From the NCBI RefSeq assembly GCF_021730305.1, contig NZ_CP032674.1, positions 1,473,001-1,537,000 on the forward strand: DNA of 64,000 nucleotides. The letters run 5' to 3'. A program made the position numbers and the translations under genes. Shown here piece after piece: positions 1 through 64,000 of the stretch. The notes below the pieces were generated by a model, which made no database searches, was not told the DNA's origin, and saw only the letters and a program-made list of their open reading frames with translations. This DNA is from Xanthobacter sp. YC-JY1. GTDB lineage: Bacteria; Pseudomonadota; Alphaproteobacteria; Rhizobiales; Xanthobacteraceae. The stretch's first letter is position 1, and every line of letters starts with the position of its first letter.

Positions 1-556
1 CTTCGCCCTCGCCGCCATTCTGGGCGTGCCGCTGGGCATCGTGGTGGGCGCCAGCGAGAAATTCTATCGCTCCATTGAATTCCTGATCGACTTCTTCCGC
101 TCCACGCCGGCCACGGCCATGTTTCCGCTGTTCATGATCATTTTCGGCCTCGGCGACTTCTCCAAGATCTCGGTGGCGGCCTTCGCGGCCTTCCTCGTCA
201 TCCTGTTCAACGTGGCCTATGGCGTGATGCACGCGCGGCCCACCCGCATGCTGGCGGCCCGCGTGATGGGCGCCTCCCGCCTGCGCGTGTTCAAGGACGT
301 GATGTTCTACGAGAGCCTGCCGCAGACCTTCATCGGACTGCGCACCGGCGTGTCCATGGCGCTGGTGGTGATCGTTGTGGCGGAGATGTTCATCGGCTCC
401 GACAACGGCCTCGGCAAGCGCATCATCGACAGCCAGATCACCTTCGACCTGCCGCAGCTCTACGGCACCATCCTGGTGTCCGGCATCCTCGGCTACGGCC
501 TCAACCTTCTGTTTCTCGCCGCCGAGAAGCTGCTGGTCCACTGGGCCGGCCGCTGA
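1..556 (+). CDS. ABC transporter permease, NitT/TauT (SsuC-like) type, 5' partial
   Basis: Membrane-spanning subunit of an importer for a small anion or organic nitrogen/sulfur compound. The open frame runs in from the left edge (first full codon at position 2), so the N-terminus is missing; the first in-frame start codon is an internal GTG at 26. The visible 180 or so residues hold several hydrophobic helices and a BPD_transp_1-type EAA loop (VMGASRLRVFKDVMFYESLP), which docks on the ATPase. The frame ends at TGA 554-556. A binding-protein gene follows 53 bases later and an ATPase gene after that, so permease, binding protein and ATPase form one importer. The substrate cannot be read from the sequence; the nitrile hydratase/thiocyanate hydrolase-like genes downstream suggest a nitrile, cyanide-derived or thiocyanate-like compound (inference). 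Confidence 0.9.
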   Translation, partial: FALAAILGVPLGIVVGASEKFYRSIEFLIDFFRSTPATAMFPLFMIIFGLGDFSKISVAAFAAFLVILFNVAYGVMHARPTRMLAARVMGASRLRVFKDVMFYESLPQTFIGLRTGVSMALVVIVVAEMFIGSDNGLGKRIIDSQITFDLPQLYGTILVSGILGYGLNLLFLAAEKLLVHWAGR

Positions 557-609
557 CCGCCCCTGCCTTGTCCCGCCCTGCTCTGTCCTGCCCCCTGAAG
601 GAACCGACC

Positions 610-1614
610 ATGACCACCCGCCGCAATTTTGTTCTCGGCGCCGGCGCCGGCGCCGCGACGCTCGCCGCCGCCTCGTCCTTCCCCCGGCCGCTCCGGGCCC
701 AGCCGAAGGAGAAGGTGGTGGTCTCCTGGCTCCCCATCATGCAGTCCTTCGCCTATTACGTGGCGCTGGAGCAGAAGCTGTTCGAGAAGCGCGGCATCGA
801 GATCGAGTCCGTGCGCTTCCAGGCGCCCAACCAGATCATCGATTCCCTCGTTTCCGGCCGGGCCGATGCCGGCGCGCCGGGCGCCGCCGCCGGCATCGCG
901 GTGATCGCCGAGACGCAGTTTCCCGGTACGTTCAAGGTGTTCGGCCTGCAGGGCGGCGGCATCAAGGTGAACCGCATCAACGATGCGCTCATCGTCGCCA
1001 ACAATTCCCCCATCGCCACCTTCGGCGATCTGAAGGGCAAGTCGCTGGGCCACCTGCCGGGCATCCAGTGGCGCACCCTCTCGCGCTACATGGTGCGAAA
1101 GGCGGGCCTCGATCCGGACAAGGACGTGCGCCTCGTGGAGCTCGCCGTGGGCCTTCAGGTGCAGGCGGTGGTGGCGGGCACGGTGGATGCCACCTTGTCC
1201 CTGGAGCCGGTCGGCTCCATCGCCGTCGCGCTGGGCGAGGCCAAGCGCGCCATCACCAATCCCATGTCGCTCGCGGTCTACGACCCGTTCTATTCGGGCG
1301 TGTCGCTGCTCACCACCAAGTTCATCAAGGAGCGGCCCAAGGTGGCCAAGGCCTTCGTGGAAGCGCTCGACGAGGCCACCATCATGGCCGAGAAGAATTA
1401 CACTTCCCTGCGCTCCATCCTGCCCGCCTACACGGCGGTGAAGCCGGACCAGGTGGAGATCGTGGCCCAGCCTTATCTGCGGCCGTGGACCGAGCTGAAC
1501 GAGACCGACCTCACCTCCTACCAGACCTTCGTCAACGTGTTCCGGTCCGAGGGCGCGCTGAAGCAGGACTTCGACATCAAGCCCTTCATTCTGAAGCCGT
1601 CCGACCTGTCATGA
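610..1614 (+). CDS. ABC transporter substrate-binding protein, NitT/TauT family
   Basis: Periplasmic ligand-binding protein of 334 residues. The start ATG at 610 follows a GAAGGA ribosome site; an upstream in-frame GTG at 568 is less likely. The N-terminus TTRRNFVLGAGAGAA has the twin-arginine pattern followed by an Ala-rich hydrophobic stretch, so Tat export is probable. The mature part begins with a beta-strand and helix pattern typical of the SsuA/TauA/NrtA group (WLPIMQSFAYYVALEQKLFE, then FQAPNQIIDSLVSGRADAG). The stop overlaps the next start as ATGA at 1611-1614, showing translational coupling with the ATPase. The ligand is unknown; see the enzyme genes at 2459-3794. Confidence 0.92.
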   Translation: MTTRRNFVLGAGAGAATLAAASSFPRPLRAQPKEKVVVSWLPIMQSFAYYVALEQKLFEKRGIEIESVRFQAPNQIIDSLVSGRADAGAPGAAAGIAVIAETQFPGTFKVFGLQGGGIKVNRINDALIVANNSPIATFGDLKGKSLGHLPGIQWRTLSRYMVRKAGLDPDKDVRLVELAVGLQVQAVVAGTVDATLSLEPVGSIAVALGEAKRAITNPMSLAVYDPFYSGVSLLTTKFIKERPKVAKAFVEALDEATIMAEKNYTSLRSILPAYTAVKPDQVEIVAQPYLRPWTELNETDLTSYQTFVNVFRSEGALKQDFDIKPFILKPSDLS

Positions 1615-2462
1615 CCGCCCCTGTCATAACTGCGGTGGAGCCCGCCACGCGTGAGCCGGCAGGGGGCGCCCCCCTGCCGGACCTCACCTGGTTCACGCCC
1701 GGCACGCACATCACCATTCGCGGGCTCAACAAGACGTTCCGCGGCAATCCGGTCTATACCGGCTTCGACATCGACTTCCCGCGCGGGGGCATCGTCTCCA
1801 TCTTCGGGCCGAACGGCTGCGGGAAGTCCACGCTCATCAACATGATCTCCGGCATCCTGCCCTATGATGCCGGCCAGATCCTGTTCGACGGCAAGACCAT
1901 CGCCGAAACGCGCATCGGCTATGTGTTCCAGAACTATCGCGAGGCGCTGTTTCCCTGGCAGAGAGCCATCGACAACATCCATTACCCGCTGAAGATGATG
2001 GGCGTGCCCAAGACGGAGCGGGAGCGGCGCATCGAGAAGCTGGCGGCGCAGTTCGACCTCAAGTTCGACCTCAACCGCTACCCCTATGAAATGTCCGGCG
2101 GCCAGCAGCAGACGGTCTCCATCATGCGCGCGCTGGTGGTGGATCCGGAGGTCCTGTTCCTCGACGAGCCCTTCTCCGCGCTCGACTACGAGATGACACT
2201 GACCATGCGCGACCTTTTGCAGAAGGTGCTCACCGAGACGCGCACCACCACCCTGCTCGTCAGCCATGATTTGGAGGAGGCCGTCTGGCTTTCCGACAAG
2301 GTACTCCTGCTCACCCGCCGGCCGTCCCGCATTGCCGAATACATGGACATCGACTTGCCCCGGCCGCGCAATTCCGAAACCATCTCGGACCCGCGCTTCG
2401 TGGCACTGAAGGCCCACGCGCTGGAGGTGTTCCAGACGGCGGTGAGGAGCAGCGCCCCATGA
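1611..2462 (+). CDS. ABC transporter ATP-binding protein, NitT/TauT (SsuB-like) type
   Basis: Cytoplasmic ATPase of 283 residues that powers the importer encoded just upstream. Visible motifs in order: Walker A GPNGCGKST, Q-loop QNYREALFPW, a signature-like segment MSGGQQQT, Walker B VLFLDEPFSALD and H-loop LLVSHD. An N-terminal extension of about 35 residues precedes the ABC fold. The start overlaps the binding-protein stop (ATGA) and its own stop overlaps the next gene (ATGA at 2459-2462), so transporter and the hydratase-like enzyme genes are one tightly coupled transcript. Confidence 0.93.
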   Translation: MTAPVITAVEPATREPAGGAPLPDLTWFTPGTHITIRGLNKTFRGNPVYTGFDIDFPRGGIVSIFGPNGCGKSTLINMISGILPYDAGQILFDGKTIAETRIGYVFQNYREALFPWQRAIDNIHYPLKMMGVPKTERERRIEKLAAQFDLKFDLNRYPYEMSGGQQQTVSIMRALVVDPEVLFLDEPFSALDYEMTLTMRDLLQKVLTETRTTTLLVSHDLEEAVWLSDKVLLLTRRPSRIAEYMDIDLPRPRNSETISDPRFVALKAHALEVFQTAVRSSAP

Positions 2463-2875
2463 CTTCAGACGCGCCCCAGGGCCAGCCGGAAGGCCCCTTT
2501 CGCGGCTATCACGACATCGGCGGCCGGCCGGCCGGCGCGGTCGCGAAGGACGAATACGCCTTCGCCGACTGGCAGAAGCTGTCCGAGGCCATGCGCGGCG
2601 CGCTGGAGGCCAAGGGGCGCATTGTCTCCCTGGACGAGATCCGCCGCGTGTTCGAGAGCTTCGGCGAGGATCTCTACAACACCCTCGGCTTCTACGAGCG
2701 GCGGGCGGAAGCCCTCACCGTGCTGCTGGACGAGAAGGGCATCGTGCCCCGCGCCGCCGTGCTGGCGCGGATGGAGGCCATCGCCGCCATGGAATGCCGG
2801 CAGGTGGACCACGTGACCAAGACGGTTACGAACAAGCCCACGATCTCACCGCCGGCCGGGAGCGCCGCACCATGA
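2459..2875 (+). CDS. Thiocyanate hydrolase beta-like subunit (nitrile hydratase beta N-terminal half)
   Basis: A 138-residue protein matching the N-terminal half of nitrile hydratase beta subunits: it has the YHDIGG segment (residues 20 or so; YDVGG in nitrile hydratases), an acidic Trp-containing helix, then the alpha-helical stretch GEDLYNTLGFYERRAEALTV. In classical nitrile hydratases this part is fused to a C-terminal SH3-like domain; here that domain is the separate next gene, as in thiocyanate hydrolase (ScnB, ScnA, ScnC) and toyocamycin nitrile hydratase. It should form a structural subunit of a cytoplasmic cobalt enzyme hydrating a C-N triple bond. Start and stop overlap both neighbours. 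Whether the substrate is thiocyanate or a nitrile is open. Confidence 0.75.
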   Translation: MTSDAPQGQPEGPFRGYHDIGGRPAGAVAKDEYAFADWQKLSEAMRGALEAKGRIVSLDEIRRVFESFGEDLYNTLGFYERRAEALTVLLDEKGIVPRAAVLARMEAIAAMECRQVDHVTKTVTNKPTISPPAGSAAP

Positions 2876-3174
2876 GCGCTCCCCGCTTCGCGCCGGGCGA
2901 TCGCGTGCGGATCCTCGACATCGGCAAGCCGGGCCATGTGCGCATTCCCTGGTATGTGCGGCACAAGGTGGGGGTGGTGGAGCGCCATTGCGGCGCCTAT
3001 CCCAATCCCGAGGAATTGTCCTGCGCGCGGCCGGGCCTGCCGGCCATCGACCTCTATCGCGTGCGGCTCGGCCAGCGCGACCTGTGGCCTGATTATGCCG
3101 GGGCGCCCGACGATACGCTGGAGATCGAAGTCTACGACCACTGGCTCGCGCCCGCACAGGACGATGCCCCATGA
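2872..3174 (+). CDS. Thiocyanate hydrolase alpha-like subunit (nitrile hydratase beta C-terminal SH3-like domain)
   Basis: A 100-residue protein equal to the C-terminal SH3-like domain of nitrile hydratase beta: FAPGDRVRILDIGKPGHVR, then PWYVRHKVGVVERHCGAYPNP and a closing YRVRLGQRDLW segment. The ATG at 2872 overlaps the previous stop as ATGA; a longer in-frame start at 2794 would lie inside the preceding gene and is rejected. In thiocyanate hydrolase the homologous subunit is called alpha. With the genes at 2459 and 3171 it would make an alpha-beta-gamma protomer. The order N-half, C-half, metal subunit is the order of scnB-scnA-scnC as I recall it from Thiobacillus thioparus. Confidence 0.78.
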   Translation: MSAPRFAPGDRVRILDIGKPGHVRIPWYVRHKVGVVERHCGAYPNPEELSCARPGLPAIDLYRVRLGQRDLWPDYAGAPDDTLEIEVYDHWLAPAQDDAP

Positions 3175-3794
3175 CCTCCACACCCGCCGAAATGAGCGCC
3201 ATCCCCGTGATCGAGGGGTATGACGGCGCGGACTATTACGCCCTGATGACTCGGGCCCTGCACCAGATCCTGCTGGAGGAGGGTCTCCTCGCCCCCGAGG
3301 AGACGGACAAGGTGATCGCCGCTTTGGAGGCCCCAAGGCCCGAATGGGGCGCGCGGCTGGTGGCGCGGGCCTGGGTGGACACCGCCTTCAAGGCCCGCCT
3401 TCTGGCGGACGGCGCCAGCGCCGCCGCGGAGCTGGGCTTCACCATCAAGGAGGCGCAGCTGGTGGTGGTGGAGAATACCGACGATCTCCACAACCTCATC
3501 GTCTGCACCCTGTGCTCGTGCTATCCGCGCTCCCTGCTGGGCCAGCCGCCGTGGTGGTACATCTCCAAATCCTACCGCGCCCGTGCCGTGCGCGAGCCGC
3601 GCGCGGTGCTGGAGGAATTCGGCATGGCCCTGCCGGAAAGCGTGCATGTGCGCGTCCACGACAGCAATGCGGACATGCGCTACCTCGTGCTGCCCCGCCG
3701 CCCGGCTGGCACGGAGGACGCGCGCGAGGAGGATCTCGCCCGTCTCGTCACCCGCGACAGCATGATCGGCACGGCCCAAGTCTCCGCGTCTTAG
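3171..3794 (+). CDS. Cobalt-type nitrile hydratase alpha / thiocyanate hydrolase gamma subunit
   Basis: Catalytic subunit of 207 residues. The metal claw motif C112-T-L-C115-S-C117 is intact; in this family the second and third cysteines become oxidised and bind a non-corrin Co(III) (Thr in position 2 is the cobalt-type signature). It is followed by YPRSLLGQ. Classical nitrile hydratases usually read YPW..LGL or TPW..LGL here, whereas the thiocyanate hydrolase gamma chain, as I recall it, reads YPR..LGQ, which leans the call towards thiocyanate hydrolase. The C-terminal block (RYLVLPRRPAGTE, LVTRDSMIG) is standard for the family. No activator/cobalt-chaperone gene follows. Start overlaps the previous stop (ATGA). 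A degenerate kdpE fragment begins 22 bases after the stop. Confidence 0.85.
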   Translation: MTSTPAEMSAIPVIEGYDGADYYALMTRALHQILLEEGLLAPEETDKVIAALEAPRPEWGARLVARAWVDTAFKARLLADGASAAAELGFTIKEAQLVVVENTDDLHNLIVCTLCSCYPRSLLGQPPWWYISKSYRARAVREPRAVLEEFGMALPESVHVRVHDSNADMRYLVLPRRPAGTEDAREEDLARLVTRDSMIGTAQVSAS

Positions 3795-3816
3795 ACTGCC
3801 GGCGGCCGCCGGCCCA

Positions 3817-4020
3817 AGCGGCAAGGAATTCGCCGTCCTCGCCCTCCTGGTGCGCCATCATGGCTGCCTCGTCGCCCACCGCCAGTTCCTCGCCGCGGTA
3901 TGGGGGCGGCTCATGTAGACGCCTGTCCACTCACCGCCATCAGCCACACCCGCAACACGCTGGGGGATGATGCGGCACCCCCGCTTGATCCTCCTCGAGG
4001 CCGGGGTGGGCGATCGGCTC
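3817..4020 (+). pseudogene. kdpE: Degenerate 3' fragment of a KdpE/OmpR-type response regulator
   Basis: Three short stretches in shifting frames together read as the DNA-binding domain of a KdpE-like regulator. Frame starting 3820: GKEFAVLALLVRHHGCLVAH then RQFLAAVWG, ending at TAG 3916-3918. Frame starting 3909: HVD, then TRNTLGDDAAPP. Frame starting 3979: PRLILLEAGVGDRL. These line up in order with the KdpE C-terminus (EF-LLALL-RH-G-V-THRQLL--VWG; HVED; LR-KLGDDP; PRLI-TEPGVGYRL). The receiver domain is absent and there are at least two frameshifts and a stop, so it is not functional. It marks an old deletion or insertion boundary next to the hydratase operon. No other kdp gene is visible. 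Confidence 0.72.
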
Positions 4021-4065
4021 GGGGAAGGCGGATGGGCGCCAGCGGGGACACGGCCGACCTGCCTT

Positions 4066-5055
4066 TCAGTCCGCCACGGCCTGGAGATAGGACGGGACGG
4101 GGATCGGCTTGCCCTTGGCGGTGATCTCGAAGCGGCGGAGCCAGCGCTCGACGGCGTCCCTCAGATGGGCCTCGAGCGCCTTTGCGGCACGTTCCGGCTG
4201 GGCGTCCAGCAGCAGGTCGATGATCTCGATGTGCTCGTCCAGCGCCGCCACGATCAGCCGGATGGGGATGCCCAGGAACGGATCGAAGAGGTGGCGGGTG
4301 GGGCCGAACAGCAGGTGCGTGCGCTTCAGGGCGCGCATGATCTCCGGGTTCGCGCAATAGCCGAGCAGTGTGATGTGAAGATCGGTTTCCGCCTCGTCGA
4401 AGCGCGTGCTGCTGATGGGCGTCTGGGCGCGGGTGGCGAGGATGCGGGCGCGCATGTCCGCCAGCACGGCGGCAGGCACGCGGGGGGCCGCCTGGCGCAG
4501 GGCCGCCGGCTCCAGCAGGCAGCGCAGCTCGTAGAGATGGCGGATGCGATCCGGCGTCATCTGCTCGGCGATCCAGTGGCCTGCATGATCCTTGGCGATG
4601 AGGCCGACGCCGTGCATCCGCGCCAGCAGGTCCCGCGTCACCGTCCGGCTGACGCCGAAATGCTCGGCGAGGCGCAGTTCGTTCAGCCGCACCGAACCGA
4701 ACAGGGTGCGCACGAACAATTCCTGCTCGACCTCCTGATACATGCGCTCCCACTGCCGGGGCGCCGACACGTCCACCGGATCGAGCACCGCGGTGTCGGA
4801 GGCTTCGCCGCCGGGAACCCGGTAGCCGCGCCCCTCGAGCGGCTCCACCACGCCATCCTCGCGCAGCCGCTCCAGTGCCTGACGCGCCGGCGACCGACTG
4901 ATCCCGAAAGCGCGGACCACCTCCGCCTCCAGCAGGCGCTCGCCGGGACGGATCTGGCCGGCGGCGATCATCTCGCGGAGCTGGTGATAGGTCCGATCCT
5001 GGAGGGAGCCGCCCGCCGCGGCATCAGCGTCCTTGCTGGTTTTTGCGTCCCCCAT
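4066..5055 (-). CDS. GntR-family transcriptional regulator with two winged-helix domains and FCD domain
   Basis: A 329-residue regulator. The ATG at 5055 is preceded by GGAGGAACGGAG; upstream in-frame starts have no ribosome site. A first GntR winged helix lies at residues 18-80 (LLEAEVVRAFGISRSPARQA), a second at about 105-165 (LNELRLAEHFGVSRTVTRDL), and an all-helical FCD ligand domain covers 170-320. Ordinary FCD regulators have one winged helix and about 230 residues, so this is a domain duplication. It is divergent from the FMN dehydrogenase operon at 5222, and a 30-bp palindrome lies between them, so it most likely represses or activates that operon in response to a carboxylate. Confidence 0.85.
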   Translation of the reverse strand: MGDAKTSKDADAAAGGSLQDRTYHQLREMIAAGQIRPGERLLEAEVVRAFGISRSPARQALERLREDGVVEPLEGRGYRVPGGEASDTAVLDPVDVSAPRQWERMYQEVEQELFVRTLFGSVRLNELRLAEHFGVSRTVTRDLLARMHGVGLIAKDHAGHWIAEQMTPDRIRHLYELRCLLEPAALRQAAPRVPAAVLADMRARILATRAQTPISSTRFDEAETDLHITLLGYCANPEIMRALKRTHLLFGPTRHLFDPFLGIPIRLIVAALDEHIEIIDLLLDAQPERAAKALEAHLRDAVERWLRRFEITAKGKPIPVPSYLQAVAD

Positions 5056-5168
5056 GGCCTGCTCCGTTCCTCCGGGCCCTGCGCGGCATCGCCCGCGCCT
5101 ATCGGCAGCGACGGGCCTGCGCAAGAGGCACGTGCCCTTGACAGGACCCGTCGCATGGCTTCTAACAT

Positions 5169-5198
5169 AAAACGTATTTTGAATCCAAAGTACGTTTT
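5169..5198. promoter_or_regulatory. Nested palindrome, putative GntR operator
   Basis: The arms AAAACGTA (5169-5176) and TACGTTTT (5191-5198) are perfect inverted repeats; inside them TTTG and CAAA form a second inverted pair around AATC. The site sits in the 166-bp gap between the divergent GntR gene (start 5055) and the FMN dehydrogenase (start 5222) and is much more AT-rich than its surroundings, so it probably overlaps the promoter. Two nested half-site pairs fit a regulator with two winged helices. Assignment to that regulator is inference from position. Confidence 0.65.
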
Positions 5199-5221
5199 TG
5201 ATCGCGCCCAGGACAGCCAGA

Positions 5222-6412
5222 GTGATCTTCCCGAACGCGCCCATCACCTGCGTCGAGGACCTGCGCCGCCTGGCTGCGCGTCGGGTCCCGCGCATGTTCT
5301 ACGATTACGTGGATTGCGGCTCCTGGACCGGTGCGACCTATCGGGCGAATGAGGAAGACCTTGCCGCTATTCGCCTGCGCCAGCGCGTGGGCATCGACAT
5401 CTCCCGACGCAATCTCTCCAGCCGCATGCTGGGCGAGGATGTCGCCATGCCAGTGGCGCTCGCGCCCACCGGTCTTGCGGGGATGCAGTGGGCGGACGGG
5501 GAGATTCTCGCCGCACGCGCCGCCGAGCGGTTCGGCGTCCCCTTCACCCTGTCCACCGTCAGCGTGTGCTCCATCGAGGACGTGGCCGCCCAAACCTCGC
5601 GGCCCTTCTGGTTCCAGCTCTATCTGATGAAGGATCGCGCCTTCATGGAGCGGCTCGTCGCCCGTGCCCGCGATGCCGGCTGCTCGGCGCTGGTGCTCAC
5701 CATGGATTTGCCCGTGCAGGGTCAGCGCCACCTCGACATCAAGAACGGGCTCTCGACCCCGCCGCGCCCCACGCTGCGCAATCTCGTCAACCTCGCCACC
5801 AAGCCGCGCTGGTGCCTGAATATGGCGCGGACCGAGCGGCGCACCTTCCGCAACATCGTCGGCCATGTGGAGGGGGTGAGCGATGCCTCCTCTCTGGCTC
5901 ACTGGGTGTCCGAGCAGTTCGACCAGACGCTCGGCTGGGACCATGTGCGGTGGCTGCGCCGCATCTGGGACCGAAAGCTCATCGTGAAGGGCATCATGGA
6001 CCCGGAGGATGCGCGGGCCGCGGCCGGCGCGGGGGCGGATGCCATCGTCGTGTCCAACCACGGCGGTCGCCAACTGGACGGGGCGCCCTCCAGCATCTCC
6101 GCGCTGCCGGCCATCGCCGAGGCGGTGGGCGCACGCACCGAGGTCCTGTTTGATGGCGGCATCCGCTCCGGGCAGGACGTGCTGAAGGCGCTGGCCCTGG
6201 GCGCCGCTGGCGTGCTCATCGGCCGGGCATTTCTCTATGGCCTCGGCGCCATGGGCGAGGCGGGGGTGACGCGCTGCCTCGAACTCATCCATCGCGAGCT
6301 CGACCTTACCATGGCCCTGTGCGGCCTCATCGACACGTCCGACGCCGCCCGCGCGTTGCTTGACGCACCCGCTTATCCCGAACCCGCCGCGCGCATTGCC
6401 GCGCCCGTCTGA
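5222..6412 (+). CDS. FMN-dependent alpha-hydroxy-acid dehydrogenase (LldD / mandelate dehydrogenase family)
   Basis: A 396-residue TIM-barrel flavoenzyme that oxidises an L-2-hydroxy acid to the 2-oxo acid. Visible motifs: N-terminal YDYVDCGSWTGAT (substrate Tyr region), ALAPTGLAGMQWADGE, the active-site lysine in LIVKGIMDPEDA, the catalytic histidine and arginine in SNHGGRQLDG, and the FMN phosphate loop DGGIRSGQDVLKALALGA. I choose GTG at 5222 (AGGACA about ten bases upstream); a TTG at 5198 is possible but lies inside the palindrome. First gene of an operon running to 10147. The substrate is unknown; lactate, mandelate, glycolate and larger hydroxy acids are all used in this family. Confidence 0.9.
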   Translation: MIFPNAPITCVEDLRRLAARRVPRMFYDYVDCGSWTGATYRANEEDLAAIRLRQRVGIDISRRNLSSRMLGEDVAMPVALAPTGLAGMQWADGEILAARAAERFGVPFTLSTVSVCSIEDVAAQTSRPFWFQLYLMKDRAFMERLVARARDAGCSALVLTMDLPVQGQRHLDIKNGLSTPPRPTLRNLVNLATKPRWCLNMARTERRTFRNIVGHVEGVSDASSLAHWVSEQFDQTLGWDHVRWLRRIWDRKLIVKGIMDPEDARAAAGAGADAIVVSNHGGRQLDGAPSSISALPAIAEAVGARTEVLFDGGIRSGQDVLKALALGAAGVLIGRAFLYGLGAMGEAGVTRCLELIHRELDLTMALCGLIDTSDAARALLDAPAYPEPAARIAAPV

Positions 6413-6458
6413 ACGACACACCCCGCGCGCCGGGGTCCGCCACAAAAGGAGAGGACCG

Positions 6459-7223
6459 ATGTTCGGCAAGTATCCGATGCACCCCGGCAGCGGGGTCAAC
6501 CCGCCGTATTCCCCGGCCTATCCGGTGGAGTGGGAATGCGCGCTGCGCACGCTGGAAGTGATGACCCGCGTCGATCCCGCGAAGACGCGGGCGCTGCTCG
6601 CGGACACGCCGTTCGAGCTGGTGAACGACCGCGTCGCCTTCCGCTTCATGGCCTCGCCGGGACACACCCTGTCGCTGCATCAGGGTCGCATGTTCGACCT
6701 GATGGTGACGGTGGCGGTGCGCTACGAGGACCTATTCACCCAGACGCACATCTACATGTACTGCTCCGATCCCATGGGCATCGCGGCCGGCCGCGAGCTG
6801 TTCGGCTACACCAAGAAGGACTGTACCTTCCGCTTTGACGAGGCCGAGACGGGCGCCATCGAGAGCGCGGTGATCCGGCGCGGCGTGCCGCTCGCGGAGG
6901 TGTCGTTCACGCCCGACCCGCAGGCTCCCATCGTGCGCCTCGTGGATGACGGGGAGCAGCCCGGCGGCGAAATCCATGTGCGTCGTCTGCCGCACCCCGA
7001 GCGGCTGGAAACGGCCTATGCCGATGTCGTCTACCGCCGCACGCCCATCGCCTATTCCGCGCCTGTCGCCGGCCGCGCGGTCATGAACCTGCACGAGAGT
7101 GCCTTCGATCCGCTGACCGAGCTGGAGCCGGAAATCCTCTCCGCCCAGTTCATGGTCTCCGACGTCTACGGCGGCGGCTTTGCGGTGGAGGACCGTCGTC
7201 TGCTCAAGCGGCTCATTCCCTGA
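6459..7223 (+). CDS. Acetoacetate decarboxylase-family protein
   Basis: A 254-residue protein. The ATG at 6459 follows AAAGGAGAGG; a longer in-frame frame from 6360 lacks a ribosome site. The segment YCSDPMGIAAGRELFGYTKK matches the ADC family region that carries the Schiff-base lysine (GRE--G-PKK in acetoacetate decarboxylases). The family includes true acetoacetate decarboxylases but also aldolase-dehydratases acting on pyruvate, so the exact reaction is not assignable. It follows the hydroxy-acid dehydrogenase, so a 2-oxo acid or beta-keto acid made there may be its substrate (inference). Confidence 0.82.
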   Translation: MFGKYPMHPGSGVNPPYSPAYPVEWECALRTLEVMTRVDPAKTRALLADTPFELVNDRVAFRFMASPGHTLSLHQGRMFDLMVTVAVRYEDLFTQTHIYMYCSDPMGIAAGRELFGYTKKDCTFRFDEAETGAIESAVIRRGVPLAEVSFTPDPQAPIVRLVDDGEQPGGEIHVRRLPHPERLETAYADVVYRRTPIAYSAPVAGRAVMNLHESAFDPLTELEPEILSAQFMVSDVYGGGFAVEDRRLLKRLIP

Positions 7224-7259
7224 GCTGCCACCAGAACAAGAACGAAGGGAGGAATATCC

Positions 7260-8522
7260 ATGACCCGCAAGACAGACGAGACCATCGCCCGGCTCCGGCG
7301 CCCGCCATCGCTCGCCCGCCGGGCCGTGGTGGCCGCCGGCGCGCTGATGCTGGCGATGCCGGGGCTCGCCCTCGCGCAGGACCAGAGGACGATCAAGATC
7401 GGCGTGCTCACCGACATGTCCAGTCTCTATGCGGACGTGACCGGCAAGGGCTCGGTGGTTGCCACCCAGATGGCAGTCGAAGACTTCAACGCCGCCGGCA
7501 AGCCGCTCAAGGTTGAGGTAATTGCGGCCGATCACCAGAACAAGGCCGATGTGGCCGCCGGCATCGCCCGCAAGTGGTTCGACACCGAGGGTGTCGACAT
7601 GATTGTGGACGTGCCGAACTCGGCCGTCGCGCTCGCCGTGGCCGCCATCGCCCGCGAGAAGAACAAGGTGATGATCGCCTCCGGTCCCTCCTCCTCGGAC
7701 CTCACCGGAAAGGCCTGCTCGCCCAATACGGTGCACTGGACCTACGACACCTATGCCCTGGCCACCGGCGCCGCCACCGCGGTGGTGGAATCCGGTGGCA
7801 AGAACTGGTTCACGCTCACCGCCGACTACGCCTTCGGCCATGCCATGGAGCAGGACGTCCGGAACGTGGTCGCCCGCACCGGCGGCAAGGTGATCGGCGG
7901 TGTGCGCGCGCCTCTCAACACGCAGGATTTTTCCTCCTTCCTGCTGCAGGCGCAGGCGTCGGGCGCGCAGGTGGTCGGCCTCATCAATGCCGGCGGCGAC
8001 ACCATCAATTCCATCAAGCAGGCGGTGGAATTCGGCATCCCGCAGAGCGGGCAGCGCCTGGTGGCTACGGTGCTCTATCTCACCGATGTCCACTCGCTGG
8101 GGCTCAAGGTGGCGCAGGGCCTCCAGTTCACGGAGTCGTTCTACTGGGACCTCAACGAGGGCACCCGCGCCTGGACCAAGCGCTTCGCGCCGCGCAACGA
8201 CGGACGCTATCCGAGCGCCCTGCATGCCGGCGCCTATGCCTCGACCCTGCATTACCTCAAGGCCGTCTCGGCCGTCGGCAATGCAACGGACGGTGTGGCG
8301 GTGGTGGACAAGATGAAGGCCCTGCCCACAGACGATCCCCTGTTCGGCAAGGGCTCGATCCGCGTCGACGGACGCAAGATCCACCCCATGTTCCTGTTCC
8401 AGGTGAAGACGCCGGCCGAATCCAAGTATCCGTGGGACTATTACACGGTGGTGAAGTCCATTCCGCCGGAGCAGGTGTGGCGTCCGCTGTCCGAAGGCGG
8501 CTGTTCGCTGGTCAAGTCGTGA
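7260..8522 (+). CDS. Liv-type ABC transporter substrate-binding protein (Peripla_BP_6), orphan
   Basis: A 420-residue periplasmic binding protein with a long Sec signal (basic start, AGALMLAMPGLALAQ). The mature start TIKIGVLTDMSSLYADVTGK and the VIAADHQNKADVAAGIARKW segment place it in the branched-chain amino acid/amide/aromatic acid binding group. No permease or ATPase gene is adjacent; the nearest Liv membrane components are at 26024-29347. It is clearly paralogous to the binding protein at 37716 (shared SLY-D--G-GSV, QMAV-DFN, ADHQNKAD and NTVHWTYDT). Ribosome site GAAGGGAGGA. The stop overlaps the next start as GTGA. Confidence 0.92.
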   Translation: MTRKTDETIARLRRPPSLARRAVVAAGALMLAMPGLALAQDQRTIKIGVLTDMSSLYADVTGKGSVVATQMAVEDFNAAGKPLKVEVIAADHQNKADVAAGIARKWFDTEGVDMIVDVPNSAVALAVAAIAREKNKVMIASGPSSSDLTGKACSPNTVHWTYDTYALATGAATAVVESGGKNWFTLTADYAFGHAMEQDVRNVVARTGGKVIGGVRAPLNTQDFSSFLLQAQASGAQVVGLINAGGDTINSIKQAVEFGIPQSGQRLVATVLYLTDVHSLGLKVAQGLQFTESFYWDLNEGTRAWTKRFAPRNDGRYPSALHAGAYASTLHYLKAVSAVGNATDGVAVVDKMKALPTDDPLFGKGSIRVDGRKIHPMFLFQVKTPAESKYPWDYYTVVKSIPPEQVWRPLSEGGCSLVKS

Positions 8523-9256
8523 GCGTCGCGCTGGTCACGGGCGGCGGCGGCGGCATCGGGCGCGCCATCGCGCTCAAGCTGGCCGCTGCCGGGCACGACG
8601 TGGCGTTGATCGACCGCGACGTGGCGCTCGGCGCCGAGACGGCCCGGCTGGTGGAAGGGGCGGGTCGCGCCGCCCTCTTCCTCGCGGCCGATGTCTCGTC
8701 GCCGGCGGAAGTCGCGGCCTTCGTCGCCGAGACCGAGGGGCAGCTCGGCCCCATTGAACTCTTCGCCAACAATGCCGGCATCGAGGGGGCGGTTGCGCCC
8801 ATCTTCGACTACCCGGACGATGCCTTTGACGCCGTGATGGCGGTGAACGTCCGCGGCGTCTTCCTCGGCCTCAAGCACGTGCTGGCGCGGATGCGGCCAA
8901 GGGGGCGGGGCGCGGTGGTCAATACGGCCTCCACCTCCTCCATCCGGGGACGGCCCGGGCTCGCCGGCTATGTGGCGAGCAAGCACGCTGTCCTCGGCCT
9001 GACCCGCGTCGCCGCGCTCGACATGGCGGGCACCGCCATCCGGGTCAATGCCGTCCTGCCCGGTCCGGTGGAGACGCGGATGATCCGCGCGCTCGACGAC
9101 AAGGCGGCCGCCGCCGGTGGCATCCGAAGGGCCGGTACCGCGCCCTATGGCGCCCCGGAAGATGTGGCGAGCGTGGTCGCCTTTCTGCTCTCGCCGGCGG
9201 CCGCCCATGTCAACGGCGCCGCGTGGACAGTGGATGCAGGCGTGACAGTGGCCTGA
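8519..9256 (+). CDS. Short-chain dehydrogenase/reductase (SDR)
   Basis: A 245-residue classical SDR started by GTG at 8519, overlapping the preceding stop. It has the nucleotide motif TGGGGGIG near the N-terminus, the structural NNAG, catalytic serine in the TASTSS stretch and the active-site pair in YVASK. The C-terminal PEDVASVVAFLLSPAAAHVN and WTVDAG block is typical. An acidic residue after the second strand (LIDRD) suggests NAD rather than NADP. It would oxidise or reduce a hydroxyl/keto group within the 5222-10147 pathway. Confidence 0.9.
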   Translation: MSVALVTGGGGGIGRAIALKLAAAGHDVALIDRDVALGAETARLVEGAGRAALFLAADVSSPAEVAAFVAETEGQLGPIELFANNAGIEGAVAPIFDYPDDAFDAVMAVNVRGVFLGLKHVLARMRPRGRGAVVNTASTSSIRGRPGLAGYVASKHAVLGLTRVAALDMAGTAIRVNAVLPGPVETRMIRALDDKAAAAGGIRRAGTAPYGAPEDVASVVAFLLSPAAAHVNGAAWTVDAGVTVA

Positions 9257-9301
9257 CGGCCCGGCGCCGCGACGGTTTCTTTCAATCTGGGATGAACGAC
9301 T

Positions 9302-10147
9302 ATGAAGCTCTGCCGCTATGGCGCCCCGGGCGCGGAAAAGCCGGGTCTCGTCGATGGTGACGGCCGGCTGCGCGACCTCTCCGGCATCTGCGCGGACGTT
9401 GGGCCACGGGAGATATCACCCGAGGGCCTCGCCGCCTTGGCCGCAGTGGATCCCGCCTCCCTGCCCGAGGTGGAGGGCCGGCCCCGTTTCGGCGTGCCCT
9501 ACAGCGGCATGAGCAAGTTCGTCTGCATCGGCCTGAATTATTCGGATCACGCCGCCGAAGCTGGGATGGCGGTGCCGGACGAGCCGATCATCTTCCTCAA
9601 GGCGCCATCGGCCCTCTCGGGACCGGACGACCCCATCATCCAGCCGCCCCATTCGACACGGCTCGACTGGGAGGTCGAACTCGGCGTCGTGATCGGCACA
9701 ACCGCTCGCCATGTGAATGCGGCGGACTCGCTCGACTTCGTGGCCGGCTACTGCGTCGTGAACGACGTATCGGAACGCGCCTTCCAGATGCAGTCCTCCC
9801 AATGGGACAAGGGCAAGGGCTGCGACACGTTCGGCCCGGTGGGCCCGTTCCTCGTCACAAGGGACGAGGTGCCTGATCCGCAGAACCTCGACATGAGGCT
9901 CGACGTAAACGGGCGGCGCATGCAGAGCGGCAACACCCGCACGATGATCTTCGACGTCCGGGAGATCATCGCCTATTGCAGCCGCTACATGACGCTCCTG
10001 CCGGGCGACATCATCGCCACCGGCACTCCGCCCGGCGTCGGCATGGGGATGAAGCCCGAGCCGGTCTGGCTCCACCCGGGGGATGTGGTGGAACTCGAAA
10101 TCGCCGGGCTTGGCCGGCAGCGGCAGCAGGTGACTGCCCATAGATGA
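9302..10147 (+). CDS. Fumarylacetoacetate hydrolase (FAH) family protein
   Basis: A 281-residue protein with the FAH fold: short N-terminal domain, then KFVCIGLNYSDHAAEAG, PIIFLKAPSAL and the metal ligands in DWEVELGVVIG, ending with LLPGDIIATGTPPGVGMG. The family cleaves C-C bonds in beta-diketones or decarboxylates/hydrates oxo acids (ureidoglycolate lyase, HpaG and 5-oxopent-3-ene decarboxylases). Last gene of the operon; a strong terminator follows 45 bases later. Specific substrate unknown. Confidence 0.9.
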   Translation: MKLCRYGAPGAEKPGLVDGDGRLRDLSGICADVGPREISPEGLAALAAVDPASLPEVEGRPRFGVPYSGMSKFVCIGLNYSDHAAEAGMAVPDEPIIFLKAPSALSGPDDPIIQPPHSTRLDWEVELGVVIGTTARHVNAADSLDFVAGYCVVNDVSERAFQMQSSQWDKGKGCDTFGPVGPFLVTRDEVPDPQNLDMRLDVNGRRMQSGNTRTMIFDVREIIAYCSRYMTLLPGDIIATGTPPGVGMGMKPEPVWLHPGDVVELEIAGLGRQRQQVTAHR

Positions 10148-10192
10148 GCCCTGGCTGGGCCCCACAACGCCGATCCCGCGGTCGCCAGTGAG

Positions 10193-10216
10193 CCGGGTGA
10201 TTTCCCGGACTTTTTT
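10193..10216 (+). terminator. Rho-independent terminator
   Basis: Stem CCGGG (10193-10197) and CCCGG (10204-10208) with a six-base loop, followed by AC and TTTTTT at 10211-10216. It lies just after the FAH-family gene and closes the 5222-10147 operon. Confidence 0.85.
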
Positions 10217-10354
10217 ACCCGCGCATGGACGCTGATGGTCAGATTGCTCCGGTGCGTTCCGGGCAGCGACCATCGGCTGCCATTACCGCCCGCTTCTTGA
10301 TCGGGCCGCCCCGAGGGCCAATCCCGCCAAGACACCGCATTCCCGCCTCTGCCG

Positions 10355-10373
10355 ATCGTCTCAATTTTGGAAC
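10355..10373. promoter_or_regulatory. Putative LysR operator, copy 1
   Basis: The 19-base sequence ATCGTCTCAATTTTGGAAC matches 18 of 19 positions of 15522-15540, next to the LysR gene. The core is an imperfect inverted repeat around TT (CAA-TT-TTG within a 7-base arm pair ending in TTGGAAC). It lies 133 bases upstream of the acyl-CoA synthetase start and probably places the 10507-14535 operon under that LysR protein. Confidence 0.72.
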
Positions 10374-10506
10374 GTGACGGGCGCTCAATGCGCGCTTTCC
10401 GCTCCCCGCGCTGGCTGGTACCCAACCTCACAGAGCTGCAAAACCAACCAATGGGCAGCCGGACTCTCCCGCCGTGTGGCGAGGGCTTCCGAAGACGGAG
10501 GATCAT

Positions 10507-12645
10507 ATGGGAATGCCGATCAAACTGGCGACCGAGGCGAAGCGAGCCCAGGGACTGGATCGCCTGCTTGGCGCGAAGTCGGTCGCCATCATCGGCATGT
10601 CGTCCAAGCCACAGTCGGCGGGCCAGATCGTTCTCAAAAACCTGCGGGAGAACAGCTTTCCCGGTGCCATCCATCTGGTGGGGCGCACCCCCGGCGTCAT
10701 CGACGGCCTCAGTGTGATCACCGACATGGCGGAGCTGCCGCCCGGCGTGGACCTCGCCGTGCTCACCGTTCCGGCCGCAAGTGTCGAGGCGACGCTTGAT
10801 GCCTGCATGGCGCGCGACGTTGGCTCCGCCATCGTCTTCGCCTCGGGCTTTGCCGAGACGGGCGAGGAGGGGCGGCGGGAACAGGAGCGCATCGGCGCGC
10901 GGGTGCGTGTGGGCGGAATGGTCGTGGTCGGGCCAAATTGCCTCGGCTTCACCAATTACGCGGCCGGATTCAGCATCACCTTCGTGGGCGTCAACAAGGT
11001 GCCGGCGATGCCGCAGGGCGCCCGCGATGCGGTCGCCATCGTCTCCCAGTCGGGCGGGCTCGCCAATCACCTGCGCCATGGTCTGAACGCGCGCGGTGTT
11101 GCGGTTTCCTACAATATCTCCACCGGCAACGAGATGGATCTCGGTCTCGGCGATTTCGTCGATCATCTGGTGGACGACGCGGCGACGCGGGTAATCATGA
11201 TCTATGCCGAGGACATCCGCCGGCCGGACGTGTTCCTTGCTGCCGCCGCCCGCGCCCGGGCCATGGGCAAGCCGCTGGTCATGCTGTTTCCCGGCCGCAG
11301 TCCCCATGCGCGGGAAGCGGCCAAGTCACACACCGGCGCGCTTGCGGGCGACTATGCGGTGATGAAGGCCAAGGTGGAGCGCGCCGGCGTTCATCTGGTG
11401 GATACCCTCGACGAGTTCATGGATGTGGCCGAGATTCTCTCGCGCTATCCGGCGCCTTCCCGCGGGGGCCTCGGTATCCTCACCTTCTCCGGCGCCTTCT
11501 GCGGCATTGCCCATGATTTCTGTGCCGATATGGGCGTGGAGATTCCGGCCCTCTCGCCGGCCACGGAAGCCGAGCTGAAGGCGCTTCTGCCGGCGTTCAT
11601 CTCGCCCCGGAACCCCATCGACCTCGGCACCGAGGCGGTGTGGCGGCCGGAACTGGTGGGGGCGGGCGTCGCGGCGCTGCTCAAGGAGCCGGCCATCGGC
11701 GCGGTCGCCATCTCCATCCCCATCGTGTCGCCCGCGCACGCCAAGGCCTATGTGGAGCAGGTGGTGGCGGCGCGGGGCGAGAGCACGAAGCCGGTGGTCA
11801 TGGCGATGCTGGGGGACCAACTGCCCCTGCCGCCCGAATTCGTGGAGATCGCCCGCGCCAGCAAGGTGATCGTCTCGCGCTCATCGGACCGGGTGCTGAA
11901 GGCGCTGGCGCGGATCGTCCGCCAGCCTGATCCACGGCCGGCACCCCCAGCCGCGGCGCCGATGCAGGGGCGCGATCTGCCGCAGGGCACCCTGCCGGAG
12001 TGGCTGGGCAAAAGCCTGCTGGCGGGCGAGGGCATCAGGATTCCCGGCGGCCGTCTGGTTCGGACCCTGGACGAGGCCCGGGCGGCGGCGGAGGCCATCG
12101 GCTATCCCGTTGTCATCAAGGCGCAGGCCGGCGCGCTGGCCCACAAGACGGAAGCGGGCGGGGTGATCCTCAACCTTGCCGATGCCGACGCGCTCTCAGC
12201 CGCTTGGGCGACCCTGCATGCAAACATAGCCCGCGCCCAGCCCGGCCTCGTGCTGGAGGGCGTGCTGGTGGAGAAGATGTCGCCGAAGGGCCTGGAACTG
12301 GTGGTCGGCGGCCGCCGCGATCCACGCTGGGGGCCGGTGGTGCTCATCGGCCTCGGCGGCATCATGGTCGAGGCGCTGGGCGATGTCCGCCTTGTGGCAG
12401 CGGATGCCAGCCGGGAGGAGTTCGTCGCCGAGTTCGGCAAGCTGAAGGCGTCGAAGTTGCTTTACGGCTTCCGCAACCAGCCGCCCGTGGATGTGGCGGC
12501 GGCGGCGGATGTGGCGGTGGCGATCGGCCGCCTGCTGCTGGCGACGCCTGAGATCTCCGATGTCGAGATCAACCCGCTCATGGTCTACGAGCGCGGCCAC
12601 GGCGCCGTGGCGCTCGATGCCCTCATCGTCAGCGCCGGCGGCTGA
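10507..12645 (+). CDS. Acyl-CoA synthetase, NDP-forming (acetate-CoA ligase family)
   Basis: A 712-residue single-chain fusion: CoA-binding Rossmann domain (SVAIIGMSSKPQSAGQIVLK), succinyl-CoA ligase-like domains with VGPNCLGF, SQSGG and the SHTGALAG segment, and a C-terminal ATP-grasp domain from about residue 500 (GYPVVIKAQAGALAHKTEAG). It activates a carboxylic acid to its CoA thioester with NDP release. Start ATG at 10507 follows GGAGG by six bases. With the crotonase, thiolase and acyl-CoA dehydrogenases of this locus it should carry out the first catabolic step on the imported acid. Confidence 0.93.
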   Translation: MGMPIKLATEAKRAQGLDRLLGAKSVAIIGMSSKPQSAGQIVLKNLRENSFPGAIHLVGRTPGVIDGLSVITDMAELPPGVDLAVLTVPAASVEATLDACMARDVGSAIVFASGFAETGEEGRREQERIGARVRVGGMVVVGPNCLGFTNYAAGFSITFVGVNKVPAMPQGARDAVAIVSQSGGLANHLRHGLNARGVAVSYNISTGNEMDLGLGDFVDHLVDDAATRVIMIYAEDIRRPDVFLAAAARARAMGKPLVMLFPGRSPHAREAAKSHTGALAGDYAVMKAKVERAGVHLVDTLDEFMDVAEILSRYPAPSRGGLGILTFSGAFCGIAHDFCADMGVEIPALSPATEAELKALLPAFISPRNPIDLGTEAVWRPELVGAGVAALLKEPAIGAVAISIPIVSPAHAKAYVEQVVAARGESTKPVVMAMLGDQLPLPPEFVEIARASKVIVSRSSDRVLKALARIVRQPDPRPAPPAAAPMQGRDLPQGTLPEWLGKSLLAGEGIRIPGGRLVRTLDEARAAAEAIGYPVVIKAQAGALAHKTEAGGVILNLADADALSAAWATLHANIARAQPGLVLEGVLVEKMSPKGLELVVGGRRDPRWGPVVLIGLGGIMVEALGDVRLVAADASREEFVAEFGKLKASKLLYGFRNQPPVDVAAAADVAVAIGRLLLATPEISDVEINPLMVYERGHGAVALDALIVSAGG

Positions 12646-12698
12646 ACCTTCCGCCGGCAAGCAAAGCGACAGTAACGCACCAAGTATCGGAGCCTGAC

Positions 12699-13484
12699 AT
12701 GCCCGCGCTCGTGACCTACGAGGTCGAGGACAACATCGCGCTGATCGGCCTCAACAGACCGGAGAAGCGCAACGCCATGAACGACGCGCTGCTGATGGAG
12801 CTTCGCGACGTGCTCAACGATGCCGGCGACAAGATCGACGCCGCCGTGCTGTTCGGCCACGGCCAGAATTTCTCGGCCGGGCTCGATCTCGCCGAGTTGT
12901 CGAAGCGCCTGACGCCGGAGGGGCAGGCGCCGCGCAGGCGCAGGCCGCGCCATCTGTGGCACTCCACCTTCGATCTGCTCGCCCGCGGCAACTTCCCGGT
13001 GGTCTGCGCGCTCCATGGCGCCACCATCGGCGGCGGTCTGGAGCTTGCTTCCGCGGCCCACATCCGCGTGGCCGATGAAACCACCTTCTTCGGCCTGCCC
13101 GAGGGCCAGCGCGGCATCTTCGTGGGCGGCGGCGGCAGCGTGCGCACCCAGCGTATCATCGGCTATCCCATGATGGCCGACATGATGCTGACCGGGCGTA
13201 TCCTCACAGCCGAGGAAGGCAGCCGCTGCGGCCTCGCGCAATATGTGGTGCCGGCCGGGGAGGCGCTGGCGAAGGCCAAGGCGCTCGCCAGCGTCATCGC
13301 CTCCAACGTGCCCCAGACCAACTGGATGATCACCAACGTCCTGCCGCGCATCAACGATTTGTCGCACGACGACGGGCTCTTCATGGAATATCTCAACACG
13401 TCCATGACGCGACCGCCCGAAGCGCTGAAGCGCCTCGAAGATTTTCTGGAAAAGCGCGCGCCGGTGCTGGCGCGCCCCGAATAG
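12699..13484 (+). CDS. Enoyl-CoA hydratase/isomerase (crotonase) family protein
   Basis: A 261-residue crotonase. The two oxyanion-hole segments are visible (FSAGLDL and GATIGGGLELA) and acidic residues sit at both usual catalytic places (LEL in the second segment and FFGLPEGQRG). An Arg-rich insertion (RRRRPRHLW) lies near residue 88. It would hydrate an enoyl-CoA or cleave a ring/side-chain intermediate. It lies 53 bases after the synthetase and 52 before the binding-protein gene, in the same operon. Confidence 0.9.
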   Translation: MPALVTYEVEDNIALIGLNRPEKRNAMNDALLMELRDVLNDAGDKIDAAVLFGHGQNFSAGLDLAELSKRLTPEGQAPRRRRPRHLWHSTFDLLARGNFPVVCALHGATIGGGLELASAAHIRVADETTFFGLPEGQRGIFVGGGGSVRTQRIIGYPMMADMMLTGRILTAEEGSRCGLAQYVVPAGEALAKAKALASVIASNVPQTNWMITNVLPRINDLSHDDGLFMEYLNTSMTRPPEALKRLEDFLEKRAPVLARPE

Positions 13485-13536
13485 ACCCAAGAAGAACTTC
13501 AATAAGACAAATAAACACATAAAAGGGGAGGACGAA

Positions 13537-14535
13537 ATGGGCCATCTCGTCGATCGGCGGACACTTCTGCGGGCAGGCCTGGGAGCCGGTGCGGGCGCTC
13601 TGGCGGGCTTCCCGATGCGGGGAGCATCGGCGCAGGGCGATGCCGTGCGCTGGGCCTATCTGGTGCCCGGCTTCACCGTGCTTATCGCCCGCTACATGCA
13701 GCAGAAGAAGCTCGGTGAAGCGCCGGGTGTCGGCCTCGCCGCACCAAACGAATACGCGACCGTCTCCACCTATTACAACGATTTCGCCGCCGGAAACTAT
13801 GATGTCTGCATCGGCAGCTGGGACGTGTTCGCCCAGCGCTTCGAAGCCGGCGTGCCCATCCGCATGCTATGCACCATCACCACCGCGAGCATGATCTCGA
13901 TCCTCACCGGGGAGCCGTCGATCAAGGGCATCCCGGATCTCAAGGGCAAGACGCTGGCGGCGCCGCAATCCACTGGCACGTTCCGCATGGTGTCGAGCCT
14001 CATCAAGGAGCGCTACGGCCTGGAGCTGGGGCGTGACATCAACATCCAGGGCGTCGACAATCCGGCCTCGTCCATGACCATGGTTCTGGCCAACCGGGCG
14101 GACGCAGGTCTCTCCTGGGAGCCGAACATCAGCGCCGCACTTGCCCGGCGGAAGGACCTGTCGCTCATCTTCAACGCGGGCAACGTCTATCGGGAGATCA
14201 GCGGCGGGGCCGAACTGCCTTATTTCGGCATCGCCGTGCGCCGCGAACTGGCCGAGCGTGATCCCGAGCGGGTGCGACGCATCCGTGCGGCGTTCGAGAC
14301 CGCCATCAACGGCATCATCGCCGATCCGAAGGAGGCGGTGAGCCTCGTGGCGGATTCGGCCGGCGCGCCGGCCCCGGTGCTGCTCGATGCGCTTACCTCG
14401 AAGCGGCTCAGCTTCCGCTTCGGCTCCATGGCCTCGGCGGAGGAGCGCGCCCAGATGACCAAGGCCGGCGAGTTCCTGAAGCGGAACGGACTGCTGAAGC
14501 AGTCCATTGATCCCGGTTTCTTCATCGCGTCTTGA
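13537..14535 (+). CDS. ABC transporter substrate-binding protein, NitT/TauT family
   Basis: A 332-residue periplasmic protein with a twin-arginine type leader (DRRTLLRAGLGAGAGALAG) cut near GASAQ. The body (YLVPGFTVLIARYMQQKK, CIGSWDVFAQRFEAG, LKGKTLAAPQSTGTF) fits the NMT1/SsuA-like group. Ribosome site GGGGAGG precedes the ATG. Its cognate permease and ATPase are at 15714 and 16541, on the far side of the LysR gene, so the importer is split between two transcription units. The 3' end overlaps the LysR 3' end by 14 bases, tail to tail. Confidence 0.9.
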   Translation: MGHLVDRRTLLRAGLGAGAGALAGFPMRGASAQGDAVRWAYLVPGFTVLIARYMQQKKLGEAPGVGLAAPNEYATVSTYYNDFAAGNYDVCIGSWDVFAQRFEAGVPIRMLCTITTASMISILTGEPSIKGIPDLKGKTLAAPQSTGTFRMVSSLIKERYGLELGRDINIQGVDNPASSMTMVLANRADAGLSWEPNISAALARRKDLSLIFNAGNVYREISGGAELPYFGIAVRRELAERDPERVRRIRAAFETAINGIIADPKEAVSLVADSAGAPAPVLLDALTSKRLSFRFGSMASAEERAQMTKAGEFLKRNGLLKQSIDPGFFIAS

Positions 14536-15493
14536 GGCTCGAAGGCTCCTTGCGCGCGTCGCCCGCCGGGCGGCGCCGTACAGGATCGGCCTGCTCGCTG
14601 CGGTCGAGCCGCGCCGGCCCGTCGGCGGCGAGGAATGACTCCACGTGGTCCAGGAACACGCGGGTGCGCTGCGGCACGTGGCGGCCCGCAAAATAGGTCG
14701 CCGTCGCCTGGAGTGCGGGGATTTCCTCCTCCATCTCCAGACGCACGAGACGGCTGTTGGCGACGTCGCCCCGGCACATGACATTCGGCAGCACGCCGGC
14801 CCCGAGGCCCGCGATCACCAGCTCGCGCGCGACGCCGATATTGTTCACGCGGACCGTGCCGTGCCGGTCCGCGTCCCCCCGAGCCTCCTCCCGCCATATG
14901 CCTTCGGCCACCTGCTGCTCGGTGAGCACGCCCTTGACATCTGCGAGGCGGCGGGGCGTCGTGGCGAGCCGCGCGAGATATTTCGGGCTGGCATAGATGC
15001 CGCGCGTGAGCGCCGTCAGCCGACGTGACGGCACTCCCGGATTGACGAGGCTGCCGAGCTGGATGGCGATGTCGTAGGTCTCCTCCGTCACATCCACCCA
15101 TCGGCCGTTGACGTGGATGTCGAGGTCGATCATCGCGTACTTCTCGGCGAAGGACGCGATGGCGCTGCTGATCCAGCCGGTGCCGAAATCGATGGGCATG
15201 CTCACCCGCAGCTTGCCGCGCAGGCTGGTGCGCCGCTGCGTGGTCTGCAGCCCCGCGCTTTCCAGCTCCGCCGCGATGCGGGAGCAGTGGTCGTGCAGCC
15301 GGCGGCCCTCGTCGGTGACCAGGATGCGCCGGCTGGTACGCTTGAGCAGGGCCGCGCCGACCTGATCCTCCAGGTGCTTGATCTTCCGGCTGACGGTGGA
15401 CTTGGGCTGGCCAAGTAACCGTGCAGCTCTAGTAATGTTTTCCTGGTTGACCACCTCGAAGAACACCACCAGCGCGTTAAGGTCGAAGTTCAT
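14522..15493 (-). CDS. LysR-family transcriptional regulator
   Basis: A 323-residue regulator. I place the start at ATG 15493, preceded by GGGAGGAAGAG; an ATG at 15523 ten codons upstream has no ribosome site and would overlap the operator. The N-terminal winged helix is clear (ENITRAARLLGQPKSTVSRK, then IKHLEDQVGAALLKRTSR), followed by a periplasmic-binding-like effector domain of the GcvA/AaeR-like subgroup. It is divergent from the permease operon at 15714 and convergent with the binding-protein gene. The 19-base site shared by 10355 and 15522 probably is its operator. The effector is likely the transported acid or its CoA ester. Confidence 0.93.
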   Translation of the reverse strand: MNFDLNALVVFFEVVNQENITRAARLLGQPKSTVSRKIKHLEDQVGAALLKRTSRRILVTDEGRRLHDHCSRIAAELESAGLQTTQRRTSLRGKLRVSMPIDFGTGWISSAIASFAEKYAMIDLDIHVNGRWVDVTEETYDIAIQLGSLVNPGVPSRRLTALTRGIYASPKYLARLATTPRRLADVKGVLTEQQVAEGIWREEARGDADRHGTVRVNNIGVARELVIAGLGAGVLPNVMCRGDVANSRLVRLEMEEEIPALQATATYFAGRHVPQRTRVFLDHVESFLAADGPARLDRSEQADPVRRRPAGDARKEPSSLKTR

Positions 15494-15521
15494 CTCTTCC
15501 TCCCGGGCGATGGTTTCTAGC

Positions 15522-15540
15522 ATCGTCCCAATTTTGGAAC
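15522..15540. promoter_or_regulatory. Putative LysR operator, copy 2
   Basis: ATCGTCCCAATTTTGGAAC, differing in one base from 10355-10373. The arms GTCCCAA and TTGGAAC are inverted repeats with one mismatch around TT. It is 29 bases upstream of the LysR start and 174 bases upstream of the divergent permease start, the classic arrangement for LysR autoregulation with divergent control. Confidence 0.75.
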
Positions 15541-15713
15541 AACGCGCTGTGCGAATCCGCGCTTTGTGCCGCTGGAGGGGGTGCTATGGTCCGTTCAACG
15601 AAGGTGCTTCGGCTCCGGGGGCTGCGGCTCCCACGCCGTAACGGCGCCATCCGCCGGTCGCGCGCAGATGCTCGCGCACCCCATGGCGGGCAATGCGGGA
15701 GGTAGGGCACACG

Positions 15714-16541
15714 ATGAGCGACAACCTTGTTGCGACAGGGCGGCCGCCTCTGCGGCCGGTGCCCGCCCGCAAGGCTTCAAGGCGCGGTTCCGGTCAGGGT
15801 GACGCGGTGGCGACGCTGGTCGTGGTCGCGGCGATGGTCATCGCGATGCAGATCGCCAGCGGCCATGTACCCGACTACATCATGCCCTCGCCCATGAGCG
15901 TGCTGCACGCCACCGGCGACATCCTCTTCGGCGACCGCATGCACGTTCTGGTGACGCTGGCGCGCCTTGCCGCCGCGCTCGCCTTCTCGCTGGTCGCGGG
16001 GGTGATCGTCGGAGCCATCATGGGAATGGTGCCGCTGGTGCGCCCCTTCCTACGCGCCATCATCGTCATCGACACCGGCATTCCGGCGCTCTCGTGGATG
16101 TTGATCGCGGTGTTCTGGTTCAAGGACACCGAGACGCGGATCTTCTTCATCCTCACGGTGATCCTGCTGCCTTTCTACGCCATGAACGTCTATGAGGGCA
16201 TCCGCGCGCTGCCCAAGGACCTCGTGGACATGGTGGAGAGCTTCCGCCCGAGCCGCTGGCAGATGCTGCGGTACATGATCATGCCGCACATCGTCCCCTA
16301 CATCTTCATCACCACCAAATCGGTCGTCGGCTATGCCATCCGCATGGCGGTGTTCGCCGAGCTGGTCGCCTCGGCCATCGGCATCGGCTCGCGCATGAGC
16401 CTTGCCCAGTCCAGCTTTCGCATCGATCAGGTGTTCGCCTGGACCTTCCTGCTGGTCATCCTCAACATCGCCTTGCAGTGGGGCGTCTCGGCCATCGAGA
16501 AGCTGTTCCTGAAGTGGCGGCCGGAAGTGGCGGTGCGGTGA
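15714..16541 (+). CDS. ABC transporter permease, NitT/TauT type
   Basis: A 275-residue inner-membrane subunit with about six helices (first at residues 28-46, VATLVVVAAMVIAMQIA) and an EAA-type loop (LVDMVESFRPSRWQMLRYMI). The start ATG 15714 is preceded by GGGAGGTAGGG; an ATG at 15693 is in frame but less well placed. Stop overlaps the ATPase start by one base (TGATG). Together with the binding protein at 13537 and the ATPase at 16541 it imports the substrate of the 10507-21208 catabolic locus. Confidence 0.92.
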   Translation: MSDNLVATGRPPLRPVPARKASRRGSGQGDAVATLVVVAAMVIAMQIASGHVPDYIMPSPMSVLHATGDILFGDRMHVLVTLARLAAALAFSLVAGVIVGAIMGMVPLVRPFLRAIIVIDTGIPALSWMLIAVFWFKDTETRIFFILTVILLPFYAMNVYEGIRALPKDLVDMVESFRPSRWQMLRYMIMPHIVPYIFITTKSVVGYAIRMAVFAELVASAIGIGSRMSLAQSSFRIDQVFAWTFLLVILNIALQWGVSAIEKLFLKWRPEVAVR

Positions 16542-17335
16542 TGGGCACGATCGATCCGGTCATCGAGATCCGCAACATCCACAAGAGCTTCGGCGGCTTC
16601 GTCGCGGTGGACGACTTCAGCCTGCGCGTCGAGCCGGGCGAGATCGTTGCGCTTTTGGGACGCACGGGGGCCGGCAAGAGCACCGTGCTCAATCTGGTGA
16701 TGGGCACCATCGGCCCCGACCAGGGCTCTATCCGCGTCGCGGGCTTTGATCCCTACGCCCAGTTCCGCGAACTGAAGGGCCGCATCGCCGTCTCCTTCCA
16801 GACCGACCGGCTGCTGCCTTGGCGCACGGCGGTGGAGAATGCCGAACTCGGCCTCCTCATCCTCGGCGTGCCGAAGGCCGAGGCGCGCACGCGGGCTCTG
16901 GCGTGGCTGGAGCGGGTGAATTTGAAAGGCGCGCAGGACAAGTATGTCCATGAGCTGTCCGGCGGCATGCGCCAACGCGTGTCGCTAGCCCGCGCCCTGG
17001 CGGTGGACCCGGCCATCGTGTTTCTGGACGAATCCTTCAGCCAGCTCGACCATGCGACGGCGGGCAAGCTGCGGCGGGATTTCCATCGCATCGCCAAGGA
17101 ATTCGGCAAGACCTGCCTGTTCGTGACCCATCGCATCGAGGACGCGATCGAGATCGCGGACCGGGCCATCGTGCTCAATCCGGGCGCGCGCATCGTGCTC
17201 ACGGAGGAGATTACGCCGGAGCTGCGTGCCGATCCTGCACGGGTTCGCGCCTGCCACGCCCGCATTGCCGAAGCCATGGGTGGCGAAGGCGAGGCGGACG
17301 ACCAGGAGAGCCTCGCCCCCGTCACCGCCGGCTGA
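16541..17335 (+). CDS. ABC transporter ATP-binding protein, NitT/TauT type
   Basis: A 264-residue ATPase. Walker A GRTGAGKST, Q-loop FQTDRLLPW, signature LSGGMRQRVSLARAL and H-loop FVTHR are present. Walker B reads IVFLDESFSQLD: the usual proline after the catalytic Glu is replaced by serine, and the D-loop Ala by Gln. The catalytic Asp and Glu are intact, so activity is expected. An acidic C-terminal tail (GGEGEADDQES) extends beyond the fold. Confidence 0.92.
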   Translation: MGTIDPVIEIRNIHKSFGGFVAVDDFSLRVEPGEIVALLGRTGAGKSTVLNLVMGTIGPDQGSIRVAGFDPYAQFRELKGRIAVSFQTDRLLPWRTAVENAELGLLILGVPKAEARTRALAWLERVNLKGAQDKYVHELSGGMRQRVSLARALAVDPAIVFLDESFSQLDHATAGKLRRDFHRIAKEFGKTCLFVTHRIEDAIEIADRAIVLNPGARIVLTEEITPELRADPARVRACHARIAEAMGGEGEADDQESLAPVTAG

Positions 17336-17359
17336 TCGCCAGAGCGGCAGTCTTTCCAG

Positions 17360-17413
17360 CACCGGCGGCGCTGCGCAGCCGGTGATCGGCCGGCCCATGT
17401 CCGGGCGCCGGCC
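17360..17413. other. Two hairpins between importer ATPase and thiolase genes
   Basis: Inverted repeats CACCGGC/GCCGGTG (17360-17366, 17378-17384) and GGCCGGC/GCCGGCC (17388-17394, 17407-17413) fill most of the 107-bp gap. Neither is followed by a T run, so they look more like mRNA-stability or processing hairpins that could set transporter versus enzyme expression than like a terminator. Confidence 0.45.
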
Positions 17414-17442
17414 GTCCCAGCTTCATCATCCGGAGGTGCCGA

Positions 17443-18609
17443 ATGGCACGGACAGACGTGGTCATCGCCGGCTATGCCGAGACCAGGGTGGTCTACCAGA
17501 GCGGTCGCTCGGCCTATGATTTTGCCGGCCTCGCGCTGAGCGAGCTCCTCGGCAAGACGGGCATCGCCAAGGACGAGATCGATGGCCTCTCGGTAACGCT
17601 GGCCTTGAGCGAGGGCAGCAATCCGTTCTTCGCGGTCTATATGGCCGACGCGCTCGGCCTCACCCCCACCTGGCTCAATGTCGGCGGCATCGGCGGCTGC
17701 TCGGCGGCGGGCGGCGTCGCGCGGGCGATGTGGGCCATCCGCGAGGGCGCGTGCCGCATCGCGGTCGTCCTCTCCGCGGATGCGCCGAGTACGGCCTTCC
17801 GGGCGAATTACGGGGCCTACCGGCCGGAATTCCAGGACCCGCAGGGCGTGCAGGGGCCGCCTGCCACCTTCGGGCTGCTGATGAGTCGCTACGATCACCA
17901 GTATGGGCTCGATCCCCGGGCGCTGGGCAAGATCGCGGTCACCCAGCGCGCGCATGCGCTGCGCAATCCCAACGCCCTCGACAAGTTTCGCAAGCCGCTC
18001 ACCATGGACGACTATCTCGCCTCGCGACCGATCGCCGACCCGCTGCGCGTGCTCGACTGCGTGATGTATTGCGACGGCGCCAACGCCTTCCTCGTGATGA
18101 GTGCGGAGGAGGCCCGCGCCCGCGGGATCGAGAAGGTCGCCCATCCCACCGCCTATGCCGAGGTCACCAACCACAACGGCGCCGATCCGCTGGCTGATAT
18201 CACCGACAGCGGCTTCTACCGCATCGCGCCAAAGGTGTTCGCCAAGGCCGGGCTTACGCCCGCCGGCATCGGCATGTTCCAGCCCTATGACGACTTCACC
18301 ATCGCAGTGCTGATGCAACTCGAGGCGTTCGGTTTTTGCGCCCCGGGCGAGGGCTCGGCCTTCGTGCGCGACACTGATCTTTCCTTCACCGGCACCCTGC
18401 CGCTCAATACCGGCGGCGGCCAGATCTCGGCCGGCCAGCCGGGGCTCGCCAGCGGCGGGCTGAACCTTGCCGAGGCCGTACGGCAGCTGTTCGGCGAGGG
18501 CGGCGAGCGGCAGGTGCCCGGGGTGCGCAATGCGCTGGTGACGGGCATCGGCGTCATCCCATACGGCCGCAACTGGGGCTGCAGCGCCGCGATGATCCTG
18601 GAGGTGTGA
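17443..18609 (+). CDS. Thiolase-like (SCP-x / lipid-transfer-protein type) enzyme with altered catalytic residue
   Basis: A 388-residue thiolase-fold protein. The nucleophile position is kept (VGGIGGC86SAAG) and a C-terminal Cys is present (NWGCSAAMILE). The conserved thiolase GHP histidine region reads ISAGQ332PGLASGG, so the histidine is replaced by glutamine. That pattern argues against a standard beta-ketoacyl-CoA thiolase and is closer to SCP2-thiolase/Ltp aldolase-type proteins that work with a DUF35 partner. The DUF35 gene follows one base after the stop. Ribosome site CCGGAGG. Likely role: chain-shortening or retro-aldol cleavage of an acyl-CoA (inference). Confidence 0.85.
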   Translation: MARTDVVIAGYAETRVVYQSGRSAYDFAGLALSELLGKTGIAKDEIDGLSVTLALSEGSNPFFAVYMADALGLTPTWLNVGGIGGCSAAGGVARAMWAIREGACRIAVVLSADAPSTAFRANYGAYRPEFQDPQGVQGPPATFGLLMSRYDHQYGLDPRALGKIAVTQRAHALRNPNALDKFRKPLTMDDYLASRPIADPLRVLDCVMYCDGANAFLVMSAEEARARGIEKVAHPTAYAEVTNHNGADPLADITDSGFYRIAPKVFAKAGLTPAGIGMFQPYDDFTIAVLMQLEAFGFCAPGEGSAFVRDTDLSFTGTLPLNTGGGQISAGQPGLASGGLNLAEAVRQLFGEGGERQVPGVRNALVTGIGVIPYGRNWGCSAAMILEV

Positions 18610-18610
18610 G

Positions 18611-19051
18611 ATGGCCGAGACCGAGGGACGGCTGGTGCCGGCCGCCAACCGCTATGTCCCCTCGCAGCCGTTCTGGGACGGCGCGCGCGAGGGCCGGCTG
18701 ATGCTCCAGATGTGCCTCGATACGGGCCGCTTCCAGCATCCGCCCCACCCGTTGAGTGTCTACACTGGTAGCCAGAACGTGGAATGGCGCCAGGTGAGCG
18801 GGCTCGGCTCGATCTATGCCGTGACGGTGGTCCGCGTGCCGGGGCCGGGTCTCGCCGGACGGCTGCCGTTGATTGTTGCCACGGTGGAACTGGTCGAGGG
18901 CGTGCGCCTCATCGCCAACATCATCGACAGCGCAGCGGAGAGCGTTCGCATCGGCGCTGCGGTGGAGTTGGCATGGGACCACCTCGGCGACGGCACGCCC
19001 TATCCCGCATTCCGGACGCTGGCGCAGGGGGTGGCCGATGCTCAGGATTGA
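18611..19051 (+). CDS. DUF35/OB-fold protein, partner of the thiolase-like enzyme
   Basis: A 146-residue protein of the Zn-ribbon plus OB-fold type that binds thiolase-like enzymes and aldolases (known for archaeal thiolase/HMG-CoA synthase complexes and for the steroid aldolase Ltp2 with ChsH2). The N-terminal helix FWDGAREGRLMLQMC is typical. The zinc ribbon is eroded: of the four expected cysteines only C35 remains, the others being T38, S49 and T52 in CLDTGRFQHPPHPLSVYTGS. The OB fold (GLGSIYAVTVVR to VELAWDHLGDG) is intact. It may be a purely structural or acyl-binding partner. Its end overlaps the next gene by 14 bases. Confidence 0.85.
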   Translation: MAETEGRLVPAANRYVPSQPFWDGAREGRLMLQMCLDTGRFQHPPHPLSVYTGSQNVEWRQVSGLGSIYAVTVVRVPGPGLAGRLPLIVATVELVEGVRLIANIIDSAAESVRIGAAVELAWDHLGDGTPYPAFRTLAQGVADAQD

Positions 19052-20192
19052 GACCGAGGCAGAGCAGGCGTTCCGCCGCGAGGTGCGCGACTGGTACGAG
19101 GCGGAGCTTCCCGAAGACCTGCGCGACCTCACTTTCCGCCCGGAGCCGGCGCAGGCGCTCGGCTGGTATCGCCGCCTGTCGCAGAAGGGATGGATCGCAC
19201 CGCACTGGCCCAAGGCGTTCGGCGGCATGGGCGCCTCGCCGGTGGAGCAGGTGATCCTCATGGAGGAGGCCGCCCGCATCGGCGCGCCCGAACTGCCGAC
19301 GCAGGGCCTCAACCAGATCGGCCCCATCCTCCAGCGCTTTGGCACGCCGGAGCAGCAGGCACGCCACCTGCCGGCGATCCTGAACGGGGATGTGATCTGG
19401 TGCCAGGGCTATTCCGAGCCCGGGTCAGGCTCGGACCTTGCCTCTCTGAGGACGCGCGGGCGGGTGGAGGGCGACGAGATCGTCATCACCGGCCACAAGA
19501 TCTGGACCACGTGGGGCCACCATGCAGACTGGATCTATGCCCTCGTGCGCACCAACGAGGAGCTGCCGCGCCGGCAGGGCATCACCTTCATCCTGGTCGA
19601 CCTGAAATTGCCCGGCATCACGCGCCGTCCCATTCGCACCCTTGCCGACGAGTGCGAGTTCTGCGAGGTGTTCTTCGACGCCGTGCGGGTGCCGCGGGCA
19701 AACGTGGTGGGCATCCTCGACGGCGGCTGGAACATCGTCACCGCACTGCTCGACGAGGAGCGCATCCAGCTCGGCGCGCCCTCCCACGCCTTGCGTGCGC
19801 TGGAGCGTGTGCGCCGCATGGCGCGGGCACTGGGGCCTGTATTGGGGGCGTCGGGCCGCCTCCGGTTGGCGGAGGCCGAGACGGAGGTGGCGGCGCTCAC
19901 CGCCGCCTTCCTCCAGACACCGACCGAGGCAGAGCAAGGCCGCACCCCCGACGCCTCCAGCCTCAAGATCCTGTCCACCGAGACCACCCAGCGCGTGCTG
20001 GACATCGCACAGGAACTGGCCGGCGCGGCGGCGCCGCTCAAGAGCCCTGCCTCTGTCGGCGGCACGGTCATCGACTTCAGCGAGCTGTTCCTCCAGTCGC
20101 GCCGCCTCTCCATCTATGGCGGCACCAATGAGATCCAGCGCGGCCTCATCGCCGACCGCGTGCTGAAGCTGCCGAAAGGAAAGCGGCCATGA
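19038..20192 (+). CDS. Acyl-CoA dehydrogenase
   Basis: A 384-residue flavoprotein. The start ATG 19038 lies inside the DUF35 gene. Signature segments: YSEPGSGSDLASLRTRG (flavin/substrate loop), GHKIWTTWGHHADW, ECEFCEVFFDAVRVP, and the C-terminal SIYGGTNEIQRGLIADRVL. It introduces a double bond next to the CoA thioester. It is followed with ATGA overlap by a second, shorter acyl-CoA dehydrogenase, which suggests an alpha2beta2 heteromer of the type known for steroid side chains and PimCD. Confidence 0.93.
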   Translation: MLRIETEAEQAFRREVRDWYEAELPEDLRDLTFRPEPAQALGWYRRLSQKGWIAPHWPKAFGGMGASPVEQVILMEEAARIGAPELPTQGLNQIGPILQRFGTPEQQARHLPAILNGDVIWCQGYSEPGSGSDLASLRTRGRVEGDEIVITGHKIWTTWGHHADWIYALVRTNEELPRRQGITFILVDLKLPGITRRPIRTLADECEFCEVFFDAVRVPRANVVGILDGGWNIVTALLDEERIQLGAPSHALRALERVRRMARALGPVLGASGRLRLAEAETEVAALTAAFLQTPTEAEQGRTPDASSLKILSTETTQRVLDIAQELAGAAAPLKSPASVGGTVIDFSELFLQSRRLSIYGGTNEIQRGLIADRVLKLPKGKRP

Positions 20193-21208
20193 TCGCGCCG
20201 ACACCCGAGCAGGTGCTGATGCGGGACAGCCTTATCCAGCTCCTCGGCGATGGCGTCTCCCGCATGCGGGGCGCGGATGGCGGCCCTCCCGACCGTGCCG
20301 TCTGGGTCGATATCTGCGAGGCCGGGTGGCCGGGCCTGCTCCTGCCGGAAGCGTCCGGCGGCTGGGGCGGCACCGCGATCGACATGGTGATGGTGCTGGA
20401 AGGCGCTGCCGCCACGCTGGCGCCGGAGCCGCTGATCGCCGCTCTGGCGACCGCGCCCCTGCTCGCCGCCTGCGGTACCGAGCCCGCCCACGCCTTGCTT
20501 GCCAATATGCTCGCCGGGCAGACGGTGGTGCTGCCGGCGGAGATGGCCATTTCTCCGCTAGCGCCGGACGGCGGCTTCGTGCTGTTCGATGCTCCATGGG
20601 CGGACGTGGCTGTCATCGGGGCGGGGCAGGGGGACGGGTTCCGCCTCGTCGCGCTGTCGTCTGCCGAGATGGAGGACGCTCCCTTGCGCCGGACCATCGA
20701 CGGTGGTGCACAGCGCATTCTGTCCCTCGCCGCGGGCGCAGGGCGGCTGCTGGCGGAAGGGCCGAAGGCGGCACAGGCATTTTACGCCACGCGCGATCTG
20801 CTGCGACTCGGGGCGGCCGCGAGCCTTGTGGGGCTCGTCGCCCGCGCATTCGCGCTCACAGTGGAATATCTCGGCATGCGCAGCCAGTTCGGCCAGCCCA
20901 TCGGCGCATTCCAGGCCCTCCAGCACAGGGCGGCGTCCATGCATGTGGCCCACGCGGCGGCCTGGGCGCTGGTCTGCGAGGCGGCCCTTGCCGTGGGCGG
21001 GGACAAGGAGCGGGTCGCTTGTGCCATGGCCAAGGCGAAGGCGTCGGCCACCGCGCGCGGAGTGCTGAAGGACTGCGTGCAGATGCACGGCGCCATCGGT
21101 TTCTCGGACGAATACGTCCTCGCCCCGCTGTTCCGCCGTGCGGTCACGCTCGCCTCCGCCTTCGGCACGCCGGAGGCGTGTTTGGCCGAATTGGGCTGCG
21201 AGGGCTAA
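20189..21208 (+). CDS. Acyl-CoA dehydrogenase, second subunit
   Basis: A 339-residue protein of the same fold, shorter and more divergent than its neighbour at 19038. The N-terminal domain (AGWPGLLLPEASGGWGGTAID) and the C-terminal helical domain (FGQPIGAFQALQHRAASMH, QMHGAIGFSDEYVL) are clear, while the middle flavin-binding beta domain is reduced. In ACAD heteromers one chain typically supplies the catalytic base and the other only completes the FAD site; this chain looks like the supporting one (inference). Last gene of the plus-strand locus; the next gene converges after five bases. Confidence 0.9.
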   Translation: MIAPTPEQVLMRDSLIQLLGDGVSRMRGADGGPPDRAVWVDICEAGWPGLLLPEASGGWGGTAIDMVMVLEGAAATLAPEPLIAALATAPLLAACGTEPAHALLANMLAGQTVVLPAEMAISPLAPDGGFVLFDAPWADVAVIGAGQGDGFRLVALSSAEMEDAPLRRTIDGGAQRILSLAAGAGRLLAEGPKAAQAFYATRDLLRLGAAASLVGLVARAFALTVEYLGMRSQFGQPIGAFQALQHRAASMHVAHAAAWALVCEAALAVGGDKERVACAMAKAKASATARGVLKDCVQMHGAIGFSDEYVLAPLFRRAVTLASAFGTPEACLAELGCEG

Positions 21209-21213
21209 GTGGC

Positions 21214-22155
21214 TCAGGGCAATCCGGCGCTGTCGCCGCCCAACTCCGCGGCGCGGGAGAGGAGCCTTTTGGCGGCGAGATAGAAGGGGACCTCGATGAG
21301 GAAGTCTCCAAGCCGGGCGCGGTCGAGCCCCGCTGCCCGCGCCGCTTCGAAGGCCGCGACGATCTCGCTTGCCTCGGCGATGTCATCGTCCGAAGGCGTC
21401 AGCACGGCGTTGATGATCGCCACATGGGCCGGATCCACGGCGCTCTTTGCCGCGTAGCCCAGTTGGCGTCCGTAGCGCGTATCCGCCTCGCATCCCTCCA
21501 CATCGGCGAAGGTGTAGGGGCAATCGATGGACACCACCCTGGCGGCCCGCGCCTCCAGATGCAGCCGCTGCCGGGCATAGGCGAGTTCCGTGGCCGCCCG
21601 GCTGCGCGGGGCGCCGAGGTCCTCGGCCAGATCCTCGGTGGAGCAGAGAACGGCACTGACCCGCGGGCTGGCGGTGGCAATGGCGTAGGTCTGCATGACA
21701 CCGCGGGCCGTCTCGATGTTCGGGACGATCTCGATGGCCCCGGCCGGCAGGCCGAGCCGCAGTTCATGCCGAGTGATCTCGGCGTCGAGGGCGGTGATCT
21801 GGGCCGGCTCGGCGACCTTGGGCAGATGCACGGCGTCCGGCCGGCCCGCGATGACCCCCGCGAGGTCGGCGAGGCCGTCGCCCTCCAGCGGATTGATCCT
21901 GACGCAGGCCACGATGCCGGCCGCGCGCCAGGCTGAGAAGGCCTCGGCGGCCATGGCCCTCGCCTGAGGGCGAAGGTTGGGCAGCGTGAAGTCCTCCAGT
22001 TCCTGGATCAAAGCGTCGGCGCCGCACTGCGCCGCTCCGAGCAGCGCGGCACGATCACCCCCGGGGACGAACAGCCAGCTCCGTCGCAGGGCCGGCCGGC
22101 GGCGGCTGTCCTTCTGCGATAGCGGATGCGTCGTTCCCACGTCTTCCTGCGGCAT
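21214..22155 (-). CDS. HpcH/HpaI-CitE family aldolase/lyase
   Basis: A 313-residue TIM-barrel lyase of the citramalyl/malyl/citryl-CoA lyase type. Motifs: SWLFVPGGDRAALLGAAQCG near residue 25, IQELEDFTLPNLR (Mg and CoA region), VRINPLEGDG, PNIETARG and STEDLAEDLG (metal Glu/Asp). I choose ATG 22155 (MPQEDV); a start at 22212 is in frame. Ribosome signal is weak. It would split a hydroxy-acyl-CoA into a 2-oxo or short acyl-CoA plus an acid. Same strand as the monooxygenase/Liv operon, 75 bases behind the flavin reductase. Confidence 0.88.
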   Translation of the reverse strand: MPQEDVGTTHPLSQKDSRRRPALRRSWLFVPGGDRAALLGAAQCGADALIQELEDFTLPNLRPQARAMAAEAFSAWRAAGIVACVRINPLEGDGLADLAGVIAGRPDAVHLPKVAEPAQITALDAEITRHELRLGLPAGAIEIVPNIETARGVMQTYAIATASPRVSAVLCSTEDLAEDLGAPRSRAATELAYARQRLHLEARAARVVSIDCPYTFADVEGCEADTRYGRQLGYAAKSAVDPAHVAIINAVLTPSDDDIAEASEIVAAFEAARAAGLDRARLGDFLIEVPFYLAAKRLLSRAAELGGDSAGLP

Positions 22156-22230
22156 GATCGGCTCTCTCTTGCGAACGGGCGCAAGATGGGCCGGAGGCGG
22201 GGCGCGGCGCAAGAACGGTGTCTGATCCCC

Positions 22231-22749
22231 TCAGGCCACTGCGCCGCCGGTCGCCGCGAGCCGGCGATATCCGCCATCGAAATAGAGCAGCGGCTCGGCA
22301 CCGCGGCAGCTGACGCCGACCACCTCGCCGACGAAGATGGTGTGCGTGCCGGCATGGTGGCGCTCGCGCAGCCGGCACTCGATCACGGCCACCGCTTCGG
22401 CAAGGAGGGGGCAGCCGGTCTCACCCCATCCGTGCGCGACGCCCTCGAACGGTTCATCGAGCCGGCGGGCGAAGCGGCCGGCCAGATCCTGCTGGTGCGC
22501 GGCGAGGATGTTTACCGCGAAGGCGCCGCTGTCGGCGATCAGCCCGTGGGAGGTAGTCTCACGGTTCACCACGGCGAGAATCTGCGGTGGGGCGGTGCTG
22601 ACGCTGCAGACCGCCGTCGCCGTCATGCCGTTGAGCTGGTCGCCGCGGCGGGAGGTGATGACCGTGACGCTGGCCGCCAGCGCCCGCATGGCGGCCTTGA
22701 AATCCGCCGCCTCCACGGGCGGCGCTGCGACGGGAGCGGCGCGGCTCAT
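22231..22749 (-). CDS. Flavin reductase (DIM6/NTAB family), monooxygenase partner
   Basis: A 172-residue FMN-binding split-barrel reductase. Diagnostic stretches: FKAAMRALAASVTVITSRRG, LNGMTATAVCSVSTAPPQIL (flavin-binding) and GTHTIFVGEVVGV. It supplies reduced FMN to a two-component monooxygenase; the partner is encoded immediately upstream with stop and start sharing a base (TGATG at 22747-22751). Confidence 0.92.
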   Translation of the reverse strand: MSRAAPVAAPPVEAADFKAAMRALAASVTVITSRRGDQLNGMTATAVCSVSTAPPQILAVVNRETTSHGLIADSGAFAVNILAAHQQDLAGRFARRLDEPFEGVAHGWGETGCPLLAEAVAVIECRLRERHHAGTHTIFVGEVVGVSCRGAEPLLYFDGGYRRLAATGGAVA

Positions 22750-24068
22750 CAGGCCGCCCCCTCTGCGAGGAGGTCGCGCAACTGGCCCCCGGCATATCCG
22801 CGCCGCAGGTAGCCACGGGCCTGCAGGAGCGGCACGACCTCGCGCACGAAGTCCTCGAACGTGTCGGGCAGGAAGGCCGGCGACACGACGAAGCCGTCCG
22901 CCGCCCCGCTGTCGATGATGGCGATGAGCTGGTCCGCCACCTCCGCTGCCGTGCCCACCGCACGCGGGCACATGACGCCGCGCGCATAGATGCCGCCCGC
23001 CTCGGCGATGGTCATGCCGCCGTCGGGGGTGATGCTGCGGAGCGCCGCAAGGTTCCCCTGGCTGCCGGAGGCGGCGATCTCCTTCACCGTGGCATCCATC
23101 GGCAGGCTGGAGAAATCGGTGTTGGCGTGGGCGGCCAGCGTCGAGAGGCCGGCGACCGGGTCGGCGAGGGAATCGTGCAGGGCCTCTTTCTCCTCCGCCT
23201 CGGCGCGGGTGGAGCCGATGAAGGGCATGATGGCCATCAGCACCTTGCTGGCCCCGGGGGGCCGCCCGGCGGCTTTCAGTGCGCCCGCGACATCGGCCTT
23301 GAAGGCGTGCATCCGCTCCAGATTGGGCTGGAGCGCGAAGATCACGTCCGACCAGCGCGCCGCGAACGCCTTGCCGCGCCCGGAGGAGCCCGCCTGCACG
23401 ATCACCGGCCGTCCCTGCGGGCTGCGCGGGATGTTGAGTGGCCCGCGCGACTGGAACCACGGCCCGCGATGGTTCACGTAGTGCACCTTGGCGGGATCGG
23501 CATAGATGCCGGCTGCCCGGTCGAGGACGAGGGCGTCTTCGTCCCAGCTGTCCCAGAGGCGGAAGGCGAGTTCCATGAACTCGTCGGCGCGGTCGTAGCG
23601 CTCGTCATGGCCGAGATGGGGCACGGTGCCGAAGTTCAGCGCCTCCCCGTCATTCATGGAGGTGACCACGTTCCACGCCGCCCGTCCGGCGGAGATGTGG
23701 TCGAGCGTCGCGAACTCGCGGGCGATGTTGTAGGGCGCGTCATAGGTGGTGGAGCGGGTCGCGCCGAGGCCGATGTGGCGCGTCACCGCCGCCATGGCGC
23801 CGAGGATGGGCATGGGGTCCATGCGGGTCGCGTCCTGGTCGCCCCGCGCGAGGCCGGCGGCATGGCTGTCGCCATAGCGGTCCGCGATGGCGAGACGATC
23901 GGCGAAGAAGAGGAAGTCGAAGCAGCCCTGCTCCAGAAGGCGGGCGATGCGCACGTAGTGGTCGAGGCTGAGGAACGGCGTGTCATGGGCGGGATTGCGC
24001 CAGATGGCGTGGCTGTGAACCACCGGGCCGGCGATCAGGAAGCCGCACAGATGCATGGATTTTGGCAT
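22749..24068 (-). CDS. FMN-dependent monooxygenase, NtaA/SnaA/DszA family
   Basis: A 439-residue luciferase-fold TIM barrel of the nitrilotriacetate monooxygenase A / DszA group (usual length 430-460). Visible: FDFLFFADRLA, DPMPILGAMAAVT, DAPYNIAREFATLDHISAGR, AWNVVTS, HRGPWFQSRGPLNIPRSPQG and VIVQAGSSGRGKAFAA. It uses FMNH2 and O2 to oxidise C-N, C-S or sulfone substrates. Ribosome site GGGAGGATC. Paired with the flavin reductase at 22231. Its place behind a Liv importer suggests that the imported compound is its substrate. Confidence 0.92.
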   Translation of the reverse strand: MPKSMHLCGFLIAGPVVHSHAIWRNPAHDTPFLSLDHYVRIARLLEQGCFDFLFFADRLAIADRYGDSHAAGLARGDQDATRMDPMPILGAMAAVTRHIGLGATRSTTYDAPYNIAREFATLDHISAGRAAWNVVTSMNDGEALNFGTVPHLGHDERYDRADEFMELAFRLWDSWDEDALVLDRAAGIYADPAKVHYVNHRGPWFQSRGPLNIPRSPQGRPVIVQAGSSGRGKAFAARWSDVIFALQPNLERMHAFKADVAGALKAAGRPPGASKVLMAIMPFIGSTRAEAEEKEALHDSLADPVAGLSTLAAHANTDFSSLPMDATVKEIAASGSQGNLAALRSITPDGGMTIAEAGGIYARGVMCPRAVGTAAEVADQLIAIIDSGAADGFVVSPAFLPDTFEDFVREVVPLLQARGYLRRGYAGGQLRDLLAEGAA

Positions 24069-24169
24069 GGTTGATCCTCCCTGTCCCGATTTCGGGCAAG
24101 GCTTTCCGGTTCACGCGCCGGATGCCCCGCGCATGCTGATGATGAGACTTTGATGGTCATACTGGATGG

Positions 24170-24196
24170 CCCTTCCCCGACCGTGCCGGGGAAGGG
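24170..24196. other. Perfect 10-bp stem-loop between binding-protein and monooxygenase genes
   Basis: CCCTTCCCCG (24170-24179) and CGGGGAAGGG (24187-24196) with a 7-base loop. No T tract follows on either strand. It lies in the 145-bp gap after the Liv binding-protein stop, on the transcript leading to the monooxygenase, and may stabilise the upstream mRNA or act as a partial terminator. Confidence 0.55.
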
Positions 24197-24213
24197 TGGG
24201 CTTGGAATTGGCG

Positions 24214-25440
24214 TCAGGTAATGATGCCGAGGGAGACGTTCTTTCCGCCCTTGATCTCCTGGACCAGGAAGGAGCGGTTGATCTGGTCGCCACGGGCGTC
24301 GAAGTCGCAGGTGGCGCCGGCGCCGACAAACTTGATCTTCTTCCCGGCGCGGATGAGTTCGAGGCCCTTCACCACGTCGTCCACCTCCTCGCCGGGAGGA
24401 TTGCAGACCTCGAATACGGATTTCGCCCATACCTTCGCATCGGATGACTTGGCGTGCTCCATGGCGAGGGCCGTCACGCACATCTGGTCATGGGCATTGC
24501 CGGCAAAGAGGAAGACGGTGCCGGGCGCCGCGCCCATCTCCTTGACGAACCTCTTGTAGGAAGGCGCGTCCAGCGGCGGCGCGGGCTGAAGGTGGTAGAT
24601 GCCGTTCGCCACCTCCGGGCCCACCGCCTGGAGGAACTTGCCCTCCGCATCGGCGCCGATGGAGAGCGCGACGATCTTGGACTTGAAGCCGCCGCGATAG
24701 ACCTCCTTGGCGATGGAGACGAAATCCGTCAGCAGCGACAGGCAGAACACCGCGTCCGGATCTCCGCCGAATGCCTTCTCGACTTCGGAGCGGTAGGAAG
24801 GCTGGTCCGGGTTGTACATCACCACGTCGAGCACCTTGCCGCCGAGCTTGGCGAACTCCGCCTTGAAGGGCTCGATCATGGCCACGACGAAGGGGTTCTG
24901 CTGGGCCAGCACCACCGCCGTCTTGGCGCCGATGGTCTTCATCACCTTCGCGCCGGCGGGTCCCCAGGACGTGCTCTTCGCCTGGAAGCGGAAGACCATG
25001 CCCTTGGTGTCGCCCTCGGTCACCGCATTGGCCGAGCACGAGACCATCTGCACCTTGTCGGCGGCGAGAATGATGGGCTTGGCCGCCAGTGCGATTGGGC
25101 TGCCCCAGAAGCCGCCCACCAGCTCCACCTTGTTCACTTCCAGAAGTTTCTTGGTGGCGGTGACGCCCACTGTGGGATTGGTCTCGGAATCCTCAATGAA
25201 CAGCTTCAGCGGACGGCCGCCGAGGATGCCGCCGGCATCGTTCACCCATCTGACCACCATCTCGGCGGCCTTCTTCATGTCCGGGCCATAGGGGCCGGTT
25301 GCACCTGAGAAGGGCAGGACCATGCCGACGGGGATCTCGGCCGCCTGTGCCGCCGCGGGCCGGCCCAGCAAGGCGGCAGCCGGAAGCGAGGCGAGGCCGG
25401 CGACCACGTGCCGGCGAGTGAGGGGCAGACTGCGCGTCAC
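24214..25440 (-). CDS. Liv-type ABC transporter substrate-binding protein (Peripla_BP_6)
   Basis: A 408-residue binding protein started by GTG at 25440, overlapping the preceding stop (GTGA) with AGGAGAA upstream. The leader LTRRHVVAGLASLPAAALLG carries a twin-arginine pattern. Mature start EIPVGMVLPFSGATGPYGPD is typical of amino acid/amide/aromatic acid binding proteins. It completes the importer with livM, livH, livF and livG-like genes upstream on the same strand. The ligand is unknown; linkage to a monooxygenase favours a xenobiotic-like acid or amine. Confidence 0.93.
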   Translation of the reverse strand: MTRSLPLTRRHVVAGLASLPAAALLGRPAAAQAAEIPVGMVLPFSGATGPYGPDMKKAAEMVVRWVNDAGGILGGRPLKLFIEDSETNPTVGVTATKKLLEVNKVELVGGFWGSPIALAAKPIILAADKVQMVSCSANAVTEGDTKGMVFRFQAKSTSWGPAGAKVMKTIGAKTAVVLAQQNPFVVAMIEPFKAEFAKLGGKVLDVVMYNPDQPSYRSEVEKAFGGDPDAVFCLSLLTDFVSIAKEVYRGGFKSKIVALSIGADAEGKFLQAVGPEVANGIYHLQPAPPLDAPSYKRFVKEMGAAPGTVFLFAGNAHDQMCVTALAMEHAKSSDAKVWAKSVFEVCNPPGEEVDDVVKGLELIRAGKKIKFVGAGATCDFDARGDQINRSFLVQEIKGGKNVSLGIIT

Positions 25441-26024
25441 GGCTGTTCTCCTGCTGCTGTGTCGGGTTCGGGTTCGGGGTGGAGGTGGAGCAGCGCCTCC
25501 GCGGCGCCGTCATCGATCTGCAGTGCGTCGTTGAAGCGGTTGAAGAAGCCGGCGAGCGCCGCGCGCAGCGTCAGCTCGACGATCTGCGCCTCGGTGAAAT
25601 GCTGCCGGAGGTCATCGAACACGTGATCGCGGATGCCCCAGGCGCGCTGGGTGACGAGCCGGGCGTAGTCGATCACCGCGCGGTCGGCGGCATCGAAGGC
25701 GGGATGGTTGCTCTCGGGGAGGGCGGCCACCGCGTCCGCCGGCACGCCCTCGACCTCGAGCAGGGGGGTGTGGTGGGAGACGCAATAGGGGCAGGCATTG
25801 AGCTTCGAGACGGTCACCACCGCCAGCTCGATGTAGCGGAACGGCACGCCTTCCCGCGCCCGCAGCTCCATCAGCATTCGGTAGAGATGGTCGAGCGCGG
25901 GCGGCACGTGGGCGAGCACCGACGCCTGGTCGCGAAAGTCGGAATAGCCGCCGGCGAAGGCTGTGAAGACCTCCGCATAGGGGGGCGGCAGGTCGGCCGC
26001 GGTGAGGGGGGCGACGCGGGGCAT
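25437..26024 (-). CDS. Carboxymuconolactone decarboxylase / AhpD-like protein
   Basis: A 195-residue all-helical protein with the AhpD-type site E66, C78-P-Y-C81 and H85 (KLNACPYCVSHH). Members with this CxxC are peroxidase-like thiol proteins; others lacking it are gamma-carboxymuconolactone decarboxylases. Start overlaps the permease stop (TGATG at 26022-26026) and stop overlaps the binding-protein start, so it is embedded in the transporter operon. It may protect against peroxide made by the uncoupled FMN monooxygenase (inference). Confidence 0.88.
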   Translation of the reverse strand: MPRVAPLTAADLPPPYAEVFTAFAGGYSDFRDQASVLAHVPPALDHLYRMLMELRAREGVPFRYIELAVVTVSKLNACPYCVSHHTPLLEVEGVPADAVAALPESNHPAFDAADRAVIDYARLVTQRAWGIRDHVFDDLRQHFTEAQIVELTLRAALAGFFNRFNDALQIDDGAAEALLHLHPEPEPDTAAGEQP

Positions 26025-26944
26025 CAGGCTTTCTCGCTTTCGGGCGGGAAGAAATCGGCGAAGCGGCGCTTCGGCTCGGAGACGAGGCCTTCCGGCCGCA
26101 GGATGAGGAGCAGGACGATGCCCACCCCGATCATGCCGAGCCGCAGCGCGGAGAGCTGGACGCCATCGACGCCGGGGATCACGTCCTTCAGGAAGCGGGT
26201 CGCCTCCAGGATCAGCATGATCGAGCCGGCGCCGAGGACGAGGCCAAGGTTGGATCCGCGTCCGCCGGCAATCACCGCCATGAAGGCATAGGCGGTGATG
26301 ATGGGGGTGAACTGGCTCGGGTCGATATAGGTGAGGAAGAAGGCGTGCAGCGCCCCCGCGAGCCCCATGATGGCGCCGCCGATGGCGAAGGCGCGCACCC
26401 GCAGGGCCAGCACCGGCTTGCCGAGCGCCGCTGCGGCCGTCGCATCGTCGCGGACCGCGCGCAGCGCCCGGCCGAAGGGTGAGCGGACCAGCGCCTCGCT
26501 GAAGGCGAAGACGATCACCACCAGCCCCAGAGCGAAGGCGAGGATCACCGCATCGCCCCATCCGGCCGGCGTGACGCCCGCGAAGGGTCGGGGAATATCG
26601 GCGATGCCGAGCGCCCCGCCGGTGAGGTCGCCGAGGTTGAGCAGCAGGATCCGCACGATCTCCGCGAAGCCGATGGTGACGATGGCGAGGTAGTTTTCCT
26701 CCAGCCGGATGGTGAGCAGCGAGAGCAGCATGGACAGCCCGGCGCACACGGCGGCGGACAGCGCGAGACCGGCCAGCCAGCCCACATGCGGCGCGCTGAT
26801 TGCCAGTGTGTAGGCGCCGAGCGCGACGAAGCCGGCGACGCCGAAATTGACCAGCCCGGCAAGGCCCCATTGCAGGTTCAGCGCCAGCCCCACGAGGGCC
26901 GCGATGGCGACGAGGATGACGACGGTGACGAGGTAGGAGATCAT
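26024..26944 (-). CDS. livM: Branched-chain amino acid-type ABC permease (LivM-like)
   Basis: A 306-residue permease with about nine hydrophobic helices. The LivM hallmarks are present: LNLQWGLAGLVNFGVAGFVALG near residue 25, LRAVRDDATAAAALGKP (cytoplasmic coupling loop) and FMAVIAGGRGSNLGLVLGA. It pairs with the LivH-like protein encoded ten bases upstream. Confidence 0.93.
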   Translation of the reverse strand: MISYLVTVVILVAIAALVGLALNLQWGLAGLVNFGVAGFVALGAYTLAISAPHVGWLAGLALSAAVCAGLSMLLSLLTIRLEENYLAIVTIGFAEIVRILLLNLGDLTGGALGIADIPRPFAGVTPAGWGDAVILAFALGLVVIVFAFSEALVRSPFGRALRAVRDDATAAAALGKPVLALRVRAFAIGGAIMGLAGALHAFFLTYIDPSQFTPIITAYAFMAVIAGGRGSNLGLVLGAGSIMLILEATRFLKDVIPGVDGVQLSALRLGMIGVGIVLLLILRPEGLVSEPKRRFADFFPPESEKA

Positions 26945-26954
26945 TGCCGCACCC

Positions 26955-27818
26955 TCACTTTCGGATGGCCTTGGCCCCGAACAGGCCGTTGGCGCGGAAC
27001 AGGAGGAGCAGCAGGATGACGCCGAAGCTGACGATCTGCCGGAAGGAGACGGGCAGGATGAGGGCGGACATTTCCTCCGCCACGCCGATGAGCAGCGCGC
27101 CCGCCACCGCGCCGATCGGGCTGCCCAGCCCGCCGAGGATGGCGGCGGCGAAGATGGGGATCTGGTAGTTCCAGCCCATCAGCGGATCGATGGCGCGATC
27201 CAGCCCCGCCAGTACGCCGGCGAGCCCGATCAGCGCGCCGGTGAGGGCGAAGGTGATGCGGGCGATGGTGCGCCGCTCCACCCCGCGCACGGCGGCAAGG
27301 GAGGCATTGTCCGCCACCGCCCGCATGGCCCGGCCGAGCGGAGAGGCGGTGATGAGAAGGTGCAGCAGCACCAGCGCGATCACCACCACGCCGGCGGTGA
27401 TGAGCTGTTCGTGATTGATGCGCAGGCCATTCCAGCGGATCGGCCGCGCCACCGCGAGATCGAAGCTTCGGGCCGCATTGCCGAAGATGAAGCGGCAGAT
27501 GTTCTCCACCACCAGCGACACCCCCATGGAGGCGACGAGTAGCGTGATGGACCCCCTCATCCGCAGCCGCTCGAACACCAGGGCATCGGCGATGAGGGAG
27601 GCGAGCGCCACCGTCGCCGCGGCGACTGCGGCAGCGATCGGCAGCGGCAGGCCGAGCACCACGTTGGCCGTGTAGGCCGCATAGGCCCCGAGGGTGAGGA
27701 ACGCCCCCACCGCAAAATTGGCGAAGCGCAGGATGCCGAACACCAGAGTCAGCGCCAGAGCGGGCAAGGCGAGCAGCAGGCCGGTGACGAGGCCGTTGAT
27801 AAAGAGCTGAAGCGCCAT
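26955..27818 (-). CDS. livH: Branched-chain amino acid-type ABC permease (LivH-like)
   Basis: A 287-residue permease. Typical LivH features: LALTLVFGILRFANFAVGAF at the N-terminus, AMRAVADNASLAAVRGV coupling loop and AAILGGLGSPIGAVAGALLI. About eight membrane helices. Its start lies three bases after the LivF-like stop codon. Confidence 0.93.
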   Translation of the reverse strand: MALQLFINGLVTGLLLALPALALTLVFGILRFANFAVGAFLTLGAYAAYTANVVLGLPLPIAAAVAAATVALASLIADALVFERLRMRGSITLLVASMGVSLVVENICRFIFGNAARSFDLAVARPIRWNGLRINHEQLITAGVVVIALVLLHLLITASPLGRAMRAVADNASLAAVRGVERRTIARITFALTGALIGLAGVLAGLDRAIDPLMGWNYQIPIFAAAILGGLGSPIGAVAGALLIGVAEEMSALILPVSFRQIVSFGVILLLLLFRANGLFGAKAIRK

Positions 27819-27821
27819 GGC

Positions 27822-28580
27822 TCAGGCCGCCTTTCCGAAGAAGAGGCCGGCGAGGTCCGCCTGGCGGATGTCGGCGGCTGAGGCGCGCAGCGTGAGCCGG
27901 CCGGCGACCAGCACCACCACCTCGTCGGCGATGCCGAGCGCGGCGGCGACGTTCTGCTCCACCAGCAGCACGGTGACGCCCGCCTCCCGCACGCGCACCA
28001 CCGCCTCCATGGTCTCGCCGACGATCTTGGGCGAAAGACCGGCCGAGGGTTCGTCGAGCAGCAGCACCTCGGGATTGGCGAGGAGGGCGCAGGCGAAGGC
28101 CAGCATCTGCCGCTGGCCGCCGGAGAGGTTGCCGGCGAGCGTGCGCGGCCTGAGCCGGAGTTCGGGGAAGAGATCGAGCACCTTCTCCCGCTGCTCCGGC
28201 CCGACGCCGGCCCGCCCGCGCAGGAATTCCGTGGCGAGCTTCAGGTTTTCGGCGATGGTGAGGGTTGCGAAGATGTTGGCTTCCTGCGGCACATAAGCGA
28301 GCCCCGACGCCACCCGGCGCGCCGGCGAGAGGGTGGTGATGTCCCGCCCGGTCACCGCCACCGTTCCCGCCCGTGTCGGCACGAGGCCCGCGATGGTCTT
28401 GATGAAGGACGACTTGCCGGAGCCGTTCGGGCCGATGACGGCGACGATGCTCTCGGCCTTCTGGGCGAGATCGATGCCGCACACGATGTCGCCGCCCCGG
28501 CCATAGCCGGCGCGCAGGCCGGAGACGGCGAGTGCGAGGGAGAGTTCCTCCGCCTTCGGATCGCAGGGGCGCGCGCTCAT
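27822..28580 (-). CDS. livF: Branched-chain amino acid-type ABC ATPase (LivF-like)
   Basis: A 252-residue ATPase. Walker A GPNGSGKSS (serine in place of the last threonine), VPQEANIFATLTIAENL Q-loop region, signature LSGGQRQMLAFACAL, Walker B VLLLDEPSAGLSPK, H-loop LLVEQN as usual for LivF. The start ATG 28580 overlaps the LivG-like stop (ATGA); a longer in-frame start at 28688 lies inside that gene and is rejected. Confidence 0.93.
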   Translation of the reverse strand: MSARPCDPKAEELSLALAVSGLRAGYGRGGDIVCGIDLAQKAESIVAVIGPNGSGKSSFIKTIAGLVPTRAGTVAVTGRDITTLSPARRVASGLAYVPQEANIFATLTIAENLKLATEFLRGRAGVGPEQREKVLDLFPELRLRPRTLAGNLSGGQRQMLAFACALLANPEVLLLDEPSAGLSPKIVGETMEAVVRVREAGVTVLLVEQNVAAALGIADEVVVLVAGRLTLRASAADIRQADLAGLFFGKAA

Positions 28581-29347
28581 GCTGCCACCCCGAGATAGGC
28601 GGAAACGACGCGCGGGTCCGCCGTGGCCTCGGCGAAGGTGCCGGAGACGAGGGCGCGCCCCTGGGCGAGGACGTGGACGTGGTCGCACACCTCCTCCACC
28701 AGATGCATGTCGTGCTCGACGATGCCGAAGGAAAGGCCTTCCGCCTTCAGCTCCCGCACCAGCCGCACGATCTCCAGCCGCAGTGGCGGCGAGACGCCGG
28801 CGCCGGGCTCGTCGAGCAGGATCAGTCTCGGCTTCATCAGCAGCGCCCGCGCCATTTCAAGCAGCTTCTTCTGGCCGCCGGAGAGCATGGCGGACGGCTG
28901 GTCGGCGAGCTTCACAAGGCCCACCCGCTCCAGCAGCGCGCGGGCGAGATCGGCGTTGGCGCGCTCCTGCGCCCACCATTTGCGGCGGCCGAACAGGGCG
29001 CCGGCGACCGTCTCGCCGCTCTGGGCCGGCGGAGCGGCGAGAAGCGTCTCGAACACGGTGAGGCTGGCCAGCTCGCGCACGATCTGGAAGGAGCGGACCA
29101 CGCCCTTGCCGGCCATCACATGGGCCGGCATGCCGGTGACATTCTCTCCCTCCAGCAGCACCGTGCCACTCTCCGGCCTTGCGAGCCCCGTCAGCGCGTT
29201 GAGCAGCGTCGTCTTGCCGGCGCCGTTGGGACCGATGAGGCCGGTGACCTGACCGCGGGCGAGATCGAGGGTGACGCCGTCGAGTGCGGCGACACCGCCA
29301 TAGCGCCGGGTCAGACCTTTGACCTGAAGGAAGGGGCTGGGGTTCAC
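28577..29347 (-). CDS. livG: Branched-chain amino acid-type ABC ATPase (LivG-like)
   Basis: A 256-residue ATPase, first gene of the Liv operon. Walker A GPNGAGKTT, signature LSGGQKKLLEMARAL, Walker B LILLDEPGAGVSP, and the LivG-type GIVEHDMHLVEEVCDHVHVL. I choose GTG 29347, preceded by GGAGACGAT; an ATG at 29410 and a TTG at 29413 extend the frame by about 22 residues but lack a ribosome site. A LysR gene starts divergently at 29528. Confidence 0.9.
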   Translation of the reverse strand: MNPSPFLQVKGLTRRYGGVAALDGVTLDLARGQVTGLIGPNGAGKTTLLNALTGLARPESGTVLLEGENVTGMPAHVMAGKGVVRSFQIVRELASLTVFETLLAAPPAQSGETVAGALFGRRKWWAQERANADLARALLERVGLVKLADQPSAMLSGGQKKLLEMARALLMKPRLILLDEPGAGVSPPLRLEIVRLVRELKAEGLSFGIVEHDMHLVEEVCDHVHVLAQGRALVSGTFAEATADPRVVSAYLGVAA

Positions 29348-29502
29348 ATCGTCTCCACGGCGCAGGGCGATAGTGCCTCGCTGTTGCGCAAATGCCTTTT
29401 TGATGTGCATCAAAATCTCAGATCTTGAGCAGTTATCAGATAGTCAATCCTGATCGCTCATAGATTAGACAGGTGCATTCAGATCAAATCAAATTTATAT
29501 TG

Positions 29503-29519
29503 CTTTGCACTTTCCAAAG
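29503..29519. promoter_or_regulatory. Putative LysR box in the liv / LysR divergent promoter
   Basis: CTTTG (29503-29507) and CAAAG (29515-29519) form an inverted repeat with seven bases between, containing the T-N11-A pattern of LysR sites. The surrounding 29400-29527 region is strikingly AT-rich relative to the genes and must hold both divergent promoters. Assignment is by position only. Confidence 0.45.
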
Positions 29520-29527
29520 TTATTTTA

Positions 29528-30409
29528 ATGATCGGCATGTCCCGGTCGCTGGAAATTGCCCTGCTGCGCACCTTCGTTCTCCTGGTGGAGGAGAAAAGCG
29601 TGACCCGCGTCGCCCGGCGCCTGAACCGCACCCAGCCTGCCGTGAGCCTGCAGATCCGGCGGCTGGAGGCGGCGGCGGGCTTTCCCCTGTTCGAGCCGGA
29701 CTTGCGGCATCTCAAGCTGTCGCGGCACGGAGAGATGCTGCTGCCCCATGCGCGCACCATGCTGCGGCTGGATGAGGAAGCCCGCCTGCGGCTTTCCGCA
29801 GACGATGTGGCGGGCCGCGTCACGCTCGGCTGTCCGGATCTCTATGCCGCCTTTCTCCTGCCGGAGACCCTGGCCCGCTTCCGCGACACCTATCCGGGCG
29901 TGGAGGTGACGGTGCGCTGCGCGCTCTCGCGGCAGCTGGCGCAGGACATGAGCGAGGGCCTTCTCGACATCGCCATCGCCACCCGCATGCCCGGCGTCTC
30001 GCCTCGTGTCGGCACCGGCACGCTGCTGCGCCCCGAACCGCTGATCTGGCTCGGCGCCGAGGGTGGGAGCGCGCACCTCGCGGACCCCATCCCGCTCGCC
30101 ATGCTGCCGGACGGCAACCTCTATCGCGATTACGCCCTGGCGGCGCTTGACCAAATCGGCCGGCGCTGGCGCATCGCCTGCATCTCCGAAAGCATCGCCG
30201 GGCTGCAATCCATGGCGCTGGCGGATTCCGCGGTGTGCGTTCTCGCGCAATCCGTGCGCACGCAGGGCCTCGTGCGGCTTGGCAGTGCGGAAGGTCTGCC
30301 GCCGCTCGAGAGCGTGGATCTCATCCTGTGGGAGCGCCATCCCGGCGGCTCGTCGGCGGCCGATCACCTCGCCGCCCACATTCGCCGGTCCGTGTCGGAC
30401 CGGAACTGA
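29528..30409 (+). CDS. LysR-family transcriptional regulator
   Basis: A 293-residue regulator with winged helix at residues 8-65 (FVLLVEEKSVTRVARRLNRT, QPAVSLQIRRLE) and an effector domain (RVTLGCPDLYAAFLLPETLA). The ATG at 29528 or the in-frame ATG at 29537 may be used; neither has a strong ribosome site. It is divergent from the Liv/monooxygenase operon and probably controls it. Confidence 0.9.
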   Translation: MIGMSRSLEIALLRTFVLLVEEKSVTRVARRLNRTQPAVSLQIRRLEAAAGFPLFEPDLRHLKLSRHGEMLLPHARTMLRLDEEARLRLSADDVAGRVTLGCPDLYAAFLLPETLARFRDTYPGVEVTVRCALSRQLAQDMSEGLLDIAIATRMPGVSPRVGTGTLLRPEPLIWLGAEGGSAHLADPIPLAMLPDGNLYRDYALAALDQIGRRWRIACISESIAGLQSMALADSAVCVLAQSVRTQGLVRLGSAEGLPPLESVDLILWERHPGGSSAADHLAAHIRRSVSDRN

Positions 30410-30433
30410 TCGCGCCGCTCCCGGGTCGGGCGG

Positions 30434-32557
30434 TCAGGTCAGTGCGAGCAGGCGGGCGAGGGCCTGATCGTCGGCGAGGGCCGCGGCCTTCTCCTTGGGC
30501 GAGAGCAGCGCCAGCGCCTCGCCGCGCGAGCGGGCATCCTCGATCTTGGCCCGCGCGACGAGGCGATCGGGGCGGACGTCACCGGGCAGGCGCTTGCCTT
30601 GCGCGTGCAGTTCATTGCGATGGAAGGCGAGAAGATCGGCATCGCCGGCAAGGCGCGCGACGGCCTCCGCCGGGCCATCGGTTCCCGTGAGCGCGGCGCG
30701 CAGGTCGGTCGCCGCACGCAGCACCGGCGGCGGGTGCTGGGCCTCCGGGGTCGACAGAAGTCCGCCGGGACGGCGCGGGCGACTGGTCCACACCGCGAGC
30801 GGCACGGCGGTGAGTAGCCCGAGGATCACCGGCGACATCCACGCCATGAGCGGCCACGCAATGGCGGCGGTTGCGGCCGCGAAGCCGAGGCCGAGGAGCG
30901 TGTGGGGCCAGAAGTGCCGGAAGGCCTCCCGCCACCCGAGGCTGCCGTCATCCCGCCGCTGCGGATTCCACCCGCCGTCGCGCCCCATGAGGATGCTGAC
31001 CACCGCAAAGGACTGGGACACCATGGTCACCGGCGCCATTAGGCCGGAGAGGAGGATCTCGCTCATCATGCCGAGGAAGGTCCGCCCGCCGCCGCCGAAG
31101 CCGCGTCGGGCCGTGCCGTCACCCAGCATCAGCGCGAAGGCGATGAATTTGGGCATCAGCAGCACTGCCATGGTGCCGCCGAACACCCACGCGGCGCGCA
31201 CAGGATCCTGCGCCGGCCAGACGGGGAACAGGGCGAAGCCGGAGGGAAAATAGTCCGGCGGCACGAACCGCGCCTGGAGTGATGTGAGAAGGCCGGCCAG
31301 CAGCATAAGGAGCCACAGCGGCGCCGAGACATACGAGCCGATGCCGGTGAGGAGATGAATGCGGCTCGCTGCGCTGAGCCCGCGCACCGGCAGCACGGCC
31401 GCGTGCTGGAGATTGCCCTGGCACCAGCGGCGGTCGCGCACGGCGAGATCGGTGAGGGAAGGGGGCCCTTCCTCATAGCTTCCGGGAAGGCCGGCAACCA
31501 TGTACACGCCCCACCCGGCCCGCACGAGCAGCGCCGCCTCCACGAAATCGTGGCTCAGGATATGCCCGCCGAACGGCTTGCGCCCCTTGAGGTGGGGCAG
31601 GCCCGCCGCCTCGGCAAAGGCGCGGGTGCGGATGATGGCATTGTGGCCCCAGTAATTGCTCTGCGGCCCGTGCCACCAGGCAAGGCCCTGGGCGATGAGG
31701 GGGCCGTAGAGGCGTCCGGCAAACTGCTGGAGTCGCGAGAACAGTGTGCGCCCGCCCACGATCACCGGCAGCGTCTGGATCAGCCCTGCATCCGTGGTGC
31801 GCTCCAGCGCGTCGGCGAGGCGGACCATGCAGTCGCCGGTCATCACGCTGTCGGCGTCGAGGATAAGCATGGCCTCATATGCCGCCCCGAAGCGGGTGAC
31901 CCAGTCCGCGATGTTGCCGGCCTTGCGGTCGATGTTCTGCGCGCGGCGGCGATAGTGGAAGCAGCCGCCGGTGCGCCGGCGCAAAGCGAGGAAGGCCGCC
32001 TCCTCTGCCACCCAGACGTCGGGATCGGTCGTGTCGCTGAGGATGAACACGTCGAACAGGTCGCCGCGCCCGGTCGCTTCCAGCGAGCGCCATGTGGCCT
32101 CCAGCCCGGCGAAGACCCGGTGCGGCTCCTCATTGTAGCAGGGCATCAGGAGCGCCGTGCGGATCGTCGGGGAGGGCAGGGGGGCGTCCGGATCGATGTC
32201 GAGCGCCTTGCGTCCCGACAGAAGGCTGATGGCGCCGCCGAGCGCATTGGTGAAGGCAAGGCCGATCCACGCGAAGAGGACGACGAACAGCACCAGAACC
32301 GCGTATTCGAGATAGGTGAGCCCGCCCACGTCGAGCACCTTGTACATCTCGTAGGCGGCAACGCCGGTCAGCGCGATGGCGCCGCCGAACACGAAGGCGC
32401 GCCGGGCGATGAGCGATGCACAGAGCCGGGTGCCGGACCTGACCCGCTGCGGCCTGCGGCGGAAATCCTGCGCCGGCATGGCGAGGGGCGCTTCCGGCGG
32501 CAGAGCGGGCTCTGGCAAAAGGCGTACGGCCGGAGCGGCATTCGTCAGGGCGTCCAT
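30434..32557 (-). CDS. opgH: Glucans biosynthesis glucosyltransferase OpgH (MdoH)
   Basis: A 707-residue inner-membrane GT2 glucosyltransferase making the beta-glucan backbone of osmoregulated periplasmic glucans. Two N-terminal helices (residues 52-105), then the cytoplasmic GT2 domain with MPCYNEEPHRVFAGLEAT, DADS at 234-237, SHDFVEAALL and the RDRRWCQGNLQH motif, then several C-terminal helices. It is shorter than the E. coli protein (847 residues), mainly at the N-terminus. The start overlaps the opgG end by 13 bases. Confidence 0.93.
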   Translation of the reverse strand: MDALTNAAPAVRLLPEPALPPEAPLAMPAQDFRRRPQRVRSGTRLCASLIARRAFVFGGAIALTGVAAYEMYKVLDVGGLTYLEYAVLVLFVVLFAWIGLAFTNALGGAISLLSGRKALDIDPDAPLPSPTIRTALLMPCYNEEPHRVFAGLEATWRSLEATGRGDLFDVFILSDTTDPDVWVAEEAAFLALRRRTGGCFHYRRRAQNIDRKAGNIADWVTRFGAAYEAMLILDADSVMTGDCMVRLADALERTTDAGLIQTLPVIVGGRTLFSRLQQFAGRLYGPLIAQGLAWWHGPQSNYWGHNAIIRTRAFAEAAGLPHLKGRKPFGGHILSHDFVEAALLVRAGWGVYMVAGLPGSYEEGPPSLTDLAVRDRRWCQGNLQHAAVLPVRGLSAASRIHLLTGIGSYVSAPLWLLMLLAGLLTSLQARFVPPDYFPSGFALFPVWPAQDPVRAAWVFGGTMAVLLMPKFIAFALMLGDGTARRGFGGGGRTFLGMMSEILLSGLMAPVTMVSQSFAVVSILMGRDGGWNPQRRDDGSLGWREAFRHFWPHTLLGLGFAAATAAIAWPLMAWMSPVILGLLTAVPLAVWTSRPRRPGGLLSTPEAQHPPPVLRAATDLRAALTGTDGPAEAVARLAGDADLLAFHRNELHAQGKRLPGDVRPDRLVARAKIEDARSRGEALALLSPKEKAAALADDQALARLLALT

Positions 32558-34056
32558 CGGTAGAGCCAGGTTTCGGTCAGGGGAACGTCACCCTTGAAGA
32601 CGCGTGCCCTTAGTTCCGAGAGCGCCGCGCCCTTCGGCTCGAAGGCGAAGGAGAGGCGCGTGCCGGAGATTTCGGGGTTGGGCTGGAGCACCACGTCGCG
32701 GACCTCGCCCTGGCTCGCGGAGACGTCCACGCGCACGCTGTCGAGCGCCAGTCCGGGCATGGGGCCATCCACGAGATCGATGACGAACAGGCGCCGCTCA
32801 TCGGTGCCGCCCGCGCGTATGCCGGCGACGCGGCCAAGGCCCGGCGGGGTGGGCATGTCCCAGGTCCAGTGCAGGCGATAGGTGTAGGTGTATTCACTGC
32901 CCTTGCGCAGGGTGTCCTTGGGGCGCCAGAAGGCGACGACATTGTCGTGCACCTCCTGCGGGGTGGGAATTTCCACCAGATGCACCGCGCCCTCGCCCCA
33001 GTCGCCGATGGGCTCCACCCACACGCTCGGGCGCTTCTCGTAGCGCGCTTCCAGATCCTGATAGTCGAAGAAGGAGCGCTGGCGCTGCATCAGGCCGAAG
33101 CCGCGGATGTTCGAGCCGGAGAACACGCTGATCTGCAAGCGCCCCGGATTTGAGAGCGGCCGCCAGAGCTGCTCGCCCGTGCCGTCGGTGATGGCGAGGC
33201 CCTCGGCATCACGGACGGCGGGACGGAAATCGTCGAAACCCGCATGATCGGCGGGTCCGAACAGGAACATGCTGGTGAGCGGCGCGATGCCCGCCTCGGT
33301 GAGGTCGGTGCGCGGATAGAGCGCCATCTCCACCGTCATCACGGTGGCGTCGCCGGGCCGGATGGTGAAGCGGTGGGCCGCCGTGGCGCTGGGGCTGTCG
33401 AGCAGAGCGTGAACGACGATGGAGGGCACGTCCGGGCGCGGCTGCTCCACATAGAAGGCCTTGAATACCGGAAATTCCTCGCCGGACGCCGAAGCGGTCT
33501 TCACCGCAAGCCCGCGGGCGGAGGTGCCGTAGCCCTGCCCCTTGGCGACGGCGCGGAAATAGCTCGCGCCCTGAAACACCGCGATCTCGTCGAGATAATC
33601 AGGCCGGTTGAGCGGGCCGTGCAGGCGGAAGCCGGAGAAGCCGAGGTCCGCGCCGCCCTGGGGCGCCTTCAGCCCATGCTCGAAGCGGAACAGGCCGGGA
33701 TCATAGGCGATGCGCCGGGCGCGCCCGTCGGCCACCACGAAGACATCCACCTGGTCGCGGAACAGGAAGCCCCGGTGCAGCAGCTGCATTTCGAACGGCA
33801 GCCGCTGGCCGCGCCAGATCGAGCGGTCGGCGTTGAAGCGGATGTTGCGGTAATCGTCATAGCTGAGCTGGTCGAACTCGGCCGGGAGGGACTGGTTGCC
33901 CTGCTTGAACGGCTTTGTGGCGAGCTGGCGCGCCATGTTGCGCACCGTTTCGGCATCGAAACGCTCGCCCTCCTGAGCATAGGCTTCGGAGGTCGCGACG
34001 ACCTGAATTGCCGAGAGCACGGCGGCGCCCAGCATGAATGACCTGCGGTCGAGCAA
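32545..34056 (-). CDS. opgG: Periplasmic glucan biosynthesis protein OpgG/OpgD family
   Basis: A 503-residue periplasmic protein needed for glucan branching or release. The likely start is TTG 34056, preceded by GGAGGGACGCA. The leader LDRRSFMLGAAVLSAIQV carries a twin-arginine motif, a feature of OpgD rather than E. coli OpgG, while the gene order with opgH is that of opgG. Family segments: YRNIRFNADRSIW, ADLGFSGFRLHGPLN, GASYFRAVAKGQGYGTSARG, IAPLTSMFLFG, KRPSVWVEPIGDWGEGAV. The ordinary Sec route cannot be excluded. Confidence 0.9.
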   Translation of the reverse strand: MLDRRSFMLGAAVLSAIQVVATSEAYAQEGERFDAETVRNMARQLATKPFKQGNQSLPAEFDQLSYDDYRNIRFNADRSIWRGQRLPFEMQLLHRGFLFRDQVDVFVVADGRARRIAYDPGLFRFEHGLKAPQGGADLGFSGFRLHGPLNRPDYLDEIAVFQGASYFRAVAKGQGYGTSARGLAVKTASASGEEFPVFKAFYVEQPRPDVPSIVVHALLDSPSATAAHRFTIRPGDATVMTVEMALYPRTDLTEAGIAPLTSMFLFGPADHAGFDDFRPAVRDAEGLAITDGTGEQLWRPLSNPGRLQISVFSGSNIRGFGLMQRQRSFFDYQDLEARYEKRPSVWVEPIGDWGEGAVHLVEIPTPQEVHDNVVAFWRPKDTLRKGSEYTYTYRLHWTWDMPTPPGLGRVAGIRAGGTDERRLFVIDLVDGPMPGLALDSVRVDVSASQGEVRDVVLQPNPEISGTRLSFAFEPKGAALSELRARVFKGDVPLTETWLYRWTP

Positions 34057-34083
34057 TGCGTCCCTCCGCCCCCAGCTGTTCGG

Positions 34084-34102
34084 ACATGCCTCTGCGGCAT
34101 GT
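34084..34102. other. Inverted repeat upstream of opgG
   Basis: ACATGCC (34084-34090) and GGCATGT (34096-34102) with a five-base loop, 28 bases upstream of the opgG start. It could be an operator or a leader hairpin in the opgGH mRNA. Confidence 0.4.
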
Positions 34103-34171
34103 GGACAGGAAGGCGCGAAAGCGCGTCACGGTTCCCCGGCGAGAGCGCGACATTGGGTCTCGCTTCGGGCA

Positions 34172-34194
34172 CCGAGGCTTGAGGGGAGCCTCGG
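34172..34194. terminator. Hairpin after the acyl-CoA ligase gene
   Basis: CCGAGGCT (34172-34179) and AGCCTCGG (34187-34194) form an 8-bp stem just beyond the ligase stop codon at 34211-34213. No T run follows, so termination is uncertain; it may be factor-dependent or belong to the opgG leader. Confidence 0.4.
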
Positions 34195-34210
34195 ACGGTG
34201 GATCGCCCCT

Positions 34211-35632
34211 TTACGGGCGTTGAGCAGAGGCCGCGTCGGCGAGGGTCCGGATGCCCGGCCGGTAGGCTTTTCCCGTGGGGCCTGTGGGGAGCGCGGCCAC
34301 CACATGGATAGCATCCGGCACCTTGAACCGCTCGATGCGCGCCGCGCACCATGCGCGCAGTTCCTCGGCAGAGGCAGCGCTTCCCGCCCGCAGCACCACG
34401 GCCGCATGGAGCGCCTCGCCGAGGCGCGCGTCGGGCACGCCTGCGGCGAGGGCCTGAGCGACCGCCGGGTGGGCGCAGAGCACGGTCTCGATCTCGGCCG
34501 GGGCGATCTTGTTGCCGCCGCGCGAGACGATCTCCTTGATACGGCCGACGATCTCCACGCAGCGGTCCGGGCGCCGCCGCGCCACGTCGCCGGTGCGGAA
34601 GTAGCCGTCGCGGAAGGCGGTCTCGGTGAGGTCGGGATTGTCGAGGTAGCCGATCATGCCGAAGGGCGTGCGGATCAGGAGTTCACCCGCCGCGTCCGGC
34701 CCCGCGCCCGCGGCGCCGGCGGCAGGATCGTCCGAGATGAGGTAATCGATCCCCGGCGTCGGCCGGCCGATGGAGCCGCGCCCGGCCACCGCCTCCGTGG
34801 GCGTCAAACAGAAATCGCACGAACCGGTTTCGGTGAGGCCATAAAGGTCGAACACGCCCGCGCCGGGCAGCTGTGCCGCGATGGCCTCGGACAGATGCGA
34901 CCCCAGCCCCTCGCCGCCGGTGAGGATGGTCTGCAGGTGCGGCGCGGCCACCTCGCCCTCGCCGAACAGGGTGCGCAGCATGGAGGGGACGGTCGCGAGC
35001 ACGGTGGCCTCGCCAAGGCGCGCCTTGAGGCCTGCGGGCGTGAACTTGCCCACCAGGTCGAGCCGCGCACCCGTCTTCAAAGAGAGCAGCGCCACCCACA
35101 GGCCGAAGATGAAGATGAGCTGGAGCGGCAGCACCACCTTGTCGCCGGGCGTGAGGGCGAGCAGCGCCTGCAGCGCATCGAGTTTTCCGGCAAAGCGCTC
35201 GTGGGCGAGCACCACGCCCTTGGGCTTGCCGGTGGAGCCGGAGGTGAAGACGATGAGGGCCGCGCCATCCAGCAGCGGCCGGGCCGGCGGCGGTGTCTCC
35301 GCAAGGCGTGACACGGTACCATCCGCCACGAGAAATCGGGCGGCGGTCTGGTCGAGGATGGCGGTGCGCGTCATCTCTGCCGCGCCGGCGTGGAGCGGCA
35401 CCGCGACGCCGCCGGCCTGCCAGACTGCGAAGAGAGCGGCAATGTCCGCCGCACGGTTGGCGACGGCGACGATCACCGGCTCATCCGGCCCGAGCCCCTC
35501 GGCGCGCAGCCGCGCGGCGAGGCCGGAGGCTGCGAGGCGCAGGGCGTCGGCGGTGTGTGTCGCGCCGCCGTCCTCGGCCACGGTGCCGGCCGCTTCGTCC
35601 AGGATGCGGCAGAGCGCGCCCGTCTTCGCCAT
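34211..35632 (-). CDS. AMP-forming acyl-CoA synthetase (class I adenylate-forming)
   Basis: A 473-residue ligase activating a carboxylate with ATP and CoA. Motifs: LIVFTSGSTGKPKGVVL (P-loop A3), YGLTETG (A5), YFRTGDVARR with EIVGRIKEIVSRGGNKI (hinge), and the C-terminal catalytic lysine in TGPTGKAYR. It is short for the family and resembles the benzoate/short-acid clade more than long-chain ligases. ATG 35632 is used, with GTG at 35635 alongside. The crotonase gene lies ten bases upstream. Last gene of the 38951-34211 operon. Confidence 0.9.
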   Translation of the reverse strand: MAKTGALCRILDEAAGTVAEDGGATHTADALRLAASGLAARLRAEGLGPDEPVIVAVANRAADIAALFAVWQAGGVAVPLHAGAAEMTRTAILDQTAARFLVADGTVSRLAETPPPARPLLDGAALIVFTSGSTGKPKGVVLAHERFAGKLDALQALLALTPGDKVVLPLQLIFIFGLWVALLSLKTGARLDLVGKFTPAGLKARLGEATVLATVPSMLRTLFGEGEVAAPHLQTILTGGEGLGSHLSEAIAAQLPGAGVFDLYGLTETGSCDFCLTPTEAVAGRGSIGRPTPGIDYLISDDPAAGAAGAGPDAAGELLIRTPFGMIGYLDNPDLTETAFRDGYFRTGDVARRRPDRCVEIVGRIKEIVSRGGNKIAPAEIETVLCAHPAVAQALAAGVPDARLGEALHAAVVLRAGSAASAEELRAWCAARIERFKVPDAIHVVAALPTGPTGKAYRPGIRTLADAASAQRP

Positions 35633-35642
35633 CACGGCCCCC

Positions 35643-36464
35643 TCAGCCTTCGCGGGTCGGGAAGCGCGCGTCGCGCCAGGCGATGGCGGCGCGCAGCCCC
35701 TCGCGGCGGGCGACGTCGAAGAAGGCGATCTTGTCCGCCGAGCCCGCGCCCTCGATGGCGAGGTCGATCTCCAGCGCGCTCTCCAGCGCCTGCAACATGC
35801 CCTGCGTTTCGAGCGCCCGGTTCAGGGCGCGCTTGGTTTCCTTCACGAGGCTGGGGTCGATGGCGCCGATGTGCCGGGCGATGCGCAGCGCCTCTTCCTC
35901 CAGCCGGTCGGCGGAAACGACGCGGTTGATCATGCCGATCTCGGCCGCGCGCCGGGCGCTCACCCGGTCCTCGCCGAGCAGGATGATCTCCTTGGCGATC
36001 TTCGGGCCGACGATCCACGGCAGCAGCATCACCACGATGCCGGCGCCGAACTTCAGCTCCGGCTCGCCGAAGAAGGCGTCTTCCGAGGCGATGGTCATGT
36101 CGCAGGCGAGCGCCAGCTCGCATGCGCCGGCAAGGCAGGCGCCGCGCACCATGGCGATGGTGGGCTTCGGGCAGTGCCAGAAGCGCATCACCGTGTCGAA
36201 ATCCTTGCGCAGCACGGGCCGCCACGCGTCGACGCCCACCGGCCGGGCCTCCATCTGCGCCTTGAGATCGAAGCCGGAAGAGAAGGCATTGCCGGCGCCG
36301 CGCACGATCACCGCCTTCACGTCCGCATCCGCCTCGGCGCGGTCCATGGCGGCGTTGATCTCGCCGAGCATCTCCTGGTCCAGCGCATTGGTGCGCTCGG
36401 GCCGGTTGAGGGTAAGGAAGGCGATGCCGTCGCGGGTTTCGTAGGCGATCTTGGTGAAGGTCAT
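35643..36464 (-). CDS. Enoyl-CoA hydratase/isomerase family protein
   Basis: A 273-residue crotonase. First oxyanion segment SSGFDLKAQ, second GACLAGACELALACD, and GEPELKFG; glutamates are present at both positions used by true hydratases (CEL and PEL). N-terminus FLTLNRPERTNALD is canonical. With a ligase and, divergently, an AcuI-like reductase, it could hydrate acrylyl-CoA or a similar short enoyl-CoA (inference). Confidence 0.9.
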   Translation of the reverse strand: MTFTKIAYETRDGIAFLTLNRPERTNALDQEMLGEINAAMDRAEADADVKAVIVRGAGNAFSSGFDLKAQMEARPVGVDAWRPVLRKDFDTVMRFWHCPKPTIAMVRGACLAGACELALACDMTIASEDAFFGEPELKFGAGIVVMLLPWIVGPKIAKEIILLGEDRVSARRAAEIGMINRVVSADRLEEEALRIARHIGAIDPSLVKETKRALNRALETQGMLQALESALEIDLAIEGAGSADKIAFFDVARREGLRAAIAWRDARFPTREG

Positions 36465-36484
36465 GGAAGCCTCGTTGAGAGGGA

Positions 36485-37714
36485 TCAGCGCCGGCCGCCG
36501 GCCATCGTGGCAGCCTCGGGCCGCAGGCGCAGGCGCAGCATGGCGAGGACGCCCAGGAAGGGGCCGATGGCGAGGATGAGGAAGGCGAAGCGCCAGCCGA
36601 AGGCATCCACCGCATAGGGCAGGAGGTGGATGCTCACCAGCGTGATGAGAAAGCCGACGCAGGTCTGCACCGTCAGCATGGTGCCGATGAGGCTGCGGTC
36701 GGACAGCTCCGTCACGGCGGCGGAGAATTGCGCGGAATCGGAGATCACCGTCACGCCCCACACCAGCGCCAGCGGCAGCACCAGCCAGATCGAGGCACCG
36801 AACAGGAAGCCGATGCCTGCCGCGCACAGGCCGCTCACCGCCATGGACAGCGCCGTGACGAAAGTGCGCCCCAGCCGGTCGGCCGCGAAGCCGCCGCCCA
36901 GCGCCCCCAGGGCGCCGATGGCGACCACACAGAAGGTGGCGAGGCGGGGATCGAGGGGCGGGGCATCTCCATAGCGCGCGGCGAAGCTCGCGGCGAAGAA
37001 GGCGCCGATCCACGCCCACATGGCGTAGAGCTCCCACATGTGGCCGAAATAGCCGAGATTGGCGAGCCTGAGCGCCGGGCGCCGGAACGCATCGAGGGCG
37101 TTGGAGAGCTTCAGCGGCGGCGCCTTCGCGTGATTGGGGCCGACCTTGGCGAAGCGGATGAGGAGGGCGGCCACCAGCGCGCTCACGGCTGCGCCCGCCA
37201 CCGGCGCCCGCCAGTCGAGGCCGCCCATCGCCGCCATGGCGTGGGGCGAGGCCGAGCCCAGCGTGAGGGCCGCCACCAGCATGCCGATGAGCAGGCCGAG
37301 GTCTCCCTTCGCCCAGGTGGCCGCGAGCTTCATGCCCACGGGATAGACGCCTGCCATGCACATGCCGGTGAGAAACCGAAGCAGCGGCACGGCCGGATGG
37401 GTGGGTTCGAACAGGAGGATGGCTCCGTTCGCCAGAGCGGCCACGAGGGCGGAGACGGAGAAGAGCGTCCTCAAATCGGCGCGGTCCGCCAGCGAGAGCA
37501 GGGCGCTGAGAAGGGTGCCGGCGACGAAGCCCGCCTGCACGGAACTGGTGAGCAAGGCCTCCTGAAAGGGCGACAGGCTCCACTGCGCCCGGATCGCCCC
37601 CAAAGAGGCGGTGGTGGCGAACCATGTCGCCATCGCCGCCACTTCCGCGACCACGAGGATCGCGAGGGAGAAGGCCTTGCCGTCCGTGCGGGCGGCTGTT
37701 GCCGGCGCCGTCAC
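36485..37714 (-). CDS. Major facilitator superfamily transporter
   Basis: A 409-residue protein with twelve predicted hydrophobic helices and the inter-helix loop GGFAADRLGRTF, equivalent to the MFS GxxxDRxGRR motif in the second half. GTG start at 37714, one base from the preceding stop. It may import or export the compound handled by the neighbouring ligase and crotonase. No clear substrate subfamily. Confidence 0.9.
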   Translation of the reverse strand: MTAPATAARTDGKAFSLAILVVAEVAAMATWFATTASLGAIRAQWSLSPFQEALLTSSVQAGFVAGTLLSALLSLADRADLRTLFSVSALVAALANGAILLFEPTHPAVPLLRFLTGMCMAGVYPVGMKLAATWAKGDLGLLIGMLVAALTLGSASPHAMAAMGGLDWRAPVAGAAVSALVAALLIRFAKVGPNHAKAPPLKLSNALDAFRRPALRLANLGYFGHMWELYAMWAWIGAFFAASFAARYGDAPPLDPRLATFCVVAIGALGALGGGFAADRLGRTFVTALSMAVSGLCAAGIGFLFGASIWLVLPLALVWGVTVISDSAQFSAAVTELSDRSLIGTMLTVQTCVGFLITLVSIHLLPYAVDAFGWRFAFLILAIGPFLGVLAMLRLRLRPEAATMAGGRR

Positions 37715-37715
37715 C

Positions 37716-38951
37716 TCAGCCGGCCTTCTTCAGCATGGGGCAGGCCTCGGGCGACATGGGGCGGAAGGCCTCGTCGCCGGGGATGGTCGCCACCAGCTTC
37801 AGATAGTCGTAGGGGCCCTTGGACTCCTCCGGCGTCTTCACCTGCCACAGATACATGTCGTGGATGGTGCGGCCGTCGGCGCGGATGTGGCCCTTGCCGA
37901 ACAGCGGGTCGTCGGTGGGCATGGCCTTCATCTGCGCGACGACGGCGGCGCCGTCATGGGCCTTCGCCTTGTCCATGGCGGCGATGGCCTTCATCCAGTG
38001 CAGAGTTGCGGCGTAGGTGCCCGCCTGGTTCATGGTGGGCATGCGGCCGTTGTTGCGCGCGCCGAACGCCTTGCCGAAGGCGCGGGTGCCGTCATTGAGG
38101 TCCCAGTAGAAGGCGTTGGTGAGCATGAGGCCCTGCGCGGTCTTCAGGCCCAGCGAGTGGATGTCGGACAGGAAGATGAGAAGGCTGACGAGCTTCTGCT
38201 TCTGCGACAGGCCGAACTCCGCCGCCTGCTTGACCGAGTTGATGGTGTCGCCGCCCGAATTCGCCAGCGCCACCACCTTCGCGCCCGAGCCCTGCGCCTG
38301 CAGGATGAAGGAGGAGAAGTCCGAGCTCTGGAAGGGTGCCAGCGCGCGGCCCATCACCTTCCCGCCATTGGCCTTCACCACCTCGGCCGCGTCGCGCTCC
38401 AGCGCATGGCCGAAGGCGTAGTCGGCGGTCAGGAAGTACCAGGAATCGCCGCCCTGCTTGATCATGGCGCGGGCGGTGCCGTTGGCGAGCGCCCAGGTGT
38501 CATAGGTCCAGTGGACGGTGTTGGGCGTGCAGGCCTTGGCGGTGAGGTCGGACGTTCCGGCGCTCGCCACCAGGAAGACCTTGTTCTTGTCGCGGCTGAT
38601 ATCGGCGACGGCGAGGGCGACGGAGGAGGTGGGCACGTCGACGATGGCGTCCACCTTGTCGAGGTCGTACCAGCGCCGCGCCACTGAGGAGCCGATGTCC
38701 GCCTTGTTCTGGTGATCGGCGGAGACGACTTCCACCTTGAAGCCGTGCTTCTCCGGATTGAAATCCGCGACCGCCATCTGCGCGGCGGTGACGGAGCCAG
38801 GGCCGGCGATGTCGGAATAGAGGCTCGACTGGTCGTTCATGACGCCGATGCGGAACGTCGGCAGATCCTGTGCCGAAGCCTTGTGAGCGGTCGTGATCGG
38901 GACGGCGACGGCGCACGACAGCACGGTCGCCGCTACGAGGGCAGCGCGCAT
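37716..38951 (-). CDS. Liv-type ABC transporter substrate-binding protein (Peripla_BP_6), orphan
   Basis: A 411-residue periplasmic protein with Sec leader (VAATVLSCAVAVPITTAHKASAQ). ATG 38951 follows GGGAGAGAAGAA; the longer frame to 39101 would run into the divergent regulator. Mature start FRIGVMNDQSSLYSDIAGPG. It is a close paralogue of the protein at 7260 along its whole length. No ABC permease or ATPase is nearby; an MFS gene follows instead. First gene of the operon running to 34211. Confidence 0.92.
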   Translation of the reverse strand: MRAALVAATVLSCAVAVPITTAHKASAQDLPTFRIGVMNDQSSLYSDIAGPGSVTAAQMAVADFNPEKHGFKVEVVSADHQNKADIGSSVARRWYDLDKVDAIVDVPTSSVALAVADISRDKNKVFLVASAGTSDLTAKACTPNTVHWTYDTWALANGTARAMIKQGGDSWYFLTADYAFGHALERDAAEVVKANGGKVMGRALAPFQSSDFSSFILQAQGSGAKVVALANSGGDTINSVKQAAEFGLSQKQKLVSLLIFLSDIHSLGLKTAQGLMLTNAFYWDLNDGTRAFGKAFGARNNGRMPTMNQAGTYAATLHWMKAIAAMDKAKAHDGAAVVAQMKAMPTDDPLFGKGHIRADGRTIHDMYLWQVKTPEESKGPYDYLKLVATIPGDEAFRPMSPEACPMLKKAG

Positions 38952-39036
38952 TTCTTCTCTCCCGGCGTTTCCAGTATCTTCTTGCGTCGCGGCATCTCCG
39001 TCCGCGATCTGTGGAACCAAAAGGCTCATTTGAAGA

Positions 39037-39070
39037 TTTGTCAAACGAATAATATTTCGGTTGATTTGAC
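39037..39070. promoter_or_regulatory. Putative GntR operator/promoter
   Basis: TTTGTCAAA (39037-39045) is a 9-base palindrome; its GTCAAA half is repeated inverted as TTTGAC at 39065-39070. The region lies between the divergent starts at 38951 and 39094 and is AT-rich. It probably binds the FCD-GntR protein encoded at 39094. Confidence 0.5.
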
Positions 39071-39093
39071 GCGGCCGATCTGAGACCAAGGGG

Positions 39094-39864
39094 ATGACCA
39101 CAGGCGTTCCCGGAACGGATCAGATGGAACCGAGCTACGGCCAGATCGTCACCACCAGTGCGGCGAGCCAGATCGCCGATCAGCTCCAGCAGGCCATCAT
39201 GGACGGCCGGCTGAAGGTGGATGAGCGCCTGCCGACCGAAGAGGAGCTCGCCGCGCAGTTCGGCGTGTCGCGGCCCACGGTACGCGAGGCCCTGAAGCGG
39301 CTCGCGGCGCGGCACCTCATCCGTTCCCGGCGCGGCCCCACGGGCGGAACCTTCGTCACCGGCCCCTCGCCGGAGGAGCTGGCCACCAGCCTCGGCACGT
39401 CCGTGACCCTTCTCGTTGCCACAGGCGGCGTTTCGCTGGAGGAGATGGCGACGGCGCGGCTGGAGATGGAAGCCGTCTGCTGCCGTCTCGCCGCCCAGAA
39501 CCGCACGGAAGTGCACCTTGCGGCGCTGGAGGCGGAGATTGCCCTTCAGCGCACGGCGTCCCTTTCGGATCAGGATTTCTGCGCCTCCGACGTGCGCTTC
39601 CATCGCACCATCGTGGATGCCGCGGGCAATGCTTTGCTGCGCTTCCTGATGAATGCGGTGGTGGAAGCGCTCATGCCGGTGAGCAACATGATCATCTTCC
39701 GCGTCCGCGACCGGAAGGAGATCGTCGCCCATCACGGGACGCTTCTCGCGGCGCTGCGGGATCGCGACGGCGAGGCGGCTGTGGCCGCGCTCGGCGGGCT
39801 CGTGCGCTACATCCGCGCCCAGTACGAGAAGGCCGAAGAGGCCCGCAAGGCCGCAAGGCCCTGA
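39094..39864 (+). CDS. GntR/FadR-family transcriptional regulator (FCD domain)
   Basis: A 256-residue regulator: winged helix at residues 25-90 (LPTEEELAAQFGVSRPTVRE) and helical FCD domain with metal/ligand residues in SDVRFHRTIVDAAGN and AHHGTLLAAL. Divergent from the binding protein-MFS-crotonase-ligase operon and 44 bases upstream of the AcuI-like gene, so it likely controls both. Confidence 0.93.
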   Translation: MTTGVPGTDQMEPSYGQIVTTSAASQIADQLQQAIMDGRLKVDERLPTEEELAAQFGVSRPTVREALKRLAARHLIRSRRGPTGGTFVTGPSPEELATSLGTSVTLLVATGGVSLEEMATARLEMEAVCCRLAAQNRTEVHLAALEAEIALQRTASLSDQDFCASDVRFHRTIVDAAGNALLRFLMNAVVEALMPVSNMIIFRVRDRKEIVAHHGTLLAALRDRDGEAAVAALGGLVRYIRAQYEKAEEARKAARP

Positions 39865-39908
39865 GCAAACCGCCTGCGCGGTTCACGCACATCACAGGGA
39901 AACGTCCA

Positions 39909-40895
39909 ATGAGCACCGAGACCTTCCGCGCCCTCATGGCGCGCAAGACCGACGCCGGGCAGGCCATTGCCATCGAGACCATCACCGAGGCCGATCTGCC
40001 GGCTGGCGACGTGACGGTGGACGTCGAATATTCGTCCTTCAACTACAAGGACGGCCTCGCTTTGAAGGGCATGAGCCGCATCCTGCGCGCGCTGCCCATG
40101 GTGCCGGGCATCGATTTCGCCGGCACGGTGCGCGCGAGCGATAATCCGGGTTTCGCGCCCGGCGACAAGGTGGTGCTGACGGGCTGGGGTGTCGGCGAGA
40201 ACTGGTCCGGCGGCTTCGCCGAGCGGGCGAAGGTGAAAGGCGAGTGGCTGGTGAAGCTGCCCGCCAGCCTCACCCCGCGCCAAGCCATGGCCATCGGCAC
40301 CGCCGGCCTCACCGCCATGCTCTGCGTGGATGCGCTGGAGCGCTACGGCATCACTGAAGGCGGCGACGTGCTCGTCACCGGGGCGGCCGGCGGCGTGGGC
40401 AGCGTCGCGGTGCGCCTGCTCTCGCGCCTCGGCTACAAGGTGAGCGCGCTCACCGGCCGTCCGGCCGAAGCGGACTTCCTGAAGAGCCTCGGCGCCACCG
40501 ACATCGTGGACCGCGCCACCTACGCCGCCGCCGGCAAGCCGCTGGCCGGCGAGCGCTGGCATGGGGCGGTCGATACCGTCGGCGGCACCATCCTCGCCAA
40601 CGTGCTCGCCGCTACCCGCTACGGCGGCGCGGTGGCCGCGTGCGGCCTTGCGTCGGCGACGGACCTGCCCACCACGGTCTTCCCCTTCATCCTGCGCAAC
40701 GTGGCACTGCTGGGCGTCGATTCCGTCAATTGCCCGACTCCGCGCCGCCTCGCGGCCTGGACCCGGCTCGGCGAACTCCTCACCGAGGCCGATTTCGATC
40801 TCGTCACCCGCGAGGTCACGATCGAAGACCTGCCGCAGGTGGCTGAAGACATCATCGCTGGCGGCGTGCGCGGGCGCACGGTGGTGCGCATCTGA
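39909..40895 (+). CDS. acuI: Acrylyl-CoA reductase (NADPH)-like quinone oxidoreductase (AcuI/YhdH family)
   Basis: A 328-residue medium-chain reductase without structural zinc ligands. Family segments: SSFNYKDGLALKG, VPGIDFAGTV, TGWGVGENWSGGFAERAKVK, VTGAAGGVGSVAVRLLSRLG (nucleotide loop) and ALTGRPAEADFLKSLGA. AcuI reduces toxic acrylyl-CoA to propionyl-CoA in 3-hydroxypropionate and DMSP metabolism. The wider YhdH family also contains enzymes of unknown substrate, so the gene symbol is provisional. Confidence 0.82.
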   Translation: MSTETFRALMARKTDAGQAIAIETITEADLPAGDVTVDVEYSSFNYKDGLALKGMSRILRALPMVPGIDFAGTVRASDNPGFAPGDKVVLTGWGVGENWSGGFAERAKVKGEWLVKLPASLTPRQAMAIGTAGLTAMLCVDALERYGITEGGDVLVTGAAGGVGSVAVRLLSRLGYKVSALTGRPAEADFLKSLGATDIVDRATYAAAGKPLAGERWHGAVDTVGGTILANVLAATRYGGAVAACGLASATDLPTTVFPFILRNVALLGVDSVNCPTPRRLAAWTRLGELLTEADFDLVTREVTIEDLPQVAEDIIAGGVRGRTVVRI

Positions 40896-40905
40896 GCGGG
40901 CAGAG

Positions 40906-40929
40906 CGGGCGTGCCGCTTGGCGCGCCCG
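40906..40929. terminator. Hairpin between convergent genes
   Basis: CGGGCGTGCC (40906-40915) and GGCGCGCCCG (40920-40929) pair with one G-T wobble around a GCTT loop, followed by TTCGTCCTCC. It sits between the AcuI-like gene and the convergent PuuR-like gene and may terminate the former. Confidence 0.5.
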
Positions 40930-40989
40930 TTCGTCCTCCCCGGACCAGGGTTGAAGGCAGTCGAAGGCGCGACGTGAAGGGAACGGCTG

Positions 40990-41532
40990 CTAGAAGCTCG
41001 GCGGGGTACAGGCGCTGATGACCTCGCAGGGGCGCGGGCCGATGCAGCGGAAGCGGTGCGGGCGGCGGCTCTCGAAATAATAGGCATCACCCGGACCAAG
41101 GATGCGCCTGACATCGTCAACGGTCACTTCCAGCCGGCCGGAGAGGACGATGCCCCCTTCCTCGCCCTCGTGGACGAGGGGGACGACGCCCGTGTCAGCT
41201 CCGGGCTGATAGCATTCCTTCAGGATCTGCAGCTTGCGGCCGAACACGCGCTCGCCGATCTGGCGATAGGAGATCGCGCCCTTGCCGATCTCGGAGAGTT
41301 CGTCGGCGGCATAGAACGTCTTTTTCGGCTTTTCCGGCTCGAATGCGAAGAATTCCGCCAGGCCGATGGGGATGCCCTCTAGAATCCGCTTCAGGGCGCC
41401 GACCGAGGGGTTCGAGGTGTTGGACTCGATCAGCGAGATGGTCGAGTTGGTCACGCCCGTTCGCTTGGCGAGCTCCCGCTGGGAGATGCCGTGCAGCAGT
41501 CGCAGCTGGCGCAGCCGGTCCCCGATGTCCAT
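40990..41532 (-). CDS. XRE-cupin transcriptional regulator, PuuR-like
   Basis: A 180-residue protein: helix-turn-helix at residues 5-60 (LRLLHGISQRELAKRTGVTN), then a cupin sensor domain (YQPGADTGVVPLVHEGEEGG, PGDAYYFESRRPHRF). The C-terminal EVISACTPPSF matches the end of E. coli PuuR (ISAHTPTTF), the putrescine-responsive repressor. It is divergent from the aminotransferase at 41678, which it likely represses until an amine or amino-acid inducer binds. Confidence 0.9.
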   Translation of the reverse strand: MDIGDRLRQLRLLHGISQRELAKRTGVTNSTISLIESNTSNPSVGALKRILEGIPIGLAEFFAFEPEKPKKTFYAADELSEIGKGAISYRQIGERVFGRKLQILKECYQPGADTGVVPLVHEGEEGGIVLSGRLEVTVDDVRRILGPGDAYYFESRRPHRFRCIGPRPCEVISACTPPSF

Positions 41533-41677
41533 GGCGGAAGCCCCCGTTTCGGGTGTTGCGAATATCGAAAATCATGCCATCCGAGACGTGCATTTTCAAT
41601 GAGATAGTGGGTTTCAGAAAACGACTTGTTCGGTCTTCCCGATTGGCCGATGTGAGGGCAGCCATGAGGAGAGCGGC

Positions 41678-43012
41678 ATGACCCTTCACGTCCGGACCAA
41701 CCAGCCCAATCTTGAAAATTTCTGGATGCCGTTCACGGCGAACCGCCAGTTCAAGGCCGCACCCCGGCTCCTGTCGGGCGCGAAGGGCATGTACTACACC
41801 GACATCGACGGCAACGAGGTTCTGGACGGCACGTCCGGGCTCTGGTGCGTCAATGCCGGGCATGGTCGCACGCAGATTGTGGAGGCGGTCGCGCGGCAGC
41901 TGGGTGAACTCGATTTCGCCCCGACCTTCCAGATGGGCCATCCGATCGTCTTCTCGTTCGCCGAAAAGCTCGCCGCCATCGCGCCGGGCGGGAAGGACGG
42001 CGGTCTCGACCGTGTGTTCTTCACCGGGTCAGGTTCGGAATCGGTGGATACGGCCCTGAAGATCGCCATCGCCTATCAGAGGGCGATCGGGCAGGGCACA
42101 CGCACCCGCATCATCGGCCGCGAGAAGGGCTATCACGGCGTCGGGTTCGGCGGCATCTCGGTGGGCGGCCTCGTCAACAACCGCAGGGTTTTCCCGCAGA
42201 TCCCCGCCGACCACATGCGCCACACGCTCGACATGGAGCGCAACGCCTTTTCCCGAGGGCTGCCGGCGCATGGCATTGAACTGGCCGAGGATCTGGAGCG
42301 GCTCGTCGCCCTGCATGGGGCGGAAACCATCGCCGCGGTCATCGTCGAGCCCATGGCCGGTTCGGCCGGCGTCATCCTGCCGCCCAAGGGATATCTGGAG
42401 CGCCTGCGGGCCATTGCCGACAAGCACGGCATCCTCCTGATCTTCGACGAGGTCATCACCGGCTTCGGACGCCTCGGGACGCCGTTCGCGACCGACTATT
42501 TCGGCGTCACGCCCGATCTCGTCACCACCGCGAAGGGCCTGACCAACGGCGCGATCCCCATGGGCGCCGTGTTCGCCTCGCGGAAGGTCCATGATGGCCT
42601 CATGACCGGCCCGGAAAGCCAGATCGAATTGTTCCACGGCTACACCTATTCCGGCCATCCGGTGGCGTGCGCGGCCGGGCTTGCGACGCTGGGCATCTAT
42701 GCCGAGGAGGGGCTGCTGACCCGTGGGGCGGAGCTTGCGAACTACTGGCAGGAGGCCCTGCATTCCCTCAAGGGGATGCCCCATGTCGCGGATATTCGCA
42801 ATCTGGGCCTCGTCGGTGCCATCGAGCTTCGCTCGCGGGACGGCGCGCCGGGTGCGCGGGCCTATGACGTCTTCGTCGAGTGCTTCCGCAAGGGGCTCCT
42901 CATCCGCGTCACCGGCGACATCATTGCCTTGTCGCCGCCCCTGATCGTCGAGAAGCACCAGATCGACACCATCGTCTCGGTCATCGCCGACACGCTGAAA
43001 AGCGCCGCCTGA
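41678..43012 (+). CDS. Class III aminotransferase, beta-alanine:pyruvate (omega-amino acid) type
   Basis: A 444-residue PLP enzyme of the omega-transaminase branch (FWMPFTANRQFKAAPRLL, SGLWCVNAGHGR, FTGSGSESVDTALKIA, IFDEVITGFGRLG). The Schiff-base lysine is K286 in TTAKGLTNGAIPMGAV. It moves the omega amino group of beta-alanine, putrescine-like amines or 4-aminobutyrate to pyruvate. Ribosome site AGGAG seven bases before the ATG. Divergent PuuR-like regulator supports an amine substrate. Confidence 0.92.
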   Translation: MTLHVRTNQPNLENFWMPFTANRQFKAAPRLLSGAKGMYYTDIDGNEVLDGTSGLWCVNAGHGRTQIVEAVARQLGELDFAPTFQMGHPIVFSFAEKLAAIAPGGKDGGLDRVFFTGSGSESVDTALKIAIAYQRAIGQGTRTRIIGREKGYHGVGFGGISVGGLVNNRRVFPQIPADHMRHTLDMERNAFSRGLPAHGIELAEDLERLVALHGAETIAAVIVEPMAGSAGVILPPKGYLERLRAIADKHGILLIFDEVITGFGRLGTPFATDYFGVTPDLVTTAKGLTNGAIPMGAVFASRKVHDGLMTGPESQIELFHGYTYSGHPVACAAGLATLGIYAEEGLLTRGAELANYWQEALHSLKGMPHVADIRNLGLVGAIELRSRDGAPGARAYDVFVECFRKGLLIRVTGDIIALSPPLIVEKHQIDTIVSVIADTLKSAA

Positions 43013-43023
43013 GGGTGACGCTC

Positions 43024-43050
43024 AGCCGCCGCAAGGACCTTGCGGCGGCT
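43024..43050. terminator. Bidirectional hairpin between convergent genes
   Basis: AGCCGCCGCAAGG (43024-43036) and CCTTGCGGCGGCT (43038-43050) are perfectly complementary around one A. It fills the gap between the converging genes ending at 43012 and 43058 and probably stops or stabilises both transcripts; there is no long T run. Confidence 0.6.
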
Positions 43051-43057
43051 GGCCCGA

Positions 43058-44404
43058 TCATCCGGCCTTCAAGGTTTCGGCCAGGGTGGTGAGGAGGCGG
43101 TCGGCATCCGCCGCCGAGAAGACGAGCGGCGGCCGGATCTTCAGCGTGTTGGCGTGATATCCGGTCGCCGAGATCAGCACCCGGCGCTGGCGCAGCCCGT
43201 CCACCACGGCGAGGGCGGTCGCGGAGTCCGGTTGCTTGGTGGACCGGTCCTTCACGAATTCCACGCCGATATAGAGGCCCGCGCCCCGGACATCGCCGAT
43301 CCGCTCGTCGGATTTGGCGATCTCCCGGATGCCGTCCTGGATCATCCGTCCGATGCGGGCCGCATTCTCTTGCAGTCCCTCCGATTTCAGCACCTCGAAG
43401 GTCGCCCGCGCGGCGGCGATGGCCACGGTGTTGCCGCCGAAGGTGTTGAAATAGCGCATCTCGTTGCCGAAGCGCTCGATGACATGGGGCGCCACAGCGA
43501 CGGCGGCGACGGGGAAGCCGTTGCCCATGGGCTTGCCCATGGTGACGATATCCGGCCGATGGCCGTGGCGCTGGAAGCCCCAGAATTTGTCTCCGGAACG
43601 GCCGAAGCCCGCCTGCACCTCGTCGGCGATCACCACGCCGCCGGCGGCGCGAACCACCTCGGCGATGGGGGCGAGGATGTCGGTCGGATCGGCATAGATG
43701 CCATCCGACGAGAACAGGGAATCGGCGATGAAGGCGGCGAGCCCCTGGCCCCGCCGCTCCAGTTCCTCGATCTCGTATTTCAGCTGGCGAATGAGCGTCG
43801 CCGCGATATCCGCGCGGTTCATCCGGTAAGAATCCGGCCCCGGGATGCGCCGGACCCACTCGCCGAGCGGCGATTTCCGGCCCAGCGACGGCGACAGCCC
43901 GGCGGTGAGGAAGGAATTGCCGGTATAGGCCTCGGACGTGATGACGATGCCCTTGCGCCCGGTATGGTGCATGGCGATCCGCAGCGCGAGGTCGTTGGCC
44001 TCCGACCCGGTGCAGGTGAACATGATGTGGCGGATGGGATCGCCGAAGGTCGGGACGATCTGGCTCGCGAATTCCAGAATGCCGTCCTGCAGATAGCGCG
44101 TGTGCGTGCACAGCGTCTGCATCTGCTCATAGACCGCCTCAACCACCCGGGGATGGCAGTGGCCCACGGAAACGACGTTGTTGTAGGCGTCGAGATATTC
44201 GTTGCCCGCGCTGTCCCACAGGAGGGTGCCCTTCGCGCGCCGGATTTCCACCGGGTTGGCATACATGAGCCGGTAGGCGGGCCCGAGCAGCGCCTGCCGG
44301 CGCTCGATCATGTCCCGGGTCGCGGGATCGAGGGCCGAGATGTTGGCCGGATCGAAGCCGTTCACCATCCCGACGTTGACCTTGCGTTCCTTCACTGCGG
44401 TCAT
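43058..44404 (-). CDS. Class III PLP enzyme, phospholyase-type (AGXT2L-like)
   Basis: A 448-residue class III aminotransferase-fold protein. DEVQAGFGRSG and K291 in VTMGKPMGNGFPVA are intact; the YNNVVSVGHCHPRVVEAV and NTFGGNTVAIAAA stretches match the AGXT2L1/AGXT2L2 subgroup, whose known members are ammonia-phospholyases acting on phosphoethanolamine or 5-phosphohydroxylysine rather than transaminases. It shares an ATGA overlap with a kinase gene that resembles hydroxylysine kinase, which is the expected partner. The substrate is inferred. Confidence 0.82.
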   Translation of the reverse strand: MTAVKERKVNVGMVNGFDPANISALDPATRDMIERRQALLGPAYRLMYANPVEIRRAKGTLLWDSAGNEYLDAYNNVVSVGHCHPRVVEAVYEQMQTLCTHTRYLQDGILEFASQIVPTFGDPIRHIMFTCTGSEANDLALRIAMHHTGRKGIVITSEAYTGNSFLTAGLSPSLGRKSPLGEWVRRIPGPDSYRMNRADIAATLIRQLKYEIEELERRGQGLAAFIADSLFSSDGIYADPTDILAPIAEVVRAAGGVVIADEVQAGFGRSGDKFWGFQRHGHRPDIVTMGKPMGNGFPVAAVAVAPHVIERFGNEMRYFNTFGGNTVAIAAARATFEVLKSEGLQENAARIGRMIQDGIREIAKSDERIGDVRGAGLYIGVEFVKDRSTKQPDSATALAVVDGLRQRRVLISATGYHANTLKIRPPLVFSAADADRLLTTLAETLKAG

Positions 44405-45507
44405 GACGGAAACGCCTCCTTCACATGGCGGGCTGAAAGCGGGGTCGCTGCGCCGAGAAAGGTCTCGCTGATCTCGTCGGCGGAGCGGCTGAGGAAATGG
44501 TCGAGCTGCGACCAGCTCTGGTGCGTGTTGCGCAGGATGTAGGTGGCATTGTCGGGGAACTGTTCCGCCCGCCAGGTGGTGATGAGCGCGCGGGCGATGA
44601 TGCGGCCCATGACCATGTGCGGCAGAAGCAGCACCTCGTCCTCCGTTAGGTCGGCGATGCTCAGATAGCCGCGCAGCAGGTCGCGGCCGGCATCGAACAT
44701 GCGCTCCGATCCTGTCGGGCTCAGATGATTGAGAAGGGCTGTCGAGAGGTCGATGACGATGGCGGTGCGCACCACGTCGCCGAAGTCGATGACGCCGGAA
44801 ATGAACTCCGGCCTCTTGCGGTCGACCACCACGTTCGAGCGGCTGAAATCGTTGTGCAGCACCTGCGTGCGGCAGGCCGCGAGCCGGCCCTGCAATCCCC
44901 TGAAGCGCTCCAGCCCCTGTTCGAGCTTGGCGCGGCGCTCCCTGTCGTCGATCCGGTTGAGCAGGAAGGCGAGCTTGGGAAGATGCCGGACGTCCCAGGC
45001 GATCTCGCGCGTGTCGTGCGGGTGTGAGAAGCCGGCCATGGCAAGACGCAGGCGGCCGAGGGTCGCCCCCACCTTCTCCCGCTCTTCACTGGTCGCGTCC
45101 AGCCGGTCGAGCGGCGTGCCATCGAGATAGGTGAGCACCCGCACGAGCCGCATCTGCCCATGCCCGTCCTCATGGGGGAGAAAAGCTTCGCCCGCAGACG
45201 TGCGCACCAGACGCGGGACAGGCAGGAGGGGATCCGTCAGGGCCACGTGATCGAGCAATTCGGATTGCAGCGATATCTCGCGCGGATCCTCGTCGGGATT
45301 GGAGAACTTGGCGATGTGGCGGCCCTGCGCTCCGTCCACGAGGAAGGTGTCATCCTTCTCCGTGTCGAGCCGCGTCAAAGTCCCCGAGAGGCCGAAATGG
45401 CGGTGGAGGACGGCGGCCGCCTCATCCGGCGAAATGGTGCGGAACGCGGTGGCCAGTCCTCCCGACATGAGAAGGGACTCTGGGGCGCGGGAGGGCAAGC
45501 TCGGCAT
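44401..45507 (-). CDS. APH-family kinase, hydroxylysine kinase-like
   Basis: A 368-residue aminoglycoside phosphotransferase-fold kinase. Visible: an N-terminal lobe with DTFLVDGAQGRHIAKFSNP (ATP lysine), catalytic loop VLHNDFSRSNVVVD and metal-binding GVIDFGDVVRTAIVIDLS. The GVIDFGD form is seen in hydroxylysine kinases (AGPHD1/HYKK). I choose ATG 45507 (AGGAAG nine bases upstream); ATG 45468 is an alternative. It is translationally coupled to the PLP enzyme at 43058, so the product of phosphorylation is likely its substrate. Homoserine- or choline-kinase-like activity cannot be excluded. Confidence 0.8.
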   Translation of the reverse strand: MPSLPSRAPESLLMSGGLATAFRTISPDEAAAVLHRHFGLSGTLTRLDTEKDDTFLVDGAQGRHIAKFSNPDEDPREISLQSELLDHVALTDPLLPVPRLVRTSAGEAFLPHEDGHGQMRLVRVLTYLDGTPLDRLDATSEEREKVGATLGRLRLAMAGFSHPHDTREIAWDVRHLPKLAFLLNRIDDRERRAKLEQGLERFRGLQGRLAACRTQVLHNDFSRSNVVVDRKRPEFISGVIDFGDVVRTAIVIDLSTALLNHLSPTGSERMFDAGRDLLRGYLSIADLTEDEVLLLPHMVMGRIIARALITTWRAEQFPDNATYILRNTHQSWSQLDHFLSRSADEISETFLGAATPLSARHVKEAFPS

Positions 45508-45573
45508 CGCAATCAGCTTCCTGGGAACAGGCTTCCTTGGAACGGGAGGGCGCGGTTGGCCAATCAGGATCAA

Positions 45574-46308
45574 TCAGACCTTGGCGATCACGCGCTTTCT
45601 CCGACCGGGCTCGGCAGGAGGGGGAGCGGCCATCGCGTGTCCGTCGGCCGCCTCCCCGGGCGTCGGGCTCTTGGGAGCCCCCTGGGTGAGATAGGCGAGG
45701 GTCATGTCGATGATGGTGGTCCGGTGCTGCTCCAGATAATCCGCGCGCATCAGGTCGCGATCGAAGATCATGGACAGGGTGAAGCGGTTCGAGATGTAGA
45801 AATAGCCCAGAGCCGAGATGGAAATGTAGAGGTCGATTGCATCCACGCCCGGCCGAAATACGCCCTGCTGCTCGCCGTCGCGCAGGATGGCGTCCACGGT
45901 GCCCGCGAGGCGGCTGTAAAGCTGGCGGATGATCGGAGACTTGGCGACGTGGCGCCCGCGGTGGATGTTTTCCGAGTTCATCATCACGATGACCTCGGGC
46001 TCCTCGATGAAGGTCTGGAAGGTCGCCTCGCACAGCCGGCGGATGGCGGCCAGAGGCGCAAGGCCCGTGAGGGGAATTTCCTCTTGCCGGCGCCGCATCG
46101 CCTCATAGGTGCGTTCAAGCACCTTCACATACAGCTCCTCCTTGGAGATGAAGTGATGGTAGAGCAGGTTCTTGCTGATCTTCGCGCGCGCGATGATGGC
46201 GTCCACGCGGGCTCCGTCGTACCCCTTTCTGGCAAACTCCATCTGTGCAGCCGCGAGGATCTTGTCCTGCGTGCCGATGGAATCGCGCTTGCGGGGTTTC
46301 TCGCTCAC
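45574..46308 (-). CDS. TetR-family transcriptional regulator
   Basis: A 244-residue regulator. Winged-helix-like HTH at residues 12-60 (ILAAAQMEFARKGYDGARVD, AKISKNLLYHHFISKE) and a helical ligand domain of the TetR_C_6 kind. GTG 46308 is supported by AAGGAAGG seven bases upstream. It sits between the kinase/PLP pair and the hydantoinase operon on the same strand and could control either. The C-terminal tail after residue 215 is basic and proline-rich. Confidence 0.9.
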   Translation of the reverse strand: MSEKPRKRDSIGTQDKILAAAQMEFARKGYDGARVDAIIARAKISKNLLYHHFISKEELYVKVLERTYEAMRRRQEEIPLTGLAPLAAIRRLCEATFQTFIEEPEVIVMMNSENIHRGRHVAKSPIIRQLYSRLAGTVDAILRDGEQQGVFRPGVDAIDLYISISALGYFYISNRFTLSMIFDRDLMRADYLEQHRTTIIDMTLAYLTQGAPKSPTPGEAADGHAMAAPPPAEPGRRKRVIAKV

Positions 46309-46363
46309 GATCGGGCCTTCCTTGTTGACGACATTGCCATGAGGGTGCGCGCCACCGTGCCCG

Positions 46364-47227
46364 TCAACCGCAAACTGCGGCGCCAGGGCGTGGTGCGACG
46401 AAGGGCTCGCACCGTTCCAGGCTGATGCGCGTTGTTTCGGCGGCGTCCCGCGTCCACCAGTCGAGTTTCGAGAAGATTTCGATCTCGAACGGGCCATCAT
46501 ATTCCAGCTCGTCCAGCAGACGGCGATAGAAGGCGATGTCGATGACGCCATCGCCCACCATGCCGCGGTCCTGATAAACGTCGCGCGTCGGTACCAGCCA
46601 GTCGCACAGATGGAAGGTGAGGATGCGCCCCGCCCCGGCGGCCTTGAGCCCCTCCGGGAAGTCGGGGTCCCACCAGCAATGATACACGTCCGCCACGATG
46701 CCGGTACCCGCGCCCATGACCTCGACCAGATCGAGGCAATGCCGGAACGTGTTGAGGCACGAGCGGTCGGCCGCGAACATGGGGTGCAGCGGCTCCAGAC
46801 CAAGGGCAACGCCAGCCGCGCGGGCATCCGGCAAGAGTTCGGACAGCGCATCCTCCACCCGGCGGCGGGCAGCGGCGATATCCTTCTCGCCCGTGGCGAG
46901 GCCGCCGGGAACCACGACCAGGCAGGTGGCCCCCAGTTCGTGGGCGGCATCGAGCCGCCGGCGATTTTCATCGATGGCCGCAGCGCGGGCGGTGGGATCG
47001 GCGAGGTTGACCCACGCCGTCGTGCACAGGCACGGAACGAACAATCCGGCATCGCGGATCAGCCGGCCGGCCGCCGAGGGAGTGATGCCTTCCAGATACT
47101 GGTTCCACACGCCGATGCCCCGCGCGCCATGGCGCGCGTAGGTGTCCACCGCCTCGGCGAGGGAGAGGGAGGGCGTGGTGATCTGATTGATGGCGAAACG
47201 GGAGAAATCGCCGGGCACCAGACTCAT
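46364..47227 (-). CDS. Sugar phosphate isomerase/epimerase-like TIM-barrel protein
   Basis: A 287-residue xylose isomerase-like TIM barrel (AP_endonuc_2 family). Candidate metal ligands are in LGLEPLHPMF, VADVYHCWWDPDF, LTFHLCDW and EIEIFSKLDWW. Start ATG overlaps the HyuB stop (ATGA at 47224-47227), so it is part of the hydantoinase operon. A hydroxypyruvate-isomerase- or hydantoin-racemase-like step is possible; function not assignable. Confidence 0.85.
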   Translation of the reverse strand: MSLVPGDFSRFAINQITTPSLSLAEAVDTYARHGARGIGVWNQYLEGITPSAAGRLIRDAGLFVPCLCTTAWVNLADPTARAAAIDENRRRLDAAHELGATCLVVVPGGLATGEKDIAAARRRVEDALSELLPDARAAGVALGLEPLHPMFAADRSCLNTFRHCLDLVEVMGAGTGIVADVYHCWWDPDFPEGLKAAGAGRILTFHLCDWLVPTRDVYQDRGMVGDGVIDIAFYRRLLDELEYDGPFEIEIFSKLDWWTRDAAETTRISLERCEPFVAPRPGAAVCG

Positions 47228-48966
47228 GCCTGTTCTCCCGCCATGGCGCTGCGCAGGGCCGCCGTCGCGGGGGTATCGACGGCGCCGTTCACCACCAGGA
47301 CGCCGAAGCCGTCGCGGGCATAAGCGGGGCTGATCTTGCCGTCGAGCACGTCTTCCAGCACCAGTTCCGGCGGGCGCGCCAGCGGGTTGCCATAGCCGCC
47401 GCCGCCGGCCTGTTCGTGCCGGATCACCGTGCCCTTGGTCACGTTGCGCGTGACCTTGCTGGCCAGCAGCTCGAAATTGCCGGACTCGGACAGGAGGTTG
47501 CGCGAGAGCGCCCCGGGCTTGCCGCCGAACAATCCATACGGCGCATGGGCATAACGGTCCGCGCGCAGCTGCATCACCGCCTCGTCGGCCAGGAGGCGGT
47601 ATTGCCGGACGACGCCGAGGCCGCCGCGTGTCTTGCCGGCGCCGCAAGAATCGTCGCGCAGCGCATATTCCTCGATCATGAGCGGATAGGTCGCCTCCAT
47701 GATCTCGACGGGCATGTTCGACATGTTCTGCGAGGGGTTCGTTACCGCGTCGATGCCGTCCCGCGTCGCCCGCGCTCCGAGCGCGCCGTTGATCATGTCC
47801 ACCACGATGAAGGGTTCGCGGGTCTGGGTGTCGTAGCCCCCGAGGCAGACCACCGTATTGCCGCCTTCGCCTGCCGCACACACCCGCTCGGGCACGATGG
47901 CGGCGAGGGCGCCGAGCACTGTATCCACCACCCGGTAGCCGGTCAGGGCGCGGGCGGCGACGGGCGCGGGGAATTCGGGATTGAGCACGGTGCCCTTCGG
48001 CGCGCTCACGTCGACGCAGCGATAGAGGCCCGCATTGTTCGGGACATCAGCATCCAGCGCGCAGCGCACGGCGAGGTAGGTGGCCGACTTCACGAAGGAC
48101 AGCGTGGAATTGATCGCGCCCTTCACCTGGGGCGACGAGCCTTCGAAGTCCACGCCGATATGGTCGCCTTTGACCGTGATGGTCACGTGGATCGGGATTT
48201 CGCTCTCGTCGAAGCCGTCGCCATCGATGTAGTCGGTGAAGGCATAGGCGCCATCGGGCCAGGTGGCGAAGGCCTTGCGCACGAGGCGCTCGCCATAGTC
48301 CAGGAACTCCGCGAGGAATTTCTCCACCATCGGAATGCCGTACTTCTCGGTGAGGCGCAGGAACTCGCGCTCTCCCAGCGCGCACGTGGCCAGCTGTGCC
48401 TCAAGGTCGCCGATGACGAGATCGGGCAGGCGCACATTCTTCGAGATGATGTCGAAGAGCGTCTTGTTGCGCACGCCCCGGTCGAACAGCTTCAGGGGCG
48501 GGATGCGCAGCCCTTCCTGGAAGATCTCGGTGGAATCCGAGGCGTTGGAGCCCGGCACGCGGCCGCCCACGTCGCAGTGGTGGCAGATCACGACGGAATA
48601 GCCGATGTGCTGCGCACCGTCGAAGATCGGCTTGAACATGAAGATATCAGGCAGGTGCATCCCGCCGTCATAGGGGTCGTTCAGGATGATGACGTCGCCG
48701 GGATTGAGGTCGTCGCCATAGTGGCGCTGAATGGCCTCCATGGCGTCGGGAACGGCGCCGAGATGCAGCGCCACGGTCTTCGCCTGGGCGAGGATGCGCC
48801 CCTTGGCGTCGCACATGGTGGCGGAATAATCGAGCACGTCGCGCACGATGGGGGAGCGGGCGGTGCGCATGACCGTGTAGGCCATGTCGTCCACGATGGA
48901 TTCGAACGCGCTCTTGAGCACCGCGAAGGTGACGGGATCGATGGTCTTGTCGGTCTGGTCGAGCAT
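47224..48966 (-). CDS. hyuB: Hydantoinase B / oxoprolinase family subunit (HyuB)
   Basis: A 580-residue subunit of an ATP-dependent hydantoinase/oxoprolinase/acetophenone carboxylase-type enzyme. Typical: YSATMCDAKGRILAQAKTVALH, NDPYDGGMHLPDIFMFKP, CHHCDVGGRVPGS, and the C-terminal GGLGVVRQYRLL with GGGGYGNPL. It forms the complex with HyuA, encoded 12 bases upstream. Substrate could be an N-methylhydantoin, 5-oxoproline or related lactam. Confidence 0.92.
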   Translation of the reverse strand: MLDQTDKTIDPVTFAVLKSAFESIVDDMAYTVMRTARSPIVRDVLDYSATMCDAKGRILAQAKTVALHLGAVPDAMEAIQRHYGDDLNPGDVIILNDPYDGGMHLPDIFMFKPIFDGAQHIGYSVVICHHCDVGGRVPGSNASDSTEIFQEGLRIPPLKLFDRGVRNKTLFDIISKNVRLPDLVIGDLEAQLATCALGEREFLRLTEKYGIPMVEKFLAEFLDYGERLVRKAFATWPDGAYAFTDYIDGDGFDESEIPIHVTITVKGDHIGVDFEGSSPQVKGAINSTLSFVKSATYLAVRCALDADVPNNAGLYRCVDVSAPKGTVLNPEFPAPVAARALTGYRVVDTVLGALAAIVPERVCAAGEGGNTVVCLGGYDTQTREPFIVVDMINGALGARATRDGIDAVTNPSQNMSNMPVEIMEATYPLMIEEYALRDDSCGAGKTRGGLGVVRQYRLLADEAVMQLRADRYAHAPYGLFGGKPGALSRNLLSESGNFELLASKVTRNVTKGTVIRHEQAGGGGYGNPLARPPELVLEDVLDGKISPAYARDGFGVLVVNGAVDTPATAALRSAMAGEQA

Positions 48967-48978
48967 GGCGCGATCCCG

Positions 48979-51072
48979 TCAGGCGAGGGTGATCAGGAGA
49001 TTGGCGTGGGCGTCCGCCTCGGCGGTGGCGCCGGGGGGCACCACCACGGTGCTGTCCGCCCCCTCGATGACGGCGGGGCCGACGATGCGCGCCGGACAGC
49101 GCGTGCGCTCATAGACCGGCGTCTCCATATGGCCTTGCTCCGCACCGTAATAGACGTGGCGGATGCTCGCGGGTTCGTTCGAGCCTTCCACCCGCGCATG
49201 GGCGGCGCGGAAGTCGATCTTGCCGGGCCTCAGGCCACGGCCGATCACCCGCAGGCTCACCACTTCGATGGTGTCGGAGGAGGAGTAGCTGTAGATGGCC
49301 TCATAGGCCGCCTTGAAGGCCGCGTGCAGCTGATCCCGGTCCGGGAGATAGGGCACGGAGAGGGACATTTCCTGGCCGCGGAAGCGCATGTCCACCTCGC
49401 GCGTCACGCTCATCAGGTGCTCGGCCACGTCCTCGCCGGCGAGGGCGGCGCGGGCATCGGCTTCCAGCGCGGCGAAGGCCGTCTCGGCCTCGACCGGCTG
49501 GAAATCGGCGAGCTTCACCGCGAACGGACGGATGAAATAGCGCTCCACGTCGCCCGCCAGCATGCCCATGGCGGTGAACACGCCCGGCGAGGCCGGCACC
49601 AGCACCCGCGGCATGGAGAGGAGGCGCGCGATGTCTGCCGCATGCACCGGACCCGAGCCGCCGATGGCCACCAGCGTGAAGTCACGCGGATCGACGCCGC
49701 GCTCCACCGTCACCGCCCGGATGGCGCGGGCCATGTTGGCGTTCACCACGTCGCGCACGCCGCAGGCGGCATCTTCGGGGGTGAGATTGAACGGGTCGGC
49801 GAGATCGCGGGCGATGGCGGCGCGCGCCGCATCCACGGAGAGCGCGCGGGAGCCGCCGGCGAGCTGCGCGGGCAGGTAGCCGAGCAGGAGATTGGCGTCC
49901 GTCACCGTCGGCCGCGAACCGCCGATGCCGTAGCAGGCGGGGCCGGGATCGGCGCCGGCCGAGACGGGACCGACACGCATCAGCCCGCCCTGGTCCACAT
50001 AGGCGATGGAGCCGGCGCCGGAGCCGACCTCGGCCACGTCCACGGTCGGCACGCTCATCATGTATCCGCCGGCCTTGATGAAACGGCTGGGCGTGGAGAT
50101 GCCGGCGCGGAACTCGTATTCGCTCACCCGCGTCAGCTCGCCATTCTGGACCAGTGATGCGGAGGCGGTGGTACCGCCCATGTCGAACACCACGAGGTCC
50201 TTGATGTCCAAGGCTTCGCCCAGGCGAGAGCCGCCGACGACGCCCGCCGCCCGGCCGGACGAGATGAAGAAGACGGGCTTTTCCCGCGCCGTGCCGGAAG
50301 AGGCGAGGGCGCCGTTGGAGTTGCACACCAGCAGCGGGGCATCGATGCCGGCATCGGTGAGGCCGCGCTCCAGGCGTGTGAGGTATGCCTCCAGAACGGG
50401 CCGGACGTAGGCGTTCACGACGGTGGTGCTGGTGCGCTCATATTCCTTGGCTTCGGGCAGCACGGAAATGGAGCTGGTGACCTGCACCTGCGGGAAGTGC
50501 TCGGCGATCAGATCGGCGGCGCGCTGCTCGTGCGCGGGGTTGCGGTAGCTGTTGAGAAAGCACACGGCAAAGGACGTAATGCCCGCCTCGACCAGTTCTT
50601 GCGCGGCCTTCAGGACGGCCGCCTCGTCCAGCGGGAGAAGGACGGTTCCATCGGCACGAATGCGCTCGGCCACTTCCTTGCGGTAGCGGCGCGCGACGAG
50701 CGGAACCGGCTTTTCCCACTGGAGATCGAACATGGACGGCGTGCGCAGCCGGCCGATCTCCAGAACGTCGCGGAAGCCCTTGGTGGTGATGAGCCCGGTG
50801 GGCGCGCCCACCTTCTGCAGAAGGGTGTTGGAGCCCACGGTGGTGCCGTGGACCACCTCCTTCACGGCGTCGGGCGTCAGCCGGGCATCGGCGATGATGG
50901 CCGCGACCCCTTCGAGGACCGCCTGCTCGGGCGCCGCGGGCGTGGAGGCGACCTTGCGATGGAACACTGCGCCGCGCCCGTCGGCAAGCACGAGGTCCGT
51001 AAAGGTGCCGCCGATATCGACGCCAATGCGGGCGCCCGTCGGAGCGTGCTCCAGGCCGGTGATTGTCCCCAC
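48979..51072 (-). CDS. hyuA: Hydantoinase A / oxoprolinase family subunit (HyuA)
   Basis: A 697-residue ATP-binding subunit with the actin-like phosphate motif RIGVDIGGTFTDLVLAD at residues 15-31, VHGTTVGSNTLLQ, VVFDMGGTTASASLV and PRDFTLVAIGGSGPVHA. GTG start at 51072 with AGGAG eight bases upstream. First gene of the minus operon; the NitT-type importer at 51235 is divergent and presumably brings in the lactam substrate. Confidence 0.92.
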   Translation of the reverse strand: MGTITGLEHAPTGARIGVDIGGTFTDLVLADGRGAVFHRKVASTPAAPEQAVLEGVAAIIADARLTPDAVKEVVHGTTVGSNTLLQKVGAPTGLITTKGFRDVLEIGRLRTPSMFDLQWEKPVPLVARRYRKEVAERIRADGTVLLPLDEAAVLKAAQELVEAGITSFAVCFLNSYRNPAHEQRAADLIAEHFPQVQVTSSISVLPEAKEYERTSTTVVNAYVRPVLEAYLTRLERGLTDAGIDAPLLVCNSNGALASSGTAREKPVFFISSGRAAGVVGGSRLGEALDIKDLVVFDMGGTTASASLVQNGELTRVSEYEFRAGISTPSRFIKAGGYMMSVPTVDVAEVGSGAGSIAYVDQGGLMRVGPVSAGADPGPACYGIGGSRPTVTDANLLLGYLPAQLAGGSRALSVDAARAAIARDLADPFNLTPEDAACGVRDVVNANMARAIRAVTVERGVDPRDFTLVAIGGSGPVHAADIARLLSMPRVLVPASPGVFTAMGMLAGDVERYFIRPFAVKLADFQPVEAETAFAALEADARAALAGEDVAEHLMSVTREVDMRFRGQEMSLSVPYLPDRDQLHAAFKAAYEAIYSYSSSDTIEVVSLRVIGRGLRPGKIDFRAAHARVEGSNEPASIRHVYYGAEQGHMETPVYERTRCPARIVGPAVIEGADSTVVVPPGATAEADAHANLLITLA

Positions 51073-51088
51073 GACATGTCTCCTGCGT

Positions 51089-51194
51089 TATTGGACTGAA
51101 TGGTTAGTTCTGATCCATATTCGCGTCAAGAGACGAACTGCACAAACCATTTGCGGCGGATGATGCATAAATCTACTTGCGTGACATATTGGAC
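51089..51194. promoter_or_regulatory. Divergent hyuA / importer promoter with repeated TATTGGAC
   Basis: The octamer TATTGGAC occurs at 51089-51096 and again at 51187-51194, one copy near each divergent start, within a 162-bp AT-richer gap. The second copy is in ATATTGGACCATATAG, a near-palindrome. The two copies may bind a common regulator, perhaps the TetR protein at 45574. Confidence 0.42.
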
Positions 51195-51234
51195 CATATA
51201 GTCTCATCTCGATGCCGAAGAGGGGATCACAATA

Positions 51235-52236
51235 ATGAAGATGACGTCCATCGCCGCCCGCCTCGTCCGGGCTGCCGCCGCCACCGCCCTGCTGGCCGGC
51301 CCGCTCGCTGCCGGTGCCGCCGCGGCAGAGGAGAAGATGACGATCCGTCTCGATTTCTCGCCCTGGGGCGTGCATGCCGGCATGCACCTCGCCAAGGAAA
51401 AGGGATGGTTCAAGGATGCCGGCCTCGATGTGGACATTCAGGACGGCCGCGGCTCCGGCAACACGCTTCAGCTGGTGAATGCGGGGCAGGTGGATGTGGG
51501 CCAGATCCAGGTCGGGCTTCTGCCGCAGGCCCGCGAGAACGGCTCCACCGCCAAGGCCTTCGCGGGCATCGACAAGCGCACGGACCTTGCCGTGCTCGTC
51601 GACCAGGAGTCTCCCGTCGCCAAGGTCGCCGATTTCAAGGGCAAGAGCCTCGTGGTCTTCGCCGCGAGCCCCTGGGCGCCCTTCATCGATTACTGGCTCA
51701 AGCAGGGCGGCCTTGATCGCACCACGGTCAACGTGATGTTCGTGGACCCCTCCGCCGTGTGGGGCACCTATACCGCCAAGCGCGCCGACGGCCTGATGTC
51801 CACCGAGCCCTCCGCCATTCCGGTGGCCGCCGCCAATCGCCCCTCCAAGGCCATCCTTGCCGAAGATGTGGGCATCACCTTCCCGAGCTACGGACTCGTC
51901 GCCACCGAGAAGACCATCGAAGGCCGCAAGGAGGCGCTGAAGAAGCTGGTCGAGGTGCAGCAGAAGGCCTGGACCTATATCCGCGACGGCCATGTGGACG
52001 AGGCGGCTGAAGCCATCATCAAGCAGCGTCCCAATGCCAAGCTGGACAAGAAGGTGCTGGCCGACCAGATCAAGCTCACCATCGACTTCTTCGATACGCC
52101 GAACACCAAGGGCAAGCCCATCGGCTACCAGTCGCCGGAAGACTGGGCCAAGGCGGCGAAGTCCGCGGTGGACGCCGGCGCCATCAAGCCGGGGACGGAC
52201 CCCGCCACCTACTTCACCAACGAGTTCATTCAGTGA
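51235..52236 (+). CDS. ABC transporter substrate-binding protein, NMT1/NitT-TauT family
   Basis: A 333-residue periplasmic protein with a Sec leader (VRAAAATALLAGPLAAGAAAA). Body: IRLDFSPWGVHAGMHLAKEK, GSGNTLQLVNAGQVDVGQIQ, FKGKSLVVFAASPWAPFIDY, typical of thiamine-pyrimidine/riboflavin-precursor-like NMT1 proteins. The stop overlaps the ATPase start (GTGA). Divergent from hyuA, so a hydantoin- or pyrimidine-like ligand is plausible. Confidence 0.92.
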   Translation: MKMTSIAARLVRAAAATALLAGPLAAGAAAAEEKMTIRLDFSPWGVHAGMHLAKEKGWFKDAGLDVDIQDGRGSGNTLQLVNAGQVDVGQIQVGLLPQARENGSTAKAFAGIDKRTDLAVLVDQESPVAKVADFKGKSLVVFAASPWAPFIDYWLKQGGLDRTTVNVMFVDPSAVWGTYTAKRADGLMSTEPSAIPVAAANRPSKAILAEDVGITFPSYGLVATEKTIEGRKEALKKLVEVQQKAWTYIRDGHVDEAAEAIIKQRPNAKLDKKVLADQIKLTIDFFDTPNTKGKPIGYQSPEDWAKAAKSAVDAGAIKPGTDPATYFTNEFIQ

Positions 52237-53051
52237 ACGCTCACGTCGCCTCCATGACGGATGCCTCGACGATGGCCTATCTCTCGATATCTGGCGTCCG
52301 CAAGACGTACGGCTCGCCCCGCGGACCCGTCACCGCGCTGAAAGGCATCGACCTTGAGGTGAACGAGGGGGAGTTCGTCTCCATCCTCGGGCCCAGCGGC
52401 TGCGGGAAGTCCACTCTGCTCAAGTGCATCGCGGGGCTGGAGGATGCCAGCGCCGGAACGATCGCCGTGGACGGCCGCGCCCTCAAGGGGCCGCCCCAGA
52501 ACATGGGCATCGTGTTCCAGCGCGACGTGTTGCTGGACTGGCGCACCATCCTCGACAACGTGCTCATCACCGCGGAGTTCGCCGGGCTGAAGGGCCCGGC
52601 GGTGCGGGAGCGCGCGCTGGCGCTTCTGGGGCGCTTCGGGCTCGGCGGGTTCGAGAGCCGCCATCCCTGGGAACTCTCAGGCGGCATGCGCCAGCGTGCC
52701 GCCATCTGCCGGGCGCTGCTTTGCGATCCCAAGCTGCTGCTCATGGACGAGCCGTTCGGCGCCCTCGACGCCATGACGCGCGACGACCTCAATCTCGAAC
52801 TTGCGCGCATCTGGCAGGATACGCGCAAGACCGTGGTGTTCGTGACCCACGGCATCACCGAAGCCATTTTCCTCTCCGACCGGGTCGTCATGATGGACCG
52901 CAATCCGGGCCGGATCGTCGAGATCATCGACATCGACCTTCCCCGGCCCCGCCACCTCGCCGTGCGGGAGAGCGCCGAGTTCGGCCGGTATGTCGCCCAT
53001 GTCCGCCACCTCTTCGCCAGCCTGGGCGTGCTGAAGGACGATGCCCCATGA
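52233..53051 (+). CDS. ABC transporter ATP-binding protein, NitT/TauT type
   Basis: A 272-residue ATPase. Walker A GPSGCGKST, Q-loop FQRDVLLDW, signature LSGGMRQRAAICRAL, Walker B LLLMDEPFGALD, H-loop FVTHG. GTG 52233 overlaps the previous stop; ATG 52254 is an in-frame alternative. Coupled by ATGA overlap to the permease. Confidence 0.93.
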   Translation: MNAHVASMTDASTMAYLSISGVRKTYGSPRGPVTALKGIDLEVNEGEFVSILGPSGCGKSTLLKCIAGLEDASAGTIAVDGRALKGPPQNMGIVFQRDVLLDWRTILDNVLITAEFAGLKGPAVRERALALLGRFGLGGFESRHPWELSGGMRQRAAICRALLCDPKLLLMDEPFGALDAMTRDDLNLELARIWQDTRKTVVFVTHGITEAIFLSDRVVMMDRNPGRIVEIIDIDLPRPRHLAVRESAEFGRYVAHVRHLFASLGVLKDDAP

Positions 53052-53869
53052 GCGCCACCGAGAATCTCGACCCGCCCATGCCCGGACGCCTGCCCACATC
53101 GGTCGTCGAGGCCGGCATGGTCATAGGCCTGCTCGCCGTTGCCCTCGTTTTGTGGGAGGCGGCGGTCTACATCTTCAAGCCCGCGCCCATCATCCTGCCG
53201 GCGCCCAGCGCCATCTGGCAGGAATTCCTGCTCTCGCCGGGCTACTTCCTCCAGATGTCCGCCTTCACGCTCTACACCACCCTCGCGGGTTTCGGCCTCG
53301 CGGTGGTGCTGGGGCTGGCGCTGGCGGTGGGCATCGTCCATTCGAAGTTCATCGAGCGCACGGTCTATACGCTCCTCGTCGCGCTCAACAGCGTGCCGAA
53401 GGTGGCGCTGGCCCCGCTGTTCGTGATCTGGATGGGCACGGGTGTTGAGCCGAAGATCGCCATCGCGCTGATGCTCGCATTGTTCTCCGTCGTCATCGAC
53501 GCCGTGCTGGGCCTGAGGTCCGTCGATCCGGACATGGTGAACCTCGCCCGGGCGAGCCGGGCCTCGTCCTTCGACATTCTCCGCAAGATCCGCTTTCCCA
53601 ACGCCTTGCCCAGCATTTTCGCGGGCCTGAAGGTGGCGATCTCGTTCGCGCTGGTCGGGGCCATCGTCGGCGAGTTCGTGGCGGGGTCCGAGGGATTGGG
53701 CTTCGCCATCCTGACCGCGCAGGGGCAGTTCGACACGCCGCGGGTGTTCGTCTGCCTCATGCTGCTCGGCCTGCTGGGGACGGCGCTGTTCTTCGTGGTC
53801 GAAGCCTGCGAGCGCCTGCTCCTGCCCTGGCACGTGTCGCAACGCGGCGGTGGCGGCTCAGGTCACTGA
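53048..53869 (+). CDS. ABC transporter permease, NitT/TauT type
   Basis: A 273-residue permease with about six helices and an EAA loop (DMVNLARASRASSFDILRKI, RFPNALPSIFAGLK). It completes the importer begun at 51235. Its end overlaps or abuts the EamA gene start. Confidence 0.93.
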   Translation: MSATENLDPPMPGRLPTSVVEAGMVIGLLAVALVLWEAAVYIFKPAPIILPAPSAIWQEFLLSPGYFLQMSAFTLYTTLAGFGLAVVLGLALAVGIVHSKFIERTVYTLLVALNSVPKVALAPLFVIWMGTGVEPKIAIALMLALFSVVIDAVLGLRSVDPDMVNLARASRASSFDILRKIRFPNALPSIFAGLKVAISFALVGAIVGEFVAGSEGLGFAILTAQGQFDTPRVFVCLMLLGLLGTALFFVVEACERLLLPWHVSQRGGGGSGH

Positions 53870-54836
53870 GGTGGCGGCGCAGGGGAAAGCACCCCTTTCC
53901 GCCATCCTTGCCCTGCTGGCCACGGCCCTCCTGTGGGGCAGCAACCATGCGGCGGCGCGGGCGATCCATGACGCCCTGCCGTTGCCCTCGCTGGTCTTCT
54001 GGCGCTGGGCGATCGCGCTCGCGCTGCTGCTGCCGATCGCCTTGCCAGGGCTGTTGCGGGAGCGCAGCGCGATCCGCCGAAATGCAGGTCGCATCGCGCT
54101 CCTGGGCCTTGTGGGCGTCGGGCTCTTCTCCGTCTGCCTCTATGCCGGCGCCTATCTGAGCCCGGCGCTGGAAGTGGGCCTCCTGAACGCAACGACGCCC
54201 ATCTGGGTGCTGCTGATCGCCACCTTCGTCGGGCGCGCGCGGCCCCGCTTCGCGCAGATCGCCGGCATCCTCATCGCCATGGTGGGGGTCACGCTCGTCC
54301 TGATGAAGGGCCTGCCAGCGGAGATCGAAGGCTTCCATTTCGGAGCGGGCAATCTCGCCTCCATCGCCGCCGCGGTGCTGTTCGCCGTGTACACATACAG
54401 CCTCGGGCAAAATCCCATCGGCATCTCGGCCTTGAGCCTGACTGCGCTGACGGCGCTTGCCGGCTTCGTGCTCGTCTTCTGCCCGGTGTACGTGGTCTTT
54501 CTCTGCCTCGGCGGGCAGGATCCCTTCACGAGCGGGCTGAAGGTGGAGCCCGTCACCCTGGCGGTGCTGTACATCGCGGCAGGCCCGACGCTCCTGGGCA
54601 GCCTGTTCTGGATCTACGGCGCGGCGCGGGTGGGCGCGGCGCGGGCCGGCCCGTTCCTTTATTTCTCGCCGCTGGCGACCATCGCGCTCTCCGCAACGTT
54701 GCTGGGCGAGACGATCATGCCGATCCAGATCGTGGGCGGCGCGGCCATTCTGGCGGGCCTCTGGATATCGACCCGGGCGGGAACGGGGCCTGTCCGGCCG
54801 GCGTCCGAAGCCCGGCAGGGCACGCCGAGCCCGTAG
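53850..54836 (+). CDS. EamA/DMT-superfamily transporter
   Basis: A protein of 328 residues from GTG 53850, or 321 from GTG 53871, which gives the more natural start just before helix 1. Ten hydrophobic helices in two EamA repeats (LLATALLWGSNHAAARAIHD in the first; GAARVGAARAGPFLYFSPLA in the second). The family moves metabolites or exports amino acids. Co-transcribed with the importer; it may export an end product of hydantoin-type breakdown (inference). A terminator overlaps its stop codon. Confidence 0.9.
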   Translation: MAAQVTEVAAQGKAPLSAILALLATALLWGSNHAAARAIHDALPLPSLVFWRWAIALALLLPIALPGLLRERSAIRRNAGRIALLGLVGVGLFSVCLYAGAYLSPALEVGLLNATTPIWVLLIATFVGRARPRFAQIAGILIAMVGVTLVLMKGLPAEIEGFHFGAGNLASIAAAVLFAVYTYSLGQNPIGISALSLTALTALAGFVLVFCPVYVVFLCLGGQDPFTSGLKVEPVTLAVLYIAAGPTLLGSLFWIYGAARVGAARAGPFLYFSPLATIALSATLLGETIMPIQIVGGAAILAGLWISTRAGTGPVRPASEARQGTPSP

Positions 54837-54852
54837 GCTCGGTTGCCTTTTT
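54825..54852 (+). terminator. Rho-independent terminator overlapping the EamA stop
   Basis: CCGAGCC (54825-54831) and GGCTCGG (54836-54842) pair around CGTA, followed by TTGCCTTTTT. The stop codon TAG (54834-54836) lies in the loop and stem. It ends the 51235-54836 operon. Confidence 0.8.
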
Positions 54853-54876
54853 GCGGAGCCCCGACGGGGGCCGTTC

Positions 54877-55685
<809 letters not shown>

Positions 55686-55689
<4 letters not shown>

Positions 55690-56492
55690 TCTTGCCGCCA
55701 CGGCGCGAGCCGGCGTTCCAGCCACTCGAAGAAGATGCTGCCCATGAGGCCGAGCGCTCCCAGCATGATCACGTAGGCGAGCAGCGTCGCCGTGTCGAAG
55801 CTCTGCCCGGCGGCGAGGATGGCGAAGCCGAAACCGGCGAACGAGCCGAAGAATTCGGCGATGATGATGGCCACCAGCGCCCGCGCCCAGGCGACGCGGA
55901 TGCCGGAGACGATGAACGGCACCGCGAAGGGCAGGGTCACCGTGGTGAACACCTGCCAGCGCGAGGCGTTGAAGGAGCGCGCCGCCTCGATGAGGATCTT
56001 GTCGGTGGCCTTGAGGCCCGTCTCCGTCGTCACCAGCACCGGGAAGATGGTGAAGATGGTGACGAGCACGAACTTCGACGCGAAGCCCAGACCGAGCCAC
56101 GCGATGAAGAGCGGCGCCAGCGCCACCAGCGGCACGGAGTTCAGCGCCGTCAGCATCGGGCCGGCGGTGAGCGCCAGCAGGCGGCTCGACGCAAGCGCGA
56201 GGCCGATGGCGACGCCGATCAGCACCGCCACCGGGAAGGAGGCCGCCACCGCGCTCACGGTGGCGAGCGCATTGGTCCACAGCGCGCCGTTGCCGCTCTC
56301 CTTGGCGAGAGCGCGGAACACCTCCGCCGGCGGCACCAGCAGCAGCTTGTTGGTGACCACATAGGTGGCCAGCACCTGCCAGACCGCCAGCACGAAGGCG
56401 AGCGAAATGAGCATCCGCAGAATGCCTGCGGCGCGCGAGCGCCCTTCGAGGAAGTCGTAGACGCTGCGCCAGAAGGGGGCGGCTGCGGTCAT
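55686..56492 (-). CDS. ABC transporter permease, NitT/TauT type
   Basis: A 268-residue permease; about six helices, first at residues 25-45, and an EAA loop (ILIEAARSFNASRWQVFTTV). The start overlaps the amidohydrolase stop (ATGA at 56489-56492). It works with the ATPase at 54877 and the binding protein at 59013. Confidence 0.93.
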
Positions 56493-57895
56493 TCCGCCGC
56501 GGCCTTGTGCGCGTGGCGGGCGGTGGAAACCGCCTGCTTGCCGTAGCCCTTCTCGCCGACCACCTTGCCGTCCACATAGATGGTGCGGCCGCGCAGGATG
56601 GTGCGCACGGGCTTGCCCTTGAAGCGGCGACCGGCATATGGGCTCCAGCCGACGAGGGAGAGCACGTCCTCGTCGCGCACCTCATATTCGGTGTCGAGGT
56701 CGACCAGCACGAGGTCGGCGTCGTAGCCGGGCTTGATCTCGCCCTTGCGGTCGAGGCGGAACAGGCGTGCCGGGCGGGTGGAGGTGGCCTCCACCACGCG
56801 CTCCAGCGGCAGCTTGCCCTCGGTGGCGGCGGTGAGGAACATGGAGAGGTAGAACTGGGTGGACGGCGTGCCGGTGTGCGCCTTCCAGCCGTCGGTCCAG
56901 CCGATCTCCTTTTCCTCGCGGGTATGCGGGGCGTGATCGGTGGCGATGATGTCGATGGTGCCGTCGCGCACGCCGTCCCACAGGCCGGGCACGTTCTTTT
57001 CCGGCACCCAGTAGGACAGGGCATAGGAGCCGAGGCGCTGGATCGCGGCCCACTCGCAGCCGAGGAACAGCGCCCAGGGATTGAGTTCGCACGTCACCTT
57101 CTGCCCGCGCGCCTTGGCCTCGCGGATCAGCTGCACCGAGCCGGCGGTCTGGGTGTGCAGGATGTGCAGGTGGCAGCCCGCCGCCTTCTGCAGGCGCAGC
57201 AGGGTGGCGATGGCGGTCTCCCAGATCACGCCGTCATGGGCGGCGTAGGCCTTGGCATAGGCCAGGGCGTCGCGCTCCCCGCGCGCCCAGAACTCCTGCT
57301 CGATCACGTCCATCAGCGCCTGGTCGTGGGGATGGATCATGAGCGGCACGTCGTGGGCCGCCGCCGCCTTCATGATCTCCAGGATCTTGCCGTGGTCGTG
57401 CACGCCGATGCCCGGCATGTGCGGATAGGAGCGGCCGGTATCCACCACCATGAAGAATTTGAAGGCGGCGATGCCCGTCGCGGCCATCCCCGGCACTTCC
57501 TCGAGGATGGTGGGGGCGGGATTGAAGTTCCAGTCCACAACCGCGTCGCGCTCATAGATGGCGAACTGCTTTTCCAGGAGATCCAGGGTGTTGGGCGGCG
57601 GGGTCACGTTGGGCATGGCGACCGAGGTGGTCACGCCGCCGGCGGCGCACTGGAGCGTCGAAGTGTAGATGGTGTCCTTGTATTCGAAGCCCGGCAGCGA
57701 GCCCTCGCGGTGGTGCGAGTGCATGTCGATGACGCCGGGCAGGATGGCGAGGCCCTTCGCGTCGATGATTTCGGCGGCGGCCGGCTCCAGCCCGGGCTCG
57801 AAGATGCCGGCGATGGCGCCGTCCTTGATGCCGATGGAGGCCTCGAAGCGGCCGTCCGCGGTCACGACGAGGCCGTTCTTGATGATGGTGTCCAA
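56489..57895 (-). CDS. Dihydroorotase / hydantoinase-type cyclic amidohydrolase
   Basis: A 468-residue amidohydrolase with a full binuclear metal site: H59 and H61 in DMHSHHREGS, the carboxylatable lysine K146 in IAAFKFFM, a metal histidine in IHPHD (188/190), HILHTQT, and DHAPH. TTG start at 57895 with GGGAG upstream. It hydrolyses a cyclic amide such as dihydroorotate, allantoin or a hydantoin. Its place inside an importer operon, with a COG0523 metallochaperone-like GTPase directly upstream, points to catabolic ring opening rather than pyrimidine synthesis. Confidence 0.9.
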   Translation of the reverse strand: MDTIIKNGLVVTADGRFEASIGIKDGAIAGIFEPGLEPAAAEIIDAKGLAILPGVIDMHSHHREGSLPGFEYKDTIYTSTLQCAAGGVTTSVAMPNVTPPPNTLDLLEKQFAIYERDAVVDWNFNPAPTILEEVPGMAATGIAAFKFFMVVDTGRSYPHMPGIGVHDHGKILEIMKAAAAHDVPLMIHPHDQALMDVIEQEFWARGERDALAYAKAYAAHDGVIWETAIATLLRLQKAAGCHLHILHTQTAGSVQLIREAKARGQKVTCELNPWALFLGCEWAAIQRLGSYALSYWVPEKNVPGLWDGVRDGTIDIIATDHAPHTREEKEIGWTDGWKAHTGTPSTQFYLSMFLTAATEGKLPLERVVEATSTRPARLFRLDRKGEIKPGYDADLVLVDLDTEYEVRDEDVLSLVGWSPYAGRRFKGKPVRTILRGRTIYVDGKVVGEKGYGKQAVSTARHAHKAAAE

Positions 57896-57955
57896 ACTAC
57901 TCTCCCGAGGACGAGGCCCGCACGGGCCAATTTGAAAAGGAAGGGCCCGAGGCGG

Positions 57956-58984
57956 TCAGGACGCCATGTCGAGCGGGACCGGGCGGCCGCGGATAACGTC
58001 CAGCACCTCAGTCACGTAGTCCTGCGACAGCCCGCGCGTGATGAAGACGATGCGCGAGCCCGCCATTCCCTCCGGCCAGGCGGACAATTCCACCGGCGGC
58101 GAAAACAGGCGCTGCACCGCCTGCACGACGACAGGCTTGCTGCGGCCGGCGATGGCGAGAATGCCCTTCACCCGCAGGAGGTCGTCGCCATGGGCGATGG
58201 CCAGCGCATCGAGCCAGGCCGAGACGTGCTCCCAGTGGAGCGGCTCCTCAAAGGCGAGGCAGAAGGAGCCGATATCCTCGCGATGCTTGACCGGATCTGC
58301 CGCCTCGAACGCCTCCGCCCGCAGCCACGCGCGCACTTCGCTCGGGCGGGTATTGGGATCGGCGGGGTCGATGCCGTCGAGCAGCGTGGGCTGGGCGAGG
58401 TGGGTGAGCGAGGACAAATGCAGGCGCGCGCCGGGCGAAAGGCCGGCGATGCGCGCTTCCAGCGGGGCCAAGTCGGCGCCCGCGAGGTCCGCCTTGGTCA
58501 GCACCACCTCGTCGGCGACGCCCACCTGCTTGCGCGCCTCCGCGTGGCGGTCGAGCGTGCCCATGCCCTGCACCGCATCCACCGCCGTCACCACGCGCCC
58601 GAGGCGATAGGTGCGCGCCACGGGGAAGGTGATGAGCGCCTGGATGACCGGGCCGGGGTCCGCCATGCCGGTGGTCTCGATGATGACCCGCGCGAACGCC
58701 TTCACCTCGCCCCGCGCGCGCTTTTCGGTGAGGTCGCGCAGCGTCTCCACGAGGTCGCCCTTGACCGTGCAGCACAGGCAGCCGGTGGACAGCTCGATGG
58801 TGTTGTCGGAACTCGCGGCGATCAGCGCGTGGTCGATGCCGATCTCGCCGAATTCGTTGACGATGACGGCGGCGTCGCTCAGCGCCGGGGCGCGCAGCCA
58901 GCCGTTGAGCAGCGTGGTCTTGCCCGATCCGAGGAAACCGGTGAGCAGCGTCACCGGCGTTCGCATGTCGCGAAGATGGGCCAT
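57956..58984 (-). CDS. COG0523 (CobW/P47K) GTPase, putative metallochaperone
   Basis: A 342-residue G3E GTPase: Walker A GFLGSGKTTL, the invariant metal-binding GCLCC motif (STGCLCCTVKGDL), Walker B region IETTGMADP, and guanine-specificity LTKADL. C-terminal CobW_C domain to the end; no His-rich linker. ATG 58984 has GAGGAG upstream; ATG 58966 is internal. The subfamily delivers Zn, Co or Fe to client enzymes. The adjacent binuclear-metal amidohydrolase is the obvious client (inference); another possible client is the cobalt hydratase at 3171, far away. Confidence 0.9.
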   Translation of the reverse strand: MAHLRDMRTPVTLLTGFLGSGKTTLLNGWLRAPALSDAAVIVNEFGEIGIDHALIAASSDNTIELSTGCLCCTVKGDLVETLRDLTEKRARGEVKAFARVIIETTGMADPGPVIQALITFPVARTYRLGRVVTAVDAVQGMGTLDRHAEARKQVGVADEVVLTKADLAGADLAPLEARIAGLSPGARLHLSSLTHLAQPTLLDGIDPADPNTRPSEVRAWLRAEAFEAADPVKHREDIGSFCLAFEEPLHWEHVSAWLDALAIAHGDDLLRVKGILAIAGRSKPVVVQAVQRLFSPPVELSAWPEGMAGSRIVFITRGLSQDYVTEVLDVIRGRPVPLDMAS

Positions 58985-59012
58985 GGCGGCGGCTCCTCTC
59001 GCTACGCTCAAC

Positions 59013-59990
59013 TCACTTGCCGGCGATGTAGCTCGGGTCGTAGTAGCGCTTGAGGTCGAAGGGCTGGCTCTGGGGATCGCCACCCACCGCGGCGTCGATC
59101 TTGTAAAGGTTTTCAAGGCCCGCCGCCGGAACGGAGAGGTCGGCTGGAATGGCCTTCTGCTCCTTCACGATGAAGGCGTAGGAATCCTCGACCACGTCGC
59201 GCGGCGTCTTGGTGTAGGCGGCGAGCACGTCGATGGCCGCATCCTTGTTGGCGGGATTGTCGATGAAGGCAGCCGCCTCCTTCAGCGCCTGCGTCACCGC
59301 GATGGCGGCAGGGCGCGTGGCGGGCGCCTCACCCCAGGACTTGTTCAGCACCAGGGGGGTCTGGACATAAGGCTCGCGATAGACATCGAGCAGCACGGCG
59401 CCCTCGCGCCCGGCGAGGGTGTCGAAGGGGGCGATGAGCAGCGCGCCGGCGACCTGACCATTGCCCATGGCGATGATGCGGTCGCGGGAATTGGCGATGG
59501 AGACCATCTGCACCCCGGCCGGGTCCACACCCGCCTGCTTCAGCTGATACTTCAGGAGGTTGGCGGTACCGCCCTTCACCGCGCCGGCAGTGAGCGGCTT
59601 GCCGGCGAGGTCCTTGATGGACGCGGTGCCCTTGGCGCCGTAGAGGCGCAGGATGGTCTTGTCGAGCACCGCACCGGCGATGATCACCGGGGCGCCCTTG
59701 TCGATGGCGCGCACCGCGAGGTCGCCGAGGGCGATGCCCGCATCCGCGCTGCCGGACGCCACCGCCTGCAGCAGCGCCGGGCTGTCCGACGCACGCAGCT
59801 CGCGCACGGCGATGTTCCGCTTGTCGTAGAAGCCCTTGTCCATGGCGATGGCGTGCAGCCACAACAGCGCACTCGGGGCCAGAACGGCGAGCTTCACTTC
59901 GGTTTTCGGCGCCTGCGCATGAGCCCCGGCGAGCGGAACGCTGAGGGCCAGGGCGGCGGCAACGAGGCGGGGAAGGACGCGCTTCATCAT
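59013..59990 (-). CDS. ABC transporter substrate-binding protein, NitT/TauT family
   Basis: A 325-residue periplasmic protein with Sec leader (VLPRLVAAALALSVPLAGAHAQ). Mature start TEVKLAVLAPSALLWLHAIA, then GSADAGIALGDLAVRAID and IKDLAGKPLTAGAVKGGTAN. First gene of the operon; CGGAGAGAG precedes ATG 59990 (ATG 59987 adjoins). Divergent from the IclR regulator. Confidence 0.92.
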   Translation of the reverse strand: MMKRVLPRLVAAALALSVPLAGAHAQAPKTEVKLAVLAPSALLWLHAIAMDKGFYDKRNIAVRELRASDSPALLQAVASGSADAGIALGDLAVRAIDKGAPVIIAGAVLDKTILRLYGAKGTASIKDLAGKPLTAGAVKGGTANLLKYQLKQAGVDPAGVQMVSIANSRDRIIAMGNGQVAGALLIAPFDTLAGREGAVLLDVYREPYVQTPLVLNKSWGEAPATRPAAIAVTQALKEAAAFIDNPANKDAAIDVLAAYTKTPRDVVEDSYAFIVKEQKAIPADLSVPAAGLENLYKIDAAVGGDPQSQPFDLKRYYDPSYIAGK

Positions 59991-60083
59991 CTCTCTCCGG
60001 GAAGGGGGACGCGTCTTGCCGCGCGTCATCTGCCGAAAGAGTGCTCGATCTTTGAAGGTGCTTCAAGCATAATTCGCAATAGA

Positions 60084-60128
60084 TAGGAATTTTGCGAAAT
60101 TCCTACTGAATGATATAAAGTATCATTC
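60084..60128. promoter_or_regulatory. Two palindromes, putative IclR operators
   Basis: TAGGAATTT (60084-60092) and AAATTCCTA (60097-60105) are perfect 9-bp arms around TGCG. GAATGATA (60108-60115) and TATCATTC (60121-60128) are perfect 8-bp arms around TAAAG. They lie back to back in the gap between the divergent starts at 59990 and 60146, close to the IclR ribosome site. The first resembles known IclR-type sites (GGAA-TT----AA-TTCC). Confidence 0.7.
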
Positions 60129-60145
60129 GTTGGGGGAGGGTGCGG

Positions 60146-60904
60146 TTGGCCAGCAGGATTCTTCAGGTCATGAGTTTGTTTCGCGGACGCCCGTGGCCGC
60201 TGACGGTGGAGGAGATCGCCCAGGAGACGGGCGTGTCCCAGAGTTCCGCCTATCGTGACGTGCAGGAGCTTTGCCGGGCCGGCTTCCTCGATCCCGTCAT
60301 CGGCGCCGGCTATGTGCTCGGCCCCGCCTTCATCGAGTATGATCGGCTGTTGCGGCAGGGGGACACCCTGATCCCCATCGCCTCGCGGGTGATGCACGAG
60401 CTGCTCGACCAGACCACCCAGCGCGCGACGGCGATCCTCTGCCGGCGCTACCGCGACACGGTGATGTGCGTGCACCAGGAGCACGGCAGCGCGCCCCATC
60501 CCATCACCACCTACGAGCGGGGCGTCGCCATGCCGCTCTTCGCCGGCGCCTCCTCGAAGGTGGTGCTGGCCCATCTCGACGACCGCTCGCTGAAGCGCAT
60601 CTATCTCGACAACGAGGACACCATCCGCGCCCGTCTCGGACACGGCGACTGGAAAGCCTTCAAGGCCGAGGTGCGCGCCATCCGCCGCGACGGTGTGGTC
60701 GAGACGGTCTCGGAGGTCGCCGAGGGGCGCGCGGGCATTGCGGCGCCAGTGCTCGTCAACAAGCAGGTCATCGCCGGGGTCAGCCTCGTGCTCGCGGCCG
60801 AGGATCTCGCCGGCGCGTCCCAGGCCATCCGCGCCGCCGTCGTCGATGCGGGACGGCGGATTTCGGAGGAGATCGCCGGCAGCGGCACGTGGGTGGCGCG
60901 GTGA
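60146..60904 (+). CDS. IclR-family transcriptional regulator
   Basis: A 252-residue regulator: winged helix at residues 5-60 (PLTVEEIAQETGVSQSSAYR) and a GAF-like effector domain (CVHQEHGSAPHPITTYERG, MPLFAGASSKVVLAHL). I prefer TTG 60146, six bases after GGAGG; GTG 60140 overlaps that ribosome site. It probably controls the divergent importer-amidohydrolase operon and itself through the two palindromes upstream. Confidence 0.9.
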   Translation: MASRILQVMSLFRGRPWPLTVEEIAQETGVSQSSAYRDVQELCRAGFLDPVIGAGYVLGPAFIEYDRLLRQGDTLIPIASRVMHELLDQTTQRATAILCRRYRDTVMCVHQEHGSAPHPITTYERGVAMPLFAGASSKVVLAHLDDRSLKRIYLDNEDTIRARLGHGDWKAFKAEVRAIRRDGVVETVSEVAEGRAGIAAPVLVNKQVIAGVSLVLAAEDLAGASQAIRAAVVDAGRRISEEIAGSGTWVAR

Positions 60905-61858
60905 TTTTGGGTGCAGTAAGCTACCCTATCTTTAAGCGCGGCAGCAAATGATGGAGCAAAATCGGGGACGTATAAGGCGAGCAGGAAAAGGCCGAAGCCC
61001 ATTGCTGCGGAATGCGAGCGAGCTTAAATGATCTAAATTGAAGAGGCCGGCGGTTGCATAGGATAGAGAAATAATATGGATCACGCCTATATGATCGATG
61101 ATTTAATTGACATGAGGCGATATGTATACGGCAAATTCACCGGCGGATATAATAAGCATTATGAAGATGTTGAATTTGACGGAGTTGTTAGAAAATTTGA
61201 TTTTCAAGCATGTTTAATGTTCCGAATTTGGGTGCCGGCGGGTCTCGAATCGTGTGGTCCTTCTCGTATTTTTATAAATAGCCGCTCAAAATCACCACCC
61301 GATTTCGGCTATGGGCCATGGGGCGAATTTCAACTTGTGTCGGAGTCGTTTGTCGACATCGTCGAGAGGCTCGATCCTGGGGTGCATCAGTTCATACGCA
61401 TCCCAGAAACTTACATAAAGGGTGGGATAAGAATAAATAAGACATACTATATAATGAATGTCGTGAGAACGGTAGATGCATTAGATGTATTGAATTCAAA
61501 CGTCAGGTTGGAAAAGCGGAGAGATTACAGCACTTCAGATATCGTTTACAAATCAAAATATCATATCAATCGTCCAGTAAAATTATCATTTTATCAAAAT
61601 ATTATCTGTAATATTAATATGTGGCGTGGTTCTAGCCAGGATATTGATAGATTATTTTTCTCTAAAAATCTTGTCAGTGAAGTTTTGTCGAGAAAATTGT
61701 CGTCACTTCCTTACATTGTGGTTGATTTGGTCTGATCACGTGTAGGTTCACCACTTGTGAGCGACGCAGAATCCGTCAAACATAATTGCCTTCTTTCCGA
61801 TACCGCGGCGACTCGGTCTTTCGGAGCCGCCGCAGTCGAGGACGTCAGATGCGTGCGC
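60905..61858. other. AT-rich island of probable foreign origin
   Basis: Base composition drops sharply between the IclR gene and the DapA-family gene. Hand counts of 60-base rows give 43% (61261-61320), 38% (61501-61560) and 18% (61561-61620) G+C, against roughly two thirds G+C in flanking genes. Only one gene (61076) is recognisable. No terminal repeats, integrase or tRNA border are visible. Confidence 0.8.
61076..61735 (+). CDS. Imm11-like (DUF1629) immunity protein, orphan
   Basis: A 219-residue soluble protein with codon use unlike its neighbours (many ATA, AAT and TTA codons). The middle and C-terminal segments fit the Imm11/DUF1629 pattern of polymorphic-toxin immunity proteins: FQLVSESFVDIVERLDPGVH then QFIRIP at residues 85-110, TYYIMNVVRTVDALDVLNSN at 123-142, and a final LFFSKNLVSEVL followed by YIVVDLV. 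No signal peptide or membrane helix. No toxin gene is adjacent on either side, so it would be an orphan immunity gene guarding against a toxin delivered by other cells, or a remnant of a toxin-immunity locus. The family call is from remembered pattern, not a search. Confidence 0.6.
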   Translation: MDHAYMIDDLIDMRRYVYGKFTGGYNKHYEDVEFDGVVRKFDFQACLMFRIWVPAGLESCGPSRIFINSRSKSPPDFGYGPWGEFQLVSESFVDIVERLDPGVHQFIRIPETYIKGGIRINKTYYIMNVVRTVDALDVLNSNVRLEKRRDYSTSDIVYKSKYHINRPVKLSFYQNIICNINMWRGSSQDIDRLFFSKNLVSEVLSRKLSSLPYIVVDLV

Positions 61859-62788
61859 TCAGACCAGCGCGCGGGGATCATGCCGGGCGAGGCGGGCCAG
61901 CAGATAGTCCACTTCCGCCCGCGCGGTGGCGGAGAGCGCCGAGCCGGGCTTGCGCTGCGCGTCGGAGGCGATGAAGCCGCGCTTCATCATCACATATTTG
62001 CGCACAGCGAGGCCGACGCCCTGCTGCTGCTCGTAGCGCATGAGCGGCAGGTGGGCATCGAACAGATCATGCGCCTTGTCCCGCTCGCCGGCCTTCTGCA
62101 GGCGCACCACGTCGCCCAGCATCTCGGGGAAGGCGTAGCCGGTCATGGCGCCGTCCGCCCCGCGCTCCATCTCGAAATCGAGGAACAGGCCGCCATTGCC
62201 GGTGAGGATGGAGATGGGGCGCATGGAGCCTTCCTTCTGGAAGGCGCGCAGCGCCGTGATCTTCTCCAGGCCCGGCCAGTCCTCGTGCTTCAGCATCACG
62301 CAGGAGGGGTTCTCCTCAACGATCTGGCGGATGACCTTCGGCGTCATCTGCACGGTGAGGGTGAGCGGATAGTCCTGGATGACGAAGGGGATGTCGGAGC
62401 CGATGGCCTCGATGGCCTGCCGATAGTAGCCGGTGATCTGGTCGTCGGTCCGCAGGGCCGGCGGCGGGGCGATCATGACGCCGGCCGCGCCCTTGTCCAT
62501 GGCGGCGCGGGCCAGCCAGCGCATGGCCGCAAGGCCCGGCGCCGAGACGCCGACGATGACCGGCAGGCGGCCGAAGCCGGCGATGAAGCGCGCGGTGACG
62601 GCGAGGGATTCCTCCGGCTCCAGCTTGGGCGCCTCGCCCATGATGCCGAGCACCGTCACGCCGGTGGCGCCAGCCGCGAGATAGCGGGCGATCAGGGTGT
62701 CGAGGGAGCCCTCGTCGATCTTCCCGTCCGGCGTGAACGGGGTGGGGGCGATGGGGAACAGGCCGGAGGCGCTGGCGTCGAGAAGCAT
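61859..62788 (-). CDS. Dihydrodipicolinate synthase/N-acetylneuraminate lyase (DapA) family aldolase
   Basis: A 309-residue TIM-barrel class I aldolase. Motifs: FPIAPTPFTPDGKIDEGSLD, TVLGIMGEAPKLEPEE (substrate carboxylate loop, GxxGE form), VIQDYP (active-site Tyr region) and the Schiff-base lysine in CVMLKHEDWPGLEK. It condenses or cleaves a 2-oxo acid such as pyruvate with an aldehyde. Coupled, 11 bases apart, with the SDR gene upstream. Catabolic (oxo-sugar acid) rather than lysine synthesis is likely, given the setting. Confidence 0.88.
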   Translation of the reverse strand: MLLDASASGLFPIAPTPFTPDGKIDEGSLDTLIARYLAAGATGVTVLGIMGEAPKLEPEESLAVTARFIAGFGRLPVIVGVSAPGLAAMRWLARAAMDKGAAGVMIAPPPALRTDDQITGYYRQAIEAIGSDIPFVIQDYPLTLTVQMTPKVIRQIVEENPSCVMLKHEDWPGLEKITALRAFQKEGSMRPISILTGNGGLFLDFEMERGADGAMTGYAFPEMLGDVVRLQKAGERDKAHDLFDAHLPLMRYEQQQGVGLAVRKYVMMKRGFIASDAQRKPGSALSATARAEVDYLLARLARHDPRALV

Positions 62789-62799
62789 GATGAAACCGA

Positions 62800-63585
62800 T
62801 CAGATGCTGGCGATGAGGCCGCCATCCACGCGGATGACCGAGCCGTTGACATAGGACGAGGGCGTGCCGGCGAGGAAGGCCACCACGTTGGCATATTCCT
62901 GCGGGTCGCCGTAGCGGCCGACGGGGATGGTGGCCGTGCTTTCCGCCGCCACCTCTTCCACGGTGCGGTTCTCGCGCTCGGCCTTCTTGGCATCGAGGAA
63001 CTTGATGCGGTCGGTCGCGATGCGGCCGGGCAGCACGATGTTGGCGGTGATGCCGTCGCGCGCCACCTCGCGGGAGAGCGTCTTGGACCAGCCCACCAGC
63101 GACAGGCGCAGCGCATTGGAGATGGCGAGGTTGGGGATGGGCGCCACCACGCCGGAGGAGGTGGAGGTGATGATGCGGCCCCACTTGCGCGCCCGCATGC
63201 CGGGCAGCACCCGGTCGGCGATGGCGATCACCGAGAGCACCATGTCGTTGAAGCTCTTGGCCCACAGGGCCGGGTCCTGCCCGGCGGCCGGGGTGGGGGG
63301 CGGGCCGCCGGTATTGTTGACCAGCACGTCCACCGGGCCGAGCTTCGCCTCGATCTCGGCGATGCGCGCATCAATGCCGGCGAGGTCGGAGAGGTCGAAC
63401 TTGAGCGCCATCGCTTCGCCGCCCACGGCCGCGATGCGCTCTGCTACCGCACCTGCGGCGGCCAGATCGATGTCGCCCAGGGCGACCTTCGCGCCTTCCG
63501 CCGCCAGCGTCGCCGCGATGGCGCTGCCGAGCCCGCCGCCCGCGCCGAGCACGAGGGCCGTCTTGCCTTTCAGTCCGAGATCCAT
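62800..63585 (-). CDS. Atypical SDR oxidoreductase lacking the catalytic Tyr-Lys pair
   Basis: A 261-residue SDR. The nucleotide motif VLGAGGGLG (13-20), NNTGG (90-94) and the serine stretch STSS (141-144) are present, but the usual YxxxK reads L153-A-I-S-N157 (NLAISNALRLSLVGWSKTLS), so both catalytic Tyr and Lys are replaced. This is the hallmark of a FabG-like atypical SDR subgroup with SNALR in that place. ATG 63585 follows AAGGATGG. It may use another acid/base or act on an enolisable substrate made by the aldolase downstream. Confidence 0.88.
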   Translation of the reverse strand: MDLGLKGKTALVLGAGGGLGSAIAATLAAEGAKVALGDIDLAAAGAVAERIAAVGGEAMALKFDLSDLAGIDARIAEIEAKLGPVDVLVNNTGGPPPTPAAGQDPALWAKSFNDMVLSVIAIADRVLPGMRARKWGRIITSTSSGVVAPIPNLAISNALRLSLVGWSKTLSREVARDGITANIVLPGRIATDRIKFLDAKKAERENRTVEEVAAESTATIPVGRYGDPQEYANVVAFLAGTPSSYVNGSVIRVDGGLIASI

Positions 63586-63633
63586 GGTCCATCCTTCGTC
63601 ATGTCGGCGCGCGGCAAATCCGTCCGCGGGCAT

Positions 63634-64000
63634 TCAGTCGGCGATCGCCAGTCGACCCGAAGCCGCCGTGCCGGCGGTGCGCGCAAGGTAGTCGGCCTTG
63701 CTGTACTGCATGTGATCGACGCAGAGCTGCGCCAGCGCCCAGCTGTCCGTGCCCTGGAGCAGCTCGATCATGATGTCGTGCTGCCGGCGGGAGAGCTGGA
63801 GCCCGGCGTGATCGGCGAGATTCTTGGCGCGCATGGGCAGGGTATAGCCCATGTAGTCCTGCAGCGTGCGCACCAGATAGGGGTTTCCGCAGCCGGAGAA
63901 CAGCGTGAGGTGGAACAGGTCGTTGGTCTCGTGGATGCCGCGCAGGTTGCCGGCATCGGCATGGCGGCAATAGTCGGCCTGGATCTCCTTGAGGTGGGCG
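63634..64000 (-). CDS. GntR-family regulator, C-terminal FCD domain (5' partial at window edge)
   Basis: The frame is open from the right edge to TGA 63636-63634, about 122 residues. The segment NDLFHLTLFSGCGNPYLVRT and the following helices (ADHAGLQLSRRQHDIMIELL) match the second half of FCD ligand domains, including the DxxFH metal-type motif. The DNA-binding domain lies outside the window. It is on the same strand and 48 bases upstream of the SDR gene, so it may be its operon partner. Confidence 0.8.
   Translation of the reverse strand, partial: AHLKEIQADYCRHADAGNLRGIHETNDLFHLTLFSGCGNPYLVRTLQDYMGYTLPMRAKNLADHAGLQLSRRQHDIMIELLQGTDSWALAQLCVDHMQYSKADYLARTAGTAASGRLAIAD

What the first reader, a model, noticed from the sequence alone, without database searches (positions are those of the whole stretch)
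1..3794. ABC importer coupled to a three-subunit thiocyanate hydrolase / nitrile hydratase-like enzyme
Seen: permease, binding protein, ATPase, then three genes whose products equal the beta N-half, beta C-half and alpha chain of nitrile hydratase, the last with C112-T-L-C115-S-C117; starts and stops overlap from 1611 on. Known: split beta chains occur in thiocyanate hydrolase and toyocamycin nitrile hydratase. Inferred: a dedicated uptake-plus-hydrolysis module for thiocyanate, a nitrile or a related pseudohalide. YPR and LGQ after the metal motif lean to thiocyanate hydrolase. No activator gene accompanies it.
Basis: partly seen in the sequence, partly recalled or inferred. Interest (0 to 1): 0.75.

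Follow-up and report, generated by a model that had tools for sequence, protein, structure and literature searches.

The report
Importer-coupled nitrile hydratase feeding biuret breakdown
This is a conserved gene set that probably imports a small nitrogen-rich cyano compound, hydrates it with a three-part cobalt nitrile hydratase and passes the product to a biuret-degrading enzyme, which would be a new way into a known nitrogen-scavenging pathway.

Summary
In detail: permease, binding protein, ATPase, split nitrile-hydratase beta halves and alpha chain, overlapping by ATGA from 1611 on, with no activator gene beside them. The linkage is real: an orthologous importer sits directly before the same enzyme in four genus-level groups (eight loci), and close by in Beijerinckia. 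The thiocyanate lean is weak: the alpha chain passes the nitrile-hydratase model (narrowly), fails the thiocyanate-hydrolase model, and YPR marks the whole split-beta class. Just outside the window, divergent from the operon, lies a biuret hydrolase with all 16 tested active-site residues; the same arrangement recurs in the sister locus and four loci of another family. In seven sampled genomes the importer is instead followed by a tandem nitrilase-family protein, twice with allophanate hydrolase next to it; two Rhodobacteraceae relatives have an amidase and allophanate hydrolase beside the hydratase. Best reading: an imported cyano-ureide, most simply cyanourea, is hydrated to biuret, then to allophanate and ammonia. 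Substrate and activity are inferred, not shown. Against: relatives in the same clade pair with formamidase, and thiocyanate, other N-cyano compounds or plain biuret import are not excluded. New variant of a known kind.

The parts
1..556 (+). ABC importer permease (last 184 of 255 aa; start lies 211 bases upstream of the window)
   Evidence: PF00528; full ORF L003:12789-13556
610..1614 (+). substrate-binding protein, SsuA/TauA/NMT1 superfamily, with signal-like N-terminus
   Evidence: PF13379, PF09084; TIGR01728 below cut-off; model pLDDT 84.3, nearest solved folds SsuA, TauA
1611..2462 (+). ABC ATPase
   Evidence: PF00005; ATGA overlap with the binding-protein gene
2459..2875 (+). nitrile hydratase beta N-half
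   Evidence: PF21006; Arg46 (codon 2594-2596), opposite pocket-side Ser/Leu of solved beta chains, is Arg in 17 of 17 rows of the LGQ group
2872..3174 (+). nitrile hydratase beta C-half
   Evidence: PF02211; ATGA start at 2872
3171..3794 (+). nitrile hydratase alpha chain
   Evidence: PF02979; TIGR01323 250.0, cut-off 249.85
3504..3521 (+). metal motif C112-T-L-C115-S-C117 (cobalt type, T in second place)
   Evidence: sequence; invariant in 9 aligned relatives
3522..3563 (+). YPRSLLGQPPWWYI: class-marking Arg120 and group-marking Gln125

Best explanation
A nitrogen-scavenging module. The ABC importer brings in a small cyano compound with a ureido part; the cobalt three-subunit nitrile hydratase hydrates its C-N triple bond to an amide; and the divergent biuret hydrolase (BiuH) takes the amide, biuret, to allophanate, which the allophanate hydrolase encoded elsewhere in the genome turns into ammonia and CO2. 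The simplest nitrile that fits is cyanourea. Shown: gene content, operon overlap, conserved linkage, identity of the biuret hydrolase, presence of allophanate hydrolase. Inferred: import, cobalt, hydration, the substrate, and hand-over to BiuH. General form (imported cyano compound feeding the biuret/allophanate route) about 0.5; cyanourea in particular about 0.35.
For: (1) The importer directly precedes bN-bC-alpha in the window, L035, L075-L078, L084 and L086, and in L132 with one extra binding protein between. (2) Of 397 genomes of the order, 16 hold a binding-protein relative at E 1e-50 or better; the 14 with 58% identity or more all have, directly after the ATPase gene, either the split hydratase (7) or a tandem CN-hydrolase of about 557 aa, 'nit557' (7). 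Exchange of a nitrilase-type enzyme for hydratase plus amidase suggests one imported nitrile. (3) BiuH divergent in 6 of 17 LGQ loci; NF050097 423 bits, cut-off 370; all 16 tested positions as in characterised BiuH (positions from passages of PMC5806882 and PMC7948467). (4) All 9 genomes with importer-linked hydratase have BiuH: 8 over the cut-off, the ninth (G435) cut by a contig end at 332 bits, against 32 of 170 genomes of the order. In three of them (G309, G295, Beijerinckia) BiuH lies elsewhere. (5) Allophanate hydrolase stands next to nit557 in L263 and L265 and near the hydratase in L190 and L202; it is over the cut-off in 10 of 10 genomes tested, the window's included. (6) In the window's own genome no full-length cyanuric acid hydrolase was found (a 36-position match only) and no second BiuH-family hit in the 230-270-bit range of triuret-hydrolase-like proteins (116 bits), so BiuH lacks those two known sources of biuret. 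(7) A three-subunit hydratase of the same gene order, AnhD-AnhE-AnhA of Streptomyces canus, has no activator and hydrates the N-cyano insecticides acetamiprid and thiacloprid (PMC7329996, abstract and passages).
Against: No activity or ligand data. BiuH adjacency arose once on this tree (six rows, 100/99), and in G309, G295 and L132 it is elsewhere, in G309 and G295 near a triuret-hydrolase-range gene. Eight of ten genomes tested do have cyanuric acid hydrolase, which could explain their BiuH. Relatives in the same LGQ group pair with formamidase (L036, L039, L079, L080, L081, L134), so the group may act on cyanide or several cyano compounds. Three of eight nit557 genomes also have BiuH over the cut-off. 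nit557 may be an amidase rather than a nitrilase (NF040852 254.7, cut-off 500). Cyanourea as a natural nutrient is not documented in the papers found.
Confidence: 0.5

Rival explanations
1. The importer brings in biuret itself; BiuH (or nit557) is the enzyme for it, and the hydratase is a co-carried enzyme for some separate cyano compound.
For: BiuH is bona fide by sequence. nit557 could be an amidase that replaces BiuH: five of eight nit557 genomes lack BiuH over the cut-off. Binding-protein homologues at about 50% identity sit beside a D-hydantoinase (L267, TIGR02033 563, cut-off 393; L268 alike by ORF), hinting at a ureide ligand.
Against: In G309 and G295 the hydratase is the only enzyme in the importer operon, so it is the constant partner, not BiuH.
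Confidence: 0.18
2. Other N-cyano substrate, such as dicyandiamide hydrated to guanylurea, or cyanamide to urea.
For: Split-beta relatives hydrate N-cyano groups (PMC7329996). Guanylurea hydrolase belongs to the BiuH superfamily (PMC12625717, passages).
Against: The neighbouring hydrolase is BiuH at all 16 tested positions; a 303-bit relative (L283) with changes at 145, 215 and 218 is not what is found here. No guanidine-pathway gene was identified among the neighbours examined, but none was searched for by model.
Confidence: 0.12
3. A thiocyanate hydrolase with its own importer.
For: Split beta chain; the 20 residues from C112 are nearest to thiocyanate hydrolase gamma; a second pocket-side Arg (bN Arg46) is invariant in the group, which would suit an anion.
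Against: TIGR03887 182.4, cut-off 291.45; TIGR01323 just passed. Whole-chain match to 2dd4_C ranks 34th of 36. YPR/YPK in 117 of 118 split loci. Partners are BiuH, AtzF, formamidase. True thiocyanate hydrolase could not be placed in the tree.
Confidence: 0.1
4. A cyanide-type hydratase making formamide, with BiuH only a chance neighbour in one lineage.
For: Formamidase beside six LGQ relatives, in both an alphaproteobacterial arrangement and an Ectothiorhodospiraceae MAG (L134).
Against: No formamidase relative was found within the 20-kb stretches of the window's own locus or L035; BiuH is kept there in two genus-level groups.
Confidence: 0.1

Closest known systems
Three-subunit nitrile hydratase AnhD-AnhE-AnhA of Streptomyces canus CGMCC 13662 (PMC7329996)
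   Same: Gene order beta N-half, beta C-half, alpha; no activator gene; cobalt; acts on N-cyano compounds (paper abstract and passages).
   Different: No importer or biuret hydrolase is described in the passages seen. Its sequence was not at hand, so identity and tree position are untested.
Thiocyanate hydrolase (ScnABC; 2dd4/2dd5)
   Same: Split beta chain; CTLCSCYPR..LGQ stretch.
   Different: Whole-chain similarity lower than to nitrile hydratases; fails TIGR03887.
Toyocamycin nitrile hydratase (ToyJKL)
   Same: Three subunits with split beta (recalled; mentioned in PMC7329996).
   Different: Antibiotic biosynthesis (recalled); not compared by sequence.
Co-type fused-beta nitrile hydratase with activator (3qxe and others; this genome's own second copy, L004:9477-11206)
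   Same: Alpha fold and metal motif; about 50% identity to the window alpha.
   Different: Fused beta, YPW (WPW in this genome's copy), activator gene; separate side of the tree.
Biuret hydrolase BiuH of Rhizobium leguminosarum (6azo)
   Same: The divergent neighbour: 401.6 bits over 225 residues, all 16 tested active-site positions.
   Different: There it acts in cyanuric acid breakdown (PMC5806882); here it faces an importer-hydratase operon.

Membership tests
nitrile hydratase superfamily (alpha, beta) | alpha-chain model match with CTLCSC metal motif | tested here: met
   PF02979 259.1 bits; TIGR01323 250.0, cut-off 249.85, a bare pass
nitrile hydratase superfamily (alpha, beta) | beta chain, both halves | tested here: met
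   PF21006 and PF02211 over cut-offs on two separate genes; the beta equivalog TIGR03888 is below its cut-off for each half (30.9 and 71.2, cut-off 152.2)
ordinary fused-beta nitrile hydratase | one beta gene and an activator gene | tested here: not met
   beta split; activator-like hits of 50 bits or more in 0 of 123 YPR/YPK loci and 21 of 33 others (query from this genome's activator, which resembles the beta N-half)
three-subunit (split-beta) nitrile hydratase | bN-bC-alpha genes, basic residue after CTLCSCYP | tested here: met
   117 of 118 split loci YPR/YPK; tree position
thiocyanate hydrolase | gamma-subunit equivalog model | tested here: not met
   TIGR03887 182.4, cut-off 291.45
thiocyanate hydrolase | turnover of thiocyanate | not testable with these tools
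   needs enzyme assay
thiocyanate hydrolase | clade membership with ScnC | not tested
   no sequence over the model cut-off in 398 and 390 genomes searched
biuret hydrolase (neighbour gene) | equivalog model and active-site residues | tested here: met
   NF050097 423.1, cut-off 370; 16 of 16 positions
nitrate/sulfonate/taurine-type ABC importer | binding protein, permease and ATPase of that family | tested here: met
   none of the substrate-specific equivalogs reaches its cut-off, so the ligand is not told

The most novel reading that the evidence does not exclude
A new entry into biuret/allophanate metabolism: bacteria import cyanourea (or a close cyano-ureide) and a three-subunit cobalt nitrile hydratase makes biuret from it, while other lineages with an orthologous importer do the net reaction with a tandem nitrilase-family enzyme. 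The split-beta class with its basic pocket residue would then be an 'inorganic and N-cyano' branch of the superfamily, thiocyanate hydrolase included.
Probability: 0.33. Interest if true: 0.75.

Novelty: new variant of a known kind. Interest (0 to 1): 0.55.

Why it matters
Known sources of biuret for BiuH are cyanuric acid and triuret (passages of PMC7948467). A nitrile hydratase that makes biuret, with its own importer, would be a further source, would give cyanourea or a related cyano-ureide a biological fate, and would assign a function to one group of the large and mostly uncharacterised split-beta class. The prediction is directly testable with a ligand screen and a coupled ammonia assay.

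Tried and rejected
Rejected: thiocyanate hydrolase by the YPR/LGQ argument. A short 36-position hit to cyanuric acid hydrolase in the own genome was not counted as a gene. Searches for true thiocyanate hydrolase gamma in 398 and 390 genomes gave none over the cut-off. Solved thiocyanate hydrolase beta did not match a bN relative even at E 10, so I could not test whether its pocket Arg corresponds to bN Arg46. Papers: searches; cyanourea gives five papers, none of whose titles or abstract openings concerns bacterial metabolism; nitrile hydratase with biuret and ABC transporter gives one, PMC12625717, whose passages list the genes but do not link them. PMC10098168 and PMC4051656 were seen as passages only. 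The binding-protein model gave only its superfamily, not the ligand.

Rows dropped: five alpha sequences without the CxLCSC motif (L097, L098, L099, L102, L201) were left out of the motif counts, the tree and the Arg46 count; L201 belongs by sequence with the LGQ group, so that group would be 18. L082 had no alpha hit. At least two loci occur twice in the counts (L041 with L151, L015 with L044). Flanks differ: many fused-beta loci hold only about 2 kb on each side, some contigs end early, so absence of a neighbour is a lower bound. In one search only five candidates per genome were scored.
Full report
The genes. The window begins inside a permease gene whose start lies 211 bases upstream. Then follow a binding protein (610-1614), an ATPase (1611-2462), a nitrile-hydratase beta N-half (2459-2875), a beta C-half (2872-3174) and an alpha chain (3171-3794), each from 1611 on joined to the one before by ATGA. 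The window is G000:C1:1473001-1537000 of a single 5.39-Mb contig. An ordinary fused-beta nitrile hydratase with an activator gene lies elsewhere in the genome (L004), so activator help in trans is possible, but split-beta loci in general lack an activator (0 of 123 YPR/YPK loci against 21 of 33 others with a hit of 50 bits or more).

The class. In 118 loci scored as split with a readable motif, the metal motif is followed by YPR or YPK in 117 (the exception, L018, has YPW); fused or undetermined loci have mostly YPW, six have YPR. In the maximum-likelihood tree of 156 alpha rows the 30 YPW/WPW rows sit on one side of a branch with support 100/100. The window row groups with L035 (same genus) and four loci of another family (100/99). 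Rows with LGQPPxWYI form a group of 17 (18 with L201, dropped for its changed motif), interleaved with an LGE group of eight; the enclosing fork has support of only 89/79. In the LGQ group Arg46 of the beta N-half is kept in 17 of 17; the LGE group has Phe in 8 of 8; other YPR loci vary, with 18 of 87 Arg. Solved beta chains have Ser or Leu there. That this position lines the pocket is recalled, not tested.

Not simply thiocyanate hydrolase. TIGR01323 is passed by 0.15 bits and TIGR03887 is missed by 109. Fused-beta hydratases reach 198 bits on the thiocyanate model, above the window's 181. The local likeness is real: over 20 residues the thiocyanate hydrolase gamma chain is the best solved match, over 33 residues it is ninth, over the whole chain 34th of 36.

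The missed neighbour. Divergent from the permease, 331 bases away by the longest ORF, is a biuret hydrolase: 401.6 bits to Rhizobium BiuH, 363.7 to the Herbaspirillum enzyme, 221 to triuret hydrolase (that 6xix is triuret hydrolase follows from PMC7948467, which names its companion entries), NF050097 423.1 with cut-off 370. Sixteen positions named in PMC5806882 and PMC7948467 (passages) all agree, including Tyr53, Asp173 and Val218, which differ in triuret hydrolase.

Conserved linkage. Importer directly before bN-bC-alpha: window, L035, L075-L078, L084, L086; in L132 (Beijerinckia) with another binding protein between. BiuH is divergent in the window, L035 and L075-L078. From the binding-protein side, 16 of 397 genomes of the order have a relative at E 1e-50 or better. 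Fourteen are at 58% identity or more; seven have the hydratase and seven have nit557 directly after the ATPase gene. The two at about 50% sit beside a D-hydantoinase. nit557 has two CN-hydrolase stretches; the first keeps the Glu46, Lys120 and Cys153 expected of the superfamily (triad recalled), the second aligns Gly to that Cys. Its nearest solved relatives are small archaeal nitrilases (142.9 bits), but it passes no equivalog, so nitrilase or amidase is undecided.

Convergence on allophanate. nit557 is followed by allophanate hydrolase in L263 (TIGR02713 779.6, cut-off 511) and L265 (61% by tblastn). In L190 an amidase adjoins the alpha gene and allophanate hydrolase lies close by on the other strand (769.5 bits), and L202 has the same order. 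All ten genomes tested hold allophanate hydrolase over the cut-off; of 14 control genomes one does. BiuH is over the cut-off in eight of nine genomes with importer-linked hydratase, the ninth cut by a contig end, in both genomes behind L190 and L202, in three of eight with nit557, and in neither of two with only the formamidase-type locus, against 32 of 170 genomes of the order. Five importer-hydratase genomes are in that sample of 170 and all five have BiuH; a hand calculation gives about 2e-4 if they were independent, which they are not (four genus-level groups). Within the genera of G216 and G295, sampled members without an importer match (G261, G326; G260, G352) have no BiuH over the cut-off. 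Cyanuric acid hydrolase is full-length in eight of ten genomes tested, but in the window's own genome only a 36-position match was found, and its only other BiuH-family hit is at 116 bits, far below the triuret-hydrolase-like range. So in this organism BiuH lacks those two known sources of biuret, as far as these models see.

Mechanism. If the importer's substrate goes to a nitrilase-type enzyme in some lineages and to hydratase plus amidase in others, and both lead to allophanate, the nitrile is one whose amide is biuret, that is cyanourea. Precedent for hydration of an N-cyano group by a three-subunit enzyme without activator is AnhDEA of S. canus, which acts on acetamiprid and thiacloprid (PMC7329996). 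That cyanourea is acidic, and so would suit two arginines, is recalled chemistry. Import, metal, reaction and substrate are inferences.

Against. The LGQ group also pairs with formamidase in six loci (NF009803 582.5 for L036 and 567.1 for L134, cut-off 406; the other four 86-88% identical to L036), which points to formamide as product there. BiuH adjacency is confined to one clade. Biuret import, with the hydratase serving something else, fits many of the facts but not the operons whose only enzyme is the hydratase (L084, L086). Thiocyanate is not excluded, because no true thiocyanate hydrolase could be put in the tree.

In print. In the held library nitrile hydratase, biuret and ABC transporter occur together in one paper, PMC12625717, whose passages list nitrile hydratase and biuret hydrolase in ammonia oxidisers without linking them. 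Most subscription papers are not held.

Verdict. The enzyme is a member of the three-subunit nitrile hydratases; the importer-hydratase-BiuH arrangement and the exchange with a nitrilase-family protein are the new part.

Noticed in passing
L097:9147-9686, L098:9275-9814, L099:10320-10859, L102:10358-10897: Four genomes of one genus (f31 g77) carry a nitrile-hydratase alpha homologue beside a beta C-half in which all three metal cysteines are replaced (SSLGVS or SSLGAS instead of CTLCSC): a conserved form without the metal ligands.
   Followed up: partly
L201:2666-3202: A Filomicrobium MAG has an LGQ-type alpha chain with CTLCSS, the third cysteine changed to serine.
   Followed up: no
L036:6405-7418, L134:9192-10220, and L039, L079, L080, L081: Formamidase adjoins LGQ-type three-subunit hydratases together with a second kind of binding protein, suggesting cyanide-to-formamide chemistry.
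   Followed up: partly
L036:17649-19322, L081:15019-16692, L261-L266: A protein of about 557 aa with two nitrilase-family domains, the second without the catalytic cysteine, follows an orthologous importer; next to allophanate hydrolase in L263 and L265.
   Followed up: partly
L083, L085, L089-L095, L103: Loci of small genomes (0.9-1.6 Mb, family f4) have the gene order bN-alpha-bC instead of bN-bC-alpha (no bN hit in L103).
   Followed up: no
L041, L042, L043, L151, L173: The LGE group has a large amidase-family protein of about 780 aa downstream of the alpha chain.
   Followed up: no
L283: A BiuH-like protein of G457 (303 bits, under the cut-off) with changes at positions 145, 215 and 218; possibly another substrate, such as guanylurea.
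   Followed up: no
L040:2001-3179: Several beta-N-half-like stretches in tandem upstream of a beta C-half and an alpha chain.
   Followed up: no
L004:9477-11206: The genome's second, fused-beta nitrile hydratase has WPW instead of YPW after the metal motif and a His-rich alpha N-terminus.
   Followed up: no
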